64,000 nucleotides of DNA from Microbacterium protaetiae (GTDB lineage Bacteria > Actinomycetota > Actinomycetes > Actinomycetales > Microbacteriaceae), in the NCBI RefSeq assembly GCF_004135285.1, contig NZ_CP035494.1, positions 1 through 64,000 of the forward strand. Reading direction: 5' to 3'. This document shows positions 1 to 64,000 of the stretch, in pieces. Position 1 is the stretch's first letter; each line of letters opens with the position of its first letter. A program made the position numbers and the translations under genes. Below the pieces are notes generated by a model. That model made no database searches. It saw nothing but the letters and a program-made list of their open reading frames with translations, and was not told where the DNA came from.

Positions 1-34
1 CGCAGCGTCGTGGGGTTGGGCGAGGGCTGATCCC

Positions 35-144
35 GTTTCGACTCGCTTCGCTCGCTCAACGAGCGGGGAGTTCGCGCGCTCAACGAGCGCGAAGTTCGCG
101 CGCTCAACGAGCGGGGAGTTCGCGCGCTCAACGAGCGGGGTGCA
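35..144. repeat. REP-like element plus 24-bp tandem repeat
   Basis: A GTTTCGACTCGCTTCGCTCGC block followed by CTCAAC is followed by three 24-bp units (61-84, 85-108, 109-132) of the form GAGCGGGGAGTTC...GCTCAAC. Related blocks recur at 1168-1250 and 58921-58975, always between genes. The block is self-complementary (GCGAGCG/CGCTCGC) and ends at the stop codon of the aldo/keto reductase, so it could act as a terminator or RNA-stabilising hairpin. Confidence 0.7.
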
Positions 145-1137
145 TCACCAGTGCGGGTGGATGGCAGCGCGCAGGCGCCGGTCGTACACGTCGTGCACGA
201 GAGCGTCGAAGGCGTCGAGGTCGAATCCGCCGTCGAGCAGGGCGGCCGCGTCGGCGTTCGCCGTCGCCTGGGCGACGCTGCGCGCTCCGGGAATCACGGT
301 GGTGATGCCGGGCCGCGACGCTATCCACGCGAGCGTCGCCGCCGGCAGGCTCACCCCGTCGGGCAGTGCCGCCGCCAGTTCGCCGGTGGCCGCCAGCCCG
401 GTCTCGTAGTCGACACCCGAGAACGTCTCGCCGCGATCGAACGCCTCGCCGTGCCGGTTGAAGCTGCGGTGATCGTCGGGCGCGAACGTCGTCTGCGGGG
501 TATACCGGCCGCTGAGCAAGCCTGATGCGAGCGGCACCCGCGCGAAGATGGCCACGCCCGCCTCGTGCGCCGCCGGCAGCACCTCGTCGAACGGCTTGAG
601 CCGGAATGGATTGACGATGATCTGCACGTTCGTCACTCCGGGGTGGGCGATCACCGCGAGCGCCTGTGCGCAGGTCTCGACCGACACGCCGTACGCCGCT
701 ATCATGCCGCCGGCCACCAGCGCATCAAGAGCCTCGTAGGTGGTGTCGTCTTCGACGACGGCGGTGGGCGGACAGTGCAGCTGCACCAGATCGAGAGTGT
801 CCACGCCGAGATTGCGGCGACTGCGATCCGTCCAGGCGCGGAAGTTCTCGGGCGTGTAGTTCTCGGGCACCTGGTCGACCCGCCGACCCATCTTCGTAGC
901 CACCGTGATGCCGTGCCCCGGGCGCCCAGCGAGGAACCGGCCGATGAGAGCTTCGGAGCGGCCGTCACCGTAGACGTCGGCCGTGTCGAACAGGGTCACG
1001 CCATGATCGGCGGATGCCGCAAGCACAGCGAGCGCGTCATCCTCGCTCACCGCTCCCCAATCGGCGCCCAACTGCCAGGTGCCCAGCCCGATGGCAGAGA
1101 CGTTGCGTTCGGTGCGGGAGAGAGGGTTCTGTCGCAT
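145..1137 (-). CDS. Aldo/keto reductase
   Basis: A 330-residue NAD(P)H-dependent aldo/keto reductase, a cytoplasmic TIM-barrel enzyme that reduces aldehydes or ketones. Visible family marks are the N-terminal IGLGTWQLG strand, DTADVYGDGRSE with the catalytic Asp and Tyr, VATKMGRR with the catalytic Lys, and the DTLDLVQLHCPP strand. The start at 1137 (MRQNPLSRTERNVSAIG) is preferred because the upstream extension to 1218 is encoded by the repeat at 1168-1250 and has no family similarity. The substrate cannot be told from sequence. It stands alone between two repeat blocks, which suggests a single-gene transcript. Confidence 0.9.
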   Translation of the reverse strand: MRQNPLSRTERNVSAIGLGTWQLGADWGAVSEDDALAVLAASADHGVTLFDTADVYGDGRSEALIGRFLAGRPGHGITVATKMGRRVDQVPENYTPENFRAWTDRSRRNLGVDTLDLVQLHCPPTAVVEDDTTYEALDALVAGGMIAAYGVSVETCAQALAVIAHPGVTNVQIIVNPFRLKPFDEVLPAAHEAGVAIFARVPLASGLLSGRYTPQTTFAPDDHRSFNRHGEAFDRGETFSGVDYETGLAATGELAAALPDGVSLPAATLAWIASRPGITTVIPGARSVAQATANADAAALLDGGFDLDAFDALVHDVYDRRLRAAIHPHW

Positions 1138-1167
1138 GAGTCCAGCCTGGCACGAGATCGAGGGCGT

Positions 1168-1250
1168 CGTTTCGACTCGCTGCGCTCGCTCAACGACCAG
1201 GAAGTGGACATCGCTCAACGACCGGGAAGGGGACGTCGCTCAACGAGCGG
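1168..1250. repeat. REP-like element with 25-bp tandem units
   Basis: A GTTTCGACTCGCTGCGCTCGC block is followed by 25-bp units beginning GCTCAACGAC at 1188 and 1213, with a third partial unit at 1238. It is the same family as 35-144 and 58921-58975. It lies between the 3' end of the ABC gene and the 5' end of the aldo/keto reductase; the ABC stop codon sits inside the last unit. Confidence 0.7.
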
Positions 1251-2040
1251 GAGCAGAGCGCAGGGCGCGGGCGCTCCACCGGCCGTCGTGGTGTGCGACG
1301 CCGATCGGGTGTTCGAATGCGCGGCTGACCGTCTCGGTCGTCACGGTCTCGTGGATGGGTCCGGATGCCACGACGCGGCCGCGCCCGATCAGCAGAGCGT
1401 GGGATGTGCTCTCGGGAAGCTCCTCGAGGTGATGCGTGACCAGCACCGAGGCCAGGTCGGGCAGCTCGACCGAGAGATGGTCGACGGTTTCGAGAAGCTG
1501 TTCGCGGGCCGCGACATCCAGCCCGGTCGTCGGTTCGTCGAGCAAGAGCAGCTGCGGCTCGGGCGCGAGGGCGCGGGCAATCAGTGCCCTGCCGCGCTCG
1601 CCCTGCGACATCGTCGGCCACACCGCCTCACGGTGCTCGGACAGCCCCACCTGCGCAATGCGCTCACGGGCGGCCGCGAGCTGCGCGGCCGAGGGCTGCC
1701 ATCGCAGCGGGGTGTCGATGGTGCCGGTGAAGCCGGTGAGTACGACCTCTTCGACGGTCATGGGCGAGCGAATGGGATGCCGCGGGTTGACGTGCCCGAT
1801 GCGCCGCCGCAGCTCTTGCAGATCGACGCGGCCGAGCCGGCTGCCCAGGACGTCGACGGTGCCCGATGTGGGGTGCGCGGTGGCTCCGCACATGCTGAGG
1901 ATCGTGCTCTTGCCGGCGCCGTTCGGGCCGAGCAGGGCCCAGTGCTCCCCGGCGGCGACCTCGAACGCGATGTCATCGAGGATGAGGCGCCCGTTGCGAC
2001 GGAACATGACTTCGCGCAGCGCCAGGACCTCGGCGCTCAT
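1240..2040 (-). CDS. ABC transporter ATP-binding protein
   Basis: A 266-residue stand-alone ABC ATPase. Walker A is GPNGAGKST at residues 38-46, the signature is MSQGE at 144-148, and Walker B is LLLLDEP at 164-170, so all ATP-site elements are present. Its start codon overlaps the stop of the upstream GntR regulator (ATGA at 2037-2040), so the two are translationally coupled. No permease gene is adjacent, so it either pairs with a membrane partner elsewhere or is of the YlmA-like soluble type seen in actinobacteria. That assignment is inference. Confidence 0.88.
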   Translation of the reverse strand: MSAEVLALREVMFRRNGRLILDDIAFEVAAGEHWALLGPNGAGKSTILSMCGATAHPTSGTVDVLGSRLGRVDLQELRRRIGHVNPRHPIRSPMTVEEVVLTGFTGTIDTPLRWQPSAAQLAAARERIAQVGLSEHREAVWPTMSQGERGRALIARALAPEPQLLLLDEPTTGLDVAAREQLLETVDHLSVELPDLASVLVTHHLEELPESTSHALLIGRGRVVASGPIHETVTTETVSRAFEHPIGVAHHDGRWSARALRSAPAR

Positions 2041-2714
2041 GCCAGGGCCTCGGCCAGGTGGGCCAGATGCGCGCGGGTGCGGGATGCCGCAGCCGCGGCA
2101 TCCCGCGCGGCAATGGCCTCGATGATCCCGGCGTGCACCTCGCGATCAGACGCCGCGTCGGCGTGCGTGCGCTTCAGGCCCAGCATGTCGACCATCGCGC
2201 GGCGCATGCGCGGAACGAATCCATCGAACAGCTGCAGGAGCACCTCGTTGTGCGCGGCGGCGACGATCGCGCGATGGAAGAGGGCGTCGGCCTCGACGTA
2301 GGCCGCGATGTCGGTGCCGGCCAGCCCGTCGCGGGCTTCGAGCAGGCGGCGCATCGCACGAAGCTCGATCGGTGTGCGACGTGCGGCGGCCAGCGTCGCG
2401 GCCTCAGCCTCGATGGCCACGCGCGCTTCAAGAACCGAGATGATGTCGGCACGGCGCAGCACCTGATCCCAGTCGTCGGGGGCACTCAGGGCGCGCACGA
2501 ACACACCGGCGCCCTGCCGTGACTCGACGATGCCCCGCCCGGCCAGCTGACGCAGCGCCTCGCGCACGGTCGAACGCCCGACGCCCAGCTCGGTCGCCAG
2601 GGTCGTCTCGCCGGGCAGCCGCCCGCCGAGCGGCCACTCGCCCTCGGCGATACGGGCGCGCAACGCGTCGGCTGCTTGTTCTGCGAGTGGCGCAGGCCGG
2701 GCCAGTTGAGGCAT
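2037..2714 (-). CDS. GntR (FadR subfamily) transcriptional regulator
   Basis: A 225-residue regulator with an N-terminal winged helix (about residues 11-75, containing [22 protein letters not shown]) and an all-helical FCD ligand-binding domain. The FCD domain has the usual acidic/His metal-site neighbourhood ([26 protein letters not shown]). The start at 2714 is chosen because [13 protein letters not shown] leads directly into the helix-turn-helix and the longer reading would run through the leuA leader. It is divergent from leuA and cotranscribed with the ABC ATPase, so it may control both. The direct repeat TTGTC-AGC-TTGTC at 2729-2741 is a possible operator. Confidence 0.88.
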
Positions 2715-2728
2715 CCGTCTTTCCCTAC

Positions 2729-2758
2729 TTGTCAGCTTGTCTGAGGAGTTGCTACAGT
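2729..2758 (+). promoter_or_regulatory. Predicted leuA promoter, leaderless for the leader peptide
   Basis: A -35 TTGTCA (2729-2734) and a -10 TACAGT (2753-2758) are 18 bp apart. The leader-peptide ATG begins at 2766, seven bases after the -10, so transcription would start at or next to the A of the ATG. This is the usual leaderless arrangement in actinobacteria. Confidence 0.65.
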
Positions 2759-2765
2759 CTACGAC

Positions 2766-2813
2766 ATGCCACTGCGCGGAATTCTCCTTCTTCGTCGCCA
2801 CGACGGGGCCTGA
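2766..2813 (+). CDS. Leucine-rich leader peptide of leuA
   Basis: A 15-codon reading frame, [15 protein letters not shown], ending in TGA. Four of its 15 codons are leucine, including three in a row (CTC CTT CTT at 2784-2792). It lies 75 bases upstream of the leuA start, and its last third forms the left arm of a 17-bp hairpin. This is the classic layout of a leucine-sensing attenuator: scarcity of charged Leu-tRNA stalls the ribosome on the Leu run and changes which hairpin forms downstream. Leader peptides of this type are known or predicted upstream of leuA in actinobacteria. This copy is read directly from sequence. Confidence 0.82.
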
Positions 2814-2854
2814 TCGACCGGCTCCCCGTCGTGGCGACGAGCCGTGCCGGTCGA
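2792..2854 (+). promoter_or_regulatory. Mutually exclusive attenuator hairpins of leuA
   Basis: Hairpin A pairs 2792-2808 with 2824-2840 (17 perfect base pairs, 15-nt loop). Hairpin B pairs 2814-2822 with 2846-2854 (9 perfect pairs). The right arm of A lies inside the loop of B while the left arm of A lies outside, so both cannot form at once. A ribosome stalled at the Leu codons would cover the left arm of A. No U-run follows, so the mechanism may be non-canonical termination or control of ribosome access to the GAGGAG site at 2875-2880. Confidence 0.72.
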
Positions 2855-2887
2855 CGATCCGTTTCGACCCGCTCGAGGAGCACCGCC

Positions 2888-4321
2888 ATGAACGCCCCCT
2901 TCCCCACCCTGTCCACGCCCGACCGCGGCGTCCCCGCCACCTCTCCGGCGTGGAATCGGCAGCAGCACTCGCACATGCCGTCACACCGCTACCGCGATGT
3001 GTATGCCCGCGTCGATGTTCCGCTGACCGACCGCACGTGGCCGAGCCGTCGGATCGAGGCCGCTCCGCTCTGGGTGCCGGTCGATCTGCGCGACGGCAAT
3101 CAGGCGCTGCCCGAGCCGATGGACCCCGCCCGCAAGCGCCGCTTCTTCGAGTTGCTCGTGGCGATGGGCTACAAGGAGATCGAGGTCGGCTACCCGTCGG
3201 CGTCGCAGACCGACTATGACTTCGTCAGACTACTCGCCGAAAGCGACCTCGCTCCCGACGACGTCACGATCGTCGTGTTCACCCCTGCCCGAGCCGATCT
3301 CATCGAGCGCACGGTGGCCTCGATTCGCGGCATCCGCAACCGCGTCGTCGTGCACATGTATGCGGCGACCGCGCCGATGTGGCGCGAGACCGTGCTGAGG
3401 CTGGACCGTGACCGGCTGCGCGAGCTGATCTTCTCGGGAGGGCGCGAGATTCTGCGCAGGGCGGGCGATCTCGACCACGTGCGCTTCGAGTTCTCGCCCG
3501 AAGTGTTCATGCTCACCGAGCCCGACTATGCACTCGACGTGTGCGACGGCATCACAGCGCTGTGGGATGCCGCCCCGGAACGCCCGGTGATCATCAATCT
3601 GCCGGCGACCGTCGAAGTGGCCACCCCGAACGTGTACGCCGATCAGATCGAGTACATGCACCGCCACCTCGCGCGGCGCGATGCGGTCATTCTCTCGGTG
3701 CACCCGCACAACGACCGCGGCACGGGCATCGCGTGTGCCGAACTGGCTCTGCTTGCCGGTGCGCAACGCGTCGAGGGCTGCGTGTTCGGGAACGGCGAAC
3801 GCACCGGTAACGTCGATCTCGCCACGCTCGCGCTGAATCTGCATGCGCAGGGCGTGGACCCGATGGTCGACTTCTCGGACATCGACACCATTCGCCAGGT
3901 GGTCGAAGACTGCACACGGATGCCGGTGCACGAGCGGCATCCCTATGTCGGGGCACTGGTGCACACGGCCTTCAGCGGTACGCATCAAGACGCCATTCGC
4001 AAGGGCTTCGCCGAGCACCGAGGTCGGGCGGCGACGACCGGCGTCGCCGAGTCGGAACTCGAGTGGCGGGTTCCGTACCTGCCGATCGATCCCGCAGACA
4101 TCGGACGCACATATGAAGCCGTCATTCGGGTGAACTCGCAATCGGGCAAGAGCGGCATCGCGTATGTGCTCGAGACCGAGCACGGGGTCACGATGCCACG
4201 CGAAGACGAGATCGCCTTCGCCGCACATGTGCAGACGCACGCGGATGCCTCGGGTCGCGAGCTGGCAACCGAAGAACTGGGGCGGCTCTACCGGGACTGG
4301 GTGGCTGCCGGCAGGCCGTAG
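2888..4321 (+). CDS. leuA: 2-isopropylmalate synthase, lacking the leucine-binding regulatory domain
   Basis: Catalyses condensation of acetyl-CoA with 2-ketoisovalerate, the first committed step of leucine synthesis. The catalytic barrel is intact: RDGNQ at residues 68-72, metal ligands H272 and H274 in HPHNDRGTG, and NGERTGN near 302-308. The linker region with [10 protein letters not shown] is also present. The protein stops at 477 residues, shortly after this linker, whereas actinobacterial LeuA proteins are usually about 560-620 residues with a C-terminal LeuA dimer/allosteric domain. That domain is absent, so feedback inhibition by leucine is probably lost and control would rest on the leader. 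The start follows a GAGGAG site with 7-nt spacing. Confidence 0.9.
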
Positions 4322-4404
4322 TGGATGCCGAGACCCCCGCCGATCGCACAGAGCAGGAGCACGGATGCGATCAGGCGGCGTCGGAGCGACGAGCGTGAGG
4401 TCAC
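4288..4404 (-). pseudogene. Possible N-terminal remnant of a membrane or sensor protein
   Basis: A 38-codon GTG-started frame reading VTSRSSLRRRLIASVLLLC and then a Gly-rich hydrophobic stretch. It resembles the basic start and first membrane helix of sensor kinases or other membrane proteins but stops almost at once. It overlaps the last 34 bases of leuA on the opposite strand. It could equally be a chance frame; no family can be named. Confidence 0.25.
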
Positions 4405-4461
4405 GGGGCGAGCGTAACGGGGCGGACTGGCCGTCGACCGGGAGGCGTGGTGGGGCGACGG

Positions 4462-5808
4462 TCAGAAGGGCGGCGGTTCGTCGTCGGGCATGATGTCGCG
4501 CAGACGCTGCCTGGTGGCCTGATTGGTGCAATGTCCGCTCCGGAACTGCTGCTGCACGGAACGATCGGATCGGCGACGATGTCGGACCTTTGTGGTGTCT
4601 TTGATGGCATGATCGGGGTCGCAGAACGGATGCAGGTTGGCGATGTTGGTCGGTCCGCGGCGCCTGCCGTGGTACATGCAGAAATGGTCGACATCTGCAT
4701 CGATCGCCAGCCGCGTGCACCCGTCGCGGGTGCAGGTGCCGTGCTGAAGAGTGAGCCAGGCACGCTGGGCCTTGGTGACCTTGCGCGACCTGCGGTCCAT
4801 GTCGAGGATGACCCCGGTCACTGGATCGGTGATCACGCGAGTGAACGCGCCCTCATCGAGGAGAATCTGCCGAGCTGTCGAGGCGTCGATCGGGCGCTCT
4901 CCCGCTACGAGCGGCTCACGATTGAGATCGCAACCTTCGCGCTCGGGAGTGTGCGCGCGCACGGTGGCCTGCGCGGCGGGGGTCAGCCGATCGAGCGGCA
5001 CGGTGACGAACACCTTCGTCTTCACGAGCGAGGCATCGCCGCGGCGGAAGAAGATGTCGCTGAACAGATCGGCGCGCAGCTGGTCGCGGGTGCGCCCGTC
5101 ACGCATGTTCTTTGCGCAGTGCTTCGCATGCGAGGTGAGGGTGCGAAACACGGCGTGCGCTTGGGTGGCATCGGTGTAGATGTGCAACCACGCCATCTGA
5201 TCGGGCTCTTCTTCGAGCACCACCCTGCGCTCGTTCATCGCAAGTTTGTGCGCCCGCTCCTCGGGCAGCGGGGCAAGCGTGCGCGCCAGCCGCTCAGCCT
5301 TCTTACGGAAAGAACCGATCGTGGCGTGCATGGCGATCTCGGCAACGGCCCGGTCGAACACCTCGAGCAGGTGCGGATCGGACTGCGCGTCAAACGCCGG
5401 AAGATGGGTGATGGCAGCATCGGCGAACCGGATCGAGGCGAACCCCTCACGAATCTGCCGCCACAGGTACGGCAAGGATCGGCGCCCGACGGTGGCAGTC
5501 GCCGCCACCGACCGGATGGTGTTCTCCGAGAGGCACAGCCGCGACCCCGCCTCGAGCGCCGCGCAGCGCTCGGCGAGATCGGCCGCTTCGGGGTCTTCCA
5601 GAGGCTTGGTCGGGTTGTCGTCGACATAGGTCCACGGATGCGTGCGCGCGAACGCAAGAGCGTCGGCGAGAAGCTCAGCCCGGCGCGCCTCGCGACGGTT
5701 GGCTGCATACTGATGCTCTTCGGATTCTTCGAATAAATCTTGCAGGAAGGCGCCGTCAGATCCAGGCTCCTGCGCGGGAGTCGGAGAGAATGGCGCATCG
5801 CTGCTCAT
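4462..5808 (-). CDS. DUF222 / HNH endonuclease domain protein
   Basis: A 448-residue protein of the large actinobacterial DUF222-HNH family: a long helical N-terminal region followed by a C-terminal HNH motif. The motif reads DADVDHFCMYH...GPTNIANLHPFCDPDH, with two of the expected metal-binding His residues and a CxxD/DPDH ending in place of the more usual CxxHH. A cysteine pair typical of the family (CTRDGC) precedes it. Members are highly copied in Micrococcales genomes and their biological role is not settled. The start at 5808 skips six weakly supported codons. Confidence 0.85.
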   Translation of the reverse strand: MSSDAPFSPTPAQEPGSDGAFLQDLFEESEEHQYAANRREARRAELLADALAFARTHPWTYVDDNPTKPLEDPEAADLAERCAALEAGSRLCLSENTIRSVAATATVGRRSLPYLWRQIREGFASIRFADAAITHLPAFDAQSDPHLLEVFDRAVAEIAMHATIGSFRKKAERLARTLAPLPEERAHKLAMNERRVVLEEEPDQMAWLHIYTDATQAHAVFRTLTSHAKHCAKNMRDGRTRDQLRADLFSDIFFRRGDASLVKTKVFVTVPLDRLTPAAQATVRAHTPEREGCDLNREPLVAGERPIDASTARQILLDEGAFTRVITDPVTGVILDMDRRSRKVTKAQRAWLTLQHGTCTRDGCTRLAIDADVDHFCMYHGRRRGPTNIANLHPFCDPDHAIKDTTKVRHRRRSDRSVQQQFRSGHCTNQATRQRLRDIMPDDEPPPF

Positions 5809-5880
5809 ATCCCGAGTATAGCACATCTCTTCGATTCCGACGAAGAATCTTCTCGGAGAGAAGACAGCGAGCGAGCGCGT

Positions 5881-6792
5881 TCACGGCAGGAAGACCACGC
5901 GCTCACGCCACGTGCGCGACGGCTCCCACACCTCGCCGATCTCGGCCAGTGGCACGGTGCGCACCGGTACCGACAACTCCCCCGCGCTGACCGCCTGCGC
6001 GATCTCGGGAAGCTCGGCGACGAAGTCGCGTGCCGACACCGATCCGAGACCGCTGCCGACCATGGTCAATGCGCACGCACGCAGCGCCGCCGAAGGAATC
6101 GGCGAGGTCTGCCCGGCCATCGAGCCGATCTCGATCCAGGTGAGCGGCTGCGACCTGTCGGCGCGGTTGCTGACGATGTCGACGAGCGCCTGGGCCGTGG
6201 CATCCCCCCACAGAAAGTCGATCACGACGTCGACGTCAGCGACGGTGGCCAGCTCGTCGAGGCGCACCGTACGGTCGGCGTCGAGCTCGGCGAGGCGCTC
6301 GGCATTGCGCCCGGCCGCCACGACCTCGCCGGCACCGAATCGGCGCGCGACCCGCAGCGCCATCGATCCGGAACTGCCCGTCGCGCCCAGTACGAGCACC
6401 CGGGCACCCGGCACCAGCGGTGCGCGGCGCCGCAGCGCGACCCACGACGCCATCACCGGGTTCATCGCCGCAGCCACGGCCACGGCATCCACACCCTCGG
6501 GCAACGGGATGCATCGGCGGGGGTCGACACTCGTGCGCTCGGCGAACGTTCCGAATCTGTCGTCGTCGACCAGCGCGTAGCAGAGCCGCCCCTGCTCGTC
6601 GCGGACGACCGCATCCATCCCGGGAACGAGAGGAAGGATGCCGCTGCTCGAATAGTGGGCCCCGGTCGCGCGTGATCGCGTGAGGGGATGCAGTGCCGCC
6701 GCGACGACCTCGACGGTGTTGCCCGAGGCCGGCTCGTCGAACTCCCGATAGACGGGCGGCTGAGTGAACGATTCGATGACCGCTGCGCGCAT
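5881..6792 (-). CDS. Zinc-free MDR alcohol dehydrogenase / quinone oxidoreductase
   Basis: A 303-residue medium-chain reductase of the quinone oxidoreductase type. The N-terminal GroES-like part (MRAAVIESFTQPPVYREFD) is followed by a Rossmann fold with VLVLGATGSSGSMALRVARRFG. The catalytic and structural zinc ligands are missing, as in zeta-crystallin-like enzymes. Such enzymes reduce quinones or enones with NADPH. It is divergent from a MarR regulator, with a perfect operator between them, so it is probably induced by a small-molecule effector, plausibly an electrophile or phenolic. The start at 6792 leads directly into the GroES strand. Confidence 0.88.
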   Translation of the reverse strand: MRAAVIESFTQPPVYREFDEPASGNTVEVVAAALHPLTRSRATGAHYSSSGILPLVPGMDAVVRDEQGRLCYALVDDDRFGTFAERTSVDPRRCIPLPEGVDAVAVAAAMNPVMASWVALRRRAPLVPGARVLVLGATGSSGSMALRVARRFGAGEVVAAGRNAERLAELDADRTVRLDELATVADVDVVIDFLWGDATAQALVDIVSNRADRSQPLTWIEIGSMAGQTSPIPSAALRACALTMVGSGLGSVSARDFVAELPEIAQAVSAGELSVPVRTVPLAEIGEVWEPSRTWRERVVFLP

Positions 6793-6813
6793 GAGTACGC
6801 CTCCATTTAGTTT

Positions 6814-6843
6814 GTAATACCAACCCAGTATGGTTGGTATTAC
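6814..6843. promoter_or_regulatory. MarR operator between oxidoreductase and marR
   Basis: A perfect inverted repeat of 12-bp arms, GTAATACCAACC and GGTTGGTATTAC, separated by 6 bp, sits centrally between the divergent start codons at 6792 and 6870. Its AT-rich character stands out from the surroundings. A -10 TACGAT at 6858-6863 lies six bases before the marR ATG, so the operator covers the -35 region of marR and the oxidoreductase promoter. Confidence 0.85.
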
Positions 6844-6869
6844 CAACTTTTGCAAGCTACGATCAGGGC

Positions 6870-7298
6870 ATGACCTCACGAGCCTCTGACGAGCTCATCG
6901 ACGCTCTCGCCCAGACCACGTTCGCCGTGCTGCCCACGCTCACGCGCATCGCCGCCGAGTTCGACCTGTCGTTGACGCAGTTGCGGCTGTTCGGCATTCT
7001 GCGCGACCACAGCCCGCGCATCGTGGAGTTGGCCGACGTGCTCGGACTCGACAAGTCGTCGGTGTCGGGGCTCGTCGACCGCGCCGCCGAGCGCGGCCTC
7101 GTGCGTCGGGTGCGCGACAGTGCCGACAAGCGGGTCGTGCGGGTGGAGATGACCACGCAGGGTCGCGAGCTCGCCACACACGGGATGGAGCGCCTGAATG
7201 CCGAGCTTGTGCCGCTGGTCTCGCTGATCGACACCGATGCACAGCGCACCCTGGCGCGCAGCATCCACACCCTCCTCACCATGGCCACAGCACGATAG
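6870..7298 (+). CDS. MarR family transcriptional regulator
   Basis: A 142-residue winged-helix repressor. The helix-turn-helix with VLGLDKSSVSGLVDRAAERGLV and the wing RDSADKRVVRVEMTTQG are clear. The start is set at 6870 because a -10 TACGAT ends six bases upstream, which predicts a leaderless message, and because the longer frame would read through the operator. It faces the MDR oxidoreductase and very likely represses both that gene and itself through the palindrome at 6814-6843. Confidence 0.9.
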   Translation: MTSRASDELIDALAQTTFAVLPTLTRIAAEFDLSLTQLRLFGILRDHSPRIVELADVLGLDKSSVSGLVDRAAERGLVRRVRDSADKRVVRVEMTTQGRELATHGMERLNAELVPLVSLIDTDAQRTLARSIHTLLTMATAR

Positions 7299-7332
7299 AG
7301 TGTTTTCCACAGCATGTGCTGTGGAAAACACT
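7299..7332. promoter_or_regulatory. 34-bp perfect palindrome between marR and osmC
   Basis: AGTGTTTTCCACAGCA and its exact complement flank a 2-bp centre. It begins immediately after the marR stop and ends 17 bp before the osmC start. As RNA it would be a long hairpin but has no U-run behind it. As DNA it could be an operator for osmC or a recombination relic. It is far longer than needed for either alone. Confidence 0.75.
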
Positions 7333-7349
7333 TCGACGATGGGAGCGAC

Positions 7350-7793
7350 ATGAGCATCGCGGTACGCAATGCGACGACGACGTGGGATGGAAACCTCGCC
7401 TCGGGCACCGGCACGTTCGGATCCACCAGCAGCGGCGCGCTCGACGGGCAGGAGGTCACCTGGGTCTCGCGCACCGAGGCGCCCGGCGGCAAGTCCAGCC
7501 CCGAAGAGCTGCTGGCCGCGGCGCACTCCTCGTGCTTCGCCATGGCGCTGGGGCTCACACTCGGGCAGCACAAGCTCACTCCCACCCGTCTCGTGGTCAG
7601 TGCCGAGGTGCACCTCGACCCGGTCGATGAGGTGCCGACCATCACCACGTCGAACATCACCGTGCACGGCACCGTGCCGGGGGTGGATGCCGCGACCTTC
7701 GCGAGCATCGTCGATGAGGCCGCGAAGCTGTGCCCCGTGTCGCGCCTGTTCGCGAGCGCCGAGATCTCGGTCGACGCCCACCTCGACGAGTGA
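7350..7793 (+). CDS. OsmC family peroxiredoxin
   Basis: A 147-residue OsmC/Ohr-type thiol peroxidase that reduces organic hydroperoxides. The first catalytic cysteine lies in AAHSSCFAMAL and the second in EAAKLCPVSRL, both in the expected places. The start MSIAVRNATTTWDG is preceded by GGGAG at 7341-7345. It is eight bases upstream of a hemerythrin gene on the same strand, so the pair probably forms an oxidative-stress operon downstream of marR. Whether it belongs to the OsmC or the Ohr branch is not certain; the short N-terminus and sequence favour OsmC. Confidence 0.9.
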   Translation: MSIAVRNATTTWDGNLASGTGTFGSTSSGALDGQEVTWVSRTEAPGGKSSPEELLAAAHSSCFAMALGLTLGQHKLTPTRLVVSAEVHLDPVDEVPTITTSNITVHGTVPGVDAATFASIVDEAAKLCPVSRLFASAEISVDAHLDE

Positions 7794-7800
7794 GCACGCG

Positions 7801-8274
7801 ATGAGCGAAGGCACCGAACTCGCCGATGCGCTCATCCGCGAGCACCAGGCCATCGACATCGGCATCGAGACCTACCTCGACGGTCTCGATGCCGGTGGCG
7901 ATGAAGAGCCGCTGCGCACGGCGATGCACGCACTGCGTCGGCACATCTACCTCGAAGAGGTCTTTCTCTTTCCGCCCCTGCGTGCGGGCGGCATGATGAT
8001 GCCGATCCTGGTGATGGAGCGTGAGCACGGCGAGCTGTGGCGCGCCATGGACGCTCTCGAAAAGACCCTGCAGTCCCCGAGCGATCCTGAAGCGCTGCAC
8101 GATGCGTGCCGCAGCCTGCTCTCGTTGCTCGAGAGCCACAACAGCAAAGAGGAGCCCATCGTCTACCCGCGGGCCGACGCCGATCTCTCCGACGTGCAGC
8201 GCGATCAGCTGGCGCTGTTCCTCGAGTCGGGCACGTTTCCCGAAGGTTGGGTGTGCGCGAAGGGCGCCGCATAG
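7801..8274 (+). CDS. Hemerythrin HHE domain protein
   Basis: A 157-residue four-helix protein predicted to bind a di-iron centre. Iron-ligand positions are visible as IREHQAID, LRRHIYLEEVFLF, MEREHGELW and ESHNSKEEPIVYP. Proteins of this type sense or buffer oxygen, nitric oxide or peroxide and some assist iron-sulfur repair. Its location directly after osmC supports a redox role. The 3' end overlaps the convergent MFS gene by 70 bp, an unusually long overlap for two otherwise normal genes. Confidence 0.88.
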   Translation: MSEGTELADALIREHQAIDIGIETYLDGLDAGGDEEPLRTAMHALRRHIYLEEVFLFPPLRAGGMMMPILVMEREHGELWRAMDALEKTLQSPSDPEALHDACRSLLSLLESHNSKEEPIVYPRADADLSDVQRDQLALFLESGTFPEGWVCAKGAA

Positions 8275-9500
8275 CGCCCGCGTGACAGCAGGGCGTTGCC
8301 GACCCCGGCGGCCACCACTATCGCAGCCGAGACGATCGGCACGACCATGGCCGCCGGGGTTCCGAACCGCTGTGCGACCTCGCCGGTGACGGCTGAACTC
8401 AGCGACTGCCCGACGATCACCGCCGACCCGAGAATCGCCATGACGGTCGACGATCGCCCCACCGGGCTGCGCTCGGCACCGATGCTGTACTGCGTGACCA
8501 GAGTCGGGCCGATGCCCAGGCCCATGACCGCCAGCGCGGCAGCCATCGCCCCCACGCTCGGCACGAACGGCAGCACAAGCGAGCCGACGAAGATCACCGC
8601 TCCGAAGCACAACCACCGCCAGGCGCGGGTGAACCGTTCGGGAAACAGCGCCACCCCGAGCGCCAGGGTCGCCGAACCGATCCCCATCACGCCGTACAGC
8701 AGGCCGGCCTGCTCGCTGATGCCCCGGTCATCCATGAATGCCGTCAGCGAGGTGAGCATCGCACCGAAGAAGAATCCCACGCCGAGAATCCCGACGACCA
8801 CCACCACGAGCGCGGGACGGAAGAGCTCGCTCACCGGCCCCGCGGCCGCCGCGTGCGCGCGGGTCTGCGCCGGCGGCGCGGTGGGATGCAAAGCGAAGGC
8901 CGTCACGAACACGATCGTCAACGCGGCGGCACCGACCAGCGGCGCCCACGGCGAGATGAGCGATGCGAGAATGCCGACGATGAGCGGGCCGAACACGAAC
9001 ACCGTCTCGTCTGCCGCCGACTCATACGCCATCGTCGCGTTGAAGACGCGCTCGTGGCGGGTGCGGTCGATGCGGCGTCCGATGATGGCCACGAGGCGCG
9101 CACGCGAGAGCGGCGCGACCTGCGGCGCCGTCGCGCCGATGAGGAACGCCCCCACGAGCATGACGGCATCGGGCACCGGGCTGTAGACGAGCCATGCGAA
9201 GCCGGCGAGCACAATGCCGTTCGCGATGCCCACACCCAGCAGCACCGGACGCTGGCCGAACCGATCGGATGCCGCGCCCAGCAGGGGCCCGAAGCAGGCG
9301 GTGCCGAACCCGACTGCGGCGGAGTTCAGTCCGCCCAGTGACAGCGATCCCCGCGCCGAGACGACGAGGGTGAGCACGCCCACAACCATCATCGCGAACG
9401 GAAGCCGCGCGATGAACGCGATCACGAAGTACGGCAGACCGACCTGTCGCAACAGACCCCAGCGGGGCTCACCGACGGCGGCGGGGGTGGGTTCACTCAT
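8205..9500 (-). CDS. MFS transporter
   Basis: A 431-residue twelve-helix major facilitator. Hydrophobic segments are evenly spaced, and the loop motif GAASDRFGQRPVLLG between helices 2 and 3 is the family signature. It is probably a drug or metabolite exporter. Its start overlaps the stop of the upstream HTH regulator by four bases (9497-9500), so regulator and transporter are translationally coupled. The C-terminal 23 codons overlap the hemerythrin gene on the other strand. Confidence 0.85.
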   Translation of the reverse strand: MSEPTPAAVGEPRWGLLRQVGLPYFVIAFIARLPFAMMVVGVLTLVVSARGSLSLGGLNSAAVGFGTACFGPLLGAASDRFGQRPVLLGVGIANGIVLAGFAWLVYSPVPDAVMLVGAFLIGATAPQVAPLSRARLVAIIGRRIDRTRHERVFNATMAYESAADETVFVFGPLIVGILASLISPWAPLVGAAALTIVFVTAFALHPTAPPAQTRAHAAAAGPVSELFRPALVVVVVGILGVGFFFGAMLTSLTAFMDDRGISEQAGLLYGVMGIGSATLALGVALFPERFTRAWRWLCFGAVIFVGSLVLPFVPSVGAMAAALAVMGLGIGPTLVTQYSIGAERSPVGRSSTVMAILGSAVIVGQSLSSAVTGEVAQRFGTPAAMVVPIVSAAIVVAAGVGNALLSRGRYAAPFAHTQPSGNVPDSRNSAS

Positions 9501-10126
9501 GCGGTGTGCGCGACCAGATGAGCCGTGCACACATCGGGATCTTCGCGCCGCTCGAGCCGATCAACCGACGTCTTGTCACCCCATGTCTGCAGGGCGCCCT
9601 GCATGAGGCCGAGGTGCACCGAGCACACGACATCGGGATGCTTCTGCGCAAGTTCGAGGAAGGGGCAACGGCAGACATCCACCCGCCCGTCGGCCGTGCA
9701 GGCCCGCGGCTGAAAGCCCGCGCGCTCGAGCAGGTCGACGAGTCCTTCGACCGGCTCGCGGCCGGGCTCGCGCTCTGCCTCGCGGCGCCCCCAGCGCCGG
9801 CCAGCCTCGATGGCGGCCCGCTGTGGTTGAGAGGATTGGGCGAGCTCGTCAACGAGAATTTCGGCGAGCATGCGGTAGCGGCCGGGGTCGACGCCGGGCT
9901 GCTTGCGCGCACGCTGGAAAAGCTGTGCGGGACGACCGGGATTGCCGCGCCCGTCGGTCGTGCGCTCGACCTGCCCGTCGGCGACCAGCTTCTCAAGATG
10001 CAACCGAACTGTGTTCGGATGCGTGCCGAGAAGGTCGGCGAGCGCGACCACAGTGAGCGGCTCGTCTGACTCGTCGAGAAGGCGCAGCACGTCTTCTCGT
10101 CGGCTGGCCCGGATGCCGGTTGCCAT
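9497..10126 (-). CDS. Winged-helix regulator with a C-terminal cysteine cluster
   Basis: A 209-residue regulator. The N-terminal DeoR/ArsR-like helix-turn-helix contains VVALADLLGTHPNTVRLHLEKLVADGQVER. The C-terminal part carries CTADGRVDVCRCPFLELAQ and VVCSVHLGLMQGAL, the Cys-rich pattern of SufR-like regulators that can hold an iron-sulfur cluster. The start at 10126 has AGGA eight bases upstream; a second ATG at 10135 has none. Coupling to the MFS gene suggests it controls that transporter. Iron-sulfur sensing is inferred from the cysteines only. Confidence 0.85.
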   Translation of the reverse strand: MATGIRASRREDVLRLLDESDEPLTVVALADLLGTHPNTVRLHLEKLVADGQVERTTDGRGNPGRPAQLFQRARKQPGVDPGRYRMLAEILVDELAQSSQPQRAAIEAGRRWGRREAEREPGREPVEGLVDLLERAGFQPRACTADGRVDVCRCPFLELAQKHPDVVCSVHLGLMQGALQTWGDKTSVDRLERREDPDVCTAHLVAHTA

Positions 10127-10186
10127 GACCGCCATCCTACCGAGCGTGGAAGGCCCGGGCTCCGTTCCGGGACATAGAGTCGGAGC

Positions 10187-10729
10187 ATGGCCGAGCCGAC
10201 GGTGTGGACGATCGGGCACTCGACCCGCACGCTCGACGAGGTGGTCGCGCTGCTGCGCGACCACCTCGTGCGCGGGGTCGTCGACGTGCGCACAGTTCCC
10301 CGTTCACGCCACACCCCGCATTTCAACGAAGACACGCTCGGGCCGGCGCTGGCCGAGCGCGGCATCCCCTATCGTCATCTGGCGGCATTGGGCGGGCTGC
10401 GGCACAGTCGTAAGGATTCGGTCAACACCGGCTGGCGCAACGCAAGCTTTCGCGGCTACGCCGACTACATGCAGACGCCCGAGTTCGCCGCGGGCATCGA
10501 GGAACTGCTTGAGATCGCGCGTGAGAGACCCACAGCGATCATGTGCGCCGAGGCGGTGCCCTGGCGTTGCCACCGTTCGATGATCGGCGACGCCCTCATC
10601 GTGCGAGGCATACGCGTGCTCGACATCATCGGCTCGGGCGCGGCACGCGAAGAGACACTCACCTCGTTCGCGCACATCGAGGGGCTGACCATCACCTACC
10701 CCGCAACACAGGAGAAGACGGATGCCTGA
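10187..10729 (+). CDS. DUF488 domain protein
   Basis: A 180-residue protein of the DUF488 family (WTIGHSTRTLDEVVALL start, RGVVDVRTVPRSRHTPHFN, and the conserved CAEAVPWRCHRSMIGDAL). The biochemical role of the family is not established. A -10 TAGAGT at 10175-10180 ends six bases before the ATG, predicting a leaderless message. It overlaps the start of the macro-domain gene by eight bases, so the two were built as one operon. Confidence 0.85.
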   Translation: MAEPTVWTIGHSTRTLDEVVALLRDHLVRGVVDVRTVPRSRHTPHFNEDTLGPALAERGIPYRHLAALGGLRHSRKDSVNTGWRNASFRGYADYMQTPEFAAGIEELLEIARERPTAIMCAEAVPWRCHRSMIGDALIVRGIRVLDIIGSGAAREETLTSFAHIEGLTITYPATQEKTDA

Positions 10730-11217
10730 GCTCATCGCCGTGCACGGCGACATCACCGCACAGAAGGTCGACGCCATCGTCAAACGCCGCCAACACCGCG
10801 ATGCGCGGCGGTGGCGGGGTCGACGGAGCCATCCACCGCGCGGGTGGGCCGGCGATTCTGCGCGACTGCGTCGCACGCTTTCCGAACGGACTGCCCACCG
10901 GTGACGCCGGCTGGACGACGGCGGGTGCCTTGCCTGCGCAGTGGGTGATCCATGCCGTGGGGCCGAACTTCACCGCCGGCCAACGCGACCGGTCGCTGCT
11001 CGTCTCGTGCTACCGGCGCAGCCTTGAGGTCGCCGACGCGCTGGGCGCGGCATCCCTCGCCTTTCCTTTGATCAGTGCCGGCGTCTATGGGTGGCCAAAG
11101 CGCGATGCCGTGGCCGCGGCGATCGAGACGATCAGATCGGTCGAGAGCGCCGTGGAAGAAGTGCGGCTCGTCGGCTTCGATCGGGCGACCTTCGAGCTGA
11201 TAGCACGGGCGCTCTGA
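10722..11217 (+). pseudogene. Macro-domain ADP-ribose hydrolase, frameshifted
   Basis: The first frame gives MPELIAVHGDITAQKVDAIV; the rest of the protein continues in another frame from MRGGGGVDGAIHRAGGPAIL to the stop at 11217. Removing one A from the AAA at 10782-10784 restores the macro-domain motif VNAANTAMRGGGGVDGAIH without a break, giving a protein of about 164 residues. Macro domains of this class remove O-acetyl groups from O-acetyl-ADP-ribose or ADP-ribose from proteins. The lesion falls inside the ligand-binding loop. A sequencing error is possible because the change is one base in a short A run. Confidence 0.85.
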
Positions 11218-11271
11218 GGGCCCCGTCCCCGCTCTAGCTGAGTGTCTGCTGAGAACTGGACATCTGATCAA

Positions 11272-11299
11272 TTCTGTGGTCTGACCACATCGCTAGACT
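11272..11299 (+). promoter_or_regulatory. Putative promoter and small palindrome upstream of the SipW cassette
   Basis: A -10-like TAGACT at 11294-11299 lies 40 bases before the first gene of the cassette, with a weak -35-like TTCTGT at 11272-11277. Between them is TGTGGT-CTG-ACCACA (11275-11289), a perfect 6-bp inverted repeat that could be an operator. Support is modest. Confidence 0.4.
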
Positions 11300-11339
11300 G
11301 ACATCACAAGCCACGAGCACAACCAAAGAAAGGCGTCAC

Positions 11340-11873
11340 ATGGCCACCCGCGAGCAGAAGAACCGTCGCAATAAGGCCCTGCGGATCGGGGCCGGCGCAC
11401 TCGCCATTCTCGGCATCGGAGCAGCGATCACCACGGCGGCGTGGACGGACCAGGTGTGGTTCGCCGCGGAGGCTGACACAGGGATCGCGCTGCAGGGTTC
11501 GCTGACCAATGACCCCGCTGTATGGGAGAACGCCCCCACGAAGGATGGTGCGCTCAAGATCGAGCTGCCGACGCTCTCCGGAATCAGTGGGACCGATGAC
11601 CCGATCGAGGTCGACGTGTTCGTGAAGAATGCTTCGCGGACGGACGTCACGTTGGCAGACCCCACGCTCACGTTCGATGGGGAGCTCTTTACTGACGACG
11701 GTGCCAATAATGCCTGGGTCGCGGAAGGCGTCACTGCAACGATCGTCGAGCGGGAGTTGGCCAAGGACGCCATCGCCACAGTGACAGTCACGCTTGACCC
11801 AGCGGCGATTCCGGCGGAGCTCGCCGGCACATCCGGCACCTACTGGCTCCAGGTGTCTGGCGCAGCATCCTGA
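11340..11873 (+). CDS. Exported SipW-substrate-like protein (TasA/camelysin-like)
   Basis: A 177-residue secreted protein. The N-terminus has a basic start (MATREQKNRRNKALRIG), a hydrophobic helix and then TTAAWTDQVWFAA, the AWTD-type motif after the cleavage site that marks SipW-dependent signal peptides. The mature part is beta-rich with VDVFVKNASRTDVTLADPTLTF, consistent with a fibre-forming or surface protein of the TasA/camelysin kind. Immediately downstream is a SipW-type signal peptidase. The link to amyloid-like fibres is inference from the cassette. Confidence 0.72.
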   Translation: MATREQKNRRNKALRIGAGALAILGIGAAITTAAWTDQVWFAAEADTGIALQGSLTNDPAVWENAPTKDGALKIELPTLSGISGTDDPIEVDVFVKNASRTDVTLADPTLTFDGELFTDDGANNAWVAEGVTATIVERELAKDAIATVTVTLDPAAIPAELAGTSGTYWLQVSGAAS

Positions 11874-11908
11874 CCGGATAACAGCACACCCACGACGAGA
11901 GAAGTCAC

Positions 11909-12487
11909 ATGATCGCCATCATCGGTCGCGTTCTGCGCGGCGTCGGCAATCTCGCACTGTGGCTTCTCGCCGTCGTGGGTGTGCTGTGCGGGGGGCTCTG
12001 GGTGGCCAACGTCGCCGGAGTGGCGCAACCCCTCATCGTCGTCTCGGGCTCGATGACCCCCGCGTTCGTCAAGGGCGACCTGTTGCTTGCAACACCGACT
12101 CCGGCGACCGACGTCGCCGTGGGCGAGGTCGCTTCACTGCCGAACCCTGAGACCGGCGTACTTGTGAGCCACCGCATCACAGCGGTCAGGATCGAGGGCG
12201 ACACCGTCACGATCGAGATGAAAGGCGACGCGAACCGTTCGGGCGACCCTGCACCCTATGTCGTGTCGGCCGACGACTCCATATGGCAGCCCGTCGTGAC
12301 GATCCCCGGTGCAGGTGCCTTCGTCGAGACGCTCATGCGGCCCACTGTCGCCATGCCGCTCGCCGCAGGCCTGGTCGGACTCATCGGCCTCACCCTCATT
12401 CCGAAGCCTGAGCGCGACGACGAGTCCGACGACGACGTGGCCGCAGACTCCGACCCCACGGACGCCGAGGTGGTGCTCGCTCGATGA
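11909..12487 (+). CDS. SipW-type (ER-type) signal peptidase I
   Basis: A 192-residue membrane protease. The nucleophile is S48 in VVSGSMTP, and the dyad partner is H88 in VLVSHRI, which marks the Ser-His ER-type branch rather than the usual Ser-Lys bacterial enzyme. An N-terminal membrane helix (about 12-35) and a C-terminal one (about 145-167) flank the catalytic part, followed by an acidic cytoplasmic tail. It lies 35 bases after one candidate substrate and overlaps the next by an ATGA. It is therefore very probably a dedicated processing enzyme for the two flanking exported proteins. Confidence 0.88.
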   Translation: MIAIIGRVLRGVGNLALWLLAVVGVLCGGLWVANVAGVAQPLIVVSGSMTPAFVKGDLLLATPTPATDVAVGEVASLPNPETGVLVSHRITAVRIEGDTVTIEMKGDANRSGDPAPYVVSADDSIWQPVVTIPGAGAFVETLMRPTVAMPLAAGLVGLIGLTLIPKPERDDESDDDVAADSDPTDAEVVLAR

Positions 12488-13353
12488 AGCTGCGCTCTCG
12501 CATCCTCGCCGCCGGTATGACGTTCGTCGTCGCCGCCGGTGCCGTCGTGGCGGCCCAGAGTTCGCTCGCCCCGACGACCGCGAGCTGGAGCGACAGCGTC
12601 TACGCCACCGCAGAGGTCTCGGCGGCGGCGCAACCGGAGGGACCGATCCTCGGTCCGCTCGCGCCGGGCAACGACGACACGATCATCTCCGACGTGGACT
12701 GGAATATCCCGGAGATGAACGCCGGATTCTGCACGACGCTCACGGTCACCACGAACTCGCCTGAACCCATCGCGTGGGCCGTCAGCGTAGATATGAGCAA
12801 AGCTCCGTTTGCGGGTGCCAATATCGGGGATCTGAGCGCCCAGGATGGTCGAGCCACGCTCACTGCGGATCCCAATGACGCAAAGCATTTGATCATGACT
12901 CCCGTCAGTTGGTGGTACCCAACCGTGACAGCGGGGCAATCGGCAATCGTCTCCCTCTGCCTCGTCAACCCAGTCAACCCGCCACCTGCGGACAATTCCT
13001 GGTTCAACGTGGACATTGCGAGGGTCGACGGCTGGACCCCCACGCGCGTGTGCAAGACGATCACGATCACTGGCAATAGGGATCTCGAGGAACACCCCTT
13101 CTTCTTCGGCTGGACGGCGGAAGTCGACCTCTCCGACATGTTGTCAGACATGCAGCAAGCGGGCGGCACCCCCAACCAAGTCATTTGGGATCCGGATCCA
13201 GCGGGGGGCTTCAACCTTGTCGCGACACCAGGAGGGAACGAGACGGGGAGCGGCGTCGCTTCCAAATACACGCTGGTCAGCGGTCCCAGGTTGGCCATCA
13301 AGGGAACACAGTCGGTAGCCGTGACGGTGTGCGTGTCCGGCTTCGCTGCGTAG
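12484..13353 (+). CDS. Exported protein with SipW-type signal peptide
   Basis: A 289-residue secreted protein with a signal helix (residues 8-27) followed by TTASWSDSVYATAEV, the same ASWSD/AWTD signature as the first gene of the cassette. Several cysteines (in FCTTLTV, SLCLVNP, RVCKTITI and VTVCVSGF) could form disulfides outside the cell. No recognised domain can be assigned beyond the signal. It is translationally coupled to the signal peptidase and is the likely second substrate, perhaps a major or accessory subunit of a surface fibre. Confidence 0.7.
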   Translation: MKLRSRILAAGMTFVVAAGAVVAAQSSLAPTTASWSDSVYATAEVSAAAQPEGPILGPLAPGNDDTIISDVDWNIPEMNAGFCTTLTVTTNSPEPIAWAVSVDMSKAPFAGANIGDLSAQDGRATLTADPNDAKHLIMTPVSWWYPTVTAGQSAIVSLCLVNPVNPPPADNSWFNVDIARVDGWTPTRVCKTITITGNRDLEEHPFFFGWTAEVDLSDMLSDMQQAGGTPNQVIWDPDPAGGFNLVATPGGNETGSGVASKYTLVSGPRLAIKGTQSVAVTVCVSGFAA

Positions 13354-13420
13354 TTCGGTTGACGAGCCGTACTGAGGCGCATATCGATGCCGAACTGATG
13401 CCTGTGCTCTGCGGCCGGCG

Positions 13421-14101
13421 TCACACCTCGATGAGCGCGCCCACGATGGCGTCTTCGACGACGCTGCGGTCGACAGGCGGCGCCTCGTCACGCAGCGTGC
13501 CGAACGTCGCGGCATCCCAGTCCAGTCCGAGGGCGGCGTTGACCACGGCCAGCACGTCGGCGAGGTGGGCGACCTCGTTCAGCGGCACCATGCCACTGAG
13601 CAGTCGGGCACCGCGCACGGCGCGCTGCGAGGTGCCGATGAGCTTGACGGCACCGCGCGCGTTGACGCTGAATTCGCCCGGGCAGTACTCCCCCGGCACA
13701 TCGCCCAGCCGCGCATCGGCACCCAGCCGGCGCATCGCAGACACCAGTGACTCACCCACGCGAATGAAGAACGTGCGCTGATCGGTCATCTCGCGCTCGC
13801 GCTGCACGATGTCGAACACGATGCACGACGAGTCGTAGGCGACCGCGCGTCCACCGGTGGGGCGCACCACCGGCGTGAAGCCGCGCTCGATCGCCGCCTG
13901 CGCGGCAACGTCGAACCCCGGCATCCGGCTCTCCCGACGACTCAAGGCGACGGTCGGCAGCGGGGCATACAGCCGCACGACCCGGTCTTCACCGATTGCG
14001 CCATCGGCCACGGCGCGCAACAGGTCGACGGAGCGATCCAGATCGGCAGCGGCATCCATCGCCTGCTCTGCCCGGATGACGAGAGTGGATGTCACAGCCA
14101 T
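13421..14101 (-). CDS. Lipoate-protein ligase A-like protein
   Basis: A 226-residue member of the biotin/lipoyl ligase fold. Family marks are VVRPTGGRAVAYDSSCIVFDIV, the lipoate/AMP-binding RxTGG loop, and GAVKLIGTSQRAVRGARLLSG with the conserved catalytic Lys. It may attach lipoate or octanoate to dehydrogenase E2 subunits. The start at 14101 lies inside the last codons of the upstream MFS gene (10-bp overlap), so the two are coupled. Why a ligase would travel with a drug exporter is not clear. Confidence 0.78.
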   Translation of the reverse strand: MAVTSTLVIRAEQAMDAAADLDRSVDLLRAVADGAIGEDRVVRLYAPLPTVALSRRESRMPGFDVAAQAAIERGFTPVVRPTGGRAVAYDSSCIVFDIVQREREMTDQRTFFIRVGESLVSAMRRLGADARLGDVPGEYCPGEFSVNARGAVKLIGTSQRAVRGARLLSGMVPLNEVAHLADVLAVVNAALGLDWDAATFGTLRDEAPPVDRSVVEDAIVGALIEV

Positions 14102-15552
14102 GCGTTGCCGTGCCGCTGTCGAAGGTCGCGGAACGCGACGCCGAGTGAGATGAGCACCACCACCGCAATGACCAAGAAACCGACCATCAGGGCGGCAGCC
14201 CAGGTGCTCACCGCCAGCACACCGAACGAGATGGCGGTGATCACGGTGATACCGATGGAGGTACCCACGCGCTGGCCTGTCTGCATGACGCCGCCCGAGC
14301 TTCCGGCGTACTGCAGCGGCACCTCGGCGAGAGTGAGCGCCTGATTCGGACTTATCACGGCGCCCTGCGCGATGCCGACGAACGAGAGGCTGGCCAGCAG
14401 CCACCACTCACTGGCGATGCCCTGGGCGTGCAGCCACACGACGAGGATGCTGAGCACGAGGCCGAGGATCGCACTGAACAGGCCGCCGATGACGATCTTG
14501 CGACCCAGCCGGGCGACGTTGCGGCCACCCCACAGCGCGGCGAATGTCGACAGGATCGAACTGGGCAGACCGATCAGGCCTGACTCGAGTGCGGTGTGGC
14601 CGAGGCCCTCTTGCATGTAGAGGGCGACGATGACCCAGACGCTGGTGACGCCCAGGAAATACAGACTCACCAGCAGAGTGCCGTTCGCGAAGCTCGTGAC
14701 TCGAAAGATGTGCAGATCGACCATGGGTTCGCGTCCGCGGTCTTTGTAGTGGTTCTCCCACCAGATCCACACGAGCAGGATGCCGCCACCCACCGGAAGC
14801 ACCGCCCACACGAGCGGCGTCGACCCTGATTCGAGAAAGGGGAACATCACGGCCAGCACCGCGAGCCCGAGCAGCACCGAGCCGATCGGGTCGAGGTCGC
14901 GGCTGTGCACGAACTCACCGGCAACCCGCTCGCGATTGCGGTTCAGCAACGGCTTGGGGATCCAGATCGCCGCCGCCACGATGGCGAGAATGCCGATGGG
15001 TGCGTTGATGAAGAAGACCCATCGCCACCCCAGGTCGGCCCCGCCCGCTTGAATGAGCAGACCACCCAGCAGCGGGCCGATCGACACGGACACTCCCACA
15101 ACGCTGCCGAAGATCCCGAAGGCGCGCCCGCGCTCGGCGCCCCGGAAGTACTGCTGGATCATGCCCACCGCTTGCGGGCTGATCAGGCCAGAGCCGATTC
15201 CCATCACCGCGCGTGCGATGTTCAACTGCAGCGGGTCGGCGGCCACACCCGACCAGATCGAACAGATCGTGAAGATCGCCGTGCCGACGATGAACAGCGG
15301 GCCGCGACCATAGATGTCGCCGGCACGGCCGGCTGCGACCAGACCGATGCCGAACGTCAGCGCATAGCCCGAGAGCACCCACTGCAACTCGGACTGGGTG
15401 GCCCCGAGACTGAGCTGGATCGTCGGAAGTGCGACGTTGATGCTGCTCACGCTCATCAGCGACATGAACAGAACGACCACGAGAACGGCGAGCACCTGCC
15501 AACGGCGCGGATCGGGGATGTACTCCTCGACCTCTGGCTCGGCGTCCGTCAC
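14092..15552 (-). CDS. DHA2 family MFS exporter (EmrB/QacA type)
   Basis: A 486-residue, fourteen-helix transporter. It shows the DHA2 pattern with an INVALPTIQLSLGATQSELQW first loop, GRAGDIYGRGPLFIVG between helices 2 and 3, and the extra two central helices near residue 220-260. Members export cationic dyes, antibiotics or other toxic compounds with protons. It diverges from the IclR regulator at 15665 across 112 bp, so the IclR protein may also act here. Confidence 0.87.
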   Translation of the reverse strand: MTDAEPEVEEYIPDPRRWQVLAVLVVVLFMSLMSVSSINVALPTIQLSLGATQSELQWVLSGYALTFGIGLVAAGRAGDIYGRGPLFIVGTAIFTICSIWSGVAADPLQLNIARAVMGIGSGLISPQAVGMIQQYFRGAERGRAFGIFGSVVGVSVSIGPLLGGLLIQAGGADLGWRWVFFINAPIGILAIVAAAIWIPKPLLNRNRERVAGEFVHSRDLDPIGSVLLGLAVLAVMFPFLESGSTPLVWAVLPVGGGILLVWIWWENHYKDRGREPMVDLHIFRVTSFANGTLLVSLYFLGVTSVWVIVALYMQEGLGHTALESGLIGLPSSILSTFAALWGGRNVARLGRKIVIGGLFSAILGLVLSILVVWLHAQGIASEWWLLASLSFVGIAQGAVISPNQALTLAEVPLQYAGSSGGVMQTGQRVGTSIGITVITAISFGVLAVSTWAAALMVGFLVIAVVVLISLGVAFRDLRQRHGNAWL

Positions 15553-15594
15553 CGGACAACCCTACCGCCGGGGTGCGTCCCCAAAGAGTTTTCG

Positions 15595-15622
15595 TTGCAC
15601 GGAACGCCAGGTTTCGTATCAT
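15595..15622 (+). promoter_or_regulatory. Predicted iclR promoter
   Basis: A -35 TTGCAC (15595-15600) and -10 TATCAT (15617-15622) lie 16 bp apart. TTTTCGTTGCACGGAAC overlaps the -35 and resembles the TTTC/GAAA half-sites found around 21266-21420, so autoregulation by the IclR protein is possible. Confidence 0.5.
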
Positions 15623-15664
15623 GGTCAGAACCGCTGTTGGTAAGGGCGCACGTCGAGGGGGAAG

Positions 15665-16429
15665 ATGCAGGTTGTCATTCGGTCGCTGAGCGTGTTGACG
15701 CTCTTGGCCCACCACCCCGAGGGACTCACCCTCAAAGACATCGCCGAGGCGCAGTCTTTGGCGCCGGCCACCGCGCACCGCATCCTCGCGGTGCTTGATG
15801 AGCAGTCGTTCGTCACCCGATCTGCGTCCAGTCGCCGATACTTTCTCGGCCCGGCGGCTCGCGAACTCAGCTCGGGCGAGAGCCGCCGATTGCCCGGCTT
15901 GACCACGACCCACCCTGCGGTCACGGCCGCGGGACGGAAGACCGGTGAAACCGTCTTCGTCTGCGAGCTCGTCGACGCGCAGGCTGTGTGCATCTCGCTT
16001 GTCGAATCGCGGCATCCCCTGCGCTTGTTCGTGCGCGTCGGTCAGCCGATGCCGCTGCACGCCGCAGCTTCTGCACGCGTGCTGATCGCTTGGCATGCCG
16101 AAGATGACGTTCGACGCATCCTGTCTGATGCAGAGTTGACTGCATACACCCCCGAGACACCGTCGACAGTGAACCAGGTTCTCGAGCACCTCGCTCTTAT
16201 TCGCGAGCGAGGCTATGACGTCTGCCACTCCGAGCTCGACCGGAACGTGTGGGCTGTTTCTGCACCCGTGCGGTCGTCAGCGGACGAGGTCGTCGCATCG
16301 GTGACACTCGCCGCCCCTGCGCAGCGCGTCGACGCTGCCGATGACCAGACGGCGGCAATCAACGCCGTGCAAGAGGCAGCGGCCGCCATCTCCTCCGACC
16401 TGGGATGGGCGGCGGAGCAGTCCCGTTGA
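15665..16429 (+). CDS. IclR family transcriptional regulator
   Basis: A 254-residue regulator. The N-terminal winged helix (LTLKDIAEAQSLAPATAHRILAVLDEQSFV, about residues 20-50) is followed by the GAF-like IclR effector domain with FVRVGQPMPLHAAASARVLIAW and the SELDRNVWAVSAPVRSSADEV core. IclR proteins usually control catabolic genes for organic acids. It ends three bases before the convergent end of the minus-strand orotate-type operon, so it is the best candidate regulator for that operon and for the MFS carrier at 21456. The GAAAT/ATTTC repeats there fit IclR-type operators. Confidence 0.9.
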   Translation: MQVVIRSLSVLTLLAHHPEGLTLKDIAEAQSLAPATAHRILAVLDEQSFVTRSASSRRYFLGPAARELSSGESRRLPGLTTTHPAVTAAGRKTGETVFVCELVDAQAVCISLVESRHPLRLFVRVGQPMPLHAAASARVLIAWHAEDDVRRILSDAELTAYTPETPSTVNQVLEHLALIRERGYDVCHSELDRNVWAVSAPVRSSADEVVASVTLAAPAQRVDAADDQTAAINAVQEAAAAISSDLGWAAEQSR

Positions 16430-16432
16430 TCG

Positions 16433-16870
16433 TCAGCCTGCGGCGGTGAGACCGATCGACACTATTGCGCCGTCTTCGTCGTCTGTGCCCACGACCGATC
16501 CCACACCCACGACGGTTGCACCGGCGGCTGCTATCGCCGACCCCGCCGTCGCTGCAGACACCTGACGTGATGCGTCGTAACCGACGAGCACAACCCGATC
16601 GCCCTCGCGCAGACGCGGGTAGAAAGTCAGCAGACCCTCATCGAGTTCGAGCAATGTCAGAGTTGCCCCCGTCTCGCGCGCGACGACATGTCCGAGCACC
16701 GCATCGTCAGGATTGTCACCGACCACGACCGCAGTCGGTGACAGATCGCGAAGCCGCTGCGCCAGTCGCGCTCCCAGCGCCTCGGCAACAGCGGGTGTTG
16801 TCGTGGGCGAACCGGTTACGCCCAGTTGTGCACTGAGGTCGGTGACGGCTTGTTCGAGCTTGGGGTTCAC
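16433..16870 (-). CDS. Degenerate PyrE-like phosphoribosyltransferase-fold protein
   Basis: A 145-residue protein that follows the strand order of orotate phosphoribosyltransferase: TAVVVGDNPDDAVLGHVVARETGA, an LDEGLLTFYPRLREGDRVVLVG region, and a C-terminal AGATVVGVGSVVG. The PRPP-binding loop, normally an EDVVTTGGS-like stretch, is replaced by GYDASRQVSAATA, so catalysis is not expected. It begins at a GTG that overlaps the dihydroorotase stop (16867-16870). As last gene of an orotate-type operon it could be a non-catalytic orotate binder or regulator. That role is inference. Confidence 0.6.
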   Translation of the reverse strand: MNPKLEQAVTDLSAQLGVTGSPTTTPAVAEALGARLAQRLRDLSPTAVVVGDNPDDAVLGHVVARETGATLTLLELDEGLLTFYPRLREGDRVVLVGYDASRQVSAATAGSAIAAAGATVVGVGSVVGTDDEDGAIVSIGLTAAG

Positions 16871-18186
16871 GTTATCTCCTGGGTCAGAGGTCTGGACGTA
16901 CATTCTCGCGTAGCGCCGAGGGGAAAGCCACGCCTGCGCGTCTCCGCATACGCTGCTTCTCCCTCGATGAGGGTGAGTGTCGTGCGCCATCCGAACTGTC
17001 GGCCCTCGAACGGCGTGTTCGCCGAGCGCGTCACCTGTTCTTTGGCACGTACGACCGTCGGGCCAGGCTCGACAAGCGTCAGGGTGGCAGGTTCGCCGAC
17101 GGCTACCTGACGACCGGCGATGTCGTCAATGCCGCCGATGCGCGCCGGCGCGTGCGACATCACCGACGCCACCCGAGCCCAATCCACCCCGTCGACTCCC
17201 GTGCACAGCTCGGCGACGACAGGCAACGCGGTCTCCAGCGCCGTCAGACCGAACGCCGCCGTGCGCCAGTCCCCCGCCTTGCGCGGTGCACTGTGCGGCG
17301 CGTGGTCGGTTCCGATGGCGTCGATGGTCCCGTCTCGCAAGGCGTCCTGCAGAGCACGGACGTCGTCGGGGCTGCGCAGCGGCGGGTTGACCTTGAGCGA
17401 CGGGCCGCGTTCGGCTGCGTCTTCGTCGGTCAGAAGCAGATGATGCGGCGTGACCTCGGCGGTGACAGTCAGTCCGCGTCGCTTCGCATCCCGGATGAGT
17501 TCCACCGTTCCGGCCGTCGAGACGTGACACACGTGAAGCCGCCCTCCGGTGGCCGCGGCAAGTGAGATGTCGCGCGCAACGATCTGTTCCTCGCCGCGCG
17601 TCGGCCAGCCAGGAGCATCCACTCGATGCGCAACCCGGGCGTTGATGACCCCATCACCAACGATCTCGCGACCTTGCGCATGTTGGGCGAACACCGTACC
17701 GGCGGCATGCATGCGTTCGAGAATGCGGCGTGCAACGAGGTCGTCATCGACGCAACGCCCGTCATCAGAGAACATGGTGACGCCGGCCGATGCGAGCGCA
17801 TCGACGTCGACGACGTCGCGCCCCTGAAGGCCGAGTGTGGCTGCGGCCACGGGATGCACGCGCACTCGGGCATCGCTCAGTCGCTCGCGAAGCCGCTCCA
17901 GCCTGTCGACGCTGTCGGTGACCGGCGAGGTGTTGGCCATCGCGAACACATCGGTGAACCCTCCGCGGGCCGCCGCTGCGGTGCCCGAACGGATCGTCTC
18001 GGAATCTTCGTCGCCTGGTTCGCGGAGGTGCGTGTGCAGATCCACGAGACCTGGGAGGACCACGGCCGGCGAATGCGGGGTGCCACCCTTGGACGCGGTG
18101 ATGCTGATGATCACGCCGTCCGCGAACGCGATATCGACCAGGTCGCCTCCGAGACGAACACCTCGCAAAGCACCTCGCGTGTTCAC
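16867..18186 (-). CDS. pyrC: Dihydroorotase (class I)
   Basis: A 439-residue amidohydrolase that interconverts dihydroorotate and N-carbamoyl-aspartate. The metal-binding pair is H51 and H53 in DLHTHLREPG, and the REPG ending is dihydroorotase-specific rather than hydantoinase-like. Also visible are FAMANTSPVTD, the substrate-binding VTAEVTPHHLLLT and the catalytic GTDHAPHS. It sits between pyrK-like and pyrE-like genes with four-base overlaps on both sides. No carbamoyltransferase (pyrB) is present, while a carbamoylase is, so hydrolysis of dihydroorotate is the likely direction. Confidence 0.88.
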   Translation of the reverse strand: MNTRGALRGVRLGGDLVDIAFADGVIISITASKGGTPHSPAVVLPGLVDLHTHLREPGDEDSETIRSGTAAAARGGFTDVFAMANTSPVTDSVDRLERLRERLSDARVRVHPVAAATLGLQGRDVVDVDALASAGVTMFSDDGRCVDDDLVARRILERMHAAGTVFAQHAQGREIVGDGVINARVAHRVDAPGWPTRGEEQIVARDISLAAATGGRLHVCHVSTAGTVELIRDAKRRGLTVTAEVTPHHLLLTDEDAAERGPSLKVNPPLRSPDDVRALQDALRDGTIDAIGTDHAPHSAPRKAGDWRTAAFGLTALETALPVVAELCTGVDGVDWARVASVMSHAPARIGGIDDIAGRQVAVGEPATLTLVEPGPTVVRAKEQVTRSANTPFEGRQFGWRTTLTLIEGEAAYAETRRRGFPLGATRECTSRPLTQEIT

Positions 18187-19019
18187 TGCGAGCGGCCGTC
18201 CCGCTCGAGGGCGAACACCGGACCGTCGGCACAGACGAGGAGGCCTTCGCTGTCACCATCGCAAGGGAGGGCGCACCCATGACAATAGCCCAGACCACAT
18301 GCCATGTGAGCCTCGAGTGAGACCTGCACCGGCGCCGACCACCGTCGCCCGAGCTCAACCGCGAGGCGTGCGAGTCGCTGCGATCCGCAGACCATGATGC
18401 CGTCAGGGCCGTCGGCGCCGAAGTGGTCGATCACGGTCCTTCCGACGCTCGCGGTGTCACTGGACGCCGCCTCGTCGGTCACTGTGAACGCCGTCACCCC
18501 CAGCTCGACGGCGTCGTCGATGCCGATGAGCCCGGCAGAGGACCGAGCGCTGAGCACGGCAGTGGCCTGGCCGCCGCGCGCGGCGATGTCTTCTGCGACA
18601 GTCATGAACGCGCACACGCCGATGCCTCGACCGAGAAGGAGCACGTTCTTCTGAGCACTCGAGAGCTGAAAGGGCCGCCCGAGAGGGCCGACGAGCTCGA
18701 GGCTGGTCGCCGCAGACAATGCAAGCGATTCGGTGCCGGCTCCTGCGACCTTGTAGATGAGTTCGATCGTGCCGTCGTGCGGGCGACGTCGGTGGATGGC
18801 CATCGGGCGAGGAAGGACAAAGCCAGGGATCGTCACCATCACGAACTGGCCGGGCAGAGCCGTTGCCGCTATGCGTGCGGAGTGCAGCACGAGGCGGTGA
18901 TTGCCCGCACCCAGCGGTTCATGCCGCACTACGCGGGCGATATCGGCCACAGGGTCGGGCTGGGGCCCGGCGGGCAGCGGCCGAACGACCTCACGCGCGG
19001 GCACCTCAATGACGCTCAT
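18183..19019 (-). CDS. pyrK: Dihydroorotate dehydrogenase electron-transfer subunit
   Basis: A 278-residue ferredoxin-reductase-like subunit that links NAD(H) to the FMN of a class 1B dihydroorotate dehydrogenase. The FAD domain contains RPMAIHRRR, the NAD domain has VLLLGRGIGVCAFMTVAED, and the C-terminal 2Fe-2S ligands are C241, C246, C249 and C263 (CX4CX2CX13C). Its stop overlaps the dihydroorotase start and its start overlaps the carbamoylase stop. NAD coupling lets the enzyme reduce orotate to dihydroorotate, unlike the quinone-linked class 2 enzyme usual in actinobacteria. Confidence 0.88.
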   Translation of the reverse strand: MSVIEVPAREVVRPLPAGPQPDPVADIARVVRHEPLGAGNHRLVLHSARIAATALPGQFVMVTIPGFVLPRPMAIHRRRPHDGTIELIYKVAGAGTESLALSAATSLELVGPLGRPFQLSSAQKNVLLLGRGIGVCAFMTVAEDIAARGGQATAVLSARSSAGLIGIDDAVELGVTAFTVTDEAASSDTASVGRTVIDHFGADGPDGIMVCGSQRLARLAVELGRRWSAPVQVSLEAHMACGLGYCHGCALPCDGDSEGLLVCADGPVFALERDGRSQ

Positions 19020-20308
19020 CGGCTGACATCCAGTCTGGTCATCGTCTCGAGAAGCACTCGCACGCCGGTGGCAATCTCGTGCGTTGCAGTGAACTCCTCA
19101 GGAACATGGCTGAGTCCCCCGCGGCTGGGGACGAAAATCATTCCAGCGGCGGTCACCCGGCCAATCTGCTGGCTGTCGTGGCTCGCACCGCTCGGCAGTT
19201 CGCAACTGCGCGCACCGACCGCGTCGGCGCTGGTCGCGATGACGGATGCGACTGCCTCGGACAATGCCTCGGGATCGATGTCTGCCATCGTCTCCACGAC
19301 GACCGTGGTTCCGTCCGCTGCCGCAATGTGCGCGAAACGGTCGGCGAGGAGACGCGCAGTCTGCCGCTGCCGCGCCCCGTCGATGTCGCGGATGTCGACA
19401 GTGAACTGGACCTCACCGGGAATCGTCGTGATCGAGCCGGGCTCGACCTCAAGCGTGCCGACCGTGACCCGGGTGCCATCGTGCTCGACATCGCGGGCTG
19501 TCGCGTCACCGGCCAGAATGCAGGCCGCAGCGGTGACGAGCGCGTCGTGCCGCAGATGCATCGGAGTCGCACCCGAGTGTGACGCGACGCCTTCGATGCG
19601 CACACGCAGCCGGGTGCTTCCCGATATCCGAGTGACGACGCCGACATCGAGCGAGCGTTCGGCGAGCAGCCCTCCTTGTTCGATGTGCAGCTCGACGAAG
19701 GCTGCCCAGTCTTCCGGCGACCAGCGGGCCTCGGCGATGCGCGACGGATCGATTCCGACCGATTCCATCGCCTCGCGCAACGAGATGCCGTCGGCATCGA
19801 CAAGCTCGCCGAGGTCGTCGGTCGCCGTCGAGCCCGCGATGATCCGGCTGCCATTGCATGCCTGCCCGAACCTTGCGCCCTCCTCACCGGCGAAGGCGAC
19901 GAAGCGCCAGGCGCGGCGCGGCGCGAAGTGTCGTTCGCCGGCGGCTTTGGCGACCGCCATCGCAGCGACGACGCCCGCGACGCCGTCGAAGCGTCCACCC
20001 GATGGAACACTGTCCAGGTGAGAACCCGTGCCGATGACCGCAGCGTGCGGCTCGGTGCCCGGCAACTCCGCGATCGTGTTGCCGGCAGCGTCCGTGGATA
20101 CCACCAGCCCGAAGGAGCGCATCTGGGCCGCGAAGTGCTCATGGGCGCGACGCTCTAGTGGTGAATACGCGAGGCGCGTCACGCCCACCGTCGACGCTGT
20201 GAGAGCCGCGAATGCATCGATCTGCTGAGCGATATAGCGCTCGTCGACGGCGCCGAGCAGGTCGCTCGCCGCGCTCGATTCGGCAACTGTGTGCACCGAT
20301 GTGCTCAT
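19016..20308 (-). CDS. N-carbamoyl-L-amino-acid amidohydrolase (M20), candidate ureidosuccinase
   Basis: A 430-residue zinc hydrolase of the allantoate/ureidopropionase/carbamoylase branch of M20. Metal ligands are visible as H97 (GTGSHLDSVPSGG), D108 (RFDGVAG), E142/E143 (GEEGARFG) and H208 (ELHIEQGG), plus the C-terminal GGLSHVPEE His. The dimerisation domain lies between. These enzymes release CO2 and ammonia from N-carbamoyl amino acids. Flanked by the two dehydrogenase subunits and a dihydroorotase, the expected substrate is N-carbamoyl-L-aspartate, giving aspartate. It opposes aspartate carbamoyltransferase, which argues strongly for catabolism. Confidence 0.85.
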   Translation of the reverse strand: MSTSVHTVAESSAASDLLGAVDERYIAQQIDAFAALTASTVGVTRLAYSPLERRAHEHFAAQMRSFGLVVSTDAAGNTIAELPGTEPHAAVIGTGSHLDSVPSGGRFDGVAGVVAAMAVAKAAGERHFAPRRAWRFVAFAGEEGARFGQACNGSRIIAGSTATDDLGELVDADGISLREAMESVGIDPSRIAEARWSPEDWAAFVELHIEQGGLLAERSLDVGVVTRISGSTRLRVRIEGVASHSGATPMHLRHDALVTAAACILAGDATARDVEHDGTRVTVGTLEVEPGSITTIPGEVQFTVDIRDIDGARQRQTARLLADRFAHIAAADGTTVVVETMADIDPEALSEAVASVIATSADAVGARSCELPSGASHDSQQIGRVTAAGMIFVPSRGGLSHVPEEFTATHEIATGVRVLLETMTRLDVSR

Positions 20309-21243
20309 TTCGTGCTCCTTTGCAGCTGGGCCACGACCTCACGAAGCGATGTCGTGCCGTGTTCGTCGGCCAGTCGGACAAGGTCTGCGGCAATGCGCGC
20401 GAGAGCGCGCGGATGGCTGAAGCCGGCGGTGCCCACCTGCACGGCACTCGCGCCGACACTTATGTATTCGAGGGCGTCGGAAGCCGACTCGATTCCTCCA
20501 CACCCGATGACCGGGATCTGGATCGCCTGACTGACGAGCCAGACCAAGCGCAGGATGATCGGTCGGATCCGTGGCCCGCTCAGCCCGCCGATCATGTTTC
20601 CGAGGGCAGGATTCATCGACCTCGGATCAACCGGCAGCACCGGGACGCTGTTCGATACACACACGGCGGCGGCACCGCCGTTCTGCGCCGCCCGAGCACA
20701 ATCTCCGATCGACGACACCAGGGGCGAGAGCTTGACGATCAGCGGCCGGTCGGTGGCCACGCACGCGAGTGCGACGGCTTCTTCGATCGCGACCGGATCC
20801 GCACCGATCTCCACTCCGTGCTTATCGAGGTTCGGGCACGACACATTCAGCTCGTACGCGTCGGCGGCGTCTCCCAGCATCTCAAGCACGTGGGCATATC
20901 CCGCAGTCGTGTGTGCCCCGACGCTCGTGATCACGGGAACTCCGATCTCGCGGTATCTGGGATGGAGGGTCTCCAGGTACCCACGCGGGCCCGTGCTGGG
21001 GATCCCCACGCTGTTGAACATCCCGGAAGGGCCCTCGGTGATTCGGTTCGGAGAATTGCCCCCGCGCTCGTCGAGGAAGACGGTCTTCGTCACCGTTGCA
21101 CCGATGCCCGCAAGCGATCCCAATCGTGCGAGCTCCGGCCCGAAGCACCCAGAGGCCGGCATGACGGGGTTCTCGAGCCGAAGCGAGCCGATCTGGACAG
21201 GCAACCGGGTTGCGGTGGTCACCGCTCGTACAGTCGTGCTCAT
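20305..21243 (-). CDS. pyrD: Dihydroorotate dehydrogenase, class 1B catalytic subunit
   Basis: A 312-residue FMN barrel enzyme. It has the class 1 catalytic cysteine C136 in ELNVSCPNLDKHG, where class 2 enzymes have serine, and the FMN-binding K53 in TVTKTVF. The start at 21243 is preceded by GAGGAGG on the coding strand, better than the in-frame ATG at 21294, which would cover the promoter and operators. It is the first gene of the five-gene operon and diverges from an aromatic-acid-type carrier. Paired with pyrK it should use NADH/NAD. Confidence 0.88.
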   Translation of the reverse strand: MSTTVRAVTTATRLPVQIGSLRLENPVMPASGCFGPELARLGSLAGIGATVTKTVFLDERGGNSPNRITEGPSGMFNSVGIPSTGPRGYLETLHPRYREIGVPVITSVGAHTTAGYAHVLEMLGDAADAYELNVSCPNLDKHGVEIGADPVAIEEAVALACVATDRPLIVKLSPLVSSIGDCARAAQNGGAAAVCVSNSVPVLPVDPRSMNPALGNMIGGLSGPRIRPIILRLVWLVSQAIQIPVIGCGGIESASDALEYISVGASAVQVGTAGFSHPRALARIAADLVRLADEHGTTSLREVVAQLQRSTK

Positions 21244-21265
21244 CGAAGGTTGCCTCCTCGCAAGA

Positions 21266-21420
21266 ATTTCGTGTCGTGAAATTTCTACTTCCACGAGACG
21301 ATCAACGGTAGATCACCGATCGATTGGCGTCAACTCCCTTCGCATACACTTGACACAATTCTTCCCGTTCGGGATACTCGTGGTTTCCAGTACGAAATCA
21401 TCATTTCCACACCACGAAAA
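21266..21420. promoter_or_regulatory. Divergent promoters with repeated TTTC/GAAA operators
   Basis: Forward promoter: TTGACA (21350-21355), 17 bp, GATACT (21373-21378). Reverse promoter: TTGACG (complement of 21328-21333), 17 bp, TACCGT (complement of 21305-21310). Just downstream of each predicted start are symmetrical sites: ATTTCGTGTCGTGAAAT (21266-21282) with GAAATTTC (21278-21285) on the pyrD side, and TTTC-N6-GAAA (21384-21397), TTTC-N8-GAAA (21404-21419) and GAAAT-CATC-ATTTC (21394-21407) on the carrier side. The layout suggests one repressor blocking both units. Confidence 0.75.
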
Positions 21421-21455
21421 TCCCCCTCACCAGGAAACCGACGAAGGAGTCGCTG

Positions 21456-22700
21456 ATGGCAACAACCATTCCGGAGGTATCGTCCGAAGATCGCGCCGAA
21501 CGTTCGTACACCCGCAAAGCGATCTTTGCGGCCGCGCTCGGCTACGGTCTCGACGGCTTCGATCTGCTCATCCTCAGCTTCGCGCTGAGCGGCATCATCG
21601 CCTCGTTCTCATTGAGCGATGCCCAGGCAGGTTCATTGGCCACTATCACTCTCTTCGGAGCGGTGGTCGGTGGAATCGTGTTCGGCATGCTCGCCGACCG
21701 TTATGGTCGCGTCAAGGTCCTGAGCTGGACTGTGCTGATCTTCGCGGTGTTCACCGGACTGAGTTCGCTTGCACAGGGTTTCTGGGACCTTGCCGCCTAT
21801 CGGTTCCTCGCCGGTGTCGGTATCGGCGGTGAGTTCGGAATCGGCATGACTCTGGCGGCAGAGGCTGTGCCGGCCCGAGCCCGCGCACGGGCGACATCAT
21901 GGGTCGGAGTCGGCTTTCAACTCGGCGTCTTCGCTGCAGCGCTCGTCTCGGCGCCGGTGATCGCCCTCTGGGGCTGGCGTGGTCTTTTTGTCATCGGAAT
22001 CGCGCCCGCCATCTTCGCGATGGTGGTCCGCCGGCGGCTGCACGAGCCACCCAAGTTCGCCGAGAAGCAGGCGGCCGGCCAGACTCCGGCGATCTCGCAT
22101 TGGGCCTCGATCAAGCTGCTGTTCCGTGATAGGACCACCACACGCATCACTTTCGCCATGATCATTTTGACCACCGTGCAGAACTTCGGCTACTTCGGGA
22201 TCATCACCTGGTTGCCGAGCTACCTCTCCGACAAACTCGGGCTGGGTGTGACGCGCGGATCGCTGTGGACCGCTGTGACTGTCATCGGTATGCTCACCGG
22301 CATTGTCGTCTTCGGTCAGCTCGCTGACCGTCTCGGCCGCCGCAAGGCCTTCTGGATCTTCCAGGTCGGCGCCATCGTGTCGATCCTCGTCTACAGCCAG
22401 CTCGCCGACCCGACGGCTCTTCTGCTCGGCGGCTTCGTCATGGGTGCCTTCGCCAACGGCATGCTCGGGGGCCACGGGGCCCTGATGGCCGAGCTCTATC
22501 CCACCGAGGCGCGTGCGACCGCGCAGAACGTGTTGTTCAACATCGGTCGCGCTCTGGGCGGCTTCGCCCCGGTGATCATCGCACTGCTGGCCGGCTCGTA
22601 TGGATTCCCGTTCGCCCTCGCGCTCCTGCCGGCGATCTACGTGATCCAGTTCGCCGCGATGTTCCTGCTTCCCGAGCGACGCGGCGCGGAACTCGAGTAG
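21456..22700 (+). CDS. MFS carrier of the aromatic acid:H+ symporter type
   Basis: A 414-residue twelve-helix importer. Helix 1 contains YGLDGFDLLILSFAL, where the GxDGFD motif marks the AAHS and related organic-acid uptake families, and the loop GMLADRYGRVKVLS is the general MFS signature. FLAGVGIGGEFG in helix 4 is also typical of sugar/organic-acid symporters. Orotate is a heteroaromatic carboxylate, so it is a plausible cargo given the divergent degradation operon. The start follows GAAGGAG at 21443-21449. Hydroxybenzoate-like acids remain possible substrates. Confidence 0.85.
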   Translation: MATTIPEVSSEDRAERSYTRKAIFAAALGYGLDGFDLLILSFALSGIIASFSLSDAQAGSLATITLFGAVVGGIVFGMLADRYGRVKVLSWTVLIFAVFTGLSSLAQGFWDLAAYRFLAGVGIGGEFGIGMTLAAEAVPARARARATSWVGVGFQLGVFAAALVSAPVIALWGWRGLFVIGIAPAIFAMVVRRRLHEPPKFAEKQAAGQTPAISHWASIKLLFRDRTTTRITFAMIILTTVQNFGYFGIITWLPSYLSDKLGLGVTRGSLWTAVTVIGMLTGIVVFGQLADRLGRRKAFWIFQVGAIVSILVYSQLADPTALLLGGFVMGAFANGMLGGHGALMAELYPTEARATAQNVLFNIGRALGGFAPVIIALLAGSYGFPFALALLPAIYVIQFAAMFLLPERRGAELE

Positions 22701-22722
22701 CCGTGTCCGGTGGCCGTCCCCC

Positions 22723-23604
22723 TCACGGGTGGACGGTCACCGGTGTTCCCACCGGAAGGGCGGCGAGCGCAGTGATCGCCGCGGCACCGACACGGATGCA
22801 GCCATTCGAGATCGCTCCGGAATGCGCGTCGTGATAGTGGAATGCCGTGACCGCGACATCCGCTCCCCCAAACCCATCGAGCGTCGGCGACTGCACCGAC
22901 AGGTACACGACCGGGTGGCCGCGTGTGTAGGCCAGGCTCGGCGCCGTGCGCACCATCATCACGAAGGCGCGACCGTGCGGTGTCGGCGTCTCGGAACGGC
23001 CCCAGGCGAAATCACCGGTCACCCGCTCGATGATGCCGTTGCGTACGATCTGGATGCGATGCTTCGAGATGTCGACCTGAATCTGCACGTCGAGGTCGCG
23101 AGCGACGACGTCACCCGTGCGCAGCCATCCCGTCAGTTGCGCTGCGTCGCCCTGTGACGGAGTGTGGGCGCGCCCGGGCAGAAGAACCTTCACCCAGCCT
23201 GCACGATGCTCGATCACCGGCACCGTCGTGCCGTCGTACGGGTCATCACGCGGCAGAACCGCGACAGGCTCACCGCCAGGATCGGCGAACACCGGCGCTG
23301 CGTCGCCGACCGGGCGGACGACCTCTCCGCTGAACGCGCCGTACGGATCATCATCGACCGGAAGCGCCGGGATGACGGCGAAAACGTCGACCTTCGGCAG
23401 CGCGCCGAGGTCGTAGCTCGGGGTGGGCGTCGGAGTGTGCGTGGCAGTGGTGCTGGGCGAGGCGCTGAGCGACGGGATGGCGGTTGGAGTCGGCGCGCTC
23501 GACGGCGGCGTCTGCGTCGTGTGGAGGGCCCAGACGGCCCCGCCCGCCAGCAGGAGGACGACGACGGTCGCAGCCGCCCATGCCGCGCGCCGCGTGCTGC
23601 TCAT
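22723..23604 (-). CDS. L,D-transpeptidase (YkuD family)
   Basis: A 293-residue exported cell-wall enzyme. An N-terminal membrane anchor (about residues 9-27) is followed by a Ser/Thr/Pro-rich linker, an SH3-like region near PVAVLPRDDPYDGTTVPVIEHRAGWVKV, and the catalytic domain with FHYHDAHSGAISNGCIRV, which holds the His and the nucleophilic Cys. It forms 3-3 cross-links or attaches proteins to peptidoglycan. The start at 23604 gives a normal anchor; the longer frame adds only unrelated sequence. It stands as a single gene convergent with the MFS carrier. Confidence 0.9.
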   Translation of the reverse strand: MSSTRRAAWAAATVVVLLLAGGAVWALHTTQTPPSSAPTPTAIPSLSASPSTTATHTPTPTPSYDLGALPKVDVFAVIPALPVDDDPYGAFSGEVVRPVGDAAPVFADPGGEPVAVLPRDDPYDGTTVPVIEHRAGWVKVLLPGRAHTPSQGDAAQLTGWLRTGDVVARDLDVQIQVDISKHRIQIVRNGIIERVTGDFAWGRSETPTPHGRAFVMMVRTAPSLAYTRGHPVVYLSVQSPTLDGFGGADVAVTAFHYHDAHSGAISNGCIRVGAAAITALAALPVGTPVTVHP

Positions 23605-23641
23605 GCTTCCATGCTCGGCCTCGGACGTGGTGAGAGCAAGC

Positions 23642-24481
23642 TCACCGGTCGTCGAGCAGGTGGCGCAGTACGGTGAGCACGCCGCCTTCGGCGTTCGAGG
23701 GGGCCAGATAGCGCGCCGCGGCGCGGATGTCGGAGTGCGCGTTGTCCATGGCGAACGAGAGTTCGCCCGCACCCAGCATCTCGAGGTCGTTGAGGTAGTC
23801 GCCGAACACCGCGGTCTGCGCCGGCGAGATGCCGAACGCCTGCTGCATGGCCCGCACGGCGTGGCCCTTGTTCGCGTCCTGGCTCATGACATCGATCCAG
23901 TGGGTGTTCGACACGACGACTTGGTGCGCCGCCTCGAACGGCGCGAAGACGTCGGGGGCGACGGATGCCGCATCATCGAACGTGTAGACGGCGAGCTTGA
24001 GCACTTCATCGTCGACGGTGTGCAGATCATCGAGCGTGGTCAGCGCGACGTAATACTTGTCGACCTGTTCGCGGAACGGGCCATCGACGCGTTCGATGTA
24101 TGCGCTGTCTCGCCCACACACCACAAGGCCCAGGTCGTGACCGCTGGCATTCCGCACCGCATCGATGACGCTGTCGACAGTGGGGCGGTCGATGTCGGTG
24201 GTCGAGACGACACGGCCCTCGTGCACGACGATCGTGCCGTTCTCGGCGATGTACGTGTCGGCGCCCGGGAACATCTCGGCGAGGGTGGCGTATTGGCGCC
24301 CACTGGCGGGGGCGAAGGCGATTCCGCGCTCGTGCATCTGGGTGAGCAGCGGCCAGAAATCCGCGGGGATCTCACCGGCGGCATCCAACAACGTTCCGTC
24401 CATGTCGCAGACCACCAGTCGCACGTCGACGCCGGTGGGCAGATCGGTCCACGGGTCAGGCACGGCGTTCCGCGCGTTCAC
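23642..24481 (-). CDS. Cof-type HAD-IIB phosphatase
   Basis: A 279-residue haloacid-dehalogenase hydrolase that removes phosphate from sugar phosphates, nucleotides or similar. Motif I is VVCDMDGTLLD, motif II lies around FAPASGRQ, the lysine of motif III is near DANKGHAVRAM and motif IV is FGDYLNDLEML. The large cap of the Cof (C2B) subfamily lies between. It begins with GTG, overlapping the stop of the isochorismatase-like gene (24478-24481). Its substrate is not evident. Confidence 0.9.
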   Translation of the reverse strand: MNARNAVPDPWTDLPTGVDVRLVVCDMDGTLLDAAGEIPADFWPLLTQMHERGIAFAPASGRQYATLAEMFPGADTYIAENGTIVVHEGRVVSTTDIDRPTVDSVIDAVRNASGHDLGLVVCGRDSAYIERVDGPFREQVDKYYVALTTLDDLHTVDDEVLKLAVYTFDDAASVAPDVFAPFEAAHQVVVSNTHWIDVMSQDANKGHAVRAMQQAFGISPAQTAVFGDYLNDLEMLGAGELSFAMDNAHSDIRAAARYLAPSNAEGGVLTVLRHLLDDR

Positions 24482-25050
24482 AGGGCGCCGGCCACCTCTG
24501 CCGTGGTGACCACCTCGGCGAACCCGCCGCCGGCGAGGTTGATCGCCGTCGCCGTGATGAGCGTCTCGGCATCAGCGGCGCGGCCGGCACCCGCGAGGGG
24601 GAAGGTCGTGGTGGCGTCAAGCGGCACAACGACGCGGTAGCCCAGATTTCCGCCCATACGGGCTGTCGTCTCCACGCACATATTGGTCTGGATGCCGCAC
24701 ACCACGAGTGTGTCGATGCCACGGCTGCGCAACCAGTCATCGAGATCAGGGTCACCCAGAAAAGCGGAGTTCACCGACTTCGTGATCAGCACCGCCGGGT
24801 CGACGGCGGCGATGTCGTCGAAGAAGGCGTTGCCTGGGGCATCCCGGCGCAACGGCGACGAGGGCTTGTCGCTGTCGTGCCGCACGATGACGATCGGCAG
24901 GCCGGCGTTCGTGAACGCTGCGACGAGGTCGTTCACGTGCGCGCGGCAGCCGTCGAGGTCGGCCGGCTCGCCCCACGAGGGGTCGGTGAATCCCTGCTGC
25001 ATGTCGATGACGACGAGGGCTGAGGCACGGGGAAGCTCGCGAAGGGTCAT
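24478..25050 (-). CDS. Isochorismatase-family cysteine hydrolase
   Basis: A 190-residue protein with the family triad: Asp in ALVVIDMQQGFTD, Lys in LITKSVNSAFLG and the nucleophilic Cys in VVCGIQTNMCVETTARMGGNLGY. Enzymes of this group include nicotinamidases and N-carbamoylsarcosine amidases. The lack of the nicotinamidase metal-site pattern (DxHxxxH) makes nicotinamidase unlikely. The start at 25050 gives the standard N-terminus. It is coupled with the HAD gene and follows a DHFR-like gene on the same strand. Confidence 0.88.
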   Translation of the reverse strand: MTLRELPRASALVVIDMQQGFTDPSWGEPADLDGCRAHVNDLVAAFTNAGLPIVIVRHDSDKPSSPLRRDAPGNAFFDDIAAVDPAVLITKSVNSAFLGDPDLDDWLRSRGIDTLVVCGIQTNMCVETTARMGGNLGYRVVVPLDATTTFPLAGAGRAADAETLITATAINLAGGGFAEVVTTAEVAGAL

Positions 25051-25103
25051 GACTCCATCTTGGCGTGCGACAGGTCCCGCCTCGGCCACGTGGCGAGCTC
25101 GCC

Positions 25104-25679
25104 TTACTGCCTCGAGCTCGCGGCCGTGCGGGAGAACCGGGTGAGGTATACCGACAGCGTCGCCGGGCCGACCTGCTCGGCGCTGACGAGCTCGAGCCGC
25201 CGGGGGCGGGTGAACAGCCGCCGTCCGTCGCCGAGCACATCGGGAAAGGTGAGCAGCCGGTATTCGTCGACGAGGTCGGCCTCGGCCAGCTGCCGTACGA
25301 CGCTGCCACTGCCGATCACGACGATGTCGGCGTCGTTCTCGTCCACCCACGCGGCCAGCGGGCGCGCGATCGCGTGGGAGTTCGTCCACTGCTCCTGGTC
25401 GATCGGCCGGTGCGTGGCGACGACCTTGCGGGCGGCGTTCATCGCCTGCGAGAAGTCGTCGGTGCGTGCCGGCCACAGCGTGCGGAAGTGGTCCCATGTG
25501 CGGCGTCCGAACAGCAGGGTCCCCTCGGTCAGGATCGGGCCGAGCCGGAACTTGTCGCCGGCGATCCCCTGCGGGCCGTGGCGCATGGCCCAGCCACCGA
25601 AAGCGGCGCCGTCGCTGCCGTCGGGGTCTTCGACCACGCCGTCGATGCTGATGAACTGGATGACGATGACTCGGCCCAT
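25104..25679 (-). CDS. Dihydrofolate reductase-like (RibD C-terminal) protein
   Basis: A 191-residue protein of the DHFR/RibD-C superfamily. Marks are the N-terminal IQFISIDGVVEDP, the NADPH-site GTLLFGRRTWDHF and the C-terminal ADIVVIGSGSVVRQLAEADLVDEYRLLTFPDVLGDGRRLF. Stand-alone copies are common in actinobacteria and their substrate is unknown. It lies 63 bases downstream of an ECF sigma factor on the same strand, so the two are probably cotranscribed and this protein may belong to its regulon. Confidence 0.87.
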   Translation of the reverse strand: MGRVIVIQFISIDGVVEDPDGSDGAAFGGWAMRHGPQGIAGDKFRLGPILTEGTLLFGRRTWDHFRTLWPARTDDFSQAMNAARKVVATHRPIDQEQWTNSHAIARPLAAWVDENDADIVVIGSGSVVRQLAEADLVDEYRLLTFPDVLGDGRRLFTRPRRLELVSAEQVGPATLSVYLTRFSRTAASSRQ

Positions 25680-25742
25680 GAGGTGTGCTCCTTCGTTTCG
25701 CAGGGATGCGTCACCTGTTCATACGAACGGCGGCCGAAGGAT

Positions 25743-26684
25743 TCATCGCTCGTGATCTTCGAAGAGCGCGAACAGCCGGGCGTCCTGGTAGACGAGCACG
25801 TGGTCGATGGCGTGGTCGGTGCCTACGAACAGCTGAAGGGTGTGCGGCACGTCGCCGTCTGCCGTCACGCGATACAAGAGCATCGCCGGCTGGCCGGTGG
25901 CTGTCGTGAGGCGAGTGCGCCACCCGGTGCCGCGCCATTCGAAGAGGTGGCGCATGAACGCCGCATACTCGTCGCGGCCCCGTGACCAGGCCGGGACCGG
26001 CGGCATCTCGAGCACGACGTCTTCGGCGACGAGGGCTGCCAGGGCGGCGGCATCCGCCCTCTCAATGGCGAGGGCATAGCGCTCGACGATGCTGCGCGAC
26101 GGGATGCCGCGGCCCGGTGCCGCGGCCCGGGTCGCCGCCCGCGCGCGCTGCAGGGACGAGTTGACGGCGGCGGGCGTCAGCTCGAGGATCTGTGCGGTCT
26201 CAGCCGCGGAATACCCCAGCACATCGCGCAGCACGAGCACGCCGCGCTGGCGCGGCGGGAGCCTCTGCAGCATCGCGGTGACGGCCAGGCGCACGTCGTG
26301 GCGCCGCGTCGCGGTGCGTTCCGGCTCGGCGGGTTCGAACCAGCGTCCGGGTGCCGGCATGAGCCACGGCACGTCAAGGGCGGGCACCAGCGGCGCGCCG
26401 ATCTCGATGCCCGGCTCACTCAGATCGCGAGGCAGCGGGCGCCGCGGCGCGGCGCGCAGACGGTCGATGCAGACGTTGCGGGCTATCCGGTGGCACCACG
26501 TCGACAGGCTCGCGCGTGCGCTGTCGAACCTCGACCGGGCCCGCAGCGCACGCTCGAAGACATCCTGCACGGCGTCTTCTGCATCGAACGGAGAGCCGAG
26601 CATCTGATAGCAGAAGGCGAGCAGAGCGGGGCGCAGCGCGTCGAGCTCGTCGGCATCGAAGGGCACGGGTCGGTCGCCGCTCAC
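25743..26684 (-). CDS. ECF sigma factor with SnoaL-like C-terminal domain (SigG-like)
   Basis: A 313-residue sigma factor. Region 2 covers the first part (FCYQMLGSPFDAEDAVQDVFERALRA and STWCHRIARNVCIDRLR), region 4 contains LQRLPPRQRGVLVLRDVLGYSAAETAQILELTPAAVNSSLQRARA, and a C-terminal NTF2/SnoaL-like domain (about 195-313) follows. Factors of this group have no separate anti-sigma; the C-terminal domain modulates activity. It starts with GTG overlapping the stop of a truncated hydrolase (26681-26684). No recognisable target promoter was found next to it. Confidence 0.87.
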   Translation of the reverse strand: MSGDRPVPFDADELDALRPALLAFCYQMLGSPFDAEDAVQDVFERALRARSRFDSARASLSTWCHRIARNVCIDRLRAAPRRPLPRDLSEPGIEIGAPLVPALDVPWLMPAPGRWFEPAEPERTATRRHDVRLAVTAMLQRLPPRQRGVLVLRDVLGYSAAETAQILELTPAAVNSSLQRARAATRAAAPGRGIPSRSIVERYALAIERADAAALAALVAEDVVLEMPPVPAWSRGRDEYAAFMRHLFEWRGTGWRTRLTTATGQPAMLLYRVTADGDVPHTLQLFVGTDHAIDHVLVYQDARLFALFEDHER

Positions 26685-26818
26685 GTCGGCATCGCCCGGG
26701 CGTGGAGATCGGCGAGCGCCATCGCGCCACGGAAGCTCGCGCCGTGCAGCGCAACCAGCGGCACGCCGGCGCCGAGCTCGGCCCAGTGGATGTCGACGCC
26801 GTCGACCGAACGATCCAT
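26681..26818 (-). pseudogene. Truncated alpha/beta-hydrolase (N-terminus only)
   Basis: A 45-codon frame, MDRSVDGVDIHWAELGAG followed by VPLVALHG, is the canonical start of an alpha/beta-hydrolase up to the HG oxyanion element. It then ends after only about 20 unrelated residues. The catalytic Ser, Asp and His parts are missing. The remnant is still joined to the sigma-factor start by a four-base overlap, so an internal deletion probably removed the rest while preserving the coupling. Confidence 0.6.
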
Positions 26819-26963
26819 GTGCGGCATGGTAGCCCGCTCATCCTCGCCACGGGGCCAGGGGCAGGTCGTCGTGGTCGGCGCGCCCGCCGAACGCGGCGTG
26901 CGGGAGCGGCCGCCGGGATCGCACCCAGGAATGACTCGGGATCACCCTTGGTAGAATTGCCCC

Positions 26964-26984
26964 ATGCATTTGTTCTTCCTGTGA
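26964..26984 (+). CDS. Six-residue leader peptide upstream of the ABC-F gene
   Basis: ATGCATTTGTTCTTCCTGTGA encodes MHLFFL. A -10 TAGAAT at 26952-26957 ends six bases before this ATG, so the mini-gene would be at the very 5' end of the message. It lies 125 bases upstream of the ABC-F gene, with inverted repeats between (for example 27072-27089). Short peptides of this sort upstream of ribosome-protection genes act as drug-sensing attenuators. The peptide and promoter are seen; the function is inferred. Confidence 0.6.
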   Translation: MHLFFL

Positions 26985-27071
26985 CGGTGATCTGGGCCTT
27001 CCCCGCTCGTTGAGCCTGCTCCGATGCGGCGGCGGTCATGTCGACATGGCCCCTGTGGTCACCGCTCTCGT

Positions 27072-27089
27072 GTGCCGTCTGATCGGCAC
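27072..27089 (+). promoter_or_regulatory. Hairpin in the ABC-F leader
   Basis: GTGCCG-TCTGAT-CGGCAC is a perfect 6-bp stem with a 6-nt loop ending 20 bases before the GTG start. Upstream in the same leader is CATGTCGACATG, a 12-bp self-complementary core. Alternative pairing between these and the mini-gene region is possible but was not folded. Confidence 0.5.
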
Positions 27090-27109
27090 GCCGTCACCCG
27101 AGGATTCCT

Positions 27110-28780
27110 GTGCTCACCCCACCTGTTCTTCCCGCGCGCTCGCGTGCCCAGCTCGTCGCATCGAACGTCGGCGTCACCCGTGGCACCACCCCCGTGCTCA
27201 CCGGCGTCGACCTCGTCGTCACGCCGTCGTCGCGCATCGCCGTCGTCGGCGAGAACGGCCGCGGCAAGTCCACCCTGCTGCATGTGCTCGCCGGAACGCT
27301 CACGCCCGATGAGGGCTCGGTCACGCGCATCGGCACCCTCGAGATCGCCGAGCAGGAGATGACCACCGCCGACGAACGCACCGTCGGCGAGGCGGTCGCC
27401 GACGCCATCGCCGACGCTCTCGCGGCGCTGGCGCACCTGGATGCCGCGGCCTGCGCACTCGCGAAGGGCGATGCCGCCGCGGCAGAGCGCTATGCCGCAG
27501 CCCTCGAGCGTGCCGAGACACTCGACGCCTGGGACGCCGAACGGCGCGTGCGTGTCGCGCTCGAGGCGCTGGATGCCGAGCCCGATTGGTCGCGTCGCCT
27601 CGCCGAGCTGTCGGTCGGGCAGCGCTACCGGGTGCGGCTGGCGTGCCTGCTGGGCGGCGACGCCGACTTTCTGCTGCTGGACGAGCCGACGAACCACCTC
27701 GACCGCGCGGGACTCGACTTCCTCACCTCACGCGTGGCAGAGCGCTCCGGCGGCGTCGTGATCGTCAGTCACGACCGCGCCCTGCTGCGTGCGATCGCCA
27801 CGACGACGATCGATCTCGACGCGACACCCGATGGTCGCCCGCGCGTGTACGGCGGCGGGTACGAGGGGTACCTGCAGGGCCGTCGCGCCGAGCGCGAGCG
27901 GTGGGAGCAAGAGTACGCGCAGCAGCAGGCGGAGCGGGCGCGGCTGCACGACGACCTCAGCGCCGCGCAGAATCGCCTGGTCAGTGGATGGCGCCCGCCC
28001 AAGGGGACCGGAAAGCATCAGCGGGCGACCCGCGCCGGCGCCCTGGTGCAGAGCGTGCATCGCCGGCAGGCCGCCCTCGACGCCCACGAGCTGACGATGC
28101 CCGAGCCACCGCGGCCACTGGGGTTTCCCGATCTGACCTCTCGTGCGGGAGCAAACCTGCTCACCGCGGAGAGCGTGACGTTCGAGAACCGTCTGGCCCG
28201 TCCGGTCTCGGTCGCCGTGACGGGCCGCTCCCGCCTGCTGGTGACGGGCCCGAACGGCACGGGCAAGTCGACGCTGCTCGCTGTGCTTGCCGGCGATCTG
28301 ACCCCCGCCACGGGTGTGGTGCATCGTGCGAGCGGAACCCGGATCGCGTTCCTTCGTCAGGAATCGTCTCTTCCCCTCGACTCTCGCGCGAGCGACGTCT
28401 TCGCTGCGCGGCTCGACCGGCTCGCGGCATCCGGCACCCTCACTTCCGGGCAGACGATCAGCCTGTCGTCTCTGGGACTGCTCGGCCCGCGCGAAGCGGG
28501 CAAGCGGATCGGCGAGCTGTCGATGGGCCAGCGCCGACGGCTCGATCTGGCGCTGGTCCTGGCGGCGCGCCCGCAGGTGCTGCTTCTCGATGAGCCGACC
28601 AACCATCTGTCTGTCGCGCTCGTCGACGAGCTCACCGATGCGCTGCAGGTGACCCAGGCCGCCGTCGTCCTCTCCACGCACGATCGGCAGCTGTCCGACG
28701 ATCTTCACGGCTGGCCGCAACTCGCGCTTGGGTCGTATGCCCCGCCGCCGATGTCGCGGGCAGTAGCGTATGGCACATGA
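27110..28780 (+). CDS. ABC-F ribosome-associated ATPase
   Basis: A 556-residue protein with two ABC domains and no membrane segment. The first has Walker A GENGRGKST (47-55), signature LSVGQRYRV and LLLDEPTNHLD; the second has GPNGTGKST, LSMGQRRRLDLAL and LLLDEPTNHLS. The linker contains an EYAQQQAERARLHDDLSAAQN coiled coil and GWRPPKGTGKHQRA, typical of ABC-F. Members act at the ribosomal E site, many displacing macrolides, lincosamides or pleuromutilins. The upstream mini-gene suggests an antibiotic-resistance type. It starts with GTG after an AGGA site. Confidence 0.88.
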   Translation: MLTPPVLPARSRAQLVASNVGVTRGTTPVLTGVDLVVTPSSRIAVVGENGRGKSTLLHVLAGTLTPDEGSVTRIGTLEIAEQEMTTADERTVGEAVADAIADALAALAHLDAAACALAKGDAAAAERYAAALERAETLDAWDAERRVRVALEALDAEPDWSRRLAELSVGQRYRVRLACLLGGDADFLLLDEPTNHLDRAGLDFLTSRVAERSGGVVIVSHDRALLRAIATTTIDLDATPDGRPRVYGGGYEGYLQGRRAERERWEQEYAQQQAERARLHDDLSAAQNRLVSGWRPPKGTGKHQRATRAGALVQSVHRRQAALDAHELTMPEPPRPLGFPDLTSRAGANLLTAESVTFENRLARPVSVAVTGRSRLLVTGPNGTGKSTLLAVLAGDLTPATGVVHRASGTRIAFLRQESSLPLDSRASDVFAARLDRLAASGTLTSGQTISLSSLGLLGPREAGKRIGELSMGQRRRLDLALVLAARPQVLLLDEPTNHLSVALVDELTDALQVTQAAVVLSTHDRQLSDDLHGWPQLALGSYAPPPMSRAVAYGT

Positions 28781-29730
28781 GTGATCTCGAGCTTCGCGGG
28801 TCTCGCCTGGTCGGATTCGGCCACTTTCAGCCCGAACGCGTGCTGACCAACGACGAGTTGGCGACGATGGTCGAGACCAGCGACGAGTGGATCCGTTCGC
28901 GCACCGGCATCCGTGAGCGACACATCATCGGTCCCGACGACAGCGTCTCGTCGATGGCGGTCGCCGCCGCACGCGCGGCGATGGATGACGCGGGCGTGAC
29001 GCAGGTGGACCTTGTCGTGCTCGCCTCCACGACGGCTGTCGATCGCAGCCCGAACACCGCCGGACGCGTGGTCGCCGAGCTGGGGCTGGACGGTGCCGCG
29101 GCGATCGACGTCAACACAGCATGCTCGGGGTTCGAGTACGCGCTCGGGCTCGCCGATCAGTCCATCCGGCTCGGCACGGCCACCACTGCGCTGGTGATCG
29201 GGTCGGAGGCGCTGAGCACCATCACCGACTGGACCGACCGCAGCACCTGCGTGCTCACGGCCGACGGGGCCGGCGCTGTCGTCGTGTCGAGTGCTCCGGT
29301 GGCACGCATCTCCCCCGTCGTGTGGGGCACCGTTCCCGGACTCACCGATGCGGTGCGTGTGACCGGTGACCCCCAGCGCTTCTCGCAGGACGGACGGCAG
29401 ATCATGCGATGGGCGTTGAAAGATGCCGTCGGCGTCGCGAATCGGATCCTGGACACCGCCGGCGTCACGCTGGAGGACATCGACGTGCTGGCCTTCCATC
29501 AGGCGAATCTGCGCATCATCGAGCCGCTGTGCAAGGGGCTGGGTGTCACCGACCGCCAGATCGTGATCCATGACATCGAGGTGTCGGGCAACACCTCGGC
29601 CGCATCCGTGCCACTCGGGCTGTCGAAGGCCTGGCACCGCGGCGAACTCCCCCGCGGCGGCCGCGCCCTGCTTTTCGGCTTCGGTGGCGGGTTCGCGTAT
29701 GCGGGCCAGGTCGTGCACCTGCCGGAGTAG
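28777..29730 (+). CDS. 3-oxoacyl-ACP synthase III family enzyme (FabH-like)
   Basis: A 317-residue thiolase-fold synthase. The catalytic triad is present: C116 in DVNTACSGFEYAL, His in LAFHQANLRII and Asn in SGNTSAASVPLGL. FabH starts fatty acid synthesis by condensing an acyl-CoA with malonyl-ACP; lone copies outside the fab cluster often make special acyl products. It overlaps the ABC-F stop by four bases, yet a -10 TAGCGT at 28764-28769 ends seven bases before its ATG, so it could also be made from its own leaderless message. Confidence 0.88.
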   Translation: MSDLELRGSRLVGFGHFQPERVLTNDELATMVETSDEWIRSRTGIRERHIIGPDDSVSSMAVAAARAAMDDAGVTQVDLVVLASTTAVDRSPNTAGRVVAELGLDGAAAIDVNTACSGFEYALGLADQSIRLGTATTALVIGSEALSTITDWTDRSTCVLTADGAGAVVVSSAPVARISPVVWGTVPGLTDAVRVTGDPQRFSQDGRQIMRWALKDAVGVANRILDTAGVTLEDIDVLAFHQANLRIIEPLCKGLGVTDRQIVIHDIEVSGNTSAASVPLGLSKAWHRGELPRGGRALLFGFGGGFAYAGQVVHLPE

Positions 29731-29770
29731 TACGCCGGACCAGCGGTTCGTCGAGCAGGGACCGCGCGTG

Positions 29771-32272
29771 CTACTCGCGCGAGCCGATCTCGGCGATCGG
29801 CGCGCTTCGCATCGCGGACCGCGTCGCCACCGCAAGCGAGATGAGACCGATCACCACCATCGACCCGACGATGGCCACGCCCTCGATCGGCGAGAGGTTC
29901 GGCACCGGCTGGCCCGACACGCCGAAGCTGATGCCGATCAGCGGCGGCCCGGCCACCAGCATCCCGAGCACGGCGGCGATGACCACGACTATCACCGACT
30001 CGGTGCGCATCATGGCCCGCACCTGCCGGCGCGTCGATCCGATCAACTGCAGCAGAGCGAACTCGCGCCGGCGCTCCCCCGTCGCCATCACCAGTGTGTT
30101 CACCACGGCGATGGCGATGTAGCCGAGGATGACGGCGAGCGCTATCAGGTTGACGAGCGAGTCGCCCGCACGTGCGGTGTCGCCGGCGGCACGCAGTTGG
30201 CTGCGGTTCGCGACCGTGAATCCGGCGGCATCCAGGGCTGTGTGCACCTGTGCCTGCTGCCCCGGCTGCGCGCTGACGAGCACATAATCGCTCAGGCCGT
30301 TCGTCGTGTGGGCGAGCAGCGCCCTGTTGCTCATCGTCACGTCGCCGAAGCCCAGTCCGCGGGTGTAGACGGCGACCACCTTCGCGGTGATCTCTGCCCC
30401 GTCACCGAGGTGTCCGCGGACGGTGCCACCCACCGCGACGCCCGCCGCCTGCGCGGCATCCGTGCTCAGCGCCACGGTCTGCTCGCCGGACAGTGACGTC
30501 AGCGAACCTGCCACCACGCCCAGGTCCATCGTCGATGCCGTGCGGTCCGGGTCGATGCCCTGCACCGGGTACTGCTCGGAGGTCGGATCGCCGAGTTGAA
30601 CGAAGCTGAAGATGATCTGGCTGAGAGCGACGGGGTTCGCCGCGCGCACGCCCGAGGTATCGGCGATGGATGCCACAGCCGCATCAGAGAGCCCGGAGCC
30701 GGTGCCGGTCACCAGCAGGTCGGCGCTCACGCCGGCGTGCGACTGCGTGGTGGCCTCGGCCGCGATGATCGATTGCGTGCCGACCTGCACCAGGCCCAGG
30801 CCGATGCCGAGCGCAAGCGGGACGATGGCTGCGGCCAGTCGACGCGAGTTACTGCGTGCGTTGGCAACCGCGAGGAATGCGGAAGACGATCCCACATGCC
30901 GCAGCGGGCCGCCGAACACCGCGAGGGCTGCCTGGACGAGGCGAGGACCGAGCAAGCCGACGGCGACGATGAGAAGAAGAGCGGCCGCGACCGGCCCGGC
31001 CACCGCTATCGTGCCCGGCACGAAGAGGGGAATGGTGCTGGCGAGCACACCGATGATGCCCAGCACCGCGCCGGTGATGGTGCGTCCGAGGCCCACGCGG
31101 GACGGCGTCGTGGATGCCTCGCGCAGCGCCTCGGTCGGACTGATGCGCGCGGGACGCCGGGCGGCCACGGCAGCGGCGATCTGGGATGTCGCGACCATCA
31201 CCGCGATCGCGATGAGCGCGGGCAGCGGGCTGAACGTGAGAGCGAAGTCTGCGGGGATCACACCCGCCTGAGCGAACCCGAAGCGCATCGCCGCCGCGAG
31301 GAGGTATCCGGGAATCGCGCCGATGAGGGCGGCCACACCGGCGACGACGAGCACCTCTTGAGCGATGAGCCGGTGGATCTGCAGCGGTGTGGACCCGATG
31401 GCGCGCATCATCGCGAAGTCGCGCCGGCGTCGTTGGATGGACAGTGAGAGCGTGCCGGCGACCACGAACAGCGCAATCAGAATGGCCGTGCCGGCGAACG
31501 ACGAGCCGATCGCCACGAGGGCGCCTCGTGCGCTCCCCGCGTCGAGGAACTCAGCCGCGCCACGATCGGTTCCCGTGTAGGCGACGACATCGGGTACCTG
31601 CGCGCGGATCTCGTCGGCCAGCTGTTTCGGCGAGACACCCGATCGTGCGAACACGCCGATCACCCGGGCCGCATCGCTGTGCGGTGTGAGAGCGGCGGCG
31701 GCGTCATCGGTGAGGAACACGTGTTCGGCGCGCACAGGCTGTGTGTTTCCGCCGGCCGCGACGACGCCGACCACGTGGTACGTGGCGTCGATGCCACCGT
31801 GTGCGAGCGTGACGGTGGCACCGATCTTGGTGCGCGACGCGAGGTTCGCATCCACCACGACCTCGTCGGGCGCACTCGGGGCGTGCCCGCTGGTGACGTG
31901 ATACGGCGTGAGCGCGGCCGAACTCCAGCCGTGCGCCTCGATCGGCGAACCATTCCAGCTCAGCGGAACCGTCGTGTCGGCGACGATGTTCGCCGCATCC
32001 GGAAGAGCACGGACGGCGGTGAGGGCGTCGGCGGGCAACGGGACGCGCTCGGGAAGCGCGTACGTCGAGTCCTCTGGCGTGGCGAATGACTGACGTCCCC
32101 CGACGATGACATCGGCGGCGGTGTAGCGTTCGGGGTCGACCCCGCCGTGCGCGCCCGACTCGATCAGAACGCCCAGCCCGGTCGCGAGCATCGTTGCCGT
32201 GAGCACCGCCACGAAGACACCGACCAGCGTCCCCCTGTTCTGGCGGATGTCGGCCCTGACGAGCGTGTTCAT
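29771..32272 (-). CDS. FtsX-type ABC transporter permease
   Basis: An 833-residue permease with an N-terminal membrane helix, a large extracellular domain, three helices near 260-370, a second duplicated half with an extracellular domain, and three C-terminal helices, the usual MacB/FtsX-duplicated layout. It pairs with the ATPase at 32269, with which it shares an ATGA overlap. Facing this pair is a histidine kinase and response regulator, a common arrangement for cell-envelope stress or peptide-antibiotic export modules. Confidence 0.88.
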   Translation of the reverse strand: MNTLVRADIRQNRGTLVGVFVAVLTATMLATGLGVLIESGAHGGVDPERYTAADVIVGGRQSFATPEDSTYALPERVPLPADALTAVRALPDAANIVADTTVPLSWNGSPIEAHGWSSAALTPYHVTSGHAPSAPDEVVVDANLASRTKIGATVTLAHGGIDATYHVVGVVAAGGNTQPVRAEHVFLTDDAAAALTPHSDAARVIGVFARSGVSPKQLADEIRAQVPDVVAYTGTDRGAAEFLDAGSARGALVAIGSSFAGTAILIALFVVAGTLSLSIQRRRRDFAMMRAIGSTPLQIHRLIAQEVLVVAGVAALIGAIPGYLLAAAMRFGFAQAGVIPADFALTFSPLPALIAIAVMVATSQIAAAVAARRPARISPTEALREASTTPSRVGLGRTITGAVLGIIGVLASTIPLFVPGTIAVAGPVAAALLLIVAVGLLGPRLVQAALAVFGGPLRHVGSSSAFLAVANARSNSRRLAAAIVPLALGIGLGLVQVGTQSIIAAEATTQSHAGVSADLLVTGTGSGLSDAAVASIADTSGVRAANPVALSQIIFSFVQLGDPTSEQYPVQGIDPDRTASTMDLGVVAGSLTSLSGEQTVALSTDAAQAAGVAVGGTVRGHLGDGAEITAKVVAVYTRGLGFGDVTMSNRALLAHTTNGLSDYVLVSAQPGQQAQVHTALDAAGFTVANRSQLRAAGDTARAGDSLVNLIALAVILGYIAIAVVNTLVMATGERRREFALLQLIGSTRRQVRAMMRTESVIVVVIAAVLGMLVAGPPLIGISFGVSGQPVPNLSPIEGVAIVGSMVVIGLISLAVATRSAMRSAPIAEIGSRE

Positions 32273-33042
32273 TTCTCCCCCAGCGTCGCCATGCGATCGG
32301 CGATCTGCTGCGTCGTCGCACCGTCCTGATATCCGACGAAAGCTCCGTCGGCGAGAAAGATCACGCGCTCGGCATGCGCGGCGACCGCCGGATCGTGGGT
32401 CACCATGACCACGGTCTGGTTCAGGTCGCGGGTCATCTGGACCATCAGCTCCAGCACCTGCCGGCCGGTTCGCGAGTCGAGGGCGCCGGTGGGCTCGTCG
32501 GCGAAGACGGCATCGGGACGCGTGATGAGCGCCCGGGCGATGGCGACCCGCTGCTGCTGACCGCCCGAGAGCTCGGCCGGCCGCCGCTGACGAAGTTCCT
32601 GCAGGCCGACCGCGCGGATCAGGCTGTCAAGCCAGCTCTTCTCGGCCTTCGTGCCTGCCAGAAGCAACGGCAGGGTGACGTTCTCCTCCACCGTCAAGGC
32701 AGGAAGCAGGTTGTAGGCCTGAAAGACGAATCCGACGTGCTTGCGGCGGAAAACCGCCAGTCTTCCCGCCCGCATCCGTGAGATGTCGGTGTCACCGATC
32801 CAGACCGAGCCGCTCGTCGGAGAGTCAAGGCCGGCCGCGGTGTGCAGGAGCGTGCTCTTGCCCGACCCCGACGGCCCCATGATCGCGGTGAATGATCCAC
32901 GTGTCAGTGTGAGGTCGATGCCGCGCAGGGCGGTGACGGCCGATGGTCCCGTGCCGTACTTCTTGACGACGGCTTCCAGTCGCACCGCCGCGGCCGTGGT
33001 CAGCGGTGCGTCGACGGTTCGTGCGGATGTCTGAATGCTCAT
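32269..33042 (-). CDS. ABC transporter ATPase (LolD/MacB type)
   Basis: A 257-residue ATPase with Walker A GPSGSGKST, signature LSGGQQQRVAIARAL and Walker B AVFADEPTGALDSRTG, the DEPTGALD ending being typical of the LolD/MacB class that drives FtsX-like permeases by mechanotransmission. The start at 33042 (MSIQTSARTVDAPL) is preferred over 33087, which would extend into the divergent promoter region. It is the first gene of a two-gene operon with the permease. Confidence 0.92.
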   Translation of the reverse strand: MSIQTSARTVDAPLTTAAAVRLEAVVKKYGTGPSAVTALRGIDLTLTRGSFTAIMGPSGSGKSTLLHTAAGLDSPTSGSVWIGDTDISRMRAGRLAVFRRKHVGFVFQAYNLLPALTVEENVTLPLLLAGTKAEKSWLDSLIRAVGLQELRQRRPAELSGGQQQRVAIARALITRPDAVFADEPTGALDSRTGRQVLELMVQMTRDLNQTVVMVTHDPAVAAHAERVIFLADGAFVGYQDGATTQQIADRMATLGEK

Positions 33043-33151
33043 GTCAGTGACGCTACGCACCAGCATCCACTGCCACGATCCGGCCACCCACCCAGTTCAA
33101 GGTATAGCCAGCTCTACCGCGCGCACCGCCGTACTGCGACAGACTGAAGAC

Positions 33152-34393
33152 ATGAGCGGCGCGAGTGTTCGGCGATGGTGGCGTGCGCTGCGCTGGCTTG
33201 CCGTCGAGCTCGGTGCGGGCTTGGGCTCGTTCCTGTTCCTGTTCGTCTGCCTCGTGATCTCGCCGCTGCTTGTGCTCTCGGGCGGATGGCTGCTCGTTCC
33301 GGTGGTCGTCGTACCGTTGCGGCGGTGGGCAGACCTGGCACGAGAGCGCACCGCGCGGCGCGTCCCCATCGAGTCGGCGTACAGCCCGATTCCGCCGTCG
33401 CCGAGCTTCGCCGACCGTCTGCGTTTGGCCTTCTCACGCTCGACCGGCAGAGACCTGGTGTGGCTGCTCGGCCACGGCACCATCGCGCCGCTGGCCAGCC
33501 TGCTGTCGATCGCCCTGCCGTTCGCCGCCGTCAATGCTCTGCTCGTGCCCGCGTATTGGTATCTGGCACCCGCCGATGATCCGATATCGAGCCCGTTTCC
33601 GGTGACGTCGTGGGGTGCGGCCGCCTGGTCGCCGCTCGTTGCTATCGGCTATGCGCTGCTGGCCTGGTGGGTGATTCCCGGCGTCGCGTTCGTGTTGAGG
33701 CGGGCGCAGGCGAGAATTCTGTCCCCGAGCCACAAGGCGAGGTTGGCCGCGCGGGTCACGGCGCTGACTGCCAGCCGCGCTGCCGCGCTCGACGCGCAAT
33801 CAGCCGAGCTGCGGCGCATCGAGCGCGATCTTCACGACGGCGCCCAGAATCGCCTCGTGAACGTCGTCATGATGCTCGGGATCGCCGAGCGGTCGCTCGA
33901 GACGAATCCCGACGACGCGCTGCCGCAGTTGCAGCGCGCGCAAGAGATGGCGATGGATGCGCTGTCGGGCCTGCGCACCGCGGTGCACGACATCTATCCG
34001 CCCATCCTCGACGAACTGGGCCTGGAGTGCGCACTGGCCGCGGTGGCCGGTCGGTCGGCGGTGCCCTGTTCCCTCGACACGTCCAGCCTGCGCCGGGTGC
34101 CTGCCGCCGTGGAGTCGGCGGCCTACTTCGTCGTCGCCGAAGCCGTCACGAACCTCAACAAGTACAGCCGCGCGACCCGGGCTTTGATCTCGGTCGAGTC
34201 GGACACGTCTGCGATGGTGGAGAGTGTGCGCATCGTCGTCGAGGACGACGGTGTCGGCGGCGCGCACGAGCGCCCGGGCGGGGGCATCGCCGGCATCCGA
34301 CGCCGTGCTGAGGCGTTCGAAGGAACGCTGCAGCTGACAAGTCCGCAGGGTGGGCCCACCAACATGAGAGTGGAGTTGCCATGCGGGTGGTGA
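33152..34393 (+). CDS. Sensor histidine kinase (NarL-type, HisKA_3)
   Basis: A 413-residue membrane sensor. Helices near the N-terminus (about 20-45) and two more around 105-185 form the sensor part. The phosphoacceptor His is in ELRRIERDLHDGAQNRLVNVV, and the HATPase region has EAVTNLNKYSRA and DDGVGGAHERPGGGIAGI. A sensor-type DUF (PspC/YdaS-like) fold near the N-terminus is possible. It overlaps its response regulator by 13 bases and diverges from the ABC pair at 32269, which it probably regulates. Confidence 0.88.
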   Translation: MSGASVRRWWRALRWLAVELGAGLGSFLFLFVCLVISPLLVLSGGWLLVPVVVVPLRRWADLARERTARRVPIESAYSPIPPSPSFADRLRLAFSRSTGRDLVWLLGHGTIAPLASLLSIALPFAAVNALLVPAYWYLAPADDPISSPFPVTSWGAAAWSPLVAIGYALLAWWVIPGVAFVLRRAQARILSPSHKARLAARVTALTASRAAALDAQSAELRRIERDLHDGAQNRLVNVVMMLGIAERSLETNPDDALPQLQRAQEMAMDALSGLRTAVHDIYPPILDELGLECALAAVAGRSAVPCSLDTSSLRRVPAAVESAAYFVVAEAVTNLNKYSRATRALISVESDTSAMVESVRIVVEDDGVGGAHERPGGGIAGIRRRAEAFEGTLQLTSPQGGPTNMRVELPCGW

Positions 34394-35019
34394 TCGCCGA
34401 AGACGACGCGCTGCTGCGCGAGGGGATGGCCTTGTTGCTGCGCAACGAAGGCTTCGACGTCGTGGCGACCGTGGACAACGGCGATGATTTTCTCGCGCTG
34501 CTGGATGAGGCGGATGCCGCGGTGCTGGATGTGCGGATGCCTCCGACCTTCACGAACGAGGGGTTGATCGCCGCCGAAGAGGCCCGTCGGCGGCGACCGG
34601 GCTTTCCCGTGCTGGTGCTGTCGGCATATGTCGAAGACCGCTATGCCGGACGGCTGCTGGCCGAGGGTGCCGAAGGCCTGGGCTATCTGCTGAAAGAGCG
34701 CGTCGGCCGGGTGGCGGCATTCACCGACGCGCTCCGACGTGTTGCCGACGGCGGCACCGTGATGGATCCGGAGGTCATCTCGCAGCTGTTGAGCAGGCGC
34801 CGTGCCGATGACCCGATCCAGTCACTCACTCCCCGCGAGCGTGAAGTGCTCGGGCTCATGGCGGCCGGCCTGGACAATGCCACTATCGCGGCGCGCCTGT
34901 TCGTCAGCGAGACGGCCGTGAGCAAACACATCGGCAACATCTTCGCGAAGCTCGGCCTGTCGACCAGCGACAGCGGTCATCGCCGCGTCTTGGCCGTGTT
35001 GGCCTACTTGCGCACCTGA
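34381..35019 (+). CDS. LuxR-family response regulator
   Basis: A 212-residue NarL/FixJ-type regulator. The receiver has acidic residues EDD at 7-9, phosphoacceptor D50 in AAVLDVRMP, and the conserved Lys in GYLLKERVG. The C-terminal LuxR helix-turn-helix contains LTPREREVLGLMAAGLDNAT and TAVSKHIGNIFAKLGL. It partners the histidine kinase that overlaps its start. Probable target: the FtsX-type transporter facing the pair. Confidence 0.92.
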   Translation: MRVVIAEDDALLREGMALLLRNEGFDVVATVDNGDDFLALLDEADAAVLDVRMPPTFTNEGLIAAEEARRRRPGFPVLVLSAYVEDRYAGRLLAEGAEGLGYLLKERVGRVAAFTDALRRVADGGTVMDPEVISQLLSRRRADDPIQSLTPREREVLGLMAAGLDNATIAARLFVSETAVSKHIGNIFAKLGLSTSDSGHRRVLAVLAYLRT

Positions 35020-35037
35020 GACGGCTCGTCGGCGCGA

Positions 35038-35496
35038 CTACGCCGGTTCTGGTCTGTGCGCCGCGAGCGTCTTGGCCAGGAGTGCATGCAGTTGCCGGCG
35101 CTCCTGGTCGTCGAGGCCGACGAGCAGTTCGTCCTGCGCCAGATCGGCATCGTGCTGGATCTCATCGAGATATCGTGCGCCCGAGGGCGTGAGGGTCACG
35201 AGATTGCGACGGCGATCGCCCGGATCGGGCTTGCGATCGACGCGGGCGTCGGCCTCGAGCCGACCGATGATGCCACTGACGTCATTGCGATCGATCCCGA
35301 GTCTGCGGCAGAGCTGCGCCTGGCTGAGCGGCCCGAACTCCTCCAGCGCGGCGAGCACGGCGAAGTCGGATCGCGCCGTGAGTGGCATGTGGCGAGCGGT
35401 CATCCGCGCTCCGAGGGTGGAGACCTTGTGCGCCTGCCAGCTCGTGAGGGCGCTCAGCCGCGCCGGTGTGTGGAACTCGTCGTCGGTGTCGACCAT
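35038..35496 (-). CDS. MarR family transcriptional regulator
   Basis: A 152-residue winged-helix regulator (AQLCRRLGIDRNDVSGIIGRLEADARVDRK with the wing DPGDRRRNLVTLTPSG). It diverges from a short-chain dehydrogenase, and three copies of TTGG-N4-CCCAA lie between them. The most likely role is repression of that dehydrogenase and of itself, relieved by an aromatic or electrophilic ligand. Confidence 0.9.
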   Translation of the reverse strand: MVDTDDEFHTPARLSALTSWQAHKVSTLGARMTARHMPLTARSDFAVLAALEEFGPLSQAQLCRRLGIDRNDVSGIIGRLEADARVDRKPDPGDRRRNLVTLTPSGARYLDEIQHDADLAQDELLVGLDDQERRQLHALLAKTLAAHRPEPA

Positions 35497-35512
35497 CTCC
35501 CCAGACTAACCG

Positions 35513-35568
35513 TTGGCCGACCCAACAGATACGTGATACATTGGCCATCCCAACGTTGGTTACCCCAA
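35513..35568. promoter_or_regulatory. Three MarR operator boxes TTGG-N4-CCCAA
   Basis: Exact matches at 35513-35525, 35541-35553 and 35556-35568. Each is a near-palindrome (TTGG/CCAA); the second and third are 15 bp apart, the first 28 bp from the second. A -10-like TACATT at 35537-35542 and the TTGGCC at 35513-35518 as -35 (18-bp spacing) would put the boxes directly over the promoter of the dehydrogenase. Confidence 0.82.
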
Positions 35569-35617
35569 CGGTATCCCGACCGCCACCCTGGCGGTCACCT
35601 GAACTGGAGCCCTCTTC

Positions 35618-36361
35618 ATGTCTGATCTCACCTCAGTCCCGCCGCTGCCCGGACGCCGGGTTCTCATTCCCGGCGGCACCGGCGGCGTCGGCGAAGGCGC
35701 AGTGCGCGCCTTCCTCGCCGCCGGCGCAGACGTCATCGTCCCCACCCGCAGCCAGCGCCGGGCCGACGAGTTCCGCGGTCTGCTGGGCGCTGCCGCCACC
35801 AAACATCTGCACCTTTTCGAGCACGATTACACGAGCTTCGCCGGCGCAGCCGCACTGGTCGCGACGATGCTCGAACGGCTCGGTGGAATCGACGATGTCG
35901 TGGCCACCATCGGCGGCTGGTGGTCTGGCAAGCCGCTCTGGGAGATCGACGAGACCGACTGGCAGAGCGCCTTCGTGAACCTTGCGACCACTCACATGGC
36001 CGTGCTGCGAGCGAGCTTGCCACACATGACGGATGTCGGCGCATACTCGATCATCGTCGGAGAGTCGGCGTACGTCCCGATACCCGGAAGCGGCCTGGTG
36101 AGCATGGAGCAGACGGCACTCCAGATGATGCACCAGGTTCTGGTGGCAGAACTGCAGGGTGCCAAGCGGGCGTTTCTGCTCGAGCTCGGCCCCGTCGCGA
36201 CCCGCTTCGTCGCCTCGCCAGACCCCGCGCAGGTCACCTCGGAACTTGTCGGCCGGGTTGCCGTGGCAGCCTCTGCCTCAGCCGAACCCGGGCGGGTGGT
36301 GACGCTGCTGGATCAGACGCAGGCGGCCGCCGCGCTCGCCTCATTCAGCGCGGCGCGGTGA
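35618..36361 (+). CDS. Short-chain dehydrogenase/reductase
   Basis: A 247-residue Rossmann-fold oxidoreductase. The dinucleotide loop is GGTGGVGEGAVRAFL near residues 17-31, and the catalytic region contains YSIIVGESAYVPIPGSGLVSMEQ. The usual SxnYxxxK triad is atypical: a lysine is missing at the expected place after Tyr, so catalysis may be altered. It is controlled by the divergent MarR gene through the three boxes between them. Its 3' end overlaps another marR gene on the opposite strand by 21 bases. Confidence 0.8.
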   Translation: MSDLTSVPPLPGRRVLIPGGTGGVGEGAVRAFLAAGADVIVPTRSQRRADEFRGLLGAAATKHLHLFEHDYTSFAGAAALVATMLERLGGIDDVVATIGGWWSGKPLWEIDETDWQSAFVNLATTHMAVLRASLPHMTDVGAYSIIVGESAYVPIPGSGLVSMEQTALQMMHQVLVAELQGAKRAFLLELGPVATRFVASPDPAQVTSELVGRVAVAASASAEPGRVVTLLDQTQAAAALASFSAAR

Positions 36362-36814
36362 GGAGGAGATCCCCGCGCCGGGGGCTTGTTCGACCAACCG
36401 GGCAAGCATCTCTGCGAACACCGCTCGCTCACTCACCGACAGCGGTTCGAACGATGCGCGAAGAACAGCATCCATCGCCTTCGTGGCGTCTTCGAGCACT
36501 CGTGCACCCTCAGAGGTGAGCTCGGGACGAATCGCCCGGCCCGGCCCGCTCGTGCGGCGAATCAGTCCCCGCGCCTCCATCCGGGTCGCGAGGGTGCCGA
36601 AGGCCTGATCGGTCTGGAATGTCAGAACGGCGAGGTCGTGCAGCGAGGCGCCGGGGTGCGCGCGAAGGTGACGCAGGGCGTCCCACTGAACGATCGAGAT
36701 CCCCAGCGGTTTCAACGCCTCATTGCCGGCTCGATGGTGCTTGACCTGCAGGCGCTTCACCGCCTGCCCGAGCTGCTGCACCGTCATCGCCATACTGTGA
36801 CGATAGTCCATCAC
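36341..36814 (-). CDS. MarR family transcriptional regulator
   Basis: A 157-residue winged-helix regulator (ASLHDLAVLTFQTDQAFGTLATRMEARGLIRR, wing GPGRAIRPELTSEG). Start choices at 36814, 36811 or 36793 cannot be separated. It diverges from the DHA2-type MFS gene at 36856 with only 41 bp between; that gap holds AT-rich half-sites including the perfect ATATC-TT-GATAT. It is the expected repressor of the exporter. Confidence 0.88.
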   Translation of the reverse strand: MMDYRHSMAMTVQQLGQAVKRLQVKHHRAGNEALKPLGISIVQWDALRHLRAHPGASLHDLAVLTFQTDQAFGTLATRMEARGLIRRTSGPGRAIRPELTSEGARVLEDATKAMDAVLRASFEPLSVSERAVFAEMLARLVEQAPGAGISSSPRRAE

Positions 36815-36831
36815 ACAAGATGTTTATCTCA

Positions 36832-36843
36832 ATATCTTGATAT
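36832..36843. promoter_or_regulatory. Operator between marR and MFS exporter
   Basis: ATATC-TT-GATAT is a perfect inverted repeat, and AAGAT at 36818 with ATCTT at 36834 adds overlapping half-sites. The whole 41-bp gap is AT-rich in contrast to its surroundings, as expected for a shared divergent promoter/operator. Confidence 0.65.
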
Positions 36844-36855
36844 AAGGTTACTGAT

Positions 36856-38328
36856 ATGGGAGAGACAACCACCTCGCCGCCGGCTACGGCTGGCGCGACA
36901 TCCACCCCCGAACGGCAGCGCAGCGGCTCGGCGACCATCGCCTTCGCGTGGATCGCAATGCTGGTCAGCTACCTGCCGTTCTCGGCCGTCAACGGAGGTC
37001 TCGGCCTGATCGGCGCCGACGCCCAGGCGAGCACCGCCGACCTGCAATGGGTCACCGACGCCTTCACCGTCGCGCTGGTGGCAGCCGTTCTCGCCGGTGG
37101 ACGGCTCGGCGACCGCTTCGGACGCCGTCGCACGACACTGCTCGGGCTCGTGCTCACCAGCGCCTGCTCGGCGATCGGCCTGATCGCCGGCGTGCTCGCG
37201 ACCGCGCCGACCGGACCGGCTTCGGCGGCCATCCCGCTGCTCTGGCTGGCACAGGCCGTCGGCGGCGTCGGCGCAGGCCTGGTGATGTCGGCGACACTGC
37301 CGCTGATCGTCGTCACCGCTTCGACCCCTGCTGCCCGCGACCGCGCGGTCGGTGTCTGGGCCGCGGCCAATGTCATCGGGCTCGGCGGCGGCCCCTTCAT
37401 CACAGGGGCGGCCACTGCCGTTGCCGGCTGGCCGGCGCTGTTCGTTCCCACCGGCATCCTGGCCCTGGCCACCATCGCCTTCGGACTCGTCGCCGCTCGC
37501 GAGAGCCGCTCTGCGAGTCACTCGCCGCTTCACCTGGGCGGACTTGTCACGGGTGTGGCGGGGACCGTGCTGCTCGTGTTCGGAGCGATCCGCGCCGGTT
37601 CTCACGGATGGGTAGATGCCGGAGCCCTCGTGTCGCTGGCTGGCGCGGTGCTGCTGCTCGCCGCGTTCGTCGCGATCGAGCTGCGCAGCCGTCAGCCGAT
37701 CATCGACCCGCGGCTGTTCCGCTCCGGCGCTTTCAGCGCCGCCGGGCTCTGTGCCGCCGTCGCTCTTTTCGCGATGGTGGGCCTGGTGTTCGTGGTGAGC
37801 GTCTCGCTCGCACACAGCGGCGTGCACCCGTCAGGAATCGCCCTGCAGATCGGCTGCCTGTTCGCCGGCAACGTGGCGGCCAGCATCGCCGCCGGTCCGC
37901 TGCTCGCGCGTGTGCCGGCATCCGCCCTTCTGATCGGGGGGCTGCTGATAGCGGCTGCCGGAAGCGCCGCGCTGCTGACCCTCGCGGAGGTGACATCGGT
38001 GTTCGGGCTCTCGGGGCGCCTCATCGTGATCGGAATCGGGTGCGGGTTCACCGTCGCGACCGCCGCCGCATTGGCGGTGCGAGCGGTGCCACCGGAGCAA
38101 TCGGGGATGGCCGGCGTCGCGAACAACACCCTGCGTCAGATCGGTGGCGCGCTCGGGGCCGCGGTCATCGGCGCGGTGTTCACGGTGACACCGGGTGACG
38201 CCCCAGCCACCGGCGACCCCGCCCTGACGGCTCTGCACACGACGGCCTTGCTGCTGGTCGCTGTCATCCTCATCACTTCAGCCATCAGCGCGGTGCTGAT
38301 GGCCACCACCAGAAAGAGCACCACATGA
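36856..38328 (+). CDS. DHA2-type MFS exporter
   Basis: A 490-residue fourteen-helix transporter: STADLQWVTDAFTVALVAAVLAGGRLGDRFGRRRTTLLG holds the loop motif after helix 2, and about fourteen hydrophobic segments follow. The SSxxLQW-type motif is typical of drug exporters of the EmrB/LfrA group. It is divergent from a MarR repressor and overlaps an alpha/beta-hydrolase gene by four bases, so hydrolase and pump likely handle the same compound. Confidence 0.87.
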   Translation: MGETTTSPPATAGATSTPERQRSGSATIAFAWIAMLVSYLPFSAVNGGLGLIGADAQASTADLQWVTDAFTVALVAAVLAGGRLGDRFGRRRTTLLGLVLTSACSAIGLIAGVLATAPTGPASAAIPLLWLAQAVGGVGAGLVMSATLPLIVVTASTPAARDRAVGVWAAANVIGLGGGPFITGAATAVAGWPALFVPTGILALATIAFGLVAARESRSASHSPLHLGGLVTGVAGTVLLVFGAIRAGSHGWVDAGALVSLAGAVLLLAAFVAIELRSRQPIIDPRLFRSGAFSAAGLCAAVALFAMVGLVFVVSVSLAHSGVHPSGIALQIGCLFAGNVAASIAAGPLLARVPASALLIGGLLIAAAGSAALLTLAEVTSVFGLSGRLIVIGIGCGFTVATAAALAVRAVPPEQSGMAGVANNTLRQIGGALGAAVIGAVFTVTPGDAPATGDPALTALHTTALLLVAVILITSAISAVLMATTRKSTT

Positions 38329-39104
38329 CGACGAATTCCACCCTCATCATCACCACGACCGACGGCGAGATCCCGGTCACGGTCGACGACCGCGGCAGCG
38401 GACGCGCCGTACTGCTTCTGCACGGCGGCGCAGGCCCGGCATCCGTCACCGGATTCGCCGAGCTGCTCGCCGACCGCGCCGGCGCGCGGGTCATCACCCC
38501 GACGCATCCAGGATTCGGGGGCACCCCGCGTCCCACCGCACTGGCAACCGTCGCCGGCCTCGCCAGACTCTATGCCGGACTGCTGGATGCCCTCGACCTT
38601 GAGGAGGTCACCGTGATCGGCAACTCGCTCGGCGGATGGATCGCCGCCGAGCTCGCCCTGCGCCACTCCCCGCGTGTCAGCCGCGTGGCGCTCGTCGACG
38701 CGGTCGGCATCGAGAGCGCACAGCATCCGGTGGCCGATTTCTTCGCGCTCACCCCCGCGCAGATCGCGCAACGCAGCTACAACGACCCCACGAAGGCCGT
38801 CATCCCCGACCCTGCGACACTGCCGCCCGCGGCCCAGCAGATCGTGCTCGGCAACCGCGATGCGCTTGCCGTCTACGGTGGCGTGATGATGGATGCCGCG
38901 CTGGCCGACCGGCTCGGGTCGATCGATGTGCCCGCACTTGTCGTCTGGGGCGAGGCAGACCGGATCGCAGACCCTGACTATGGCCGTGCCTACGCTGCCG
39001 CCATCCCCGGCGCCCGCTTCACGCTGCTCGAGCGGACCGGCCACGTGCCGCAGCTCGAAACGCCCGAGCTGCTCTGGGACGCGCTGCGCGAGTTCGTCGC
39101 ATAG
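38325..39104 (+). CDS. Alpha/beta hydrolase
   Basis: A 259-residue serine hydrolase with the oxyanion element VLLLHGGAGPAS, nucleophile elbow VIGNSLGGWIAAELAL, the Asp region near LVVWGEADRIADPDYG and the final His in LERTGHVPQLETPE. All triad members are present. It is translationally coupled to the MFS exporter and placed under the same MarR control. Substrate unknown. Confidence 0.9.
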   Translation: MTTNSTLIITTTDGEIPVTVDDRGSGRAVLLLHGGAGPASVTGFAELLADRAGARVITPTHPGFGGTPRPTALATVAGLARLYAGLLDALDLEEVTVIGNSLGGWIAAELALRHSPRVSRVALVDAVGIESAQHPVADFFALTPAQIAQRSYNDPTKAVIPDPATLPPAAQQIVLGNRDALAVYGGVMMDAALADRLGSIDVPALVVWGEADRIADPDYGRAYAAAIPGARFTLLERTGHVPQLETPELLWDALREFVA

Positions 39105-39114
39105 TCGCGCCTGG

Positions 39115-39462
39115 CTATTGCTGGTTCGCGAGGAATTGGGTGAGCTGGTCGCGGGTGGCGTCAAGACTTCGCGCCTTGGCGTCCATATCGTCGCGGATCT
39201 CGGCGACGCGCTGCATGAGCGCGCTGCAGTCCCCCGCAATCGGGCCCGCGTCGCCGGTGCACGGAAGGACGCGCGAGACAAGTTCGGAGGGGAAACCGAG
39301 ACCGAAGAGCGTTCGGATCGTGGTCACCGTCTGAACGGCGGTGTCGTCGAACTCGCGGTACCCGTTCGGTCGACGCTCGGACCGCAGCAGCCCGGTCTGT
39401 TCGTAATAGCGGATCGCCCGGGGACTCGCCCCCGTCTCGCGGCTGAGCTCTCCGATTCTCAC
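39115..39462 (-). CDS. MerR family transcriptional regulator
   Basis: A 115-residue regulator with the MerR helix-turn-helix and wing (RIGELSRETGASPRAIRYYE and GLLRSERRPNGYREF) and a C-terminal coiled coil (IRDDMDAKARSLDATRDQL). One Cys (VLPCTGDAGP) and another (IAGDCSALM) occur before the coiled coil. The GTG at 39462 has GAGGGG eight bases upstream, better than the GTG at 39471. It diverges from an NAD-dependent epimerase-like gene whose promoter has the long spacer expected for MerR control. Confidence 0.87.
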   Translation of the reverse strand: MRIGELSRETGASPRAIRYYEQTGLLRSERRPNGYREFDDTAVQTVTTIRTLFGLGFPSELVSRVLPCTGDAGPIAGDCSALMQRVAEIRDDMDAKARSLDATRDQLTQFLANQQ

Positions 39463-39479
39463 GACGTGCACCCCTCGAC

Positions 39480-39511
39480 TTGACCTTGACGTTAGCGTCA
39501 CAGTTTACCGT
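39480..39511 (+). promoter_or_regulatory. MerR-type promoter with dyad in a 20-bp spacer
   Basis: TTGACC (39480-39485) and TACCGT (39506-39511) are separated by 20 bp, longer than normal. The spacer carries TGACG-TTAG-CGTCA (39487-39500), the usual MerR-family dyad. MerR proteins twist such promoters into an active form. It drives the epimerase-like gene at 39554. Confidence 0.75.
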
Positions 39512-39514
39512 CGA

Positions 39515-39543
39515 TTCTGCACAGGCAAAGTGCCTGTGCAGAA
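39515..39543 (+). promoter_or_regulatory. 13-bp perfect hairpin in the 5' leader of the epimerase gene
   Basis: TTCTGCACAGGCA-AAG-TGCCTGTGCAGAA lies directly at the predicted transcription start and ends 10 bases before the ATG at 39554. As RNA it would be a very stable 5' hairpin just before the ribosome site (AGAAGGG). It could protect the message end, limit translation, or be a second operator. Confidence 0.7.
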
Positions 39544-39553
39544 GGGACGAGAG

Positions 39554-40471
39554 ATGAAGGTCTTTCTCACGGGCGGCACCGGATACGTGGGCTCGGTGCT
39601 ACGGGAACACCTGCTCGCCGCGGGGCACGAGGTCGACGCGCTCGCGCGCACGACCGCGGGTGCGCAACGGCTCACCGCGGCGGGTGCGACCGTGGTGCGC
39701 GGGTCGCTGGCCGATACCGGTGTGCTTCGCGCTGCGGCAGCACGCGCAGAGGCGGTGGTGCACGCGGCGTTCGACGGCGCGATGACCGACGATGCCGCGG
39801 CGACCGAGCTCGCCGCTGTGCGTGCCCTGGCCGCGGGTGCAGGCGAGTCGAAAACCGCCAAGCCGGTGCTGTACACGAGCACGGGGCTCGTCTACGGGAT
39901 CGATCCGCGCCAGGACCGTCATGAAGACGCGCAGCTGCCCGAGCGCAGCGCGCAGCCCGTCAAGGGCGAAGGGGAACGGGCTCTTCTCACGGCCGAGGGC
40001 ATCACTCCCATCGTCTTCCGTGCCGCGCTCGTGCACGGCCGCGGCGGGTCGAAACTGGTCACCGGTCTGATCAGCAGCGCCGCATCCACGGGCGCGGCGC
40101 CCTATATCGACGAGGGTGCGCACGTCTGGGATGCCATCGATGTCGACGACCTCGCGAATCTCTACGTCGCCGCCCTGGCACATCCCCTTGCCGGCGTCTA
40201 CAACGTCAAGGGCGAGCACCCCTTCACGATGCGCGAACTCGCGCAAGCGGTCAGTACAGTGACCGGGGCGCAACCGGTCTCGCTCCCCCGCGAGAGCGCG
40301 TCCGCGACTCTCGGCCCGCTCGCGCTCGTGCTCGGCGCACCCGGCTTGCTGGCCGGAGACAAGGCCCGGAGCACATTCGACTGGACGCCGGTGGGCGGCT
40401 CGCTCCTCGACGACATCCGCGACGGCAGCTACCGCGACGTTACTGCCCGCACCGCCGGTGTGGGTGCGTGA
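39554..40471 (+). CDS. NAD-dependent epimerase/dehydratase family protein
   Basis: A 305-residue extended short-chain dehydrogenase. The dinucleotide loop is LTGGTGYVGSVL, and the catalytic YxxxK-like region is altered (STGLVYGIDPRQDR). The C-terminal half contains HVWDAIDVDDLANLYVAAL, a common motif in atypical SDRs of the NmrA/YwnB type. Regulated by the divergent MerR gene. Its last 32 bases overlap the convergent membrane-protein gene. Confidence 0.85.
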   Translation: MKVFLTGGTGYVGSVLREHLLAAGHEVDALARTTAGAQRLTAAGATVVRGSLADTGVLRAAAARAEAVVHAAFDGAMTDDAAATELAAVRALAAGAGESKTAKPVLYTSTGLVYGIDPRQDRHEDAQLPERSAQPVKGEGERALLTAEGITPIVFRAALVHGRGGSKLVTGLISSAASTGAAPYIDEGAHVWDAIDVDDLANLYVAALAHPLAGVYNVKGEHPFTMRELAQAVSTVTGAQPVSLPRESASATLGPLALVLGAPGLLAGDKARSTFDWTPVGGSLLDDIRDGSYRDVTARTAGVGA

Positions 40472-40892
40472 CGTCTTCCGTTGCCTCCTGCCGGGGCGCA
40501 CGGCGGTCCCGCAGGATCGTCAGGACGATGACCGCAACTCCGATCAATGCCACGATGGCGTTCGCGGCGGTGAGCGCGATCGCCTCACCGCCGGTCGTTC
40601 CCTCGAGGTGTGCGAGGTGGAAGAAGAAGTGCGGCACGGAGAAGATGGAGTAGGCCAGCGCCGCGGGGATCACGAAGTGCGCCTTCGGCACGAAGAACGC
40701 TATGCCGAGAAGAAGCGCGATGCCGAGGCTCGCTCCGCCGAAGTCGCGAGCATAGTGCTCGCTGAACGGCGGGGTCAGGTCGACCGTGGGGAAATACCGG
40801 TAGAAGGTCTCGGGCGAGATCGCGTTCCACGCGCCGACCACCAGCTCGTCCAGGAACAGGATGGCGAGCCCGATGCGTATGACGACAGTCAT
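40440..40892 (-). CDS. Small four-helix membrane protein
   Basis: A 150-residue membrane protein with four hydrophobic segments (about 3-19, 45-65, 72-95, 105-130) and the motif SPETFYRYFPTVDLTPPFSEHYARDFGGASLG. Homologous proteins of unknown function are widespread in actinobacteria. It overlaps the NAD(P)-binding gene upstream by four bases. No function can be assigned. Confidence 0.78.
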   Translation of the reverse strand: MTVVIRIGLAILFLDELVVGAWNAISPETFYRYFPTVDLTPPFSEHYARDFGGASLGIALLLGIAFFVPKAHFVIPAALAYSIFSVPHFFFHLAHLEGTTGGEAIALTAANAIVALIGVAVIVLTILRDRRAPRQEATEDVTHPHRRCGQ

Positions 40893-41644
40893 GACGTCGG
40901 CCCTGACTGGGTGGTGAGCCACTCATCAAAGGTCACCCGGGCACGGCGCGTGCCGCGCGCGGGAAGGAGCGTGCCATCGCGCATACTGCGCCCCCAGGCT
41001 CCCGGGAGCGGCACTTGGATGACCGGGCGAGATCTCCCGATCGCGGCGAGGTAGCGCCGCACCAGATCCGCCATGTTCTCTTCGCGCGGACCGGCGAGAT
41101 CGGGCTCGAGGCCCCGAGGCTCGCCGCACGCGATCGCCACGAGCTCGGTGGCGACCTCGGTCGCCGCGATCGGCTGCGACCGCATGGTCGGCACCACCTG
41201 CCAGGGACCGACTTTGCCGTGTCCGACCAGCTGCTTCGCAAAGTCGTGGAACTGCGTGGTCCGAAGCAGCGACCACCCGCCGCCCACCGCCTGCAGGATC
41301 TGTTCCTGGGCCGCCTTACCCGCGTAGTAATTGGCGTTGACCTTCGCGGCGCCGATGATCGAGATGGCGACATGATGCGGTACCTCGGCTGCGCGTTCGG
41401 CGGCCAAGAGGTTGCGTGTGACGGTGCCGAAGAAGTCGACGAACTGCTTCGTGGAGGTGGTACTCGTTGCAGAGGCATCGATGACCGCCGTTGCCCCGGC
41501 CAGGGCCGGGGCCAGTCCCGCTCCGGTCATCAGATCCACACCCGAGCTGCGACTGATCGGCACCGGTTCGTGCCCTGCGATACGCACCGCGTCCATGACG
41601 CAGCTGCCGAGAGCACCGGTCGCGCCCGCGACGACGATCTTCAT
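40889..41644 (-). CDS. NAD(P)H-binding atypical SDR
   Basis: A 251-residue Rossmann-fold protein (MKIVVAGATGALGSCVMDAV) of the NmrA/complex-I-NDUFA9-like group. It lacks the catalytic Tyr-Lys pair of typical SDRs. Such oxidoreductase genes are frequent partners of ECF41 sigma factors, and a truncated ECF41 gene lies divergently at 41773. However, no TGTCACA/CGTC promoter is visible upstream of this copy. It is coupled to the small membrane protein. Confidence 0.83.
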   Translation of the reverse strand: MKIVVAGATGALGSCVMDAVRIAGHEPVPISRSSGVDLMTGAGLAPALAGATAVIDASATSTTSTKQFVDFFGTVTRNLLAAERAAEVPHHVAISIIGAAKVNANYYAGKAAQEQILQAVGGGWSLLRTTQFHDFAKQLVGHGKVGPWQVVPTMRSQPIAATEVATELVAIACGEPRGLEPDLAGPREENMADLVRRYLAAIGRSRPVIQVPLPGAWGRSMRDGTLLPARGTRRARVTFDEWLTTQSGPTS

Positions 41645-41772
41645 CGTGCCGACGCTTTCGACTCGAGCTGTTCCCACAGCGACGAACGTTCGGTGCACAG
41701 GATCATTGTGTTCATACCCTTCATGACCGCACAGCGAGCCCGGATGTGAGGCGATTCCTCACATTTGAGTCG

Positions 41773-42321
41773 GTGAGCACTGCGCTACTGGTCGTCCTCG
41801 AGTCCATGACACCGGCCGAGCGTGTCGCATTCGTCCTCCATGATGTGTTCGCCGTGCCGTTCGACGAGATCGCCGACATCGTCGGCCGCACGCCTGCGGC
41901 ATCCCGTCAGCTCGCGGCCTCAGCCCGACGGCGCGTAGAGCGAGCCCGCCGCAGCAGGGTGTCTCGTGCAGAACACGACGAGGTCGTGCGCGCTTTCGCC
42001 GCAGCGGCACGAACCGGCGACATCACCCGCCTGGTCGCCGTGCTCGATCCCGACGTCGTGCTGCGATCCGACGGCGGCGGAGTCGTCACTGCGGCCCGCA
42101 ACCCGATCTTCGGGGCGGACAAGGTCGCGCGCTTCCTGTTCGGCGCGCTCAACAAGAACCCGAACGCCACGGTCCTCGAGCAGGAGACGCCCGACGGTCT
42201 CGGCTTTGCCCTCTGGGACGAAGGACGCATCATCGGCGTGGTGACCCTCGACGTCGCCGCCGACGTTGTCACTGACGTGCGCATGATGATGAATCCGCAC
42301 AAGCTCAGTCTCTGGAATTGA
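41773..42321 (+). pseudogene. ECF41 sigma factor remnant (region 4 plus SnoaL domain, region 2 missing)
   Basis: A 182-codon frame starting at a GTG. It begins at ALLVVLESMTPAERVAFVLHDVFAVPFDEIADIVGRTPAASRQLAASARRRV, i.e. sigma region 4, and continues through a SnoaL-like domain with DGGG (in LRSDGGGVV) and the terminal NPHKL, both hallmarks of ECF41. Region 2, needed for core RNA polymerase and -10 binding, is absent. The full-length paralogue at 42589 shows what is missing. It may be dead, or act as a dominant regulator. TGTGAGG-N5-CCTCACA at 41745-41763 lies just upstream. Confidence 0.75.
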
Positions 42322-42588
42322 CTCTCGTCTGACTCCTCAATGAGTTTCCGGGTCGCGACCTTGGCTGGGGCGCCGGCGCGGTGCCTGGCCCGATAATCAG
42401 GCCAGCATGCCCATGCAACCCAACTGTAGTTGAACTGCGGCCCCGGCGATGGCGGCCGCGGAACCGCCGAACACGGAGGATACGGTGATCAGCGGTTGTC
42501 ACGGCCCGGTGGAGATCGACGTGCTCGGGCATATTCTGATCCATCTCTTGATCAATCTCTGACGGGACGTTCATCGCCGCGATCAGGC

Positions 42589-43467
42589 TCATGGTGCCAT
42601 GTCGACAATCTCTTGCACGCCGAGTGCGTCGAGGCGGTCAGGATCGGCGAGGACGTGGAGTCGTACGATGCGATCATCCTCGATGTCGAAGGCCATGATC
42701 GACACCACACGCGAACCCATGACGGCCGCGACGCCAGGCCTGCCGTCGATGAGGACGGGCGTCGAGTGCGCGGCGAGCCGACCGGACAGGACTGCCTGCT
42801 CCGCGATGGCGTGCGCACCGTCGACGATTTGCTTCGTCGTGCCGTAGTCGGCGTGCAACACGGCGCCGTCATCGAGAACCGACAGGAGGGCTGCGATGTT
42901 GCCGTCCTGGGCGGCGGCCAGCCACGCTTCGACAATGCGCCTGCCGCGCTCGCTGCTCGGGCGGGCGGGCTCTGCGGCGCCACGCACACGTCGACGTGCA
43001 CGGGAAGCGAGTTGGCGGGCGGCATCCGGGGTGCGATCGAGCACGGCTGCGATCTGGTCGAACGGCTGGTCGAAGACGTCATGCAGCACGAAGGCGATGC
43101 GTTCGGCGGGGCTGAGCGTCTCGAGGAGGATCAGCAGGGCGACGCTCACCTGATCGCTCTGGGCGACGAGCTCCGCGGGATCCGGGTTCGCCGAGACGGG
43201 CTCATCCCTCCAGGGCTCCACCTGCCAGGAGTGCTCCCGCGTCCGGCGCGGCGCACGCAGCATATCGAGACTGACACGAGACACGACGGTGGTGAGCCAG
43301 GCCGGCAGATTCTCGATCGCCTCGTCCCCTGACCGGTCCAGTCGCAACCAGGCCTCCTGTAGCGCGTCATCCGCATCGGCGGAGGAACCGAGCAGTTTCG
43401 TGGCGATGGCGCGAAGCCGCGGACGCTCGGTGTCGAAGCGCCGGGCAAGAAACCTTCGATCAGTCAT
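42589..43467 (-). CDS. sigJ: ECF41 sigma factor (SigJ-like)
   Basis: A 292-residue sigma factor with region 2 (LRAIATKLLGSSADADDALQEAWLRLD), region 4 (LSPAERIAFVLHDVFDQPFDQIAAVLDRTPDAARQLASRARRRV) and a SnoaL-like C-terminal domain (about 170-292). ECF41 factors lack an anti-sigma and are tuned by this domain. The usual DGGGK motif is replaced by DYGTTK, and the terminal NPxKL by DPDRL, so regulation may differ. It is divergent from an SDR gene; the region between has two exact ECF41 promoters, one facing each way, implying autoregulation. Confidence 0.9.
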   Translation of the reverse strand: MTDRRFLARRFDTERPRLRAIATKLLGSSADADDALQEAWLRLDRSGDEAIENLPAWLTTVVSRVSLDMLRAPRRTREHSWQVEPWRDEPVSANPDPAELVAQSDQVSVALLILLETLSPAERIAFVLHDVFDQPFDQIAAVLDRTPDAARQLASRARRRVRGAAEPARPSSERGRRIVEAWLAAAQDGNIAALLSVLDDGAVLHADYGTTKQIVDGAHAIAEQAVLSGRLAAHSTPVLIDGRPGVAAVMGSRVVSIMAFDIEDDRIVRLHVLADPDRLDALGVQEIVDMAP

Positions 43468-43493
43468 GTCACATCTCCGCGATGTCGATCGTC
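43467..43493 (+). promoter_or_regulatory. ECF41 promoter for the SDR gene
   Basis: TGTCACA (43467-43473), exactly 16 bp, CGTC (43490-43493): an exact match to the ECF41 consensus TGTCACA-N16-CGTC. It reads toward the SDR at 43546. Its -35 begins on the last base of the sigJ start codon. Confidence 0.88.
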
Positions 43494-43501
43494 ATGATCT
43501 C

Positions 43502-43528
43502 GACGAGGGAACGCCCTCGGTTGTGACA
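43502..43528 (-). promoter_or_regulatory. ECF41 promoter for sigJ (autoregulation)
   Basis: On the minus strand: TGTCACA (complement of 43522-43528), exactly 16 bp, CGTC (complement of 43502-43505). It reads toward sigJ at 43467. Its -10 is eight bases from the -10 of the opposite promoter, so the two overlap face to face. Confidence 0.88.
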
Positions 43529-43545
43529 GAAAGCGGAGAACAACG

Positions 43546-44355
43546 ATGAACACCCCCATTCTCGTGACCGGCGGCACCGGAACCATCGGCAGCCGCGTCG
43601 TGCCACTGCTGCGCGACGCAGGCCGCGACGTACGAATCCTCTCCCGCCATCGTGGCGACGACCAGCCCGGCATCCAGCATGTCGAAGGCGACACGGTCGC
43701 AGGACGAGGACTCGCCGAAGCGCTCCACGGCGTGGACATCGTGCTGCACCTCGCGGGCGGAGCCAAGGGCGACGACATCGCGGCGAAGAACCTTGCCACC
43801 GCAGCGAAGGACGCTGGCGTACGGCACCTCATCCTGATCTCCGTGGTCGGCGCCGACACGATGCCCATCGGATATTTCCGCGCGAAGGCAATGGCGGAGC
43901 GCGCATTCATGGAGTCGGGCGTGCCCTGGACAGTGCTGCGCGCCGCGCAACTGCACTCATTCGTGCTGCCGATTATCCGCGGTCTCGTCAAGCTTCCCTT
44001 CCTGCTGACGCCCGGTGGCCTGCGCTTCGAACCGGTGCATGTCGACGACGTGGCAGCCCGGCTGACCCAGATCGCACTCGGTGCCCCCGCGGGCCGAGTC
44101 ACAGACATCGTCGGCCCCGACATCCTCGACATCCGCCAGCTCGCCGATGCCTACATCGAGGTGATGGGAGGACGCACCCGTCGCAGTGTGCCGGTGCGCA
44201 TCCCGGGTTCGGTCGGTCGCGCCTACCGTGCTGGCGACAACCTCGCAGGGGCGGGCGCACAGAAGGGGCAGCGCGGCTGGTCACAGTTCCTGTCAGAACT
44301 CCGCACACTGACCAGCGACGGCGCGACCACGCCCGGCGCGTACCCGATTGGTTAG
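43546..44355 (+). CDS. NAD(P)-binding oxidoreductase (ECF41 target)
   Basis: A 269-residue atypical SDR of the NmrA type, with the loop VTGGTGTIGSRVV and HLILISVVGADTMPIGYFRAK. ECF41 sigma factors typically control one neighbouring gene from the group carboxymuconolactone decarboxylase, oxidoreductase or epimerase; this gene fits and carries the matching promoter. The start follows GCGGAG at 43533-43538. Its substrate is unknown. Confidence 0.87.
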   Translation: MNTPILVTGGTGTIGSRVVPLLRDAGRDVRILSRHRGDDQPGIQHVEGDTVAGRGLAEALHGVDIVLHLAGGAKGDDIAAKNLATAAKDAGVRHLILISVVGADTMPIGYFRAKAMAERAFMESGVPWTVLRAAQLHSFVLPIIRGLVKLPFLLTPGGLRFEPVHVDDVAARLTQIALGAPAGRVTDIVGPDILDIRQLADAYIEVMGGRTRRSVPVRIPGSVGRAYRAGDNLAGAGAQKGQRGWSQFLSELRTLTSDGATTPGAYPIG

Positions 44356-44563
44356 ATCCTCTTCGCTCGCTTCAACCAGGGTCGGGATCCCGCCAGGGCT
44401 TGCCGCACGCAACCGGGACCGAAGCTCCACACAGGTCAGAACGACGCTGCGTCGGCGTGGTGCGGGGTGTGGGGGCGCGAGGCTGATTCTGGTCCCCTGG
44501 GTCTGCTGAAGGTTTGGTTGAGTCCTTGATCGCATGATTCCCGGGTGGGGGTCTGCTGGAAGG

Positions 44564-44863
44564 ATGGCAATCGTGCCGAAGATCTATTCCGATGAGTTCA
44601 AGCGGGACGCTGTCGCGTTGGTCGCTGCTGGCTCATCGCAGAAGAAGGTGTGCAGGGATCTGGGTATCTCGAAGACTGCGCTGCAGACGTGGGTGAGAGA
44701 TGACCGGTTCCGCTCCCACGGGTTCGCTCCAACCACTGATCCCGACGAGCGTCGGGAGATGAGTGTGGCGTTGCGGCGGATCCGGGAGTTGGAGATGGAG
44801 AACGAGGTGCTTCGGCGGGCGGCGGCGTATCTGTCGCAGGCGCATATCCGCTCCCCAAAATGA
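44564..44863 (+). CDS. IS3-family transposase OrfA
   Basis: A 99-residue DNA-binding protein with a helix-turn-helix (YSDEFKRDAVALVAAGSSQKKVCRDLGISKTALQTWVRD) and a C-terminal leucine-zipper-like helix (RRIRELEMENEVLRRAAAYL), the standard OrfA layout. The start at 44564 follows GGAAGG. Its end overlaps the OrfB start by four bases at CCCCAAAATGA; the A run could permit the -1 frameshift that IS3 elements use to make an OrfAB fusion. Confidence 0.9.
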   Translation: MAIVPKIYSDEFKRDAVALVAAGSSQKKVCRDLGISKTALQTWVRDDRFRSHGFAPTTDPDERREMSVALRRIRELEMENEVLRRAAAYLSQAHIRSPK

Positions 44864-45456
44864 TCTACCCGCTCGTCCGTGAGATGGCCGCGGCCGGTGC
44901 CCTTGTCAGGGTGCCGGTCGCGGTGGCGTGCCGGGTGCTCGGCTTTACCGCGCAGGCGTACTACAAGTGGCTGAAGACCCCCATGAGCAGGCGGGACGTG
45001 AACGACGCGCACCTGATCAACGTGCTCCACGACCTGCACGAGGACGACCCTGAGGGCGGGTACCGGGTGCTGGCCGATGACCTCGCTGATGCCGGCCATG
45101 CGGCCTCGGAGCGGCGGGTGTGGCGGCTGTGCCACGTGGCGGGGATCCGTTCGGTGATCACGACCCGGAAACGCCGGTACAAGAAAGCGGGCCCGCCCGT
45201 GCATGACGACCTCGTCCAACGCGACTTCACCGCCGATGGTCCGAACCGGCTGTGGCTGACGGACATCACCGAGCACTGGACGGCCGAGGGCAAGCTCTAC
45301 CTCTGTGCGATCAAGGATGTCTGGAGCAACAAGATCGTCGGCTACTCGATCGATTCGAGGATGAAGGCACGGATCGCCGTCAACGCACTGGAGATGGCAG
45401 TCGCTCACCGTGGTGGCCCCGAAGGCGTGATCGTGCATTCGGACCGAGGAAGTCAG

Positions 45457-46953
45457 GGCGGATTCAATCAATCGTCGCAACACCTTGATCATGGAGGTGT
45501 TCAGCGATGGCAACGGCGGACTGGAGTCGAAAGACCAGCGATGTCCCGGAGGGTGTGCGTCGGCAGTGGCGTGCGGATCGGGCGCTGCGGCCAGCGCTGC
45601 GTTCGCCCGGGCGGCCTGATCCATCGCGGGTGGTGCAGCGGCAGTTCTGGCGGTTCATCGCGACGGGCGTCACGACAGCGGAAGCGTCGTTGGCGGTTGG
45701 CGTGTCGGTACCAGTCGGCACGCGCTGGTTTCGCCACGCTGGCGGCATGCCACCGATCAGTCTGGCCGCCCCGACGGGCCGCTACCTGACCTTCGAGGAA
45801 CGTGAGGAGATCGCGATCCTGCGAGCCAAGAACGGGGGTGTTCGTGAGATCGCTCGTGCTCTGGGGCGTGATCCCGGGACGATCTCACGCGAACTGCGCC
45901 GCAATGCCGCCACCCGTGGCGGGACGCAGGAGTACCGCGCCACGGTCGCTCAGTGGAAGGCCCAGCAGGCCGCGAAACGACCGAAGGTCGCCAAGCTCGT
46001 CGTCAACGACAGGTTGCGCGAGTATGTCCAGGAGCGTCTTGACGGCACCGTCCGCCGCGTGGACGGCACCCCGGTGTTGGGGCCGAAGACGGCCGAGTGG
46101 AAGGGCCGGGGCAAGCCGCACCGGCAGGATCGGCGGTGGGCCACGGCGTGGAGCCCGGAGCAGATCTCGCACCGGCTGAAGATCGATTTCCCCGATGATG
46201 AGTCCATGCGAATCAGCCACGAAGCGATCTACCAGTCCCTGTTCATCGAGGGGCGTGGCGCACTCAAACGGGAGCTGGTCGCATGCCTGCGCACCGGCCG
46301 CGCACTGCGCCAGCCGAGGGCACGGTCGCAGAACAAGCCTCAGGGGCACGTCACCGCCGATGTCGTCCTCAGCAAGCGGCCGGCGGAGGCCGCTGACCGC
46401 GCGGTTCCCGGGCACTGGGAGGGCGATCTGATCATCGGAGCGGGCCGGTCCGCGATCGGCACCGTCGTGGAACGCAAGAGCCGTTCCACGCTGCTGGTGC
46501 ACCTGCCCCGGCTCGATGGGTGGGGACACGTCCCCGCCGTGAAGAACGGACCCGCGCTCAGCGGTTACGGCGCCGTCGCGATGAACACCGCGCTGGCGGC
46601 GTCAATCGCGCAGCTGCCCGAACAGCTGCGCCGAACCCTCACCTGGGACCGAGGCAAGGAACTGTCCGAGCACGCCCGGTTCACCCTCGACACCGGCACC
46701 AAGGTGTTCTTCGCAGACCCGCACTCGCCCTGGCAGCGCCCCACGAACGAGAACACCAACGGCCTGCTGCGTCAGTACTTCCCGAAAGGCACCGACCTGT
46801 CACGGTGGTCGGCCGAAGACCTCGAAGCCGTCGCCCTCGCGCTGAACAACCGCCCCCGAAAAGTCCTCGACTGGAAGACACCTGCCGAGGTCTTCGCCGA
46901 ACAGTTACAATCACTCAAAACCGATGGCGTTGCAACGACCGGTTGAACTCGCC
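45457..46953 (+). mobile_element. IS30-family insertion sequence (1497 bp)
   Basis: Terminal inverted repeats start GGCG and match at 21 of 28 positions (45457-45484 and the complement of 46926-46953), with shared blocks TTCAA, TCGT and GCAAC. The target duplication is CAG at 45454-45456 and 46954-46956. Three-base duplications fit the IS30 family. Removing the element plus one CAG exactly repairs the IS3 orfB. The element contains a single full-length transposase, so it may still be active. Confidence 0.92.
45507..46946 (+). CDS. IS30-family transposase
   Basis: A 479-residue DDE transposase. An N-terminal DNA-binding region (YLTFEEREEIAILRAKNGGVREIARALGRDPGTISRELRRN) is the IS30 helix-turn-helix. 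The catalytic residues are the Asp of HWEGDLIIGAG, the Asp in LTWDRGKELSEH and the Glu in NENTNGLLRQYFPKGTDL, the standard IS30 signature. About 85 extra residues precede the family core, as in some actinobacterial members. The gene is intact. Confidence 0.93.
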   Translation: MATADWSRKTSDVPEGVRRQWRADRALRPALRSPGRPDPSRVVQRQFWRFIATGVTTAEASLAVGVSVPVGTRWFRHAGGMPPISLAAPTGRYLTFEEREEIAILRAKNGGVREIARALGRDPGTISRELRRNAATRGGTQEYRATVAQWKAQQAAKRPKVAKLVVNDRLREYVQERLDGTVRRVDGTPVLGPKTAEWKGRGKPHRQDRRWATAWSPEQISHRLKIDFPDDESMRISHEAIYQSLFIEGRGALKRELVACLRTGRALRQPRARSQNKPQGHVTADVVLSKRPAEAADRAVPGHWEGDLIIGAGRSAIGTVVERKSRSTLLVHLPRLDGWGHVPAVKNGPALSGYGAVAMNTALAASIAQLPEQLRRTLTWDRGKELSEHARFTLDTGTKVFFADPHSPWQRPTNENTNGLLRQYFPKGTDLSRWSAEDLEAVALALNNRPRKVLDWKTPAEVFAEQLQSLKTDGVATTG

Positions 46954-47288
46954 CAGTTCCGATCACGTAAGTTCCTCAAGGCGCTGAAGCGTCACAAGCT
47001 AACCGGATCGATGGGCCGGATCGGCGCGTGCTCGGACAACGCGGCCATGGAATCGTTCTTCAGCCTGCTGCAGAAGAACGTCCTCGACCGAGGCGGATGG
47101 AACACCCGCCACCAGCTCCGGCTGGCGATCGTGCAATGGATCGAAGGGACCTACCACCGCAAACGCCGGCAACGCCGACTCGGGAAACTGACCCCCATCG
47201 AATTCGAGACCATAATGATAGAAACCGTCGCACTAGCGGCATAAACCCCGGACTCAACCAAAGCCTCAGCAGACCCCCCGGGCTTTTC

Positions 47289-47332
47289 CGTCGGGATGAC
47301 AGGATTTGAACCTGCGACCCCCTGACCCCCAG
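47289..47332 (-). repeat. Left att copy: 44-bp duplicate of the tRNA-Pro 3' half
   Basis: Forty-four bases are identical to 54077-54120, which span the anticodon loop, T arm and 3' end of tRNA-Pro(GGG) plus two bases beyond. Similarity also continues loosely into the GGGCTTTT terminator tail (47280-47288). After 47332 the sequence diverges and no D arm or 5' acceptor strand follows, so this is not a working tRNA. It marks the site where an element integrated into the tRNA gene. Confidence 0.9.
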
Positions 47333-47422
47333 GCGTCCGAACGGCACGACTTTCACTAAAAACCGCGTGATTCCGCAGCTCAGATCATGCAGACCGCGTC
47401 ATGGATTGCATGGATTGCATGA

Positions 47423-47444
47423 TTCTGGTCCCCTTTTGGTCCCC
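47423..47444. repeat. 22-bp direct repeat, left copy
   Basis: Starts TTCTGGTCCCC and contains TTTTGGTCCCC; an exact copy lies at 53909-53930. A shorter part (GATTCTGGTCCCC) also directly abuts the left end of the IS3 element at 44486. The pair flanks the operon of the island and may be the end of a lost integrase or part of the recombination region. Confidence 0.7.
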
Positions 47445-47514
47445 GTCCGGCGGTACGCCAATAACACAGCTTCCGAGGCGTCACCAGTCAGTCGATAACG
47501 GACGACCTGCCCGT

Positions 47515-50500
47515 TTAGGAATTCGAACCGTGCCCTTGCATTTGTGCAATGCGATCATCAGCATCCTCAAAATCGTCCTCGATGTCCGCGATGACAACGG
47601 CCGTGCCGTAGACGACCGCAGCATCGGTTCCTGGTGTTGCCGCTTGGTCTGTGTCAAGCAGCAGCAGGCTTTGCAAGCTCGCGATCTCATCCCATCCAGA
47701 TCGGCCTTCTTCCGCTGAGCCCTTTGCGGTGGACAGGTCATCAGTGATCGCCGAGCCGATGACCGTCAAAATGTTGCTGAGCGCGGACACATAGTCGGTT
47801 CCAGCGTGAGCGGAGGTGAGTTCATCGAGTTGCGTTTTGAGGCCGACAAGACGGTCCCACGATTCGTCAAGCACCCGTCCTTCCTCGTCGGGAATCAGAG
47901 TGCTCCCGCGGATCGCAATGATCGCCGCGATCGAAGAGAGACGACGAGCTTGCTGAAGATAAGCCCCGTAAGGATCAGAAATTGGTGTCGCAGCGGTCGA
48001 GCCTGCGAATGCGGAAGGCGCTCCACGATCGCCAAGTGGGAGCACCCCGTGATGCGCAACCTGGAAGATCGAGGCAGACAAGTAGCCATCGGCTGAGCGC
48101 AGTCCAATCCATACACGCCGGTCGGGCTGTTCAACAGCAGCTCTCGCAGCATCCGCGAGAGACGCGAGAGCATTTAGATGGGTGAGGACGCTCTCTCCTT
48201 CCACAGTGATCACTAGGTCTCCTGGAGGCCAACTCATCATCGTGTGGTCGGAGGAGCTCGGCACTACAGCGACCGCGTACCCCGCGCTTGTGAGCGCAAG
48301 TCGCATTCGTTCGGCCTCTTTCTGCAGGGCTGCGAAAGAGCGCTCGGTCGCAACGGTGGCTGCTGCTGCGATCCGAGCGGTTCCCGTGTGTCGCCCAGCA
48401 GCGGCCCGCATGGATACGCGCGTTGATAAGTCCGATCCTGCGCTGGCGGACGCGACCATTCGCAATTGGCGGAGACAGTCGAGTAGCTGAGCGCAATCGG
48501 GCGGGTCGGGGAGGTAGCGGTATCGGTCGAGTTCGATCAAGGCGCCGACCTTTGGGATGAGACTGTCGAGCGTTCCGACAGTCAGGATGGGGCGCCGCTC
48601 GGCGACATCTGCCCGTGCAAGGTTTGGAATGACGTACTGGAGCATCGATCGCACGACAGTGATGGCGTCGCTCTCGACGGGATAGTCACCGAGAGCGCCG
48701 GGCACTTCGTCCGTGTAGCCCTCGTCTGCCGGGGAGTCCATCTCGGAAAGTAGCGCGTTCACCGATTCGAACTGACGGACAATCGTTTGAGGCACAGTCC
48801 GATCGCCTAGGTGGGCGATGGTGATCTCGGGAAGCAGGTCGATGAGTGCCCCGAGCGCTTTAGCCTCAGCCGCAAGCTTGGACGTCAGCGTGCCCGCGCC
48901 GTACTTTCGAGACAACGCTCGAGCCTGGGCTCTGTTGTCGGAGACTTCGAGGGTATGGGGCAAATTCTCCCGCGGAATCGCTTTGTCAACGAGCGGGTGG
49001 TCGCCGAGCTTGACCAAACGCCCAAGGGCATCAACGGCACTTACCCGGGCGATCAACGCTGTCGGCGCAAGAGCGAGGGCCAGTCGGCACACCTCAACGA
49101 CGGCCTCGTTCTGGTTCGGCTGTAGCTCCTCGTCGACGAAGATCCACCTGCCATCCACCCCGTCGTCTACGCGTTCCAGCGATGCTAGCCACGGTGTTTC
49201 TATCGCGATCCTGCGCAGGAGGAGCTGCTCGCCGCCGGCTGTGATGACAGCGCGTTCCGCAAGTTCGGGTGCCGCGCGGCGCAACGCCTCCGTCATATCG
49301 GCCGCGTCGTGCAGCGGCCATACAGTCAGGCGTGCGCCGATTGCACCTGCCGTGGACTCCAGGGCTGTGACGTCAAAACCGCGAAGTACGGTGATGGCCT
49401 GCAAAAGGAGTTGAGTTGCATCATCATCGGGGACCGCGGCGGTCGTGAGTTCTTCGACCAGCGTCGTGTCGATCATTTGCCATAGGGGTTGCAGATCCGG
49501 ATCGGTCGGGACGCTGCGGAGCCGCTCGACGGCTGCCACAATCTCGGGTTTGAAGAGCTGTTCTGTGCCGGGGCGCGGCTTTGTGCGGGACATCGTGAAC
49601 GCAGTTACAGCGTTGCCAGCATCAACGTCACACTCATCGAGGATGAGCTTCCAGTCGTCGGCCCGCCGTCGCAGTCCATCGGCGCGGAAAGCGGATGCGA
49701 CTGCGATGAGCGTCTGGAGGGTGCGATCGCGTGTGATGCGCTCGGTTGCGGCCTGGATCATTACGGCCTGGTCGGCCCCGGACTCGAGTGTGCGTCGGAG
49801 AAATCGGGCGAGTTCGGCGCCGGTCACCAGAGGCACAATGCGCTGGAGGGTCTCCTGCTGTCCGAAGGGGTGAGCTGCCCGGGCGAGTGCGGCGGAGCGG
49901 ATTTCGTGCAGCGGTCGTATGAGGTTGCCCGAGTCCTCAACGATGAGGTGCTCGTCGATGAGGCGGCGGCTGGCGGCGATGAATGCGCCGCGATCGGCAT
50001 CCAGAGCGGATTGGATCGCGTGTGCAGGGACGGCGACGCCATATTGGTTGGCACACGATGCGATCCGGAGGATCTCAAGCTCAAGATGTCGACTCGGGTC
50101 TGCTTCGCGTGCGGCGACTTGCGCGCTGACGACGGTGTCGAGATTCACGCCTTCGGTGAGCAGAGTGACGTACTCCAGTAGGAGACCGCCTGCTCGCTCG
50201 GCCGGTTCCCGCCATCCGGCCCATTCGGTGAGATTGTCAGTCCGGTAGTCGCGCCAGAGTTGCTCTGCAAAGGTGTCGTCAAGCATGGGCGTTATCGTGG
50301 CAATGGCCGACAGTAGCGGGACAGGGAAGCGGTCTTCCTCCCGAATCGAAACAACGGTGATCACGTTCGACAGATCCGCGAGCCGTCTCAGTAGTCGATC
50401 GAGGAGATCTGGGTCGTGGCGCCCAGCGTCATCGATGAGGACTCCCACAGGGGCATACGCACTCGGCCGCAAAGACTCAATGCGTGCGGAAAGAAGTGCG

Positions 50501-51633
50501 ACGGCATCGCGCCCGGTGCGCCCCGTTGGTGTCAGCGAATGGACATGCTGCCAGCGATACAGACTCCGAGTTTCGTGCGCGGATGCGTAGGCGAGTGCGC
50601 TCTTGCCACTGCCGCTCGGCCCGGCGATGACCGCCAACCGGCGGGCCGCCGCGACTTCGATCACCTGCTGGGTTAGTTCAAAACGGGGCACGAGTAATCC
50701 GGCAGCGACATGGGGAGCCCCCACATGCACGCCCTGACGTATGTCGGAGTCATCAGCAGGCGATCTCCAGTCGATTGCCTCGCAAACCCCCAGCGACTTT
50801 GCCTCATCGAGCAACTCAAGGTCAACGGTCGCAAGGACCTGGTCAATGAGGACATCGATGCCTGCAATGTCCACGGCCGCGCGCCGCGCGACATCCGGGT
50901 CCGCGTTCGAGTCGCTAGCCTGTCCCACCTGGGTGCAAACGGCAGCCACAATGATTTCCGCAAGTCCATCCGGGAAATCACGAGCCCCGGCAACGATGCT
51001 GATCGCCTGCGCGTGCGGATCAGGACAAATTACAACTGAGGCTGAGGCCGCAAAGGCAGCCGAATCCTGGTCGTTGTCGAAGGAGAGAGCATCCAGTTCC
51101 TTGGCCAATTCACTCGAGGCACTCGAGGCAGGTTGTGCAGCCTCACTCCCCCACTCGGGGACTGGGATTCGAGCGACCGGGCGCTCAAGCAAGAGGATCG
51201 TCTCGGCTGAGAGTTCGGCTTCCTTGCGCTTCACCCAGGCCTTCGCGACGGAACGTAAGTCTTTTCGCAGGTCTGTCGGGGCGAAATCGCCCGCGCTCTC
51301 GCGTCGCGACTTGACCTGAATGAAGAATGACCCGCTCGACGACTGCACCGAAATGTCGTCAAACCCTTCCGGTGTCACGACCGCTGTCGCGTCACCCTCG
51401 CTCCACAGACGCAATACAACGAGCGTGGCGACCAGATCCTGAAAACGAAAGCCGCGCCCGGCACGTGCACCGGCTCGGGAAGCAGCCCACAACGCAGCCT
51501 GTGGGTCGGTTGGCACGCTAGTTGACGCTGGGCTGGCATGCAGTGAGGTCTCCCGTTTCTGGCCGCGGCGCTCCTGCGCAGCACCTCGTCGGCGCGCTTC
51601 GGCTATCGCGCGTTCGGAGCTTCGACGGGTCAT
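47515..51633 (-). CDS. Large PD-(D/E)xK-like nuclease plus STAND-type NTPase protein
   Basis: A 1372-residue protein. Residues about 50-150 look like a Cap4/DUF4297-type nuclease: RAGRGFRFQDLVATLVVLRL, then E89, D93 and a QVK (106-108) in FFIQVKSR, the acidic-to-Lys pattern of PD-(D/E)xK enzymes. An NTPase follows, with Walker A AGPSGSGKS (337-345), Walker B VGVLIDD (396-402) and VITVVSIREEDR after it, as in STAND proteins. The remaining 900 residues are a long, probably helical sensor region without a recognised domain. The architecture recalls Avs-type antiphage proteins. It is the last gene of a three-gene operon on a tRNA island with lower GC than its neighbours. Confidence 0.75.
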   Translation of the reverse strand: MTRRSSERAIAEARRRGAAQERRGQKRETSLHASPASTSVPTDPQAALWAASRAGARAGRGFRFQDLVATLVVLRLWSEGDATAVVTPEGFDDISVQSSSGSFFIQVKSRRESAGDFAPTDLRKDLRSVAKAWVKRKEAELSAETILLLERPVARIPVPEWGSEAAQPASSASSELAKELDALSFDNDQDSAAFAASASVVICPDPHAQAISIVAGARDFPDGLAEIIVAAVCTQVGQASDSNADPDVARRAAVDIAGIDVLIDQVLATVDLELLDEAKSLGVCEAIDWRSPADDSDIRQGVHVGAPHVAAGLLVPRFELTQQVIEVAAARRLAVIAGPSGSGKSALAYASAHETRSLYRWQHVHSLTPTGRTGRDAVALLSARIESLRPSAYAPVGVLIDDAGRHDPDLLDRLLRRLADLSNVITVVSIREEDRFPVPLLSAIATITPMLDDTFAEQLWRDYRTDNLTEWAGWREPAERAGGLLLEYVTLLTEGVNLDTVVSAQVAAREADPSRHLELEILRIASCANQYGVAVPAHAIQSALDADRGAFIAASRRLIDEHLIVEDSGNLIRPLHEIRSAALARAAHPFGQQETLQRIVPLVTGAELARFLRRTLESGADQAVMIQAATERITRDRTLQTLIAVASAFRADGLRRRADDWKLILDECDVDAGNAVTAFTMSRTKPRPGTEQLFKPEIVAAVERLRSVPTDPDLQPLWQMIDTTLVEELTTAAVPDDDATQLLLQAITVLRGFDVTALESTAGAIGARLTVWPLHDAADMTEALRRAAPELAERAVITAGGEQLLLRRIAIETPWLASLERVDDGVDGRWIFVDEELQPNQNEAVVEVCRLALALAPTALIARVSAVDALGRLVKLGDHPLVDKAIPRENLPHTLEVSDNRAQARALSRKYGAGTLTSKLAAEAKALGALIDLLPEITIAHLGDRTVPQTIVRQFESVNALLSEMDSPADEGYTDEVPGALGDYPVESDAITVVRSMLQYVIPNLARADVAERRPILTVGTLDSLIPKVGALIELDRYRYLPDPPDCAQLLDCLRQLRMVASASAGSDLSTRVSMRAAAGRHTGTARIAAAATVATERSFAALQKEAERMRLALTSAGYAVAVVPSSSDHTMMSWPPGDLVITVEGESVLTHLNALASLADAARAAVEQPDRRVWIGLRSADGYLSASIFQVAHHGVLPLGDRGAPSAFAGSTAATPISDPYGAYLQQARRLSSIAAIIAIRGSTLIPDEEGRVLDESWDRLVGLKTQLDELTSAHAGTDYVSALSNILTVIGSAITDDLSTAKGSAEEGRSGWDEIASLQSLLLLDTDQAATPGTDAAVVYGTAVVIADIEDDFEDADDRIAQMQGHGSNS

Positions 51634-51848
51634 ATATTTGATGGTATCGACGACCAGCGACGCATGACCGCTGCGTGCATGGGACTAGCTTGTGTCCCTG
51701 CTTGCATCTCTAACGGTGGGCGACCTGTGGTCGGGTCCAGGACGATGAGTCCGAGGATCAGTTTGTAGAGTTTCTCGACGCCGATCGACACCCGCGTCGA
51801 GGTCATCTCCGCAAGCAGAGCAAACCCTTGCTGTCGGTCCAAGTCCAC
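51630..51848 (-). CDS. Small conserved-looking protein between the two large island genes
   Basis: A 72-residue frame starting at GTG with GAGGG ten bases upstream. It reads VDLDRQQGFALLAEMTSTRVSIG and then VEKLYKLILGLIVLDPTTGRPPLEM. Its stop overlaps the start of the nuclease/NTPase gene (ATGA, 51630-51633), so translation would be coupled. A small middle protein between two large ones recalls multi-component NTPase defence systems, but no family is recognised. It could still be a chance frame; the good ribosome site and coupling argue otherwise. Confidence 0.55.
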   Translation of the reverse strand: MDLDRQQGFALLAEMTSTRVSIGVEKLYKLILGLIVLDPTTGRPPLEMQAGTQASPMHAAVMRRWSSIPSNI

Positions 51849-51924
51849 GATCGCGACGCCCTCAGGCTAATAACGTGGACGGACAACCCCGCTCGTACGC
51901 GCCCACTGGACTCCTTACCACTGG

Positions 51925-53538
51925 TCAGCCGCTAAAGCTCTCTTCATCGATGCCGATCAGTTCCCACGACGCAGTGACGAGGAGGTCTTCGTTGCCAGAT
52001 ACCTCAGCGATTCCGGGTACCCAGGCCAAGAACTGTTCGCCAGGGGGCGGCTCCATCCGGTAGGTCTTGGCCTCAGGCCCCGTCTCGGGAGCGAGACCGG
52101 TCTCCGTGGCCGTCATCGCGGGGTGACGCATGACGGTCTGCGGCGTGGGGACTTCTGCGCCGCCGACGTTCAGCGTCCCGGCGGCAACAACCACTACCTG
52201 CGGCGGATTGCCTTCGGGGGCCGTGACCGTGACCGGATGACGCATGGCGTGGACGATATGGCCCTCCAGCAGCAAACGAGCGCGACGCAGCCGCACACGG
52301 TCACGGTCGTCAAAACGACCGTTGCAGGGATCAAAGGTTTGTCTACTGAGACGCTCGATCCTGACGATGTCTTCGACCGTCTCCGCGATCACCTCCATCC
52401 CCCGTTGTTCCTTCTCGGGGATAGCTGGCGGCCCAAGAGACAGCAGCTCGCTGCCTCCAACCTCAAAGGCCACCGCAGTAGAGCGGTGGAATTGAAGCAT
52501 AAAGCGCGTCGATGCGAGCTTGAGGTCATTGGTCGAGTCGAACACCTCCCAGCCTCGGAAGTGTGCGTCAGTCATCCGCTCGCCTTGAGTGTCGAAGGAG
52601 AACTTGAACACGACGCTGCCGGCAACCAGCACATCCCATTCAGCGAAGGTAGCGTCGGGGCGGCGACGGGCCACGGCCGCGTCGTAAGCCTCCGTGATAT
52701 CGCCGTCGTCGTCGCGCAGCACGACGCGGACGTGGTTGGCTGGGTCCTGTCTGAGCAGTTCAGTGACGGTGAAAGCACTCCAGTCCTTGGTCAACTCCAA
52801 AGAGTCGCGCATGTCCGGCACCTCGCTACCTAACGGCGCGACGTATGCCCTTGCCTCTTCGATCAGTTCGGACGTACCGACGGTGACATCGTCCTCCCAC
52901 GCCGAGTGGTCCAGGGCGAGCACCTGTGCGTCCCGTAGCGACTCGACGATTCGCAAGGTCGCTACCGTCAGCGCTGCCATGTGAGAGAACACGCGGACGG
53001 CTGCGGCATATCGCTCGCGGAGGGGGAACGCGAGTGCCTCCTGTTTCGGTCCTTGAGCGTCAGCATGGACGAGGTCGGCGTACAGCCAAGCGGCGGCGAG
53101 CTGCGTGTCCGAGACCCTGTTGGTCACGTCGGTCCCATCAATGCGGGCCGATTGCACAGAGTATGCCTGGACTTGGGTTCCTTGAATCTCGGAAGCATCC
53201 CAGGCACGCCGAAGGTGGTGCAGGCGCGCTCGTAGAGCGTCGTCAACATCAGCTTCCCTGATGAGGTGCTCGATCGCGTCGAAGACCTTCACGTAGTGGA
53301 CGGGCTCGGACTTCACTGTCAACGGCCTCACTCTCGAAGCCAATGACTCGAAGATCTCCTCATTAGCCGGGAGGCGCCGTGTAATGGTCATTTGACCGGT
53401 CACGTCGATGCGACCGTCGAAGCTTCCCTGCGCGTGCCGCAGCAACTCTTCATTGTTCTGGACGATCGAGTGCGCCTGAACCCGCCGCGCACGCAAGACG
53501 AACCGCCGCAGCGTTTCGTGCTCGTTGAACGTCACCAT
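51925..53538 (-). CDS. Uncharacterised 537-residue island protein
   Basis: First gene of the island operon. No recognised domain. The N-terminal half is helical (RRFVLRARRVQAHSIVQNNEELLRHAQG, then LAAAWLYADLVHADAQGPKQEALAFPLRERYAAAVRVFSHMAAL). The middle is mixed with VRVVLRDDDGDITEAYDAAVARR and FKFSFDTQGERMTDAHFRGWEVF, and the end is beta-rich. No signal peptide or membrane helix is evident. The ATG at 53538 or at 53586 may be the start; neither has a strong ribosome site. It probably works with the two genes downstream as sensor or partner. Confidence 0.65.
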   Translation of the reverse strand: MVTFNEHETLRRFVLRARRVQAHSIVQNNEELLRHAQGSFDGRIDVTGQMTITRRLPANEEIFESLASRVRPLTVKSEPVHYVKVFDAIEHLIREADVDDALRARLHHLRRAWDASEIQGTQVQAYSVQSARIDGTDVTNRVSDTQLAAAWLYADLVHADAQGPKQEALAFPLRERYAAAVRVFSHMAALTVATLRIVESLRDAQVLALDHSAWEDDVTVGTSELIEEARAYVAPLGSEVPDMRDSLELTKDWSAFTVTELLRQDPANHVRVVLRDDDGDITEAYDAAVARRRPDATFAEWDVLVAGSVVFKFSFDTQGERMTDAHFRGWEVFDSTNDLKLASTRFMLQFHRSTAVAFEVGGSELLSLGPPAIPEKEQRGMEVIAETVEDIVRIERLSRQTFDPCNGRFDDRDRVRLRRARLLLEGHIVHAMRHPVTVTAPEGNPPQVVVVAAGTLNVGGAEVPTPQTVMRHPAMTATETGLAPETGPEAKTYRMEPPPGEQFLAWVPGIAEVSGNEDLLVTASWELIGIDEESFSG

Positions 53539-53582
53539 GTCTCTAATTGTCGCCCGTTCCAAGGCTCCCTCGCCAAGCAGGA

Positions 53583-53880
53583 TCATCTCCGAGAACCGCT
53601 GGCGGCCGGAACCTCAGCTTGTTCATTTGGGCGCCGATCAGGCGCGCCACGGAGATGGGGCCGATCCAGAGCATCTTGAACACGTTCCACCCAGAACAGG
53701 GAGACCAGCGAGCAGAGCCAGCCGGCCCCGTCCTTGATGACGGTGCCGCAGTAGTTCGCAGCGGAGAGATAGGGCACGGCGAAGAGCTACGTCGCCTCCG
53801 CCGCCGAGCAGGCCAACGCGTTCCTTAAACGGTCTGCCAAGGTGAGCGGGCAGTCGCGCCGCAGCGCGTCGAGGACCCTG
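53583..53880 (-). pseudogene. Decayed coding remnant in the island
   Basis: Reading the minus strand gives protein-like stretches in shifting frames: VPYLSAANYCGTVIKDGAGW followed, one frame over, by MLWIGPISVARLIGAQMNKL. They look like parts of one gene broken by frameshifts and stops. No family is recognised. It lies between the intact operon and the tRNA, where an integrase or excisionase would normally be. The rest of 53587-54040 shows nothing else identifiable. Confidence 0.4.
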
Positions 53881-53908
53881 TAGGGGCCGTAGAAGACCCC
53901 GTGCAGCG

Positions 53909-53930
53909 TTCTGGTCCCCTTTTGGTCCCC
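53909..53930. repeat. 22-bp direct repeat, right copy
   Basis: Exact copy of 47423-47444. Together they bracket the operon and the decayed remnant inside the tRNA-derived repeats. Confidence 0.7.
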
Positions 53931-54041
53931 TTATCCACAGGTCGCACCGTTCAGAGGGCACCGGAGACCAATCGACGCCTCTTGCTTGGCGAGCGGGGGA
54001 CCAGGAGGGACCAACAAAAACCCGTCGCTGGACACGACGAA

Positions 54042-54076
54042 GCCCCGATGAAAATGGCTTCTCATCAGGGCTTTTT
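54042..54076 (+). terminator. Hairpin and T-run at the island/tRNA junction
   Basis: GCCCCGATGA (54042-54051) pairs with TCATCAGGGC (54062-54071) with one mismatch, followed by TTTTT. It would stop rightward transcripts, and read the other way it follows the 3' end of tRNA-Pro. A related GGGCTTTT tail precedes the left att copy. Confidence 0.65.
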
Positions 54077-54078
54077 CG

Positions 54079-54152
54079 TCGGGATGACAGGATTTGAACC
54101 TGCGACCCCCTGACCCCCAGTCAGGTGCGCTACCAAGCTGCGCCACATCCCG
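54079..54152 (-). tRNA. tRNA-Pro (anticodon GGG)
   Basis: Cloverleaf on the minus strand: acceptor CGGGATG pairs with CATCCCG, discriminator A at 54079, anticodon stem CCTGA/TCAGG around the loop CTGGGGG giving anticodon GGG, and T arm with GGTTCAAATCC. No CCA is encoded. Its 3' half (54079-54120) is duplicated at 47289-47332, so the gene was used as an integration site and its 3' end was restored by the incoming element. Confidence 0.95.
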
Positions 54153-54257
54153 ATGCCTGCCGAAGCGGACAACTCCACCATCCTACCCGGTCGCGTCGAC
54201 CGCCGCGAACCGCAGCATCCCTTGTCGATGTCCGAGGTCACCCCTACTTTGGACCGC

Positions 54258-54842
54258 ATGTCCACGATCACTATCGAAGCCGCGACCCAGAGCCGCTTCG
54301 CGGATGCCGAGCACGCTCTCACGGGCGGAGGCGACGGTGCCAGCTGCCAGTGCCAGTGGTGGCTGATGACCAACAACGAGTTCGATCACACGACCCGTGC
54401 GCAGAAAGAAGAGATCCTGCGCGCCGAGCTCGGAACGACCCCCTCTCCCGCGCTCATCGCGTACGTCGACGGCGTCGCTGCCGGCTGGATCCGCGTCGGG
54501 CCCCGCACGAAGCAGCCCAAACTCGCGCGCACGCGGCAGTTCCAGGCCTCCCCCAGCCCGTGGGACGATCCCGACGTCTGGGCCGTGACCTGCTTCGTCG
54601 TCCGGCGAGAGTACCGCAAGCAGGGGCTCAACCGCAGACTGCTGGATGCCGCGATCGAGCACGCGCGCAGCAGCGGCGCACGCGTGCTCGAAGCGTATCC
54701 GAGCGACCCCAGCGCGAAGAAGATCCCGACGAACGACCTCTACGTCGGGATTCTGTCGACATTCGTCGCGGCCGGCTTCCGCGAGGTCGCTCGACCCAAA
54801 CCGCACCGCACGATCGTGCAGCTGGAACTGGCTCAGGGGTGA
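54258..54842 (+). CDS. GNAT family N-acetyltransferase
   Basis: A 194-residue acetyltransferase. The acetyl-CoA loop is in VTCFVVRREYRKQGLNRRLLDAAIEHARSSGARVLEAYP, and CQCQWWLMTN near residue 35 is typical of a family of small-molecule or peptide acetylases. The start at 54258 is supported by a -10 TACTTT at 54245-54250 ending seven bases before the ATG, predicting a leaderless message. Its 3' end overlaps ltrA by 10 bases. Substrate unknown. Confidence 0.87.
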   Translation: MSTITIEAATQSRFADAEHALTGGGDGASCQCQWWLMTNNEFDHTTRAQKEEILRAELGTTPSPALIAYVDGVAAGWIRVGPRTKQPKLARTRQFQASPSPWDDPDVWAVTCFVVRREYRKQGLNRRLLDAAIEHARSSGARVLEAYPSDPSAKKIPTNDLYVGILSTFVAAGFREVARPKPHRTIVQLELAQG

Positions 54843-55990
54843 CGCCGTGCATCGACCTCGACGACGAGCACCGCCGCGGCAACCAGCGCGGCGGTGGCTG
54901 CGATGGATGCCGCGGGTAGGTATGCCGACACAAGCACGAGCACGGCCAATCCGATCACGATCGCCGACGTGGCGCGGCGCACCTGCGGGCGCAGCATGAT
55001 GACCCATAGCGCCAGCATGAAAGCCGTAACCGGCACGGTCAGCACGAACGAGGCGGCGGATGCTGCGAGAGCAGTATGCCCCGTCGCGACATCCACGGCC
55101 GCACCGATGCCGGAAGACACAGCACCGGCCGACGCGAAGATCACGTAGTGGGCATAGCCGAAGCCGAAGCCGCGGTCGATCTTGGCAAGGTAGTCGCCCT
55201 GCTCGCGCACGAAGTACAGCCACCACATGCCGGCGACGATCACCAGCCCTGCGGCGGCGAGACCCACCAGAGCCAGTGCGTGTGTACCCTGCCCGCGTGC
55301 TTGGAAAATCGCCGTGGCCGAGGCCAGCACGCTCTCGCCGAGCACGATGAGGGTGAAGCATCCATAGCGGTCGGCGATGTGATGCGGGTGCCACGCGGTA
55401 CGCCCCTGGCGTTCGGCAACGACCGGCACCATGATCTCGGCCAGAACGAGCATGAAGAACGTGACGAACTGCCACATCGTGTCGAACAGGTAGAGCCGGG
55501 CGAGCCACAGCAGCTGCACGATCGTGATGCCGACGGCGAAGAACAGTGCGGTGCGCCGTGAGCCGGGGTCGGAGGCCGCGGCCCGCAGCCACTGCGTCAC
55601 CATCGCGAATCGCATGATGACGTAGCCCCATGTCACCAGCGTGAAGTCGTACGCGGCCATTGCCTCGTGCACACCCGCCGCCAGCACGAGGACCCCACCC
55701 ATCTGCGCGATCGTCAGCACACGGTACGCCCAGTCGTCGGTGTCGAAGGCCGACGCGAACCAGGTGAAGTTCATCCACGCCCACCAGATGGCGAAGAACA
55801 CCATCAAATAGGCCAGCACGCCCTGGCCGACGTGGCCGTCGCTGACAAGTTCGTGCAGGCTGTCGGATGCCTGCGATACGGCGACGACGAACACGAGGTC
55901 GAACAGCAGCTCGAGGGGTGATGCCGAACGGAATGGCTCGGTGCGGTCGCGTGGCAGCATCCGCCGTAAGCCAGCGTGCGAATCGGTCAC
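54833..55990 (-). CDS. LtrA family membrane protein
   Basis: A 385-residue membrane protein with about eleven hydrophobic segments and the family motifs SPLELLFDLVFVVAVSQ, WWAWMNFTWFASAFDTDDW and RYGCFTLIVLGESVLA. First described as a low-temperature-requirement protein in Listeria; the molecular role is unknown. The GTG at 55990 is the probable start. It diverges from yhhN with only 23 bases between starts. Confidence 0.88.
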   Translation of the reverse strand: MTDSHAGLRRMLPRDRTEPFRSASPLELLFDLVFVVAVSQASDSLHELVSDGHVGQGVLAYLMVFFAIWWAWMNFTWFASAFDTDDWAYRVLTIAQMGGVLVLAAGVHEAMAAYDFTLVTWGYVIMRFAMVTQWLRAAASDPGSRRTALFFAVGITIVQLLWLARLYLFDTMWQFVTFFMLVLAEIMVPVVAERQGRTAWHPHHIADRYGCFTLIVLGESVLASATAIFQARGQGTHALALVGLAAAGLVIVAGMWWLYFVREQGDYLAKIDRGFGFGYAHYVIFASAGAVSSGIGAAVDVATGHTALAASAASFVLTVPVTAFMLALWVIMLRPQVRRATSAIVIGLAVLVLVSAYLPAASIAATAALVAAAVLVVEVDARRHP

Positions 55991-56013
55991 GCAGCGAGCA
56001 TACGATGGACGAC

Positions 56014-56673
56014 ATGCCGACGCCGAGGTCCAGAGCCGCTCTCGCCGGCTTCCTTCCCTTCGCCGTGGTCTCGACGTTGCACGTGATTGCACTGGCGATC
56101 GGCGACGAGCTGGTCTCGAACCCGACCAAGCTCATGCTGATGCCCTTACTCGCGGTCGGCGCACTGTGGTCGGCGCGCGGGCGCGGCATCCCGCTCGGAT
56201 TTCTGCTGGCCGCGATCGGACTGTCGTGGCTGGGTGATGGGGCCGGAACGTTCTTTCCCGACCTGCCCAGTCTGCCCATGATGCTGCTGTGGTTCGGGCT
56301 CGCCCACCTCGTCTACATCTGGCTGTTCCAGCGTCATCGCGCCGTGCGCCGGATGCCGCTGTGGACGTTCGCGTACGCGGCGTGGTGGATCGCGATGCTC
56401 GCGGTACTCTGGCCGCACTTGGGCACTCTGACCTGGGCGGTCGCCGGATACGGCCTCGTGCTCGGCGGAACCGCGGCATCCGCGGCGCGTTGCACCCCGG
56501 TGATCGCCGCCGGTGGGGCGTTCTTTCTGGCGTCGGACACGCTGCTGGCCTTTCGATTGTTCCTGCCCGACGCGATGCCCGACTGGACGAGTCCGCTCGT
56601 GATGATCACGTACTGCCTCGGGCAGGGGCTCATCGCGGCTGGGGTCGTGACATCGAGGAGGCGTCGTGGCTGA
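56014..56673 (+). CDS. YhhN family lysoplasmalogenase-like membrane protein
   Basis: A 219-residue protein with about eight membrane helices. The conserved WLGDGAGTFFP and FFLASDTLLAFRLF carry the Asp residues of the YhhN/TMEM86 family, which hydrolyse lysoplasmalogens in animals; bacterial substrates are less certain. The ATG at 56014 is chosen over 56005 because a -10 TACGAT occupies 56001-56006 and predicts a leaderless start there. It overlaps the S4 gene downstream. Confidence 0.85.
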   Translation: MPTPRSRAALAGFLPFAVVSTLHVIALAIGDELVSNPTKLMLMPLLAVGALWSARGRGIPLGFLLAAIGLSWLGDGAGTFFPDLPSLPMMLLWFGLAHLVYIWLFQRHRAVRRMPLWTFAYAAWWIAMLAVLWPHLGTLTWAVAGYGLVLGGTAASAARCTPVIAAGGAFFLASDTLLAFRLFLPDAMPDWTSPLVMITYCLGQGLIAAGVVTSRRRRG

Positions 56674-57028
56674 TTCGGCGCGGGTGGATGCCTGGCTGTG
56701 GGCCGTGCGCGTGTACAAGACGCGGTCGGCGGCGACGACCGCGGTGCGCGCAGGGCACGTACGCGTGAACGGCGAGCGAGTCAAGGCCGCGCAGCCGGTG
56801 CGCCCCGGCGACGAGCTGCGGGTGCGGATCGCCGGGTTCGACCGAATCCTGGTCGTGCGCCGGCCGATCGCGAAGCGCGTCGGCGCGGCCGTCGCTGCCA
56901 CGGCGATGGACGACTGCACACCGCCGCGTGACCCGGTGCCGGCGTTCGCGCGGCGCGACCGCGGTGCTGGGCGGCCCACGAAGCGCGAGCGCCGCGAGAT
57001 CGACCGGTTGCGCGGGCGGGACGACTGA
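56666..57028 (+). CDS. S4-domain RNA-binding protein (Hsp15-like)
   Basis: A 120-residue protein with an N-terminal S4 fold (RVDAWLWAVRVYKTRSAATTAVRAGHVRVNGERVKAAQPVRPGD) and a basic C-terminal tail (GRPTKRERREIDRLRGRDD). Hsp15-type proteins bind free 50S subunits carrying stalled nascent chains. It begins with GTG inside the last codons of yhhN (eight-base overlap). Confidence 0.9.
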   Translation: MADSARVDAWLWAVRVYKTRSAATTAVRAGHVRVNGERVKAAQPVRPGDELRVRIAGFDRILVVRRPIAKRVGAAVAATAMDDCTPPRDPVPAFARRDRGAGRPTKRERREIDRLRGRDD

Positions 57029-57032
57029 GCGG

Positions 57033-57164
57033 GTGCGAATCGAGCTGACGAGATTCCGTATCCGCGAAGGTGCCGGTGCGCGCGTCGACGAGTGGATGGC
57101 GTTCTTGAACGAGAACATGGATGCCGTGCGTGTGCAGAAGGCGATGGTGCCGGCGGCCGGGTAA
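57033..57164 (+). pseudogene. Truncated DUF6176-like fragment
   Basis: A 43-codon frame from GTG: VRIELTRFRIREGAGARVD then EWMAFLNENMDAVRV, matching the start of a small actinobacterial protein family (DUF6176-like, about 100 residues), but it stops after about 33 matching residues. The missing part is absent downstream. It sits five bases after the S4 gene. The family assignment is from memory of the N-terminal pattern and is tentative. Confidence 0.5.
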
Positions 57165-57177
57165 CGTGTGCCGGACC

Positions 57178-57738
57178 ATGCGCGATGTCTTCCACGTCAG
57201 AACCCCGCTCACGCCCGGCACCGACTCGCTGCTTCCGCTGAGCGCGCTGTGCACTCTTGATCCGGATGCCTACGCCCGCGCCATGGCGAAGTACGACGAC
57301 ACCCCGGAGCGGCGTCGGCTACGCGACACCGTCGTCCCGTTGATCGAGCGCGCATGGACAGAGGTCGTCTTCCTCTCGCCGGTGCACCCGCACGCGACCT
57401 GGCGCGCGTGGCGTGAGCTCAGCGGACGCGCACTGCCGTCGGTCGAGTTCTGGGCGATCCCGGCGAGCGACCTGCCGGATGACACCGTGGTGTTCGACCG
57501 GCAGCGCAGCCTTGTCGGTGATCCGATCGATCCACGGGACGTGGCATCCTTCGACCTCGTCACCTATGAGGCGTCGCTCGAGGTTCCGCACGCGAACAGG
57601 GAGTGGCTCGGGAACCTCGTCGCGGCGGGCCATTCCGGTGCGTGGTTCAACCTCATTCCGCACGTGCTGACGGCCGGGCCGGTGCCGCTCACGAACGCGC
57701 GCGTGATCTCGTGGGTTGTGGAGCCACAGTTGGGCTGA
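57178..57738 (+). CDS. Hypothetical protein
   Basis: A 186-residue soluble protein with no recognised domain. It opens MRDVFHVRTPLTPGTDSLLP and includes ERAWTEVVFLSPVHPHATWRAWRELSG and the C-terminal NARVISWVVEPQLG. Codon use and third-position GC match the neighbouring genes, so it is probably real. The alternative GTG/ATG upstream at 57121 would overlap the truncated fragment. It ends next to the minisatellite. Confidence 0.65.
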   Translation: MRDVFHVRTPLTPGTDSLLPLSALCTLDPDAYARAMAKYDDTPERRRLRDTVVPLIERAWTEVVFLSPVHPHATWRAWRELSGRALPSVEFWAIPASDLPDDTVVFDRQRSLVGDPIDPRDVASFDLVTYEASLEVPHANREWLGNLVAAGHSGAWFNLIPHVLTAGPVPLTNARVISWVVEPQLG

Positions 57739-57740
57739 GG

Positions 57741-57980
57741 GACAACTCGGGCTACCCGGGGACAACTCGGGCAACCCGGGGACAACTCGCGCAACCCGAG
57801 GACAACTCGGGCAACCCGAGGACAACTCGGCGGGGCGGGGACAACTCGAACAACCCGGGGACAACTCGGGCAACCCGAGGACAACTCGGGCAACCCAAGG
57901 ACAACTCGGCGGGGCGAGGACAACTCGCGCCACCCGGGGACAACTCGCGCAACCCGGGGACAACTCGGCGGGGCGGGCAG
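57741..57980. repeat. 20-bp minisatellite, twelve units
   Basis: Twelve imperfect units of the form GACAACTCGGGCAACCCGGG; three units are a 19-bp variant where the second half is CGGGGCGGG. Most units contain CGGG-CAA-CCCG, a small inverted repeat. The tract lies between two convergent genes, the hypothetical protein and tatD. Confidence 0.92.
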
Positions 57981-58019
57981 GGACGGGCGGGCGGGCGAGG
58001 CGGGGCGGGGCGGGCGGGG
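57968..58019 (+). other. G-rich tract with quadruplex potential
   Basis: Fifty-two bases with at least ten runs of three or more G separated by one or two bases, almost no A or T. It lies between the minisatellite and the tatD stop codon. On the tatD coding strand it is C-rich. Confidence 0.75.
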
Positions 58020-58901
58020 TCAGAAGGGGCCGTAGACACCGACGGTGGTCGCGGCGAGCTGGGCGCAGAGGGCATCGACGTCGAGGCCGAGCTCTTCGGC
58101 CATGAATCGCACGGTCACCGGCACCAGGTACGGCGCGTTCGGCCGCCCGCGGAACGGCGCAGGCGTGAGGAACGGGGCGTCGGTCTCGACCATGATGCGA
58201 TCCAGGGATGCCACCGCCAGTGCATCGCGCAGGTTCTGGGCGTTCTTGAATGTGACGTTGCCGGCGAAAGACAGGTAGTAGCCGCGCTCCGACGCGTACC
58301 GGGCCATCTCGGCGTCGCCTGAGAAACAGTGGAACACGGTCTTCTCGGGCGCTCCGACCCGCTCCAGTGTGTCGAGCACGGCCTGGTGGGCGTCGCGGTC
58401 ATGGATCTGCATGGCGACACGGTGTTTCTTCGCGAGAGCGATGTGTGCCTCGAACGAGCGGAACTGTGCGCCGCGTCCGTCTTCGCCGGTGCGGAAGAAG
58501 TCCAGCCCGGTCTCGCCGATCGCACGCACGCGCGGCTGGGCCGCGAGCTCATCGATCACCGCGATGGCCTCATCGAGCCGGCCGGCCTTCTCGTACACCG
58601 GCGCCTCATTCGGATGGATGGCCACAGCCGCGAGCACGCGCGGGTGGCGGGCCGCGGCATCGGCCGACCACCGGCTCGAGTCGATGTCTCCTCCGGCCTG
58701 CACGACGCCGGCGATCCCGACGTCCAGCGCGCGCTCGAGCTGCTGGTCGAGCGAGAGGCCACCGTCATCGCCGTCGGCGATCTCGAGGTGGCAGTGGTTG
58801 TCGTACACCGGCACCGCGAGCGGCTCGGGCGCGGCCGGATACGACACGTCGCGCGAGCCCTTCTCGCGCTGACGCACGTAGTTCGACGGATCATCGGGCA
58901 T
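58020..58901 (-). CDS. tatD: TatD family metal-dependent hydrolase
   Basis: A 293-residue metallo-hydrolase. Metal ligands are in YDNHCHLE, AIGETGLDFFR (Glu), AMQIHDRDA (His), VFHCFSGD (His) and MVETDAPFL (Asp). TatD enzymes act as 3'-5' exonucleases or in D-amino-acyl removal and quality control. It lies directly downstream of metG, the usual metG-tatD-rsmA order in actinobacteria, though no rsmA gene follows here. A REP-like block separates it from metG. Confidence 0.9.
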   Translation of the reverse strand: MPDDPSNYVRQREKGSRDVSYPAAPEPLAVPVYDNHCHLEIADGDDGGLSLDQQLERALDVGIAGVVQAGGDIDSSRWSADAAARHPRVLAAVAIHPNEAPVYEKAGRLDEAIAVIDELAAQPRVRAIGETGLDFFRTGEDGRGAQFRSFEAHIALAKKHRVAMQIHDRDAHQAVLDTLERVGAPEKTVFHCFSGDAEMARYASERGYYLSFAGNVTFKNAQNLRDALAVASLDRIMVETDAPFLTPAPFRGRPNAPYLVPVTVRFMAEELGLDVDALCAQLAATTVGVYGPF

Positions 58902-58914
58902 CGCTGCGTCTCCT

Positions 58915-58975
58915 CGTCTGCGTTTCGACTCGCTTCGCTCGCTCTGCGACCGGCTCGGTCAACGACCGACCGGGT
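58915..58975. repeat. REP-like element between metG and tatD
   Basis: Contains GTTTCGACTCGCTTCGCTCGC, then TCTGCGACC and CAACGACCG, the same family as the blocks at 35-144 and 1168-1250. It fills the gap between two genes that are read in the same direction. Confidence 0.7.
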
Positions 58976-58976
58976 G

Positions 58977-60551
58977 TCAGGCCTGCTCGACGCGCGGGAA
59001 CAACGGGGCCAGGCCGTTCACCGAGGTGCCGGGCTTCAGCGCTCCCCAAGTCCCCGCCTCGCGCACCGACTGATCCTGCAACCGGCCGAGCGAGGTGGCG
59101 GCGCCCAGCGCGACCCACAGCTTCTCGGTGGCGATCGGCATGACCGGCGAGAGCAGCACGGCCAAGGCCCGCAGGCCCTCCGCAGCCGTGTACAACACGG
59201 TGCCCAGGCGCTCGCGCTGCGCGTCGTCTTTGGCCAGCACCCACGGCTCGTTGTCGGTGATGTAGCCGTTCAGCTCGTCGACGATCGTCCAGATCGCACT
59301 GATGGCCTCGTCGATGCGGAACCTCTCGATGGCCGCATCGGCGGCGGCCGCGGCATCCGCCACGGTCTTCTGCACGGCAAGGTCGACCTCGGTGTACTCC
59401 CCCGGCACCGGAACGATGCCCTCGAAGTACCGCTCGATCATCGCCGTCGTGCGCGAGGCGAGGTTGCCGAAACCGTTCGCCAGCTCGGCCTGATAGCGGG
59501 CTGAGAGGTCTTCCCACGAGAACGAGCCGTCGTGCCCGAACGGGATGGCCGAGAGGAAGTAGAAGCGATACGCGTCGGACCCGAACACGTCGGTGATCTC
59601 GGTGGGGGCGATACCGGTGAGCTTCGACTTCGACATCTTCTCGCCGCCGACCAGCAGCCAGCCGTGCGCGAACACGCCCCGAGGCACCTCGAGACCGGCG
59701 GCCATCAGCAGCGCCGGCCAGATCACGGCGTGGAAGCGCAGGATGTCTTTGCCCACCACGTGGTAGGCCGGCCAACGGCGAGCGAAGTTCTCGTCGTCGG
59801 TGCCGTAGCCGATGGCGGTGACATAGTTCAGCAGCGCGTCGACCCACACGTAGATGACATGCGACTCGTCCCAGGGCACCTTGATGCCCCAGTCGAACGT
59901 TGAGCGCGAGATCGACAGGTCTTTCAGGCCCTGCTTGACGAACGAGACGACCTCGTTGCGCGCCGAATCCGGGCGCACGAAGTCGGGCTCGGTCTTGTAC
60001 AGCTCGAGCAGCTTGTCGCTGAACTCGCTGAGCTTGAAGAAGTAGTTCTTCTCCTGCAGCAGCTCGAGCGGCTTGGAGTGGATGGCGCAGACCTTGAGCC
60101 CCTCGAACGGGCCGGTGCCGTCGACGATCTCGGACTCGGGCTTGAACTCCTCGCAGCCCACGCAGTACAGCGCCTCGTACTCGCCCGCATAGATGTAGCC
60201 GCGGTCGTACAGCGCCTGGAAGAACGCCTGCACGGCCTCCTCGTGCCGCGGCTGGGTCGTCCGGATGAAATCGTCGTTGGCGACATCCAGCGTGGTCAGC
60301 AGCGGGAACCAGCTCTCATTGACGAGCTTGTCGACCCACTGCTGCGGGGTCACGCCGTTGGCCACCGCCGCACGCAACATCTTCTGCCCGTGCTCGTCGG
60401 TGCCGGTGAGCATCCAGGTGTCGTCACCGGCCTGGCGATGCCAGCGCGCGAGCGTGTCGACGGCGACGCTCGTGTATCCGTGCCCGATGTGGGGCAGATC
60501 GCTCGGATAGTAGATCGGCGTCGTGATGTAGAAAGAACCCGCAGAAGTCAC
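58977..60551 (-). CDS. metG: Methionyl-tRNA synthetase
   Basis: A 524-residue class I synthetase that charges tRNA-Met. HIGH is at 21-24 (LPHIGHGYTSV), the zinc-type insertion contains YCVGCEEF, the KMSKS loop appears as GGEKMSKSKLTG, and the anticodon-binding helical domain follows. It lacks the C-terminal tRNA-binding extension found in longer homologues, which is normal in this group. An essential housekeeping gene, indicating that the island interval at 44-54 kb sits within core chromosome. Confidence 0.96.
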   Translation of the reverse strand: MTSAGSFYITTPIYYPSDLPHIGHGYTSVAVDTLARWHRQAGDDTWMLTGTDEHGQKMLRAAVANGVTPQQWVDKLVNESWFPLLTTLDVANDDFIRTTQPRHEEAVQAFFQALYDRGYIYAGEYEALYCVGCEEFKPESEIVDGTGPFEGLKVCAIHSKPLELLQEKNYFFKLSEFSDKLLELYKTEPDFVRPDSARNEVVSFVKQGLKDLSISRSTFDWGIKVPWDESHVIYVWVDALLNYVTAIGYGTDDENFARRWPAYHVVGKDILRFHAVIWPALLMAAGLEVPRGVFAHGWLLVGGEKMSKSKLTGIAPTEITDVFGSDAYRFYFLSAIPFGHDGSFSWEDLSARYQAELANGFGNLASRTTAMIERYFEGIVPVPGEYTEVDLAVQKTVADAAAAADAAIERFRIDEAISAIWTIVDELNGYITDNEPWVLAKDDAQRERLGTVLYTAAEGLRALAVLLSPVMPIATEKLWVALGAATSLGRLQDQSVREAGTWGALKPGTSVNGLAPLFPRVEQA

Positions 60552-60640
60552 CCTGCGAGTCTAGTTTGACCGGATGCCGCACACCGATCTGTGACCACGG
60601 GCACGGGAAACGAGCCCGGCACGGGCCCAATCGTCATACG

Positions 60641-60665
60641 CAGACATCAGATGTCTGGCTACGAT
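60641..60665 (+). promoter_or_regulatory. FadR-type operator and leaderless promoter
   Basis: CAGACAT-CAG-ATGTCTG (60641-60657) is a perfect 7-bp inverted repeat around the ATCAGAT core used by several sugar-acid GntR/FadR regulators. A -10 TACGAT (60660-60665) follows and ends six bases before the ATG at 60672, so the operator covers the spacer and -35 region and the message is leaderless. Confidence 0.8.
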
Positions 60666-60671
60666 GACGAC

Positions 60672-61355
60672 ATGGCGGTGACCGACGATGCCATTCTGCG
60701 CATCAAAGAGATGATCGTTTCGGGGCAAGTGCGCCCGGGCGACAGGCTTCCCCCGGAGAAAGAGCTCGGCGAGCGCCTCGGGGTCTCGCGCAGTTCACTG
60801 CGTGAGGCGGTCAAGGCGCTCGAGGTGATCCGGGTACTGGATGTGCGCCGCGGCGACGGCACCTATGTCACCAGCCTCGAACCGCGCCTGCTGCTGGAGG
60901 CCATGAACTTCGTCGTCGATCTGCACACGGATCAATCGGTGCTGGAGATCTTCGCCGTGCGCCGCATGCTCGAGCCGGCCGCCACCGGCATGGCCGCCAC
61001 CCGCTTGACCGACGAGCAGCTGACGCACCTGGAGAGCCTTCTGGGTGCCGCCGACGCCGACGGGCCGATCGAGGCGCTCGTGGCGCACGACCTGGCGTTC
61101 CACCAGGCCATCGTCGAAGGCACCGGCAACGAATACCTCAGCCGGCTGGTCGAGGCCATGCAGTCGGGCACTCAGCGCGCCCGCGTGTGGCGCGGCCTCA
61201 CCCAGCACCGCGCCGCCGAACGCACGATCGCCGAGCACCGGGCCATTCTCGACGCGCTGCAGCGGCGTGATGCCGAGTTGGCGTCGGCGCTGGCCCTGGC
61301 CCACATCGCCGGCATCGAGCATTGGCTGCGCGAGGCCTCGGAGATCGCGCCGTGA
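60672..61355 (+). CDS. FadR/GntR regulator of sugar-acid catabolism
   Basis: A 227-residue regulator with a winged helix (RLPPEKELGERLGVSRSSLREAVKALEVI) and FCD domain with metal ligands in VAHDLAFHQAIVEGTGNEYLSRLV and TIAEHRAILDAL. Start set at 60672 from the -10 position; ATGs at 60651 and upstream lie inside the operator. It is coupled to a lactonase (GTGA overlap), and the convergent genes encode a dehydrogenase and fuconate-type dehydratase. It is therefore the likely repressor of L-fucose or related sugar-acid use. Confidence 0.88.
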   Translation: MAVTDDAILRIKEMIVSGQVRPGDRLPPEKELGERLGVSRSSLREAVKALEVIRVLDVRRGDGTYVTSLEPRLLLEAMNFVVDLHTDQSVLEIFAVRRMLEPAATGMAATRLTDEQLTHLESLLGAADADGPIEALVAHDLAFHQAIVEGTGNEYLSRLVEAMQSGTQRARVWRGLTQHRAAERTIAEHRAILDALQRRDAELASALALAHIAGIEHWLREASEIAP

Positions 61356-62191
61356 CGCTGCTGGATTCGCACGTGCACGTGTGGGATGCCGCCGTGTTCG
61401 ACTACCCGTGGCTCGACACCGCGCCCGCACTCCCCCGCCAGGCGCTGCCCGACGACATCGACCGCGCCGACGGCCTGAGCACGCGGATGATCTTCGTCGA
61501 AGCCGACCGCGCGCGCGACCAGGGACTTCTCGAGGCCCAGTGGGTGGATGCCACGGCCTGGCCGGAACTGGCCGGCATCGTCGCCTTCGCCGACCTGGCG
61601 GCATCCGATGCCCGCCTGTTCGACGAGCTGTCGGCGATCGACCGGGTGGTCGGCGTGCGTCATCCGCTGCAGAACGCGCCGACGCACACGTGGGACGTGC
61701 CGGCGCTGGCCGCGGGTCTGCACGAGCTCGCGCGCCGCGGCCTCACCTTCGATGCGTGCGTGCGCCACACGCAGCTGGCTGCGTTGGCCGAGCTGCTGGA
61801 GCGGGCGCCGGAAGCGCACATCGTGCTCGATCACCTCGGCAAGCCGCCGATAGACGCCGGCCTCGACAGTGCGGCCGGGCGCGCCTGGCATGATGCCGTG
61901 CGCCGCATCGCCGCCCTTCCGCACGCACACGTCAAGCTGTCGGGGCTGGCCGCCGAGGCGAGGGATGCCGCCGCGTACGGACAGCATGCCGACGCGTTCC
62001 TCGCTGCCGGAGTCGACGCGTTCGGCGCCGACCGAGCGATGATCGGCAGCGACTGGCCGGTCTCGGCCCGCACCGGCGTGGGCACGACCCTCACCGATTG
62101 GGTGACGCGCATCCGCCACGCCACGGGTGCGTCGGATGCCGAGTGGGTTCTGCTGACCGAAGGCACCGCGGCCACTTTCTACGGTGTCTGA
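61352..62191 (+). CDS. Amidohydrolase-2 family lactonase (L-fucono-lactonase type)
   Basis: A 279-residue TIM-barrel hydrolase. HxH is in LLDSHVHVWDAA, followed by YPWLDTAPALPR, IVLDHLGKPPID with the second metal His, HVKLSGLAAEA and the catalytic Asp in MIGSDWPVS. This pattern fits sugar lactonases that open fucono- or rhamnono-lactones. It starts with GTG overlapping the FadR stop and ends overlapping the convergent reductase by 13 bases. Confidence 0.87.
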   Translation: MTLLDSHVHVWDAAVFDYPWLDTAPALPRQALPDDIDRADGLSTRMIFVEADRARDQGLLEAQWVDATAWPELAGIVAFADLAASDARLFDELSAIDRVVGVRHPLQNAPTHTWDVPALAAGLHELARRGLTFDACVRHTQLAALAELLERAPEAHIVLDHLGKPPIDAGLDSAAGRAWHDAVRRIAALPHAHVKLSGLAAEARDAAAYGQHADAFLAAGVDAFGADRAMIGSDWPVSARTGVGTTLTDWVTRIRHATGASDAEWVLLTEGTAATFYGV

Positions 62192-63141
62192 TCCTTCTCT
62201 GTCTGCAGGGCGTCCCACAGCGCATCGGGCACCACGGTGGTCATGCGTGCGATGTTCTCGCGAACTTGCTCGGGCCGGGCGGTGCCCACCATGACCGAGA
62301 CCACCTGCGGCAGACGCAGCGGAAAGTGCAGCGCGGCGGTGGGCAGGTCGACACCGTGCTGTTCGCACACCGTGGCCAGCTGCTCCACGTGAGCCAGGAG
62401 CGCCGCCGAGGCGGGCGCGTAATCGAACAGGGCACCGGGAGCAGGATGCGGCGTTGCCAACAGTCCGGAGTTGAACGGCGAGGCCGCCACGATGCGGGTG
62501 CCGCGCTCGATGCACACGGGCACAAGATCATCGAAGCCGTGCGGACGCAGCAGGCTGCACCGACCCGCCACCATGACGACGTCGAGGTCGGCCTCGCGCA
62601 CGGCGCGGGCTGCGACCGCCGCGTCGTTGACCCCGACGCCGATCTGGCCGACAAGCCCTTCGGAGCGCAACTGCTCGAGCGCGGGAAGGCCCTCGCCGAG
62701 CCCCCGCTCCAGGTCGTACGCGTCGGGGTCGTGCAGGTAGGCGATGTCGATGCGATCCAGACCCATCCGTTCGAGGGAGTCCTCGAGACTGCGGCGAATG
62801 CCCGGAAGCGACGGGTCGAAGCGGCGCACCAGGTCGTCGGGCACGTCGAAGCCAGAGGCAAGATCACGCCCTCCGGCGAAGTCGGGGTTGGGCTCGAGCA
62901 GCCGGCCGACCTTGGTGGAGAGCACGAACTTGTCCCGCGGCTTCTCGCGCAGAAACGCGCCCAGGCGCCGTTCGCTGAGCCCCAGCCCGTAGTGCGGCGC
63001 CGTGTCGTAGGCGCGGATGCCGCCGGCCCAGGCCGCCTCGAGAGTCTCGCGCGCCTGCGCATCGGAGACGACGCGGGAGAGATTGCCGATCGGGGCCGCT
63101 CCGAAACCCAGTAGGCTCACCTCCTCGCCGCCGGGTGTCAT
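62179..63141 (-). CDS. Aldo/keto reductase, probable sugar (L-fucose/L-galactose) dehydrogenase
   Basis: A 320-residue reductase with [14 protein letters not shown], the catalytic Asp/Tyr in [17 protein letters not shown], Lys in [12 protein letters not shown] and the [10 protein letters not shown] strand. It is of the group that includes L-fucose, L-galactose and pyridoxal dehydrogenases. Oxidation of the sugar gives the lactone for the enzyme at 61352. Its start overlaps the dehydratase stop by four bases (63138-63141). Confidence 0.86.
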
Positions 63142-64000
63142 GCCGCCCCCTCGGGATGCCAGGTGAAACCGGCGATCGACGCGGGCCGCATCTCTGCACC
63201 CGAGCCGGGGGCTTCGGGCGCGCGGTAGCGGCCCCGATCGACGGCGGTCGGGGTCACGAAGTGCTCGTGCAGGTGGTCGACGTACTCGATCATGCGGCCG
63301 TCCATCGTGCCTGAGACGGCCACGAAGTCGAACATCGACAGGTGCTGCACCCGCTCGCACAGGCCCACCCCGCCGGCATGCGGGCAGACCGGCACGCCGA
63401 AGTGTGCGGCCAGCAGCAGCTGCGCGATGTTCTCGTTGACTCCCCCGACCCGGGTGGCATCGATCTGCATGACGTCGATCGCGTGCGCCTGCAGCAGCTG
63501 CTTGAAGATCACCCGGTTCTGCGCGTGCTCGCCGGTTGCGACCCGGATCGGCGCCACGCCACGCGCAATCGCCGCGTGCCCGAGCACGTCGTCGGGGCTG
63601 GTGGGCTCTTCGATCCAGGCGGGATCGAACGCGGCGAGCGCGTTCACCCAGGCCACGGCATCCGGAATATCCCAGCGCTGGTTGGCGTCGATGGCGACTG
63701 GAAATCCCGCTCCCACGGTCTCGCGGGCAATGCGCATGCGCCGGATATCGTCTTCGAGGTTCGCTCCGACCTTCAGCTTTATCTGCCCGAAGCCCTCGGC
63801 CAGCGCCTCGCGACACAGTCGAGCCAGCTTCTCATCCGAGTAGCCCAACCAGCCCGGTGAGGTCGTGTACGCGGGGTATCCCTGGGCGCGCAGCTGGGCG
63901 ATGCGCTCGGTACGCCCGGGTTCGGCCGCGCGCAGAATACGCAGCGCGTCGTCGGGGGTCAGCGCATCGGTCAGGTAGCGGAAGTCGACGAGCGAGACGA
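63138..64000 (-). CDS. L-fuconate dehydratase-like enolase-superfamily enzyme (5' end beyond window)
   Basis: At least 286 C-terminal residues of an enolase-superfamily dehydratase; the frame is open through the window end. Metal and catalytic elements are visible: [11 protein letters not shown] (Lys), IDANQRW (Asp/Asn), EEPTSPDD (Glu), ATGEHAQN (Glu) and QIDATRVGG, with a late His in [12 protein letters not shown]. The text [16 protein letters not shown] and [19 protein letters not shown] match L-fuconate dehydratases closely. It forms 2-keto-3-deoxy-fuconate, the next step after the lactonase. Confidence 0.88.

Follow-up and report, generated by a model that had tools for sequence, protein, structure and literature searches.

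The window analysed here (64,000 nucleotides, the first part of contig NZ_CP035494.1 of Microbacterium protaetiae) contains a lower-GC island whose three frames all run in one direction, along the minus strand. This raises the question of whether the frames form a single defence system or have come together as separate pieces. The earlier note proposed a three-gene antiphage cassette built around a giant nuclease-STAND protein. The layout that it described is present, including the ATGA overlap between the small frame and the giant:

47515..51633, minus strand: giant gene, 1372 aa, with a Cap4/DUF4297-type nuclease, a STAND-type NTPase and a long C-terminal part
51630..51857, minus strand: relic of a protein family of about 232-247 aa (homologues P0156-P0159), made up of the 72-aa frame (51630-51848) and its lost start
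51925..53586, minus strand: ORF1, 553 aa (537 aa from an inner ATG at 53538), of an uncharacterised family

It is fairly likely that the giant is a stand-alone Avs-like immune sensor, that the 72-aa frame is a dead gene fragment and that ORF1 is mobile cargo in its own right. This reading is favoured because the catalytic and NTPase residues of the giant are conserved, the gene is under purifying selection, its C-terminus changes faster than the rest and its partners vary.

The GC content per kb is 0.585-0.643 over 47001-54000 and 0.637-0.723 in the rest of the window (one bin at 0.601), in agreement with the lower-GC island first noted. The island measures 6.8 kb and is bounded by a 53-bp direct repeat of the 3' end of tRNA-Pro(GGG), the two copies being 98% identical with 44 bp exact:

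47280..47332, no strand: distal att site, repeating the 3' end of tRNA-Pro(GGG)
54068..54120, no strand: second att site, which overlaps the gene for tRNA-Pro(GGG)
54078..54152, minus strand: tRNA-Pro, anticodon GGG (ARAGORN)
47416..47444, no strand: direct repeat of 29 bp close to the distal end, candidate integrase arm site
53902..53930, no strand: partner copy of the 29-bp repeat (90%), near the tRNA end, with the same putative role

The 29-bp pair are possible integrase arm sites, and no integrase was found on the 6.8-kb island itself. A tRNA-Pro(GGG) gene also adjoins the giant in two related loci, L056 and L057.

The giant has the nuclease-like region and the Walker A and B motifs that were read from its sequence, and these map as follows:

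51268..51477, minus strand: Cap4 nuclease match (PF14130) over residues 53-122; the motif PEGxDD...QVK spans 88-108
50599..50622, minus strand: P-loop (Walker A) GPSGSGKS, residues 338-345, from alignments
50425..50448, minus strand: Walker B region VLIDDAGR, residues 396-403 or one residue on, with D401 invariant
50332..50343, minus strand: REED motif, residues 431-434, from alignment
47518..48633, minus strand: C-terminal part, residues 1001-1372, putative sensor

The Pfam family PF14130 matches with an E-value of 2.1e-7 (31.8 bits, cut-off 26.2 bits). The NTPase is more remote from its models, with nSTAND1 at 21.9 bits, below its cut-off of 27.1, and nSTAND_NTPase5 at 17.2 bits, also under the Pfam cut-off. 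The acidic and QxK residues, on whose conservation the earlier note made its proposal depend, are conserved: P88, E89, G90, D93, Q106 and K108 are invariant among eight aligned sequences with identity down to 23%. The residues of the nuclease motif, P-loop and Walker B are invariant in 17 aligned sequences, the window's included, and PEG..D..QVK, the P-loop and Walker B are largely kept in homologues at 23-28% identity (8 sequences). R431, E433 and D434 of the REED motif are invariant in the 17 sequences and partly gone from the most distant homologues.

The four intact copies give a dN/dS of 0.21-0.25 in all six pairs, which indicates that the giant is under purifying selection. The last 372 residues show a higher proportion of amino-acid changes than residues 1-1000, again in every pair; the Fisher p-value is below 0.05 in five of the six. 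The pairs overlap in the copies that they use, so they are not independent, and residue 1000 was picked as the boundary after an earlier pairwise comparison.

The closest known counterparts are the Avs proteins, above all Avs3, in which an N-terminal nuclease, a STAND NTPase and a long C-terminal part follow one another as do the nuclease, the putative STAND-type NTPase and the C-terminal part of the giant. Known Avs proteins are similar to the giant in size and island setting, and in Avs1-4 the N-terminal effector domain is a nuclease, a feature supplied in the giant by PF14130. In contrast, the giant matches none of the PADLOC Avs models up to an E-value of 1, a scan in which HMMER filters discard most matches above about 0.1, and a PDB profile search returned 31 sequences up to an E-value of 10, none of them named Avs. 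The NTPase and C-terminus of the giant are therefore at best distant from experimentally tested Avs proteins. No Pfam match to a SAVED domain was found, no giant relative was confirmed in any viral contig, and a search of open-access titles and abstracts found nothing on this family.

The nuclease has a Cap4-like core in common with Lamassu LmuA, AbpA, the HerA-associated DUF4297 and Hachiman HamA. The PADLOC LmuA and HamA models, the only ones that match the giant up to an E-value of 1, fall within residues 50-135 (those for HamA only at residues 50-111). A single-sequence query of the PDB aligns LmuA and AbpA with the giant over the PE..D..QVK motif, at an E-value of about 0.1. The nucleases of these systems partner a separate SMC protein or ATPase/helicase, whereas the giant has its NTPase in the same chain; in the three island frames neither LmuB or SMC families (Pfam, PADLOC) nor HamB or helicase models have a match. 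CBASS Cap4 also shares the family PF14130 with the giant, but it combines the nuclease with a sensor domain of the SAVED type and is accompanied by a gene for a nucleotide cyclase. DUF4297 is described as having a Cap4-like nuclease (PMC12198126).

By analogy with Avs, the C-terminal part of the giant may bind a phage or other mobile-element product, upon which the STAND NTPase would assemble the protein. Adjacent copies of the N-terminal Cap4-type nuclease domain would then pair and become active, cut DNA and end the infection, probably at the expense of the cell. Avs proteins are reported to tetramerise on a phage protein and so to activate the N-terminal nuclease (PMC12198126, PMC12931631), and for Avs3 activation is reported to work through pairing of nuclease domains (PMC12198126). 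Small tRNA-Pro(GGG) islands would carry the giant as cargo, at their distal att end, while their other genes are exchanged.

The neighbours of the giant differ among the five close loci. ORF1 is present in two (the window and L068) and absent from L056, L057 and L092, where the upstream neighbours are a Lamassu-like Sir2/SMC set, AbiE, or an integrase and resolvase. The giant of L092 has Sir2-domain and LmuB-like SMC proteins beside it, and that of L057 has AbiEi/AbiEii. These Lamassu-like and AbiE genes match PADLOC defence-system models, in favour of a role in defence; the giant is probably antiphage. The core of the earlier proposal is supported, in that a Cap4-type nuclease and a STAND-type NTPase are joined in a protein whose gene lies on an island anchored at a tRNA gene, and close relatives of the giant have further defence genes as neighbours. 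Should the giant defend against phages, it would contribute a Cap4-STAND family, found from Actinomycetota to Alphaproteobacteria, that was missed by PADLOC's 2023 Avs models.

BLAST homology of the window with L056, L057 and L092 stops just upstream of the giant:

51634..51664, minus strand: conserved 5' leader of the giant, possible core promoter

The start of homology lies 30-34 bp upstream of the giant ATG in the six locus pairs compared. This leader is conserved even without ORF1, and it is possibly a core promoter. A tentative model, which we regard as doubtful, is that in actinobacterial tRNA-Pro(GGG) islands the Cap4-STAND gene is a fixed foot next to att, to which swappable modules (ORF1, Lamassu-like, AbiE, integrase/resolvase) have been attached at almost the same base, a dedicated exchange junction in a defence cassette. 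A repeated junction so close to the giant start could reveal how defence islands swap modules.

ORF1 belongs to a large uncharacterised family, with at least 132 homologues among the candidates scored, and its dN/dS of 0.17 between the window and L068 indicates purifying selection. It has no match in Pfam (up to an E-value of 1), PADLOC or PHROGs and none in the PDB by profile; the single NCBIfam match is far under the cut-off. An ordinary phage protein was considered and rejected, there being no match in PHROGs or phage records, yet three distant relatives occur on IMG/VR viral contigs.

In some lineages ORF1 and the giant could constitute an immune system of two genes, with ORF1 as adaptor, regulator or second effector and the relic irrelevant. 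This possibility is kept alive by L068, which has ORF1, the relic and the giant in the same order and orientation, 92.5% identical in DNA to the window over 6.27 kb. The two genomes belong to one genus, and the setting differs: a tRNA-Pro island in the window, and in L068 an upstream TrwC relaxase gene, with no tRNA-Pro gene within the 19.9 kb examined. ORF1 and the giant are both free of indels between the window and L068, ORF1 is itself constrained, and in the genus sample both genomes with a near-identical ORF1 (of seven with a relative) carry the giant. The "obligate-looking pairing" of the earlier note is nevertheless not borne out, as three of the five close giant loci lack ORF1, and none of 34 other genome loci with an ORF1 relative has the giant. 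These 34 are mostly distant relatives from a collection that may omit near records; only L002, L003 and L018 exceed 50% identity, L018 over part of ORF1 only, and no more than 1.2 kb downstream is visible in L002. The histories of the two genes also differ: dS between the window and L068 is 0.33 for ORF1 and 0.12 for the giant, and in its giant the window is nearer to L092 (dS 0.053), which lacks ORF1, than to L068. With the leader conserved in loci without ORF1 as well, the two-gene system is unlikely and ORF1 is probably separate mobile cargo. Giant homologues are not always alone, given the window and L068, but they do occur without the pair.

It is unlikely that the giant defends against plasmids or conjugative elements, or serves to stabilise the island that carries it, instead of acting against phages. 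Distant giant homologues are found in nine plasmid records, six of them predicted conjugative; four of the nine are from Agrobacterium and give the same match; ORF1 is absent beside the giant in all five of the nine that were examined. TrwC relaxase genes, or a remnant of one, also adjoin the L068 block and the ORF1 relatives in L004, L005, L006 and L008. However, defence genes are commonly plasmid-borne, so that such carriage says nothing about the target of the giant, and the Lamassu-like and AbiE companions point towards known defence systems.

The 72-aa frame is a pseudogene remnant, decayed from a protein of about 240 aa, as indicated by comparison with its full-length, plasmid-borne relatives of 247 and 232 aa. 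A stretch of 26 residues is deleted inside it, the family's first codon reads GTC, so that the start is lost, and the C-terminal half is missing. The counterpart in L068 is frameshifted and broken differently from the window, and all five indels between the two loci over 47515-53586 fall in the relic or the leader. The three genes therefore do not form a conserved unit, although the trio recurs in one other genome, L068. Of the two smaller frames, only this one fails to be conserved; ORF1 does not. The last codons of the frame are the giant's own leader, and the ATGA overlap is an accident. A three-gene antiphage system with the 72-aa protein as a required, conserved partner, suggested by co-direction and the overlap, is highly improbable and was rejected on these lesions and on the lack of tblastn relatives in L056, L057 and L092. 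A tidy operon of this kind may thus be an accident of decay, which calls for caution in operon-based discovery of defence systems.

The homologue search with the 72-aa protein admitted only lengths of 0.55-1.75 times the query, which put the full-length family out of its reach; the family was found via plasmids. The 72-aa frame matches no Pfam family up to an E-value of 1 and nothing in PHROGs, and Pfam likewise gives nothing up to an E-value of 1 for two full-length members of this family, which may resemble HEPN/AbiV proteins. Among viral contigs, P0156, a relative of the 72-aa protein, has one weak match of 14 residues.

The 1372-aa giant protein, which combines a Cap4/DUF4297-type nuclease and a probable STAND-type NTPase with a long C-terminal part, is encoded on a mobile tRNA-Pro island and, as a nuclease-STAND protein, is not categorically new. 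As the earlier note described, three co-directional frames are all present on the minus strand, and the small frame and the giant overlap by ATGA:

47515-51633, minus strand, giant, 1372 aa
51630-51848, minus strand, small frame with a GTG start, 72 aa
51925-53586, minus strand, ORF1, 553 aa (537 aa if an inner ATG is used)
54078-54152, tRNA-Pro(GGG) gene

The lower-GC island that had been noticed is borne out (0.585-0.643 per kb over 47001-54000, against 0.637-0.723 in the rest of the window save one bin at 0.601), and its borders are repeats of the tRNA. The stretch is taken as an island because the 3' end of the tRNA-Pro(GGG) gene recurs 6788 bp away, at 47280-47332 (53 bp, 98% identity, 44 bp exact). 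A second direct repeat (29 bp, 90% identity) lies just within both ends. Relatives of the integrase of L056, a giant locus in another genome, were not found among window frames of at least 60 codons (phmmer, E 1e-5). Since the L056 integrase adjoins the tRNA, and integrase pieces are present at another locus, L057, an integrase has apparently been lost from the window island. IS elements lie directly outside the distal att copy (44534-47244), with transposase frames carrying HTH_Tnp_1, rve and rve_2/rve_3 domains that are interrupted by a further transposase frame with HTH_38 and rve domains (45507-46946). We take the former to be IS3-like and the latter IS30-like.

The giant is the only one of the three frames with Pfam matches. 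The Cap4 nuclease at residues 53-122 scores 31.8 bits (cut-off 26.2), and nSTAND1 and nSTAND_NTPase5 match weakly, both under their own cut-offs. PADLOC models for LmuA and HamA match over the nuclease part only, and LmuA and AbpA from the PDB align at the nuclease motif, with E values near 0.1 when the single sequence is the query and of 1.6e-4 to 9e-4 with the profile. Among 7992 candidates scored, at least 35 homologues of the giant pass E 0.001. When it is aligned with 16 of these (17 sequences), nuclease residues P88, E89, G90, D93, Q106 and K108 are invariant, as are P-loop residues G338, S340, G341, G343, K344 and S345, and D401. An 8-sequence alignment that includes four plasmid homologues (23-28% identity) leaves P88, E89, G90, D93, Q106, V107 and K108 invariant, along with S340, G341, G343, K344, S345 and D401. 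The nuclease-like QxK/acidic residues and Walker motifs proposed earlier are thus conserved in the first alignment and for the most part in the second, at identities down to 23%. Among four intact copies (window, L068, L092 and L056), dN/dS is 0.21-0.25 in all six pairs. In every pair, the share of amino-acid changes is higher for the last 372 residues than for residues 1-1000 (Fisher p 0.001 to 0.25, below 0.05 in five of six); these pairs are not statistically independent, and residue 1000 was picked as the dividing point once the window-L068 comparison was known. A faster-changing C-terminus would fit a sensor under changing pressure.

Avs proteins, as described in two papers (PMC12198126; PMC12931631), are the model for the proposed mechanism. 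By analogy, the giant probably acts in three steps: binding of a product of the invader by its C-terminus would lead the STAND NTPase to assemble the protein, and the paired Cap4 nucleases would then cut DNA. The nuclease and NTPase motifs are present in the giant, but no Avs profile (PADLOC) and no PDB chain named Avs matches it, and the claim is therefore restricted to a protein that probably works like an Avs and does not extend to membership of a known Avs type.

The 72-aa frame was suggested to be one partner in a three-gene antiphage cassette, but it is a relic. Aligned with the four short homologues found, it lacks a middle 26-residue block and has a divergent C-terminus. The position of the family's first residue reads GTC in the window, and the listed frame begins three codons later. 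The whole block has its nearest relative in L068 (in genome G591), which shares the internal deletion and whose frame is broken by further small indels. The 72-aa frame is not a conserved gene. The window and L068 differ by five indels within 47515-53586 (1, 2, 2, 1 and 1 bp), all in the relic or in the conserved leader just before the giant, and none in ORF1 or the giant. The 72-aa frame ends in codons that belong to this leader, so the ATGA overlap is best explained as fortuitous. Plasmids from Cellulosimicrobium protaetiae and Rhodococcus fascians carry full-length relatives (247 and 232 aa), and the 16-kb stretches around them contain neither the giant nor ORF1.

Giant matches were found in one of 98 relatives searched, the window's own genome. 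With the first 600 residues as query, matches came from two of the 198 genomes searched in the order (the window's own plus a weak match), six of the 295 from a second family (of which two were close), and five of the 398 from the family of the window (its own genome, one close and three weak). L068 has the complete ORF1-relic-giant block (92.5% DNA identity over 6271 bp), with a TrwC relaxase gene upstream and no tRNA in the 19.9 kb read. The L092 giant is 97% identical and without ORF1, and has an att-like copy downstream; no tRNA was found in the 19.9 kb read. Immediately upstream of this giant is a Lamassu-like set (L092:3555-8354) of a Sir2-domain protein, a 190-aa protein that PADLOC matches weakly to Avs2 (E 2.5e-4) and an SMC protein recognised by LmuB models, with an AAA-domain protein further out. 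The L056 giant (89% identical) is near tRNA-Pro(GGG), and the locus also has the integrase mentioned above, a resolvase and a 118-aa protein, but no att copy was seen at its distal end. A GT4-conflict glycosyltransferase (PF20706) adjoins the L056 giant on the opposite strand (L056:13799-15610). The L057 giant, with a frameshift and a missing stretch, is flanked by tRNA-Pro att repeats of 48 bp that are 7118 bp apart, and AbiEi/AbiEii accompany it. The tRNA-Pro(GGG) gene is thus seen in three of the five close loci (window, L056 and L057). Nine plasmid records hold distant homologues (27-33% identity), and ORF1 is absent from the five of these that were read. On a Marinovum algicola plasmid (L039:6106-14287), a distant homologue shares a 14-bp overlap with another very large gene, of 1458 aa, possibly a different pairing.

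With the small frame a relic and ORF1 beside the giant in two of five close loci, a three-gene system is not supported. ORF1 and the giant could still form a two-gene unit: the pairing that had looked obligate fails in three of the five loci, but the two genes stand together in L068. Judged by dS, the histories of the two genes disagree, with window-L068 values of 0.12 for the giant and 0.33 for ORF1, and the giant closest to the window's (dS 0.05) is that of L092. In each of the six pairs of loci that were compared by BLAST and differ upstream (window against L056, L057 and L092; L092 against L068, L056 and L057), homology starts 30-34 bp before the giant ATG. Four different modules are attached upstream, and the junction nonetheless stays near the equivalent of window 51634-51664, which fits a giant module carrying its own short promoter.

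Among 7990 candidates scored, at least 132 are homologues of ORF1 with an E value of 0.001 or lower. ORF1 matches neither Pfam nor PADLOC families (threshold E 1), nor any PHROG (threshold E 0.1), nor, by profile search, any PDB chain (threshold E 1); its sole NCBIfam match is far under the cut-off (13.4 bits of 650). Its dN/dS is 0.17 (window vs L068), and R71, P72, Y153, D155, H158 and R176 (537-aa numbering) do not vary across an alignment of 112 sequences, which includes shorter proteins of about 250-280 aa. Scanned genome contigs yielded 34 loci with ORF1 relatives, and a profile search found the giant in none. This is weaker evidence than it looks, since only L002, L003 and L018 (the last over part of the protein) exceed 50% identity, several contigs stop after a few kb, and the collection may lack records close to the window's genome. 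ORF1 relatives occur in seven of 295 genomes of a genus sample and 11 of 396 of an order sample, the window's own included in each; apart from it, only G591 has the giant beside ORF1, and several of the other loci cover just 3-5 kb. The ORF1 family is recurrently linked to mobilisable elements, with a TrwC-type relaxase gene about 40 bp upstream in three similar loci (L004, L005 and L006) and about 0.8 kb upstream in L068, and a relaxase remnant before it in L008. Large NACHT or AAA/STAND-like proteins that do not match the giant's profile lie near two other relatives (L011:11737-15366 and L012:4347-10748).
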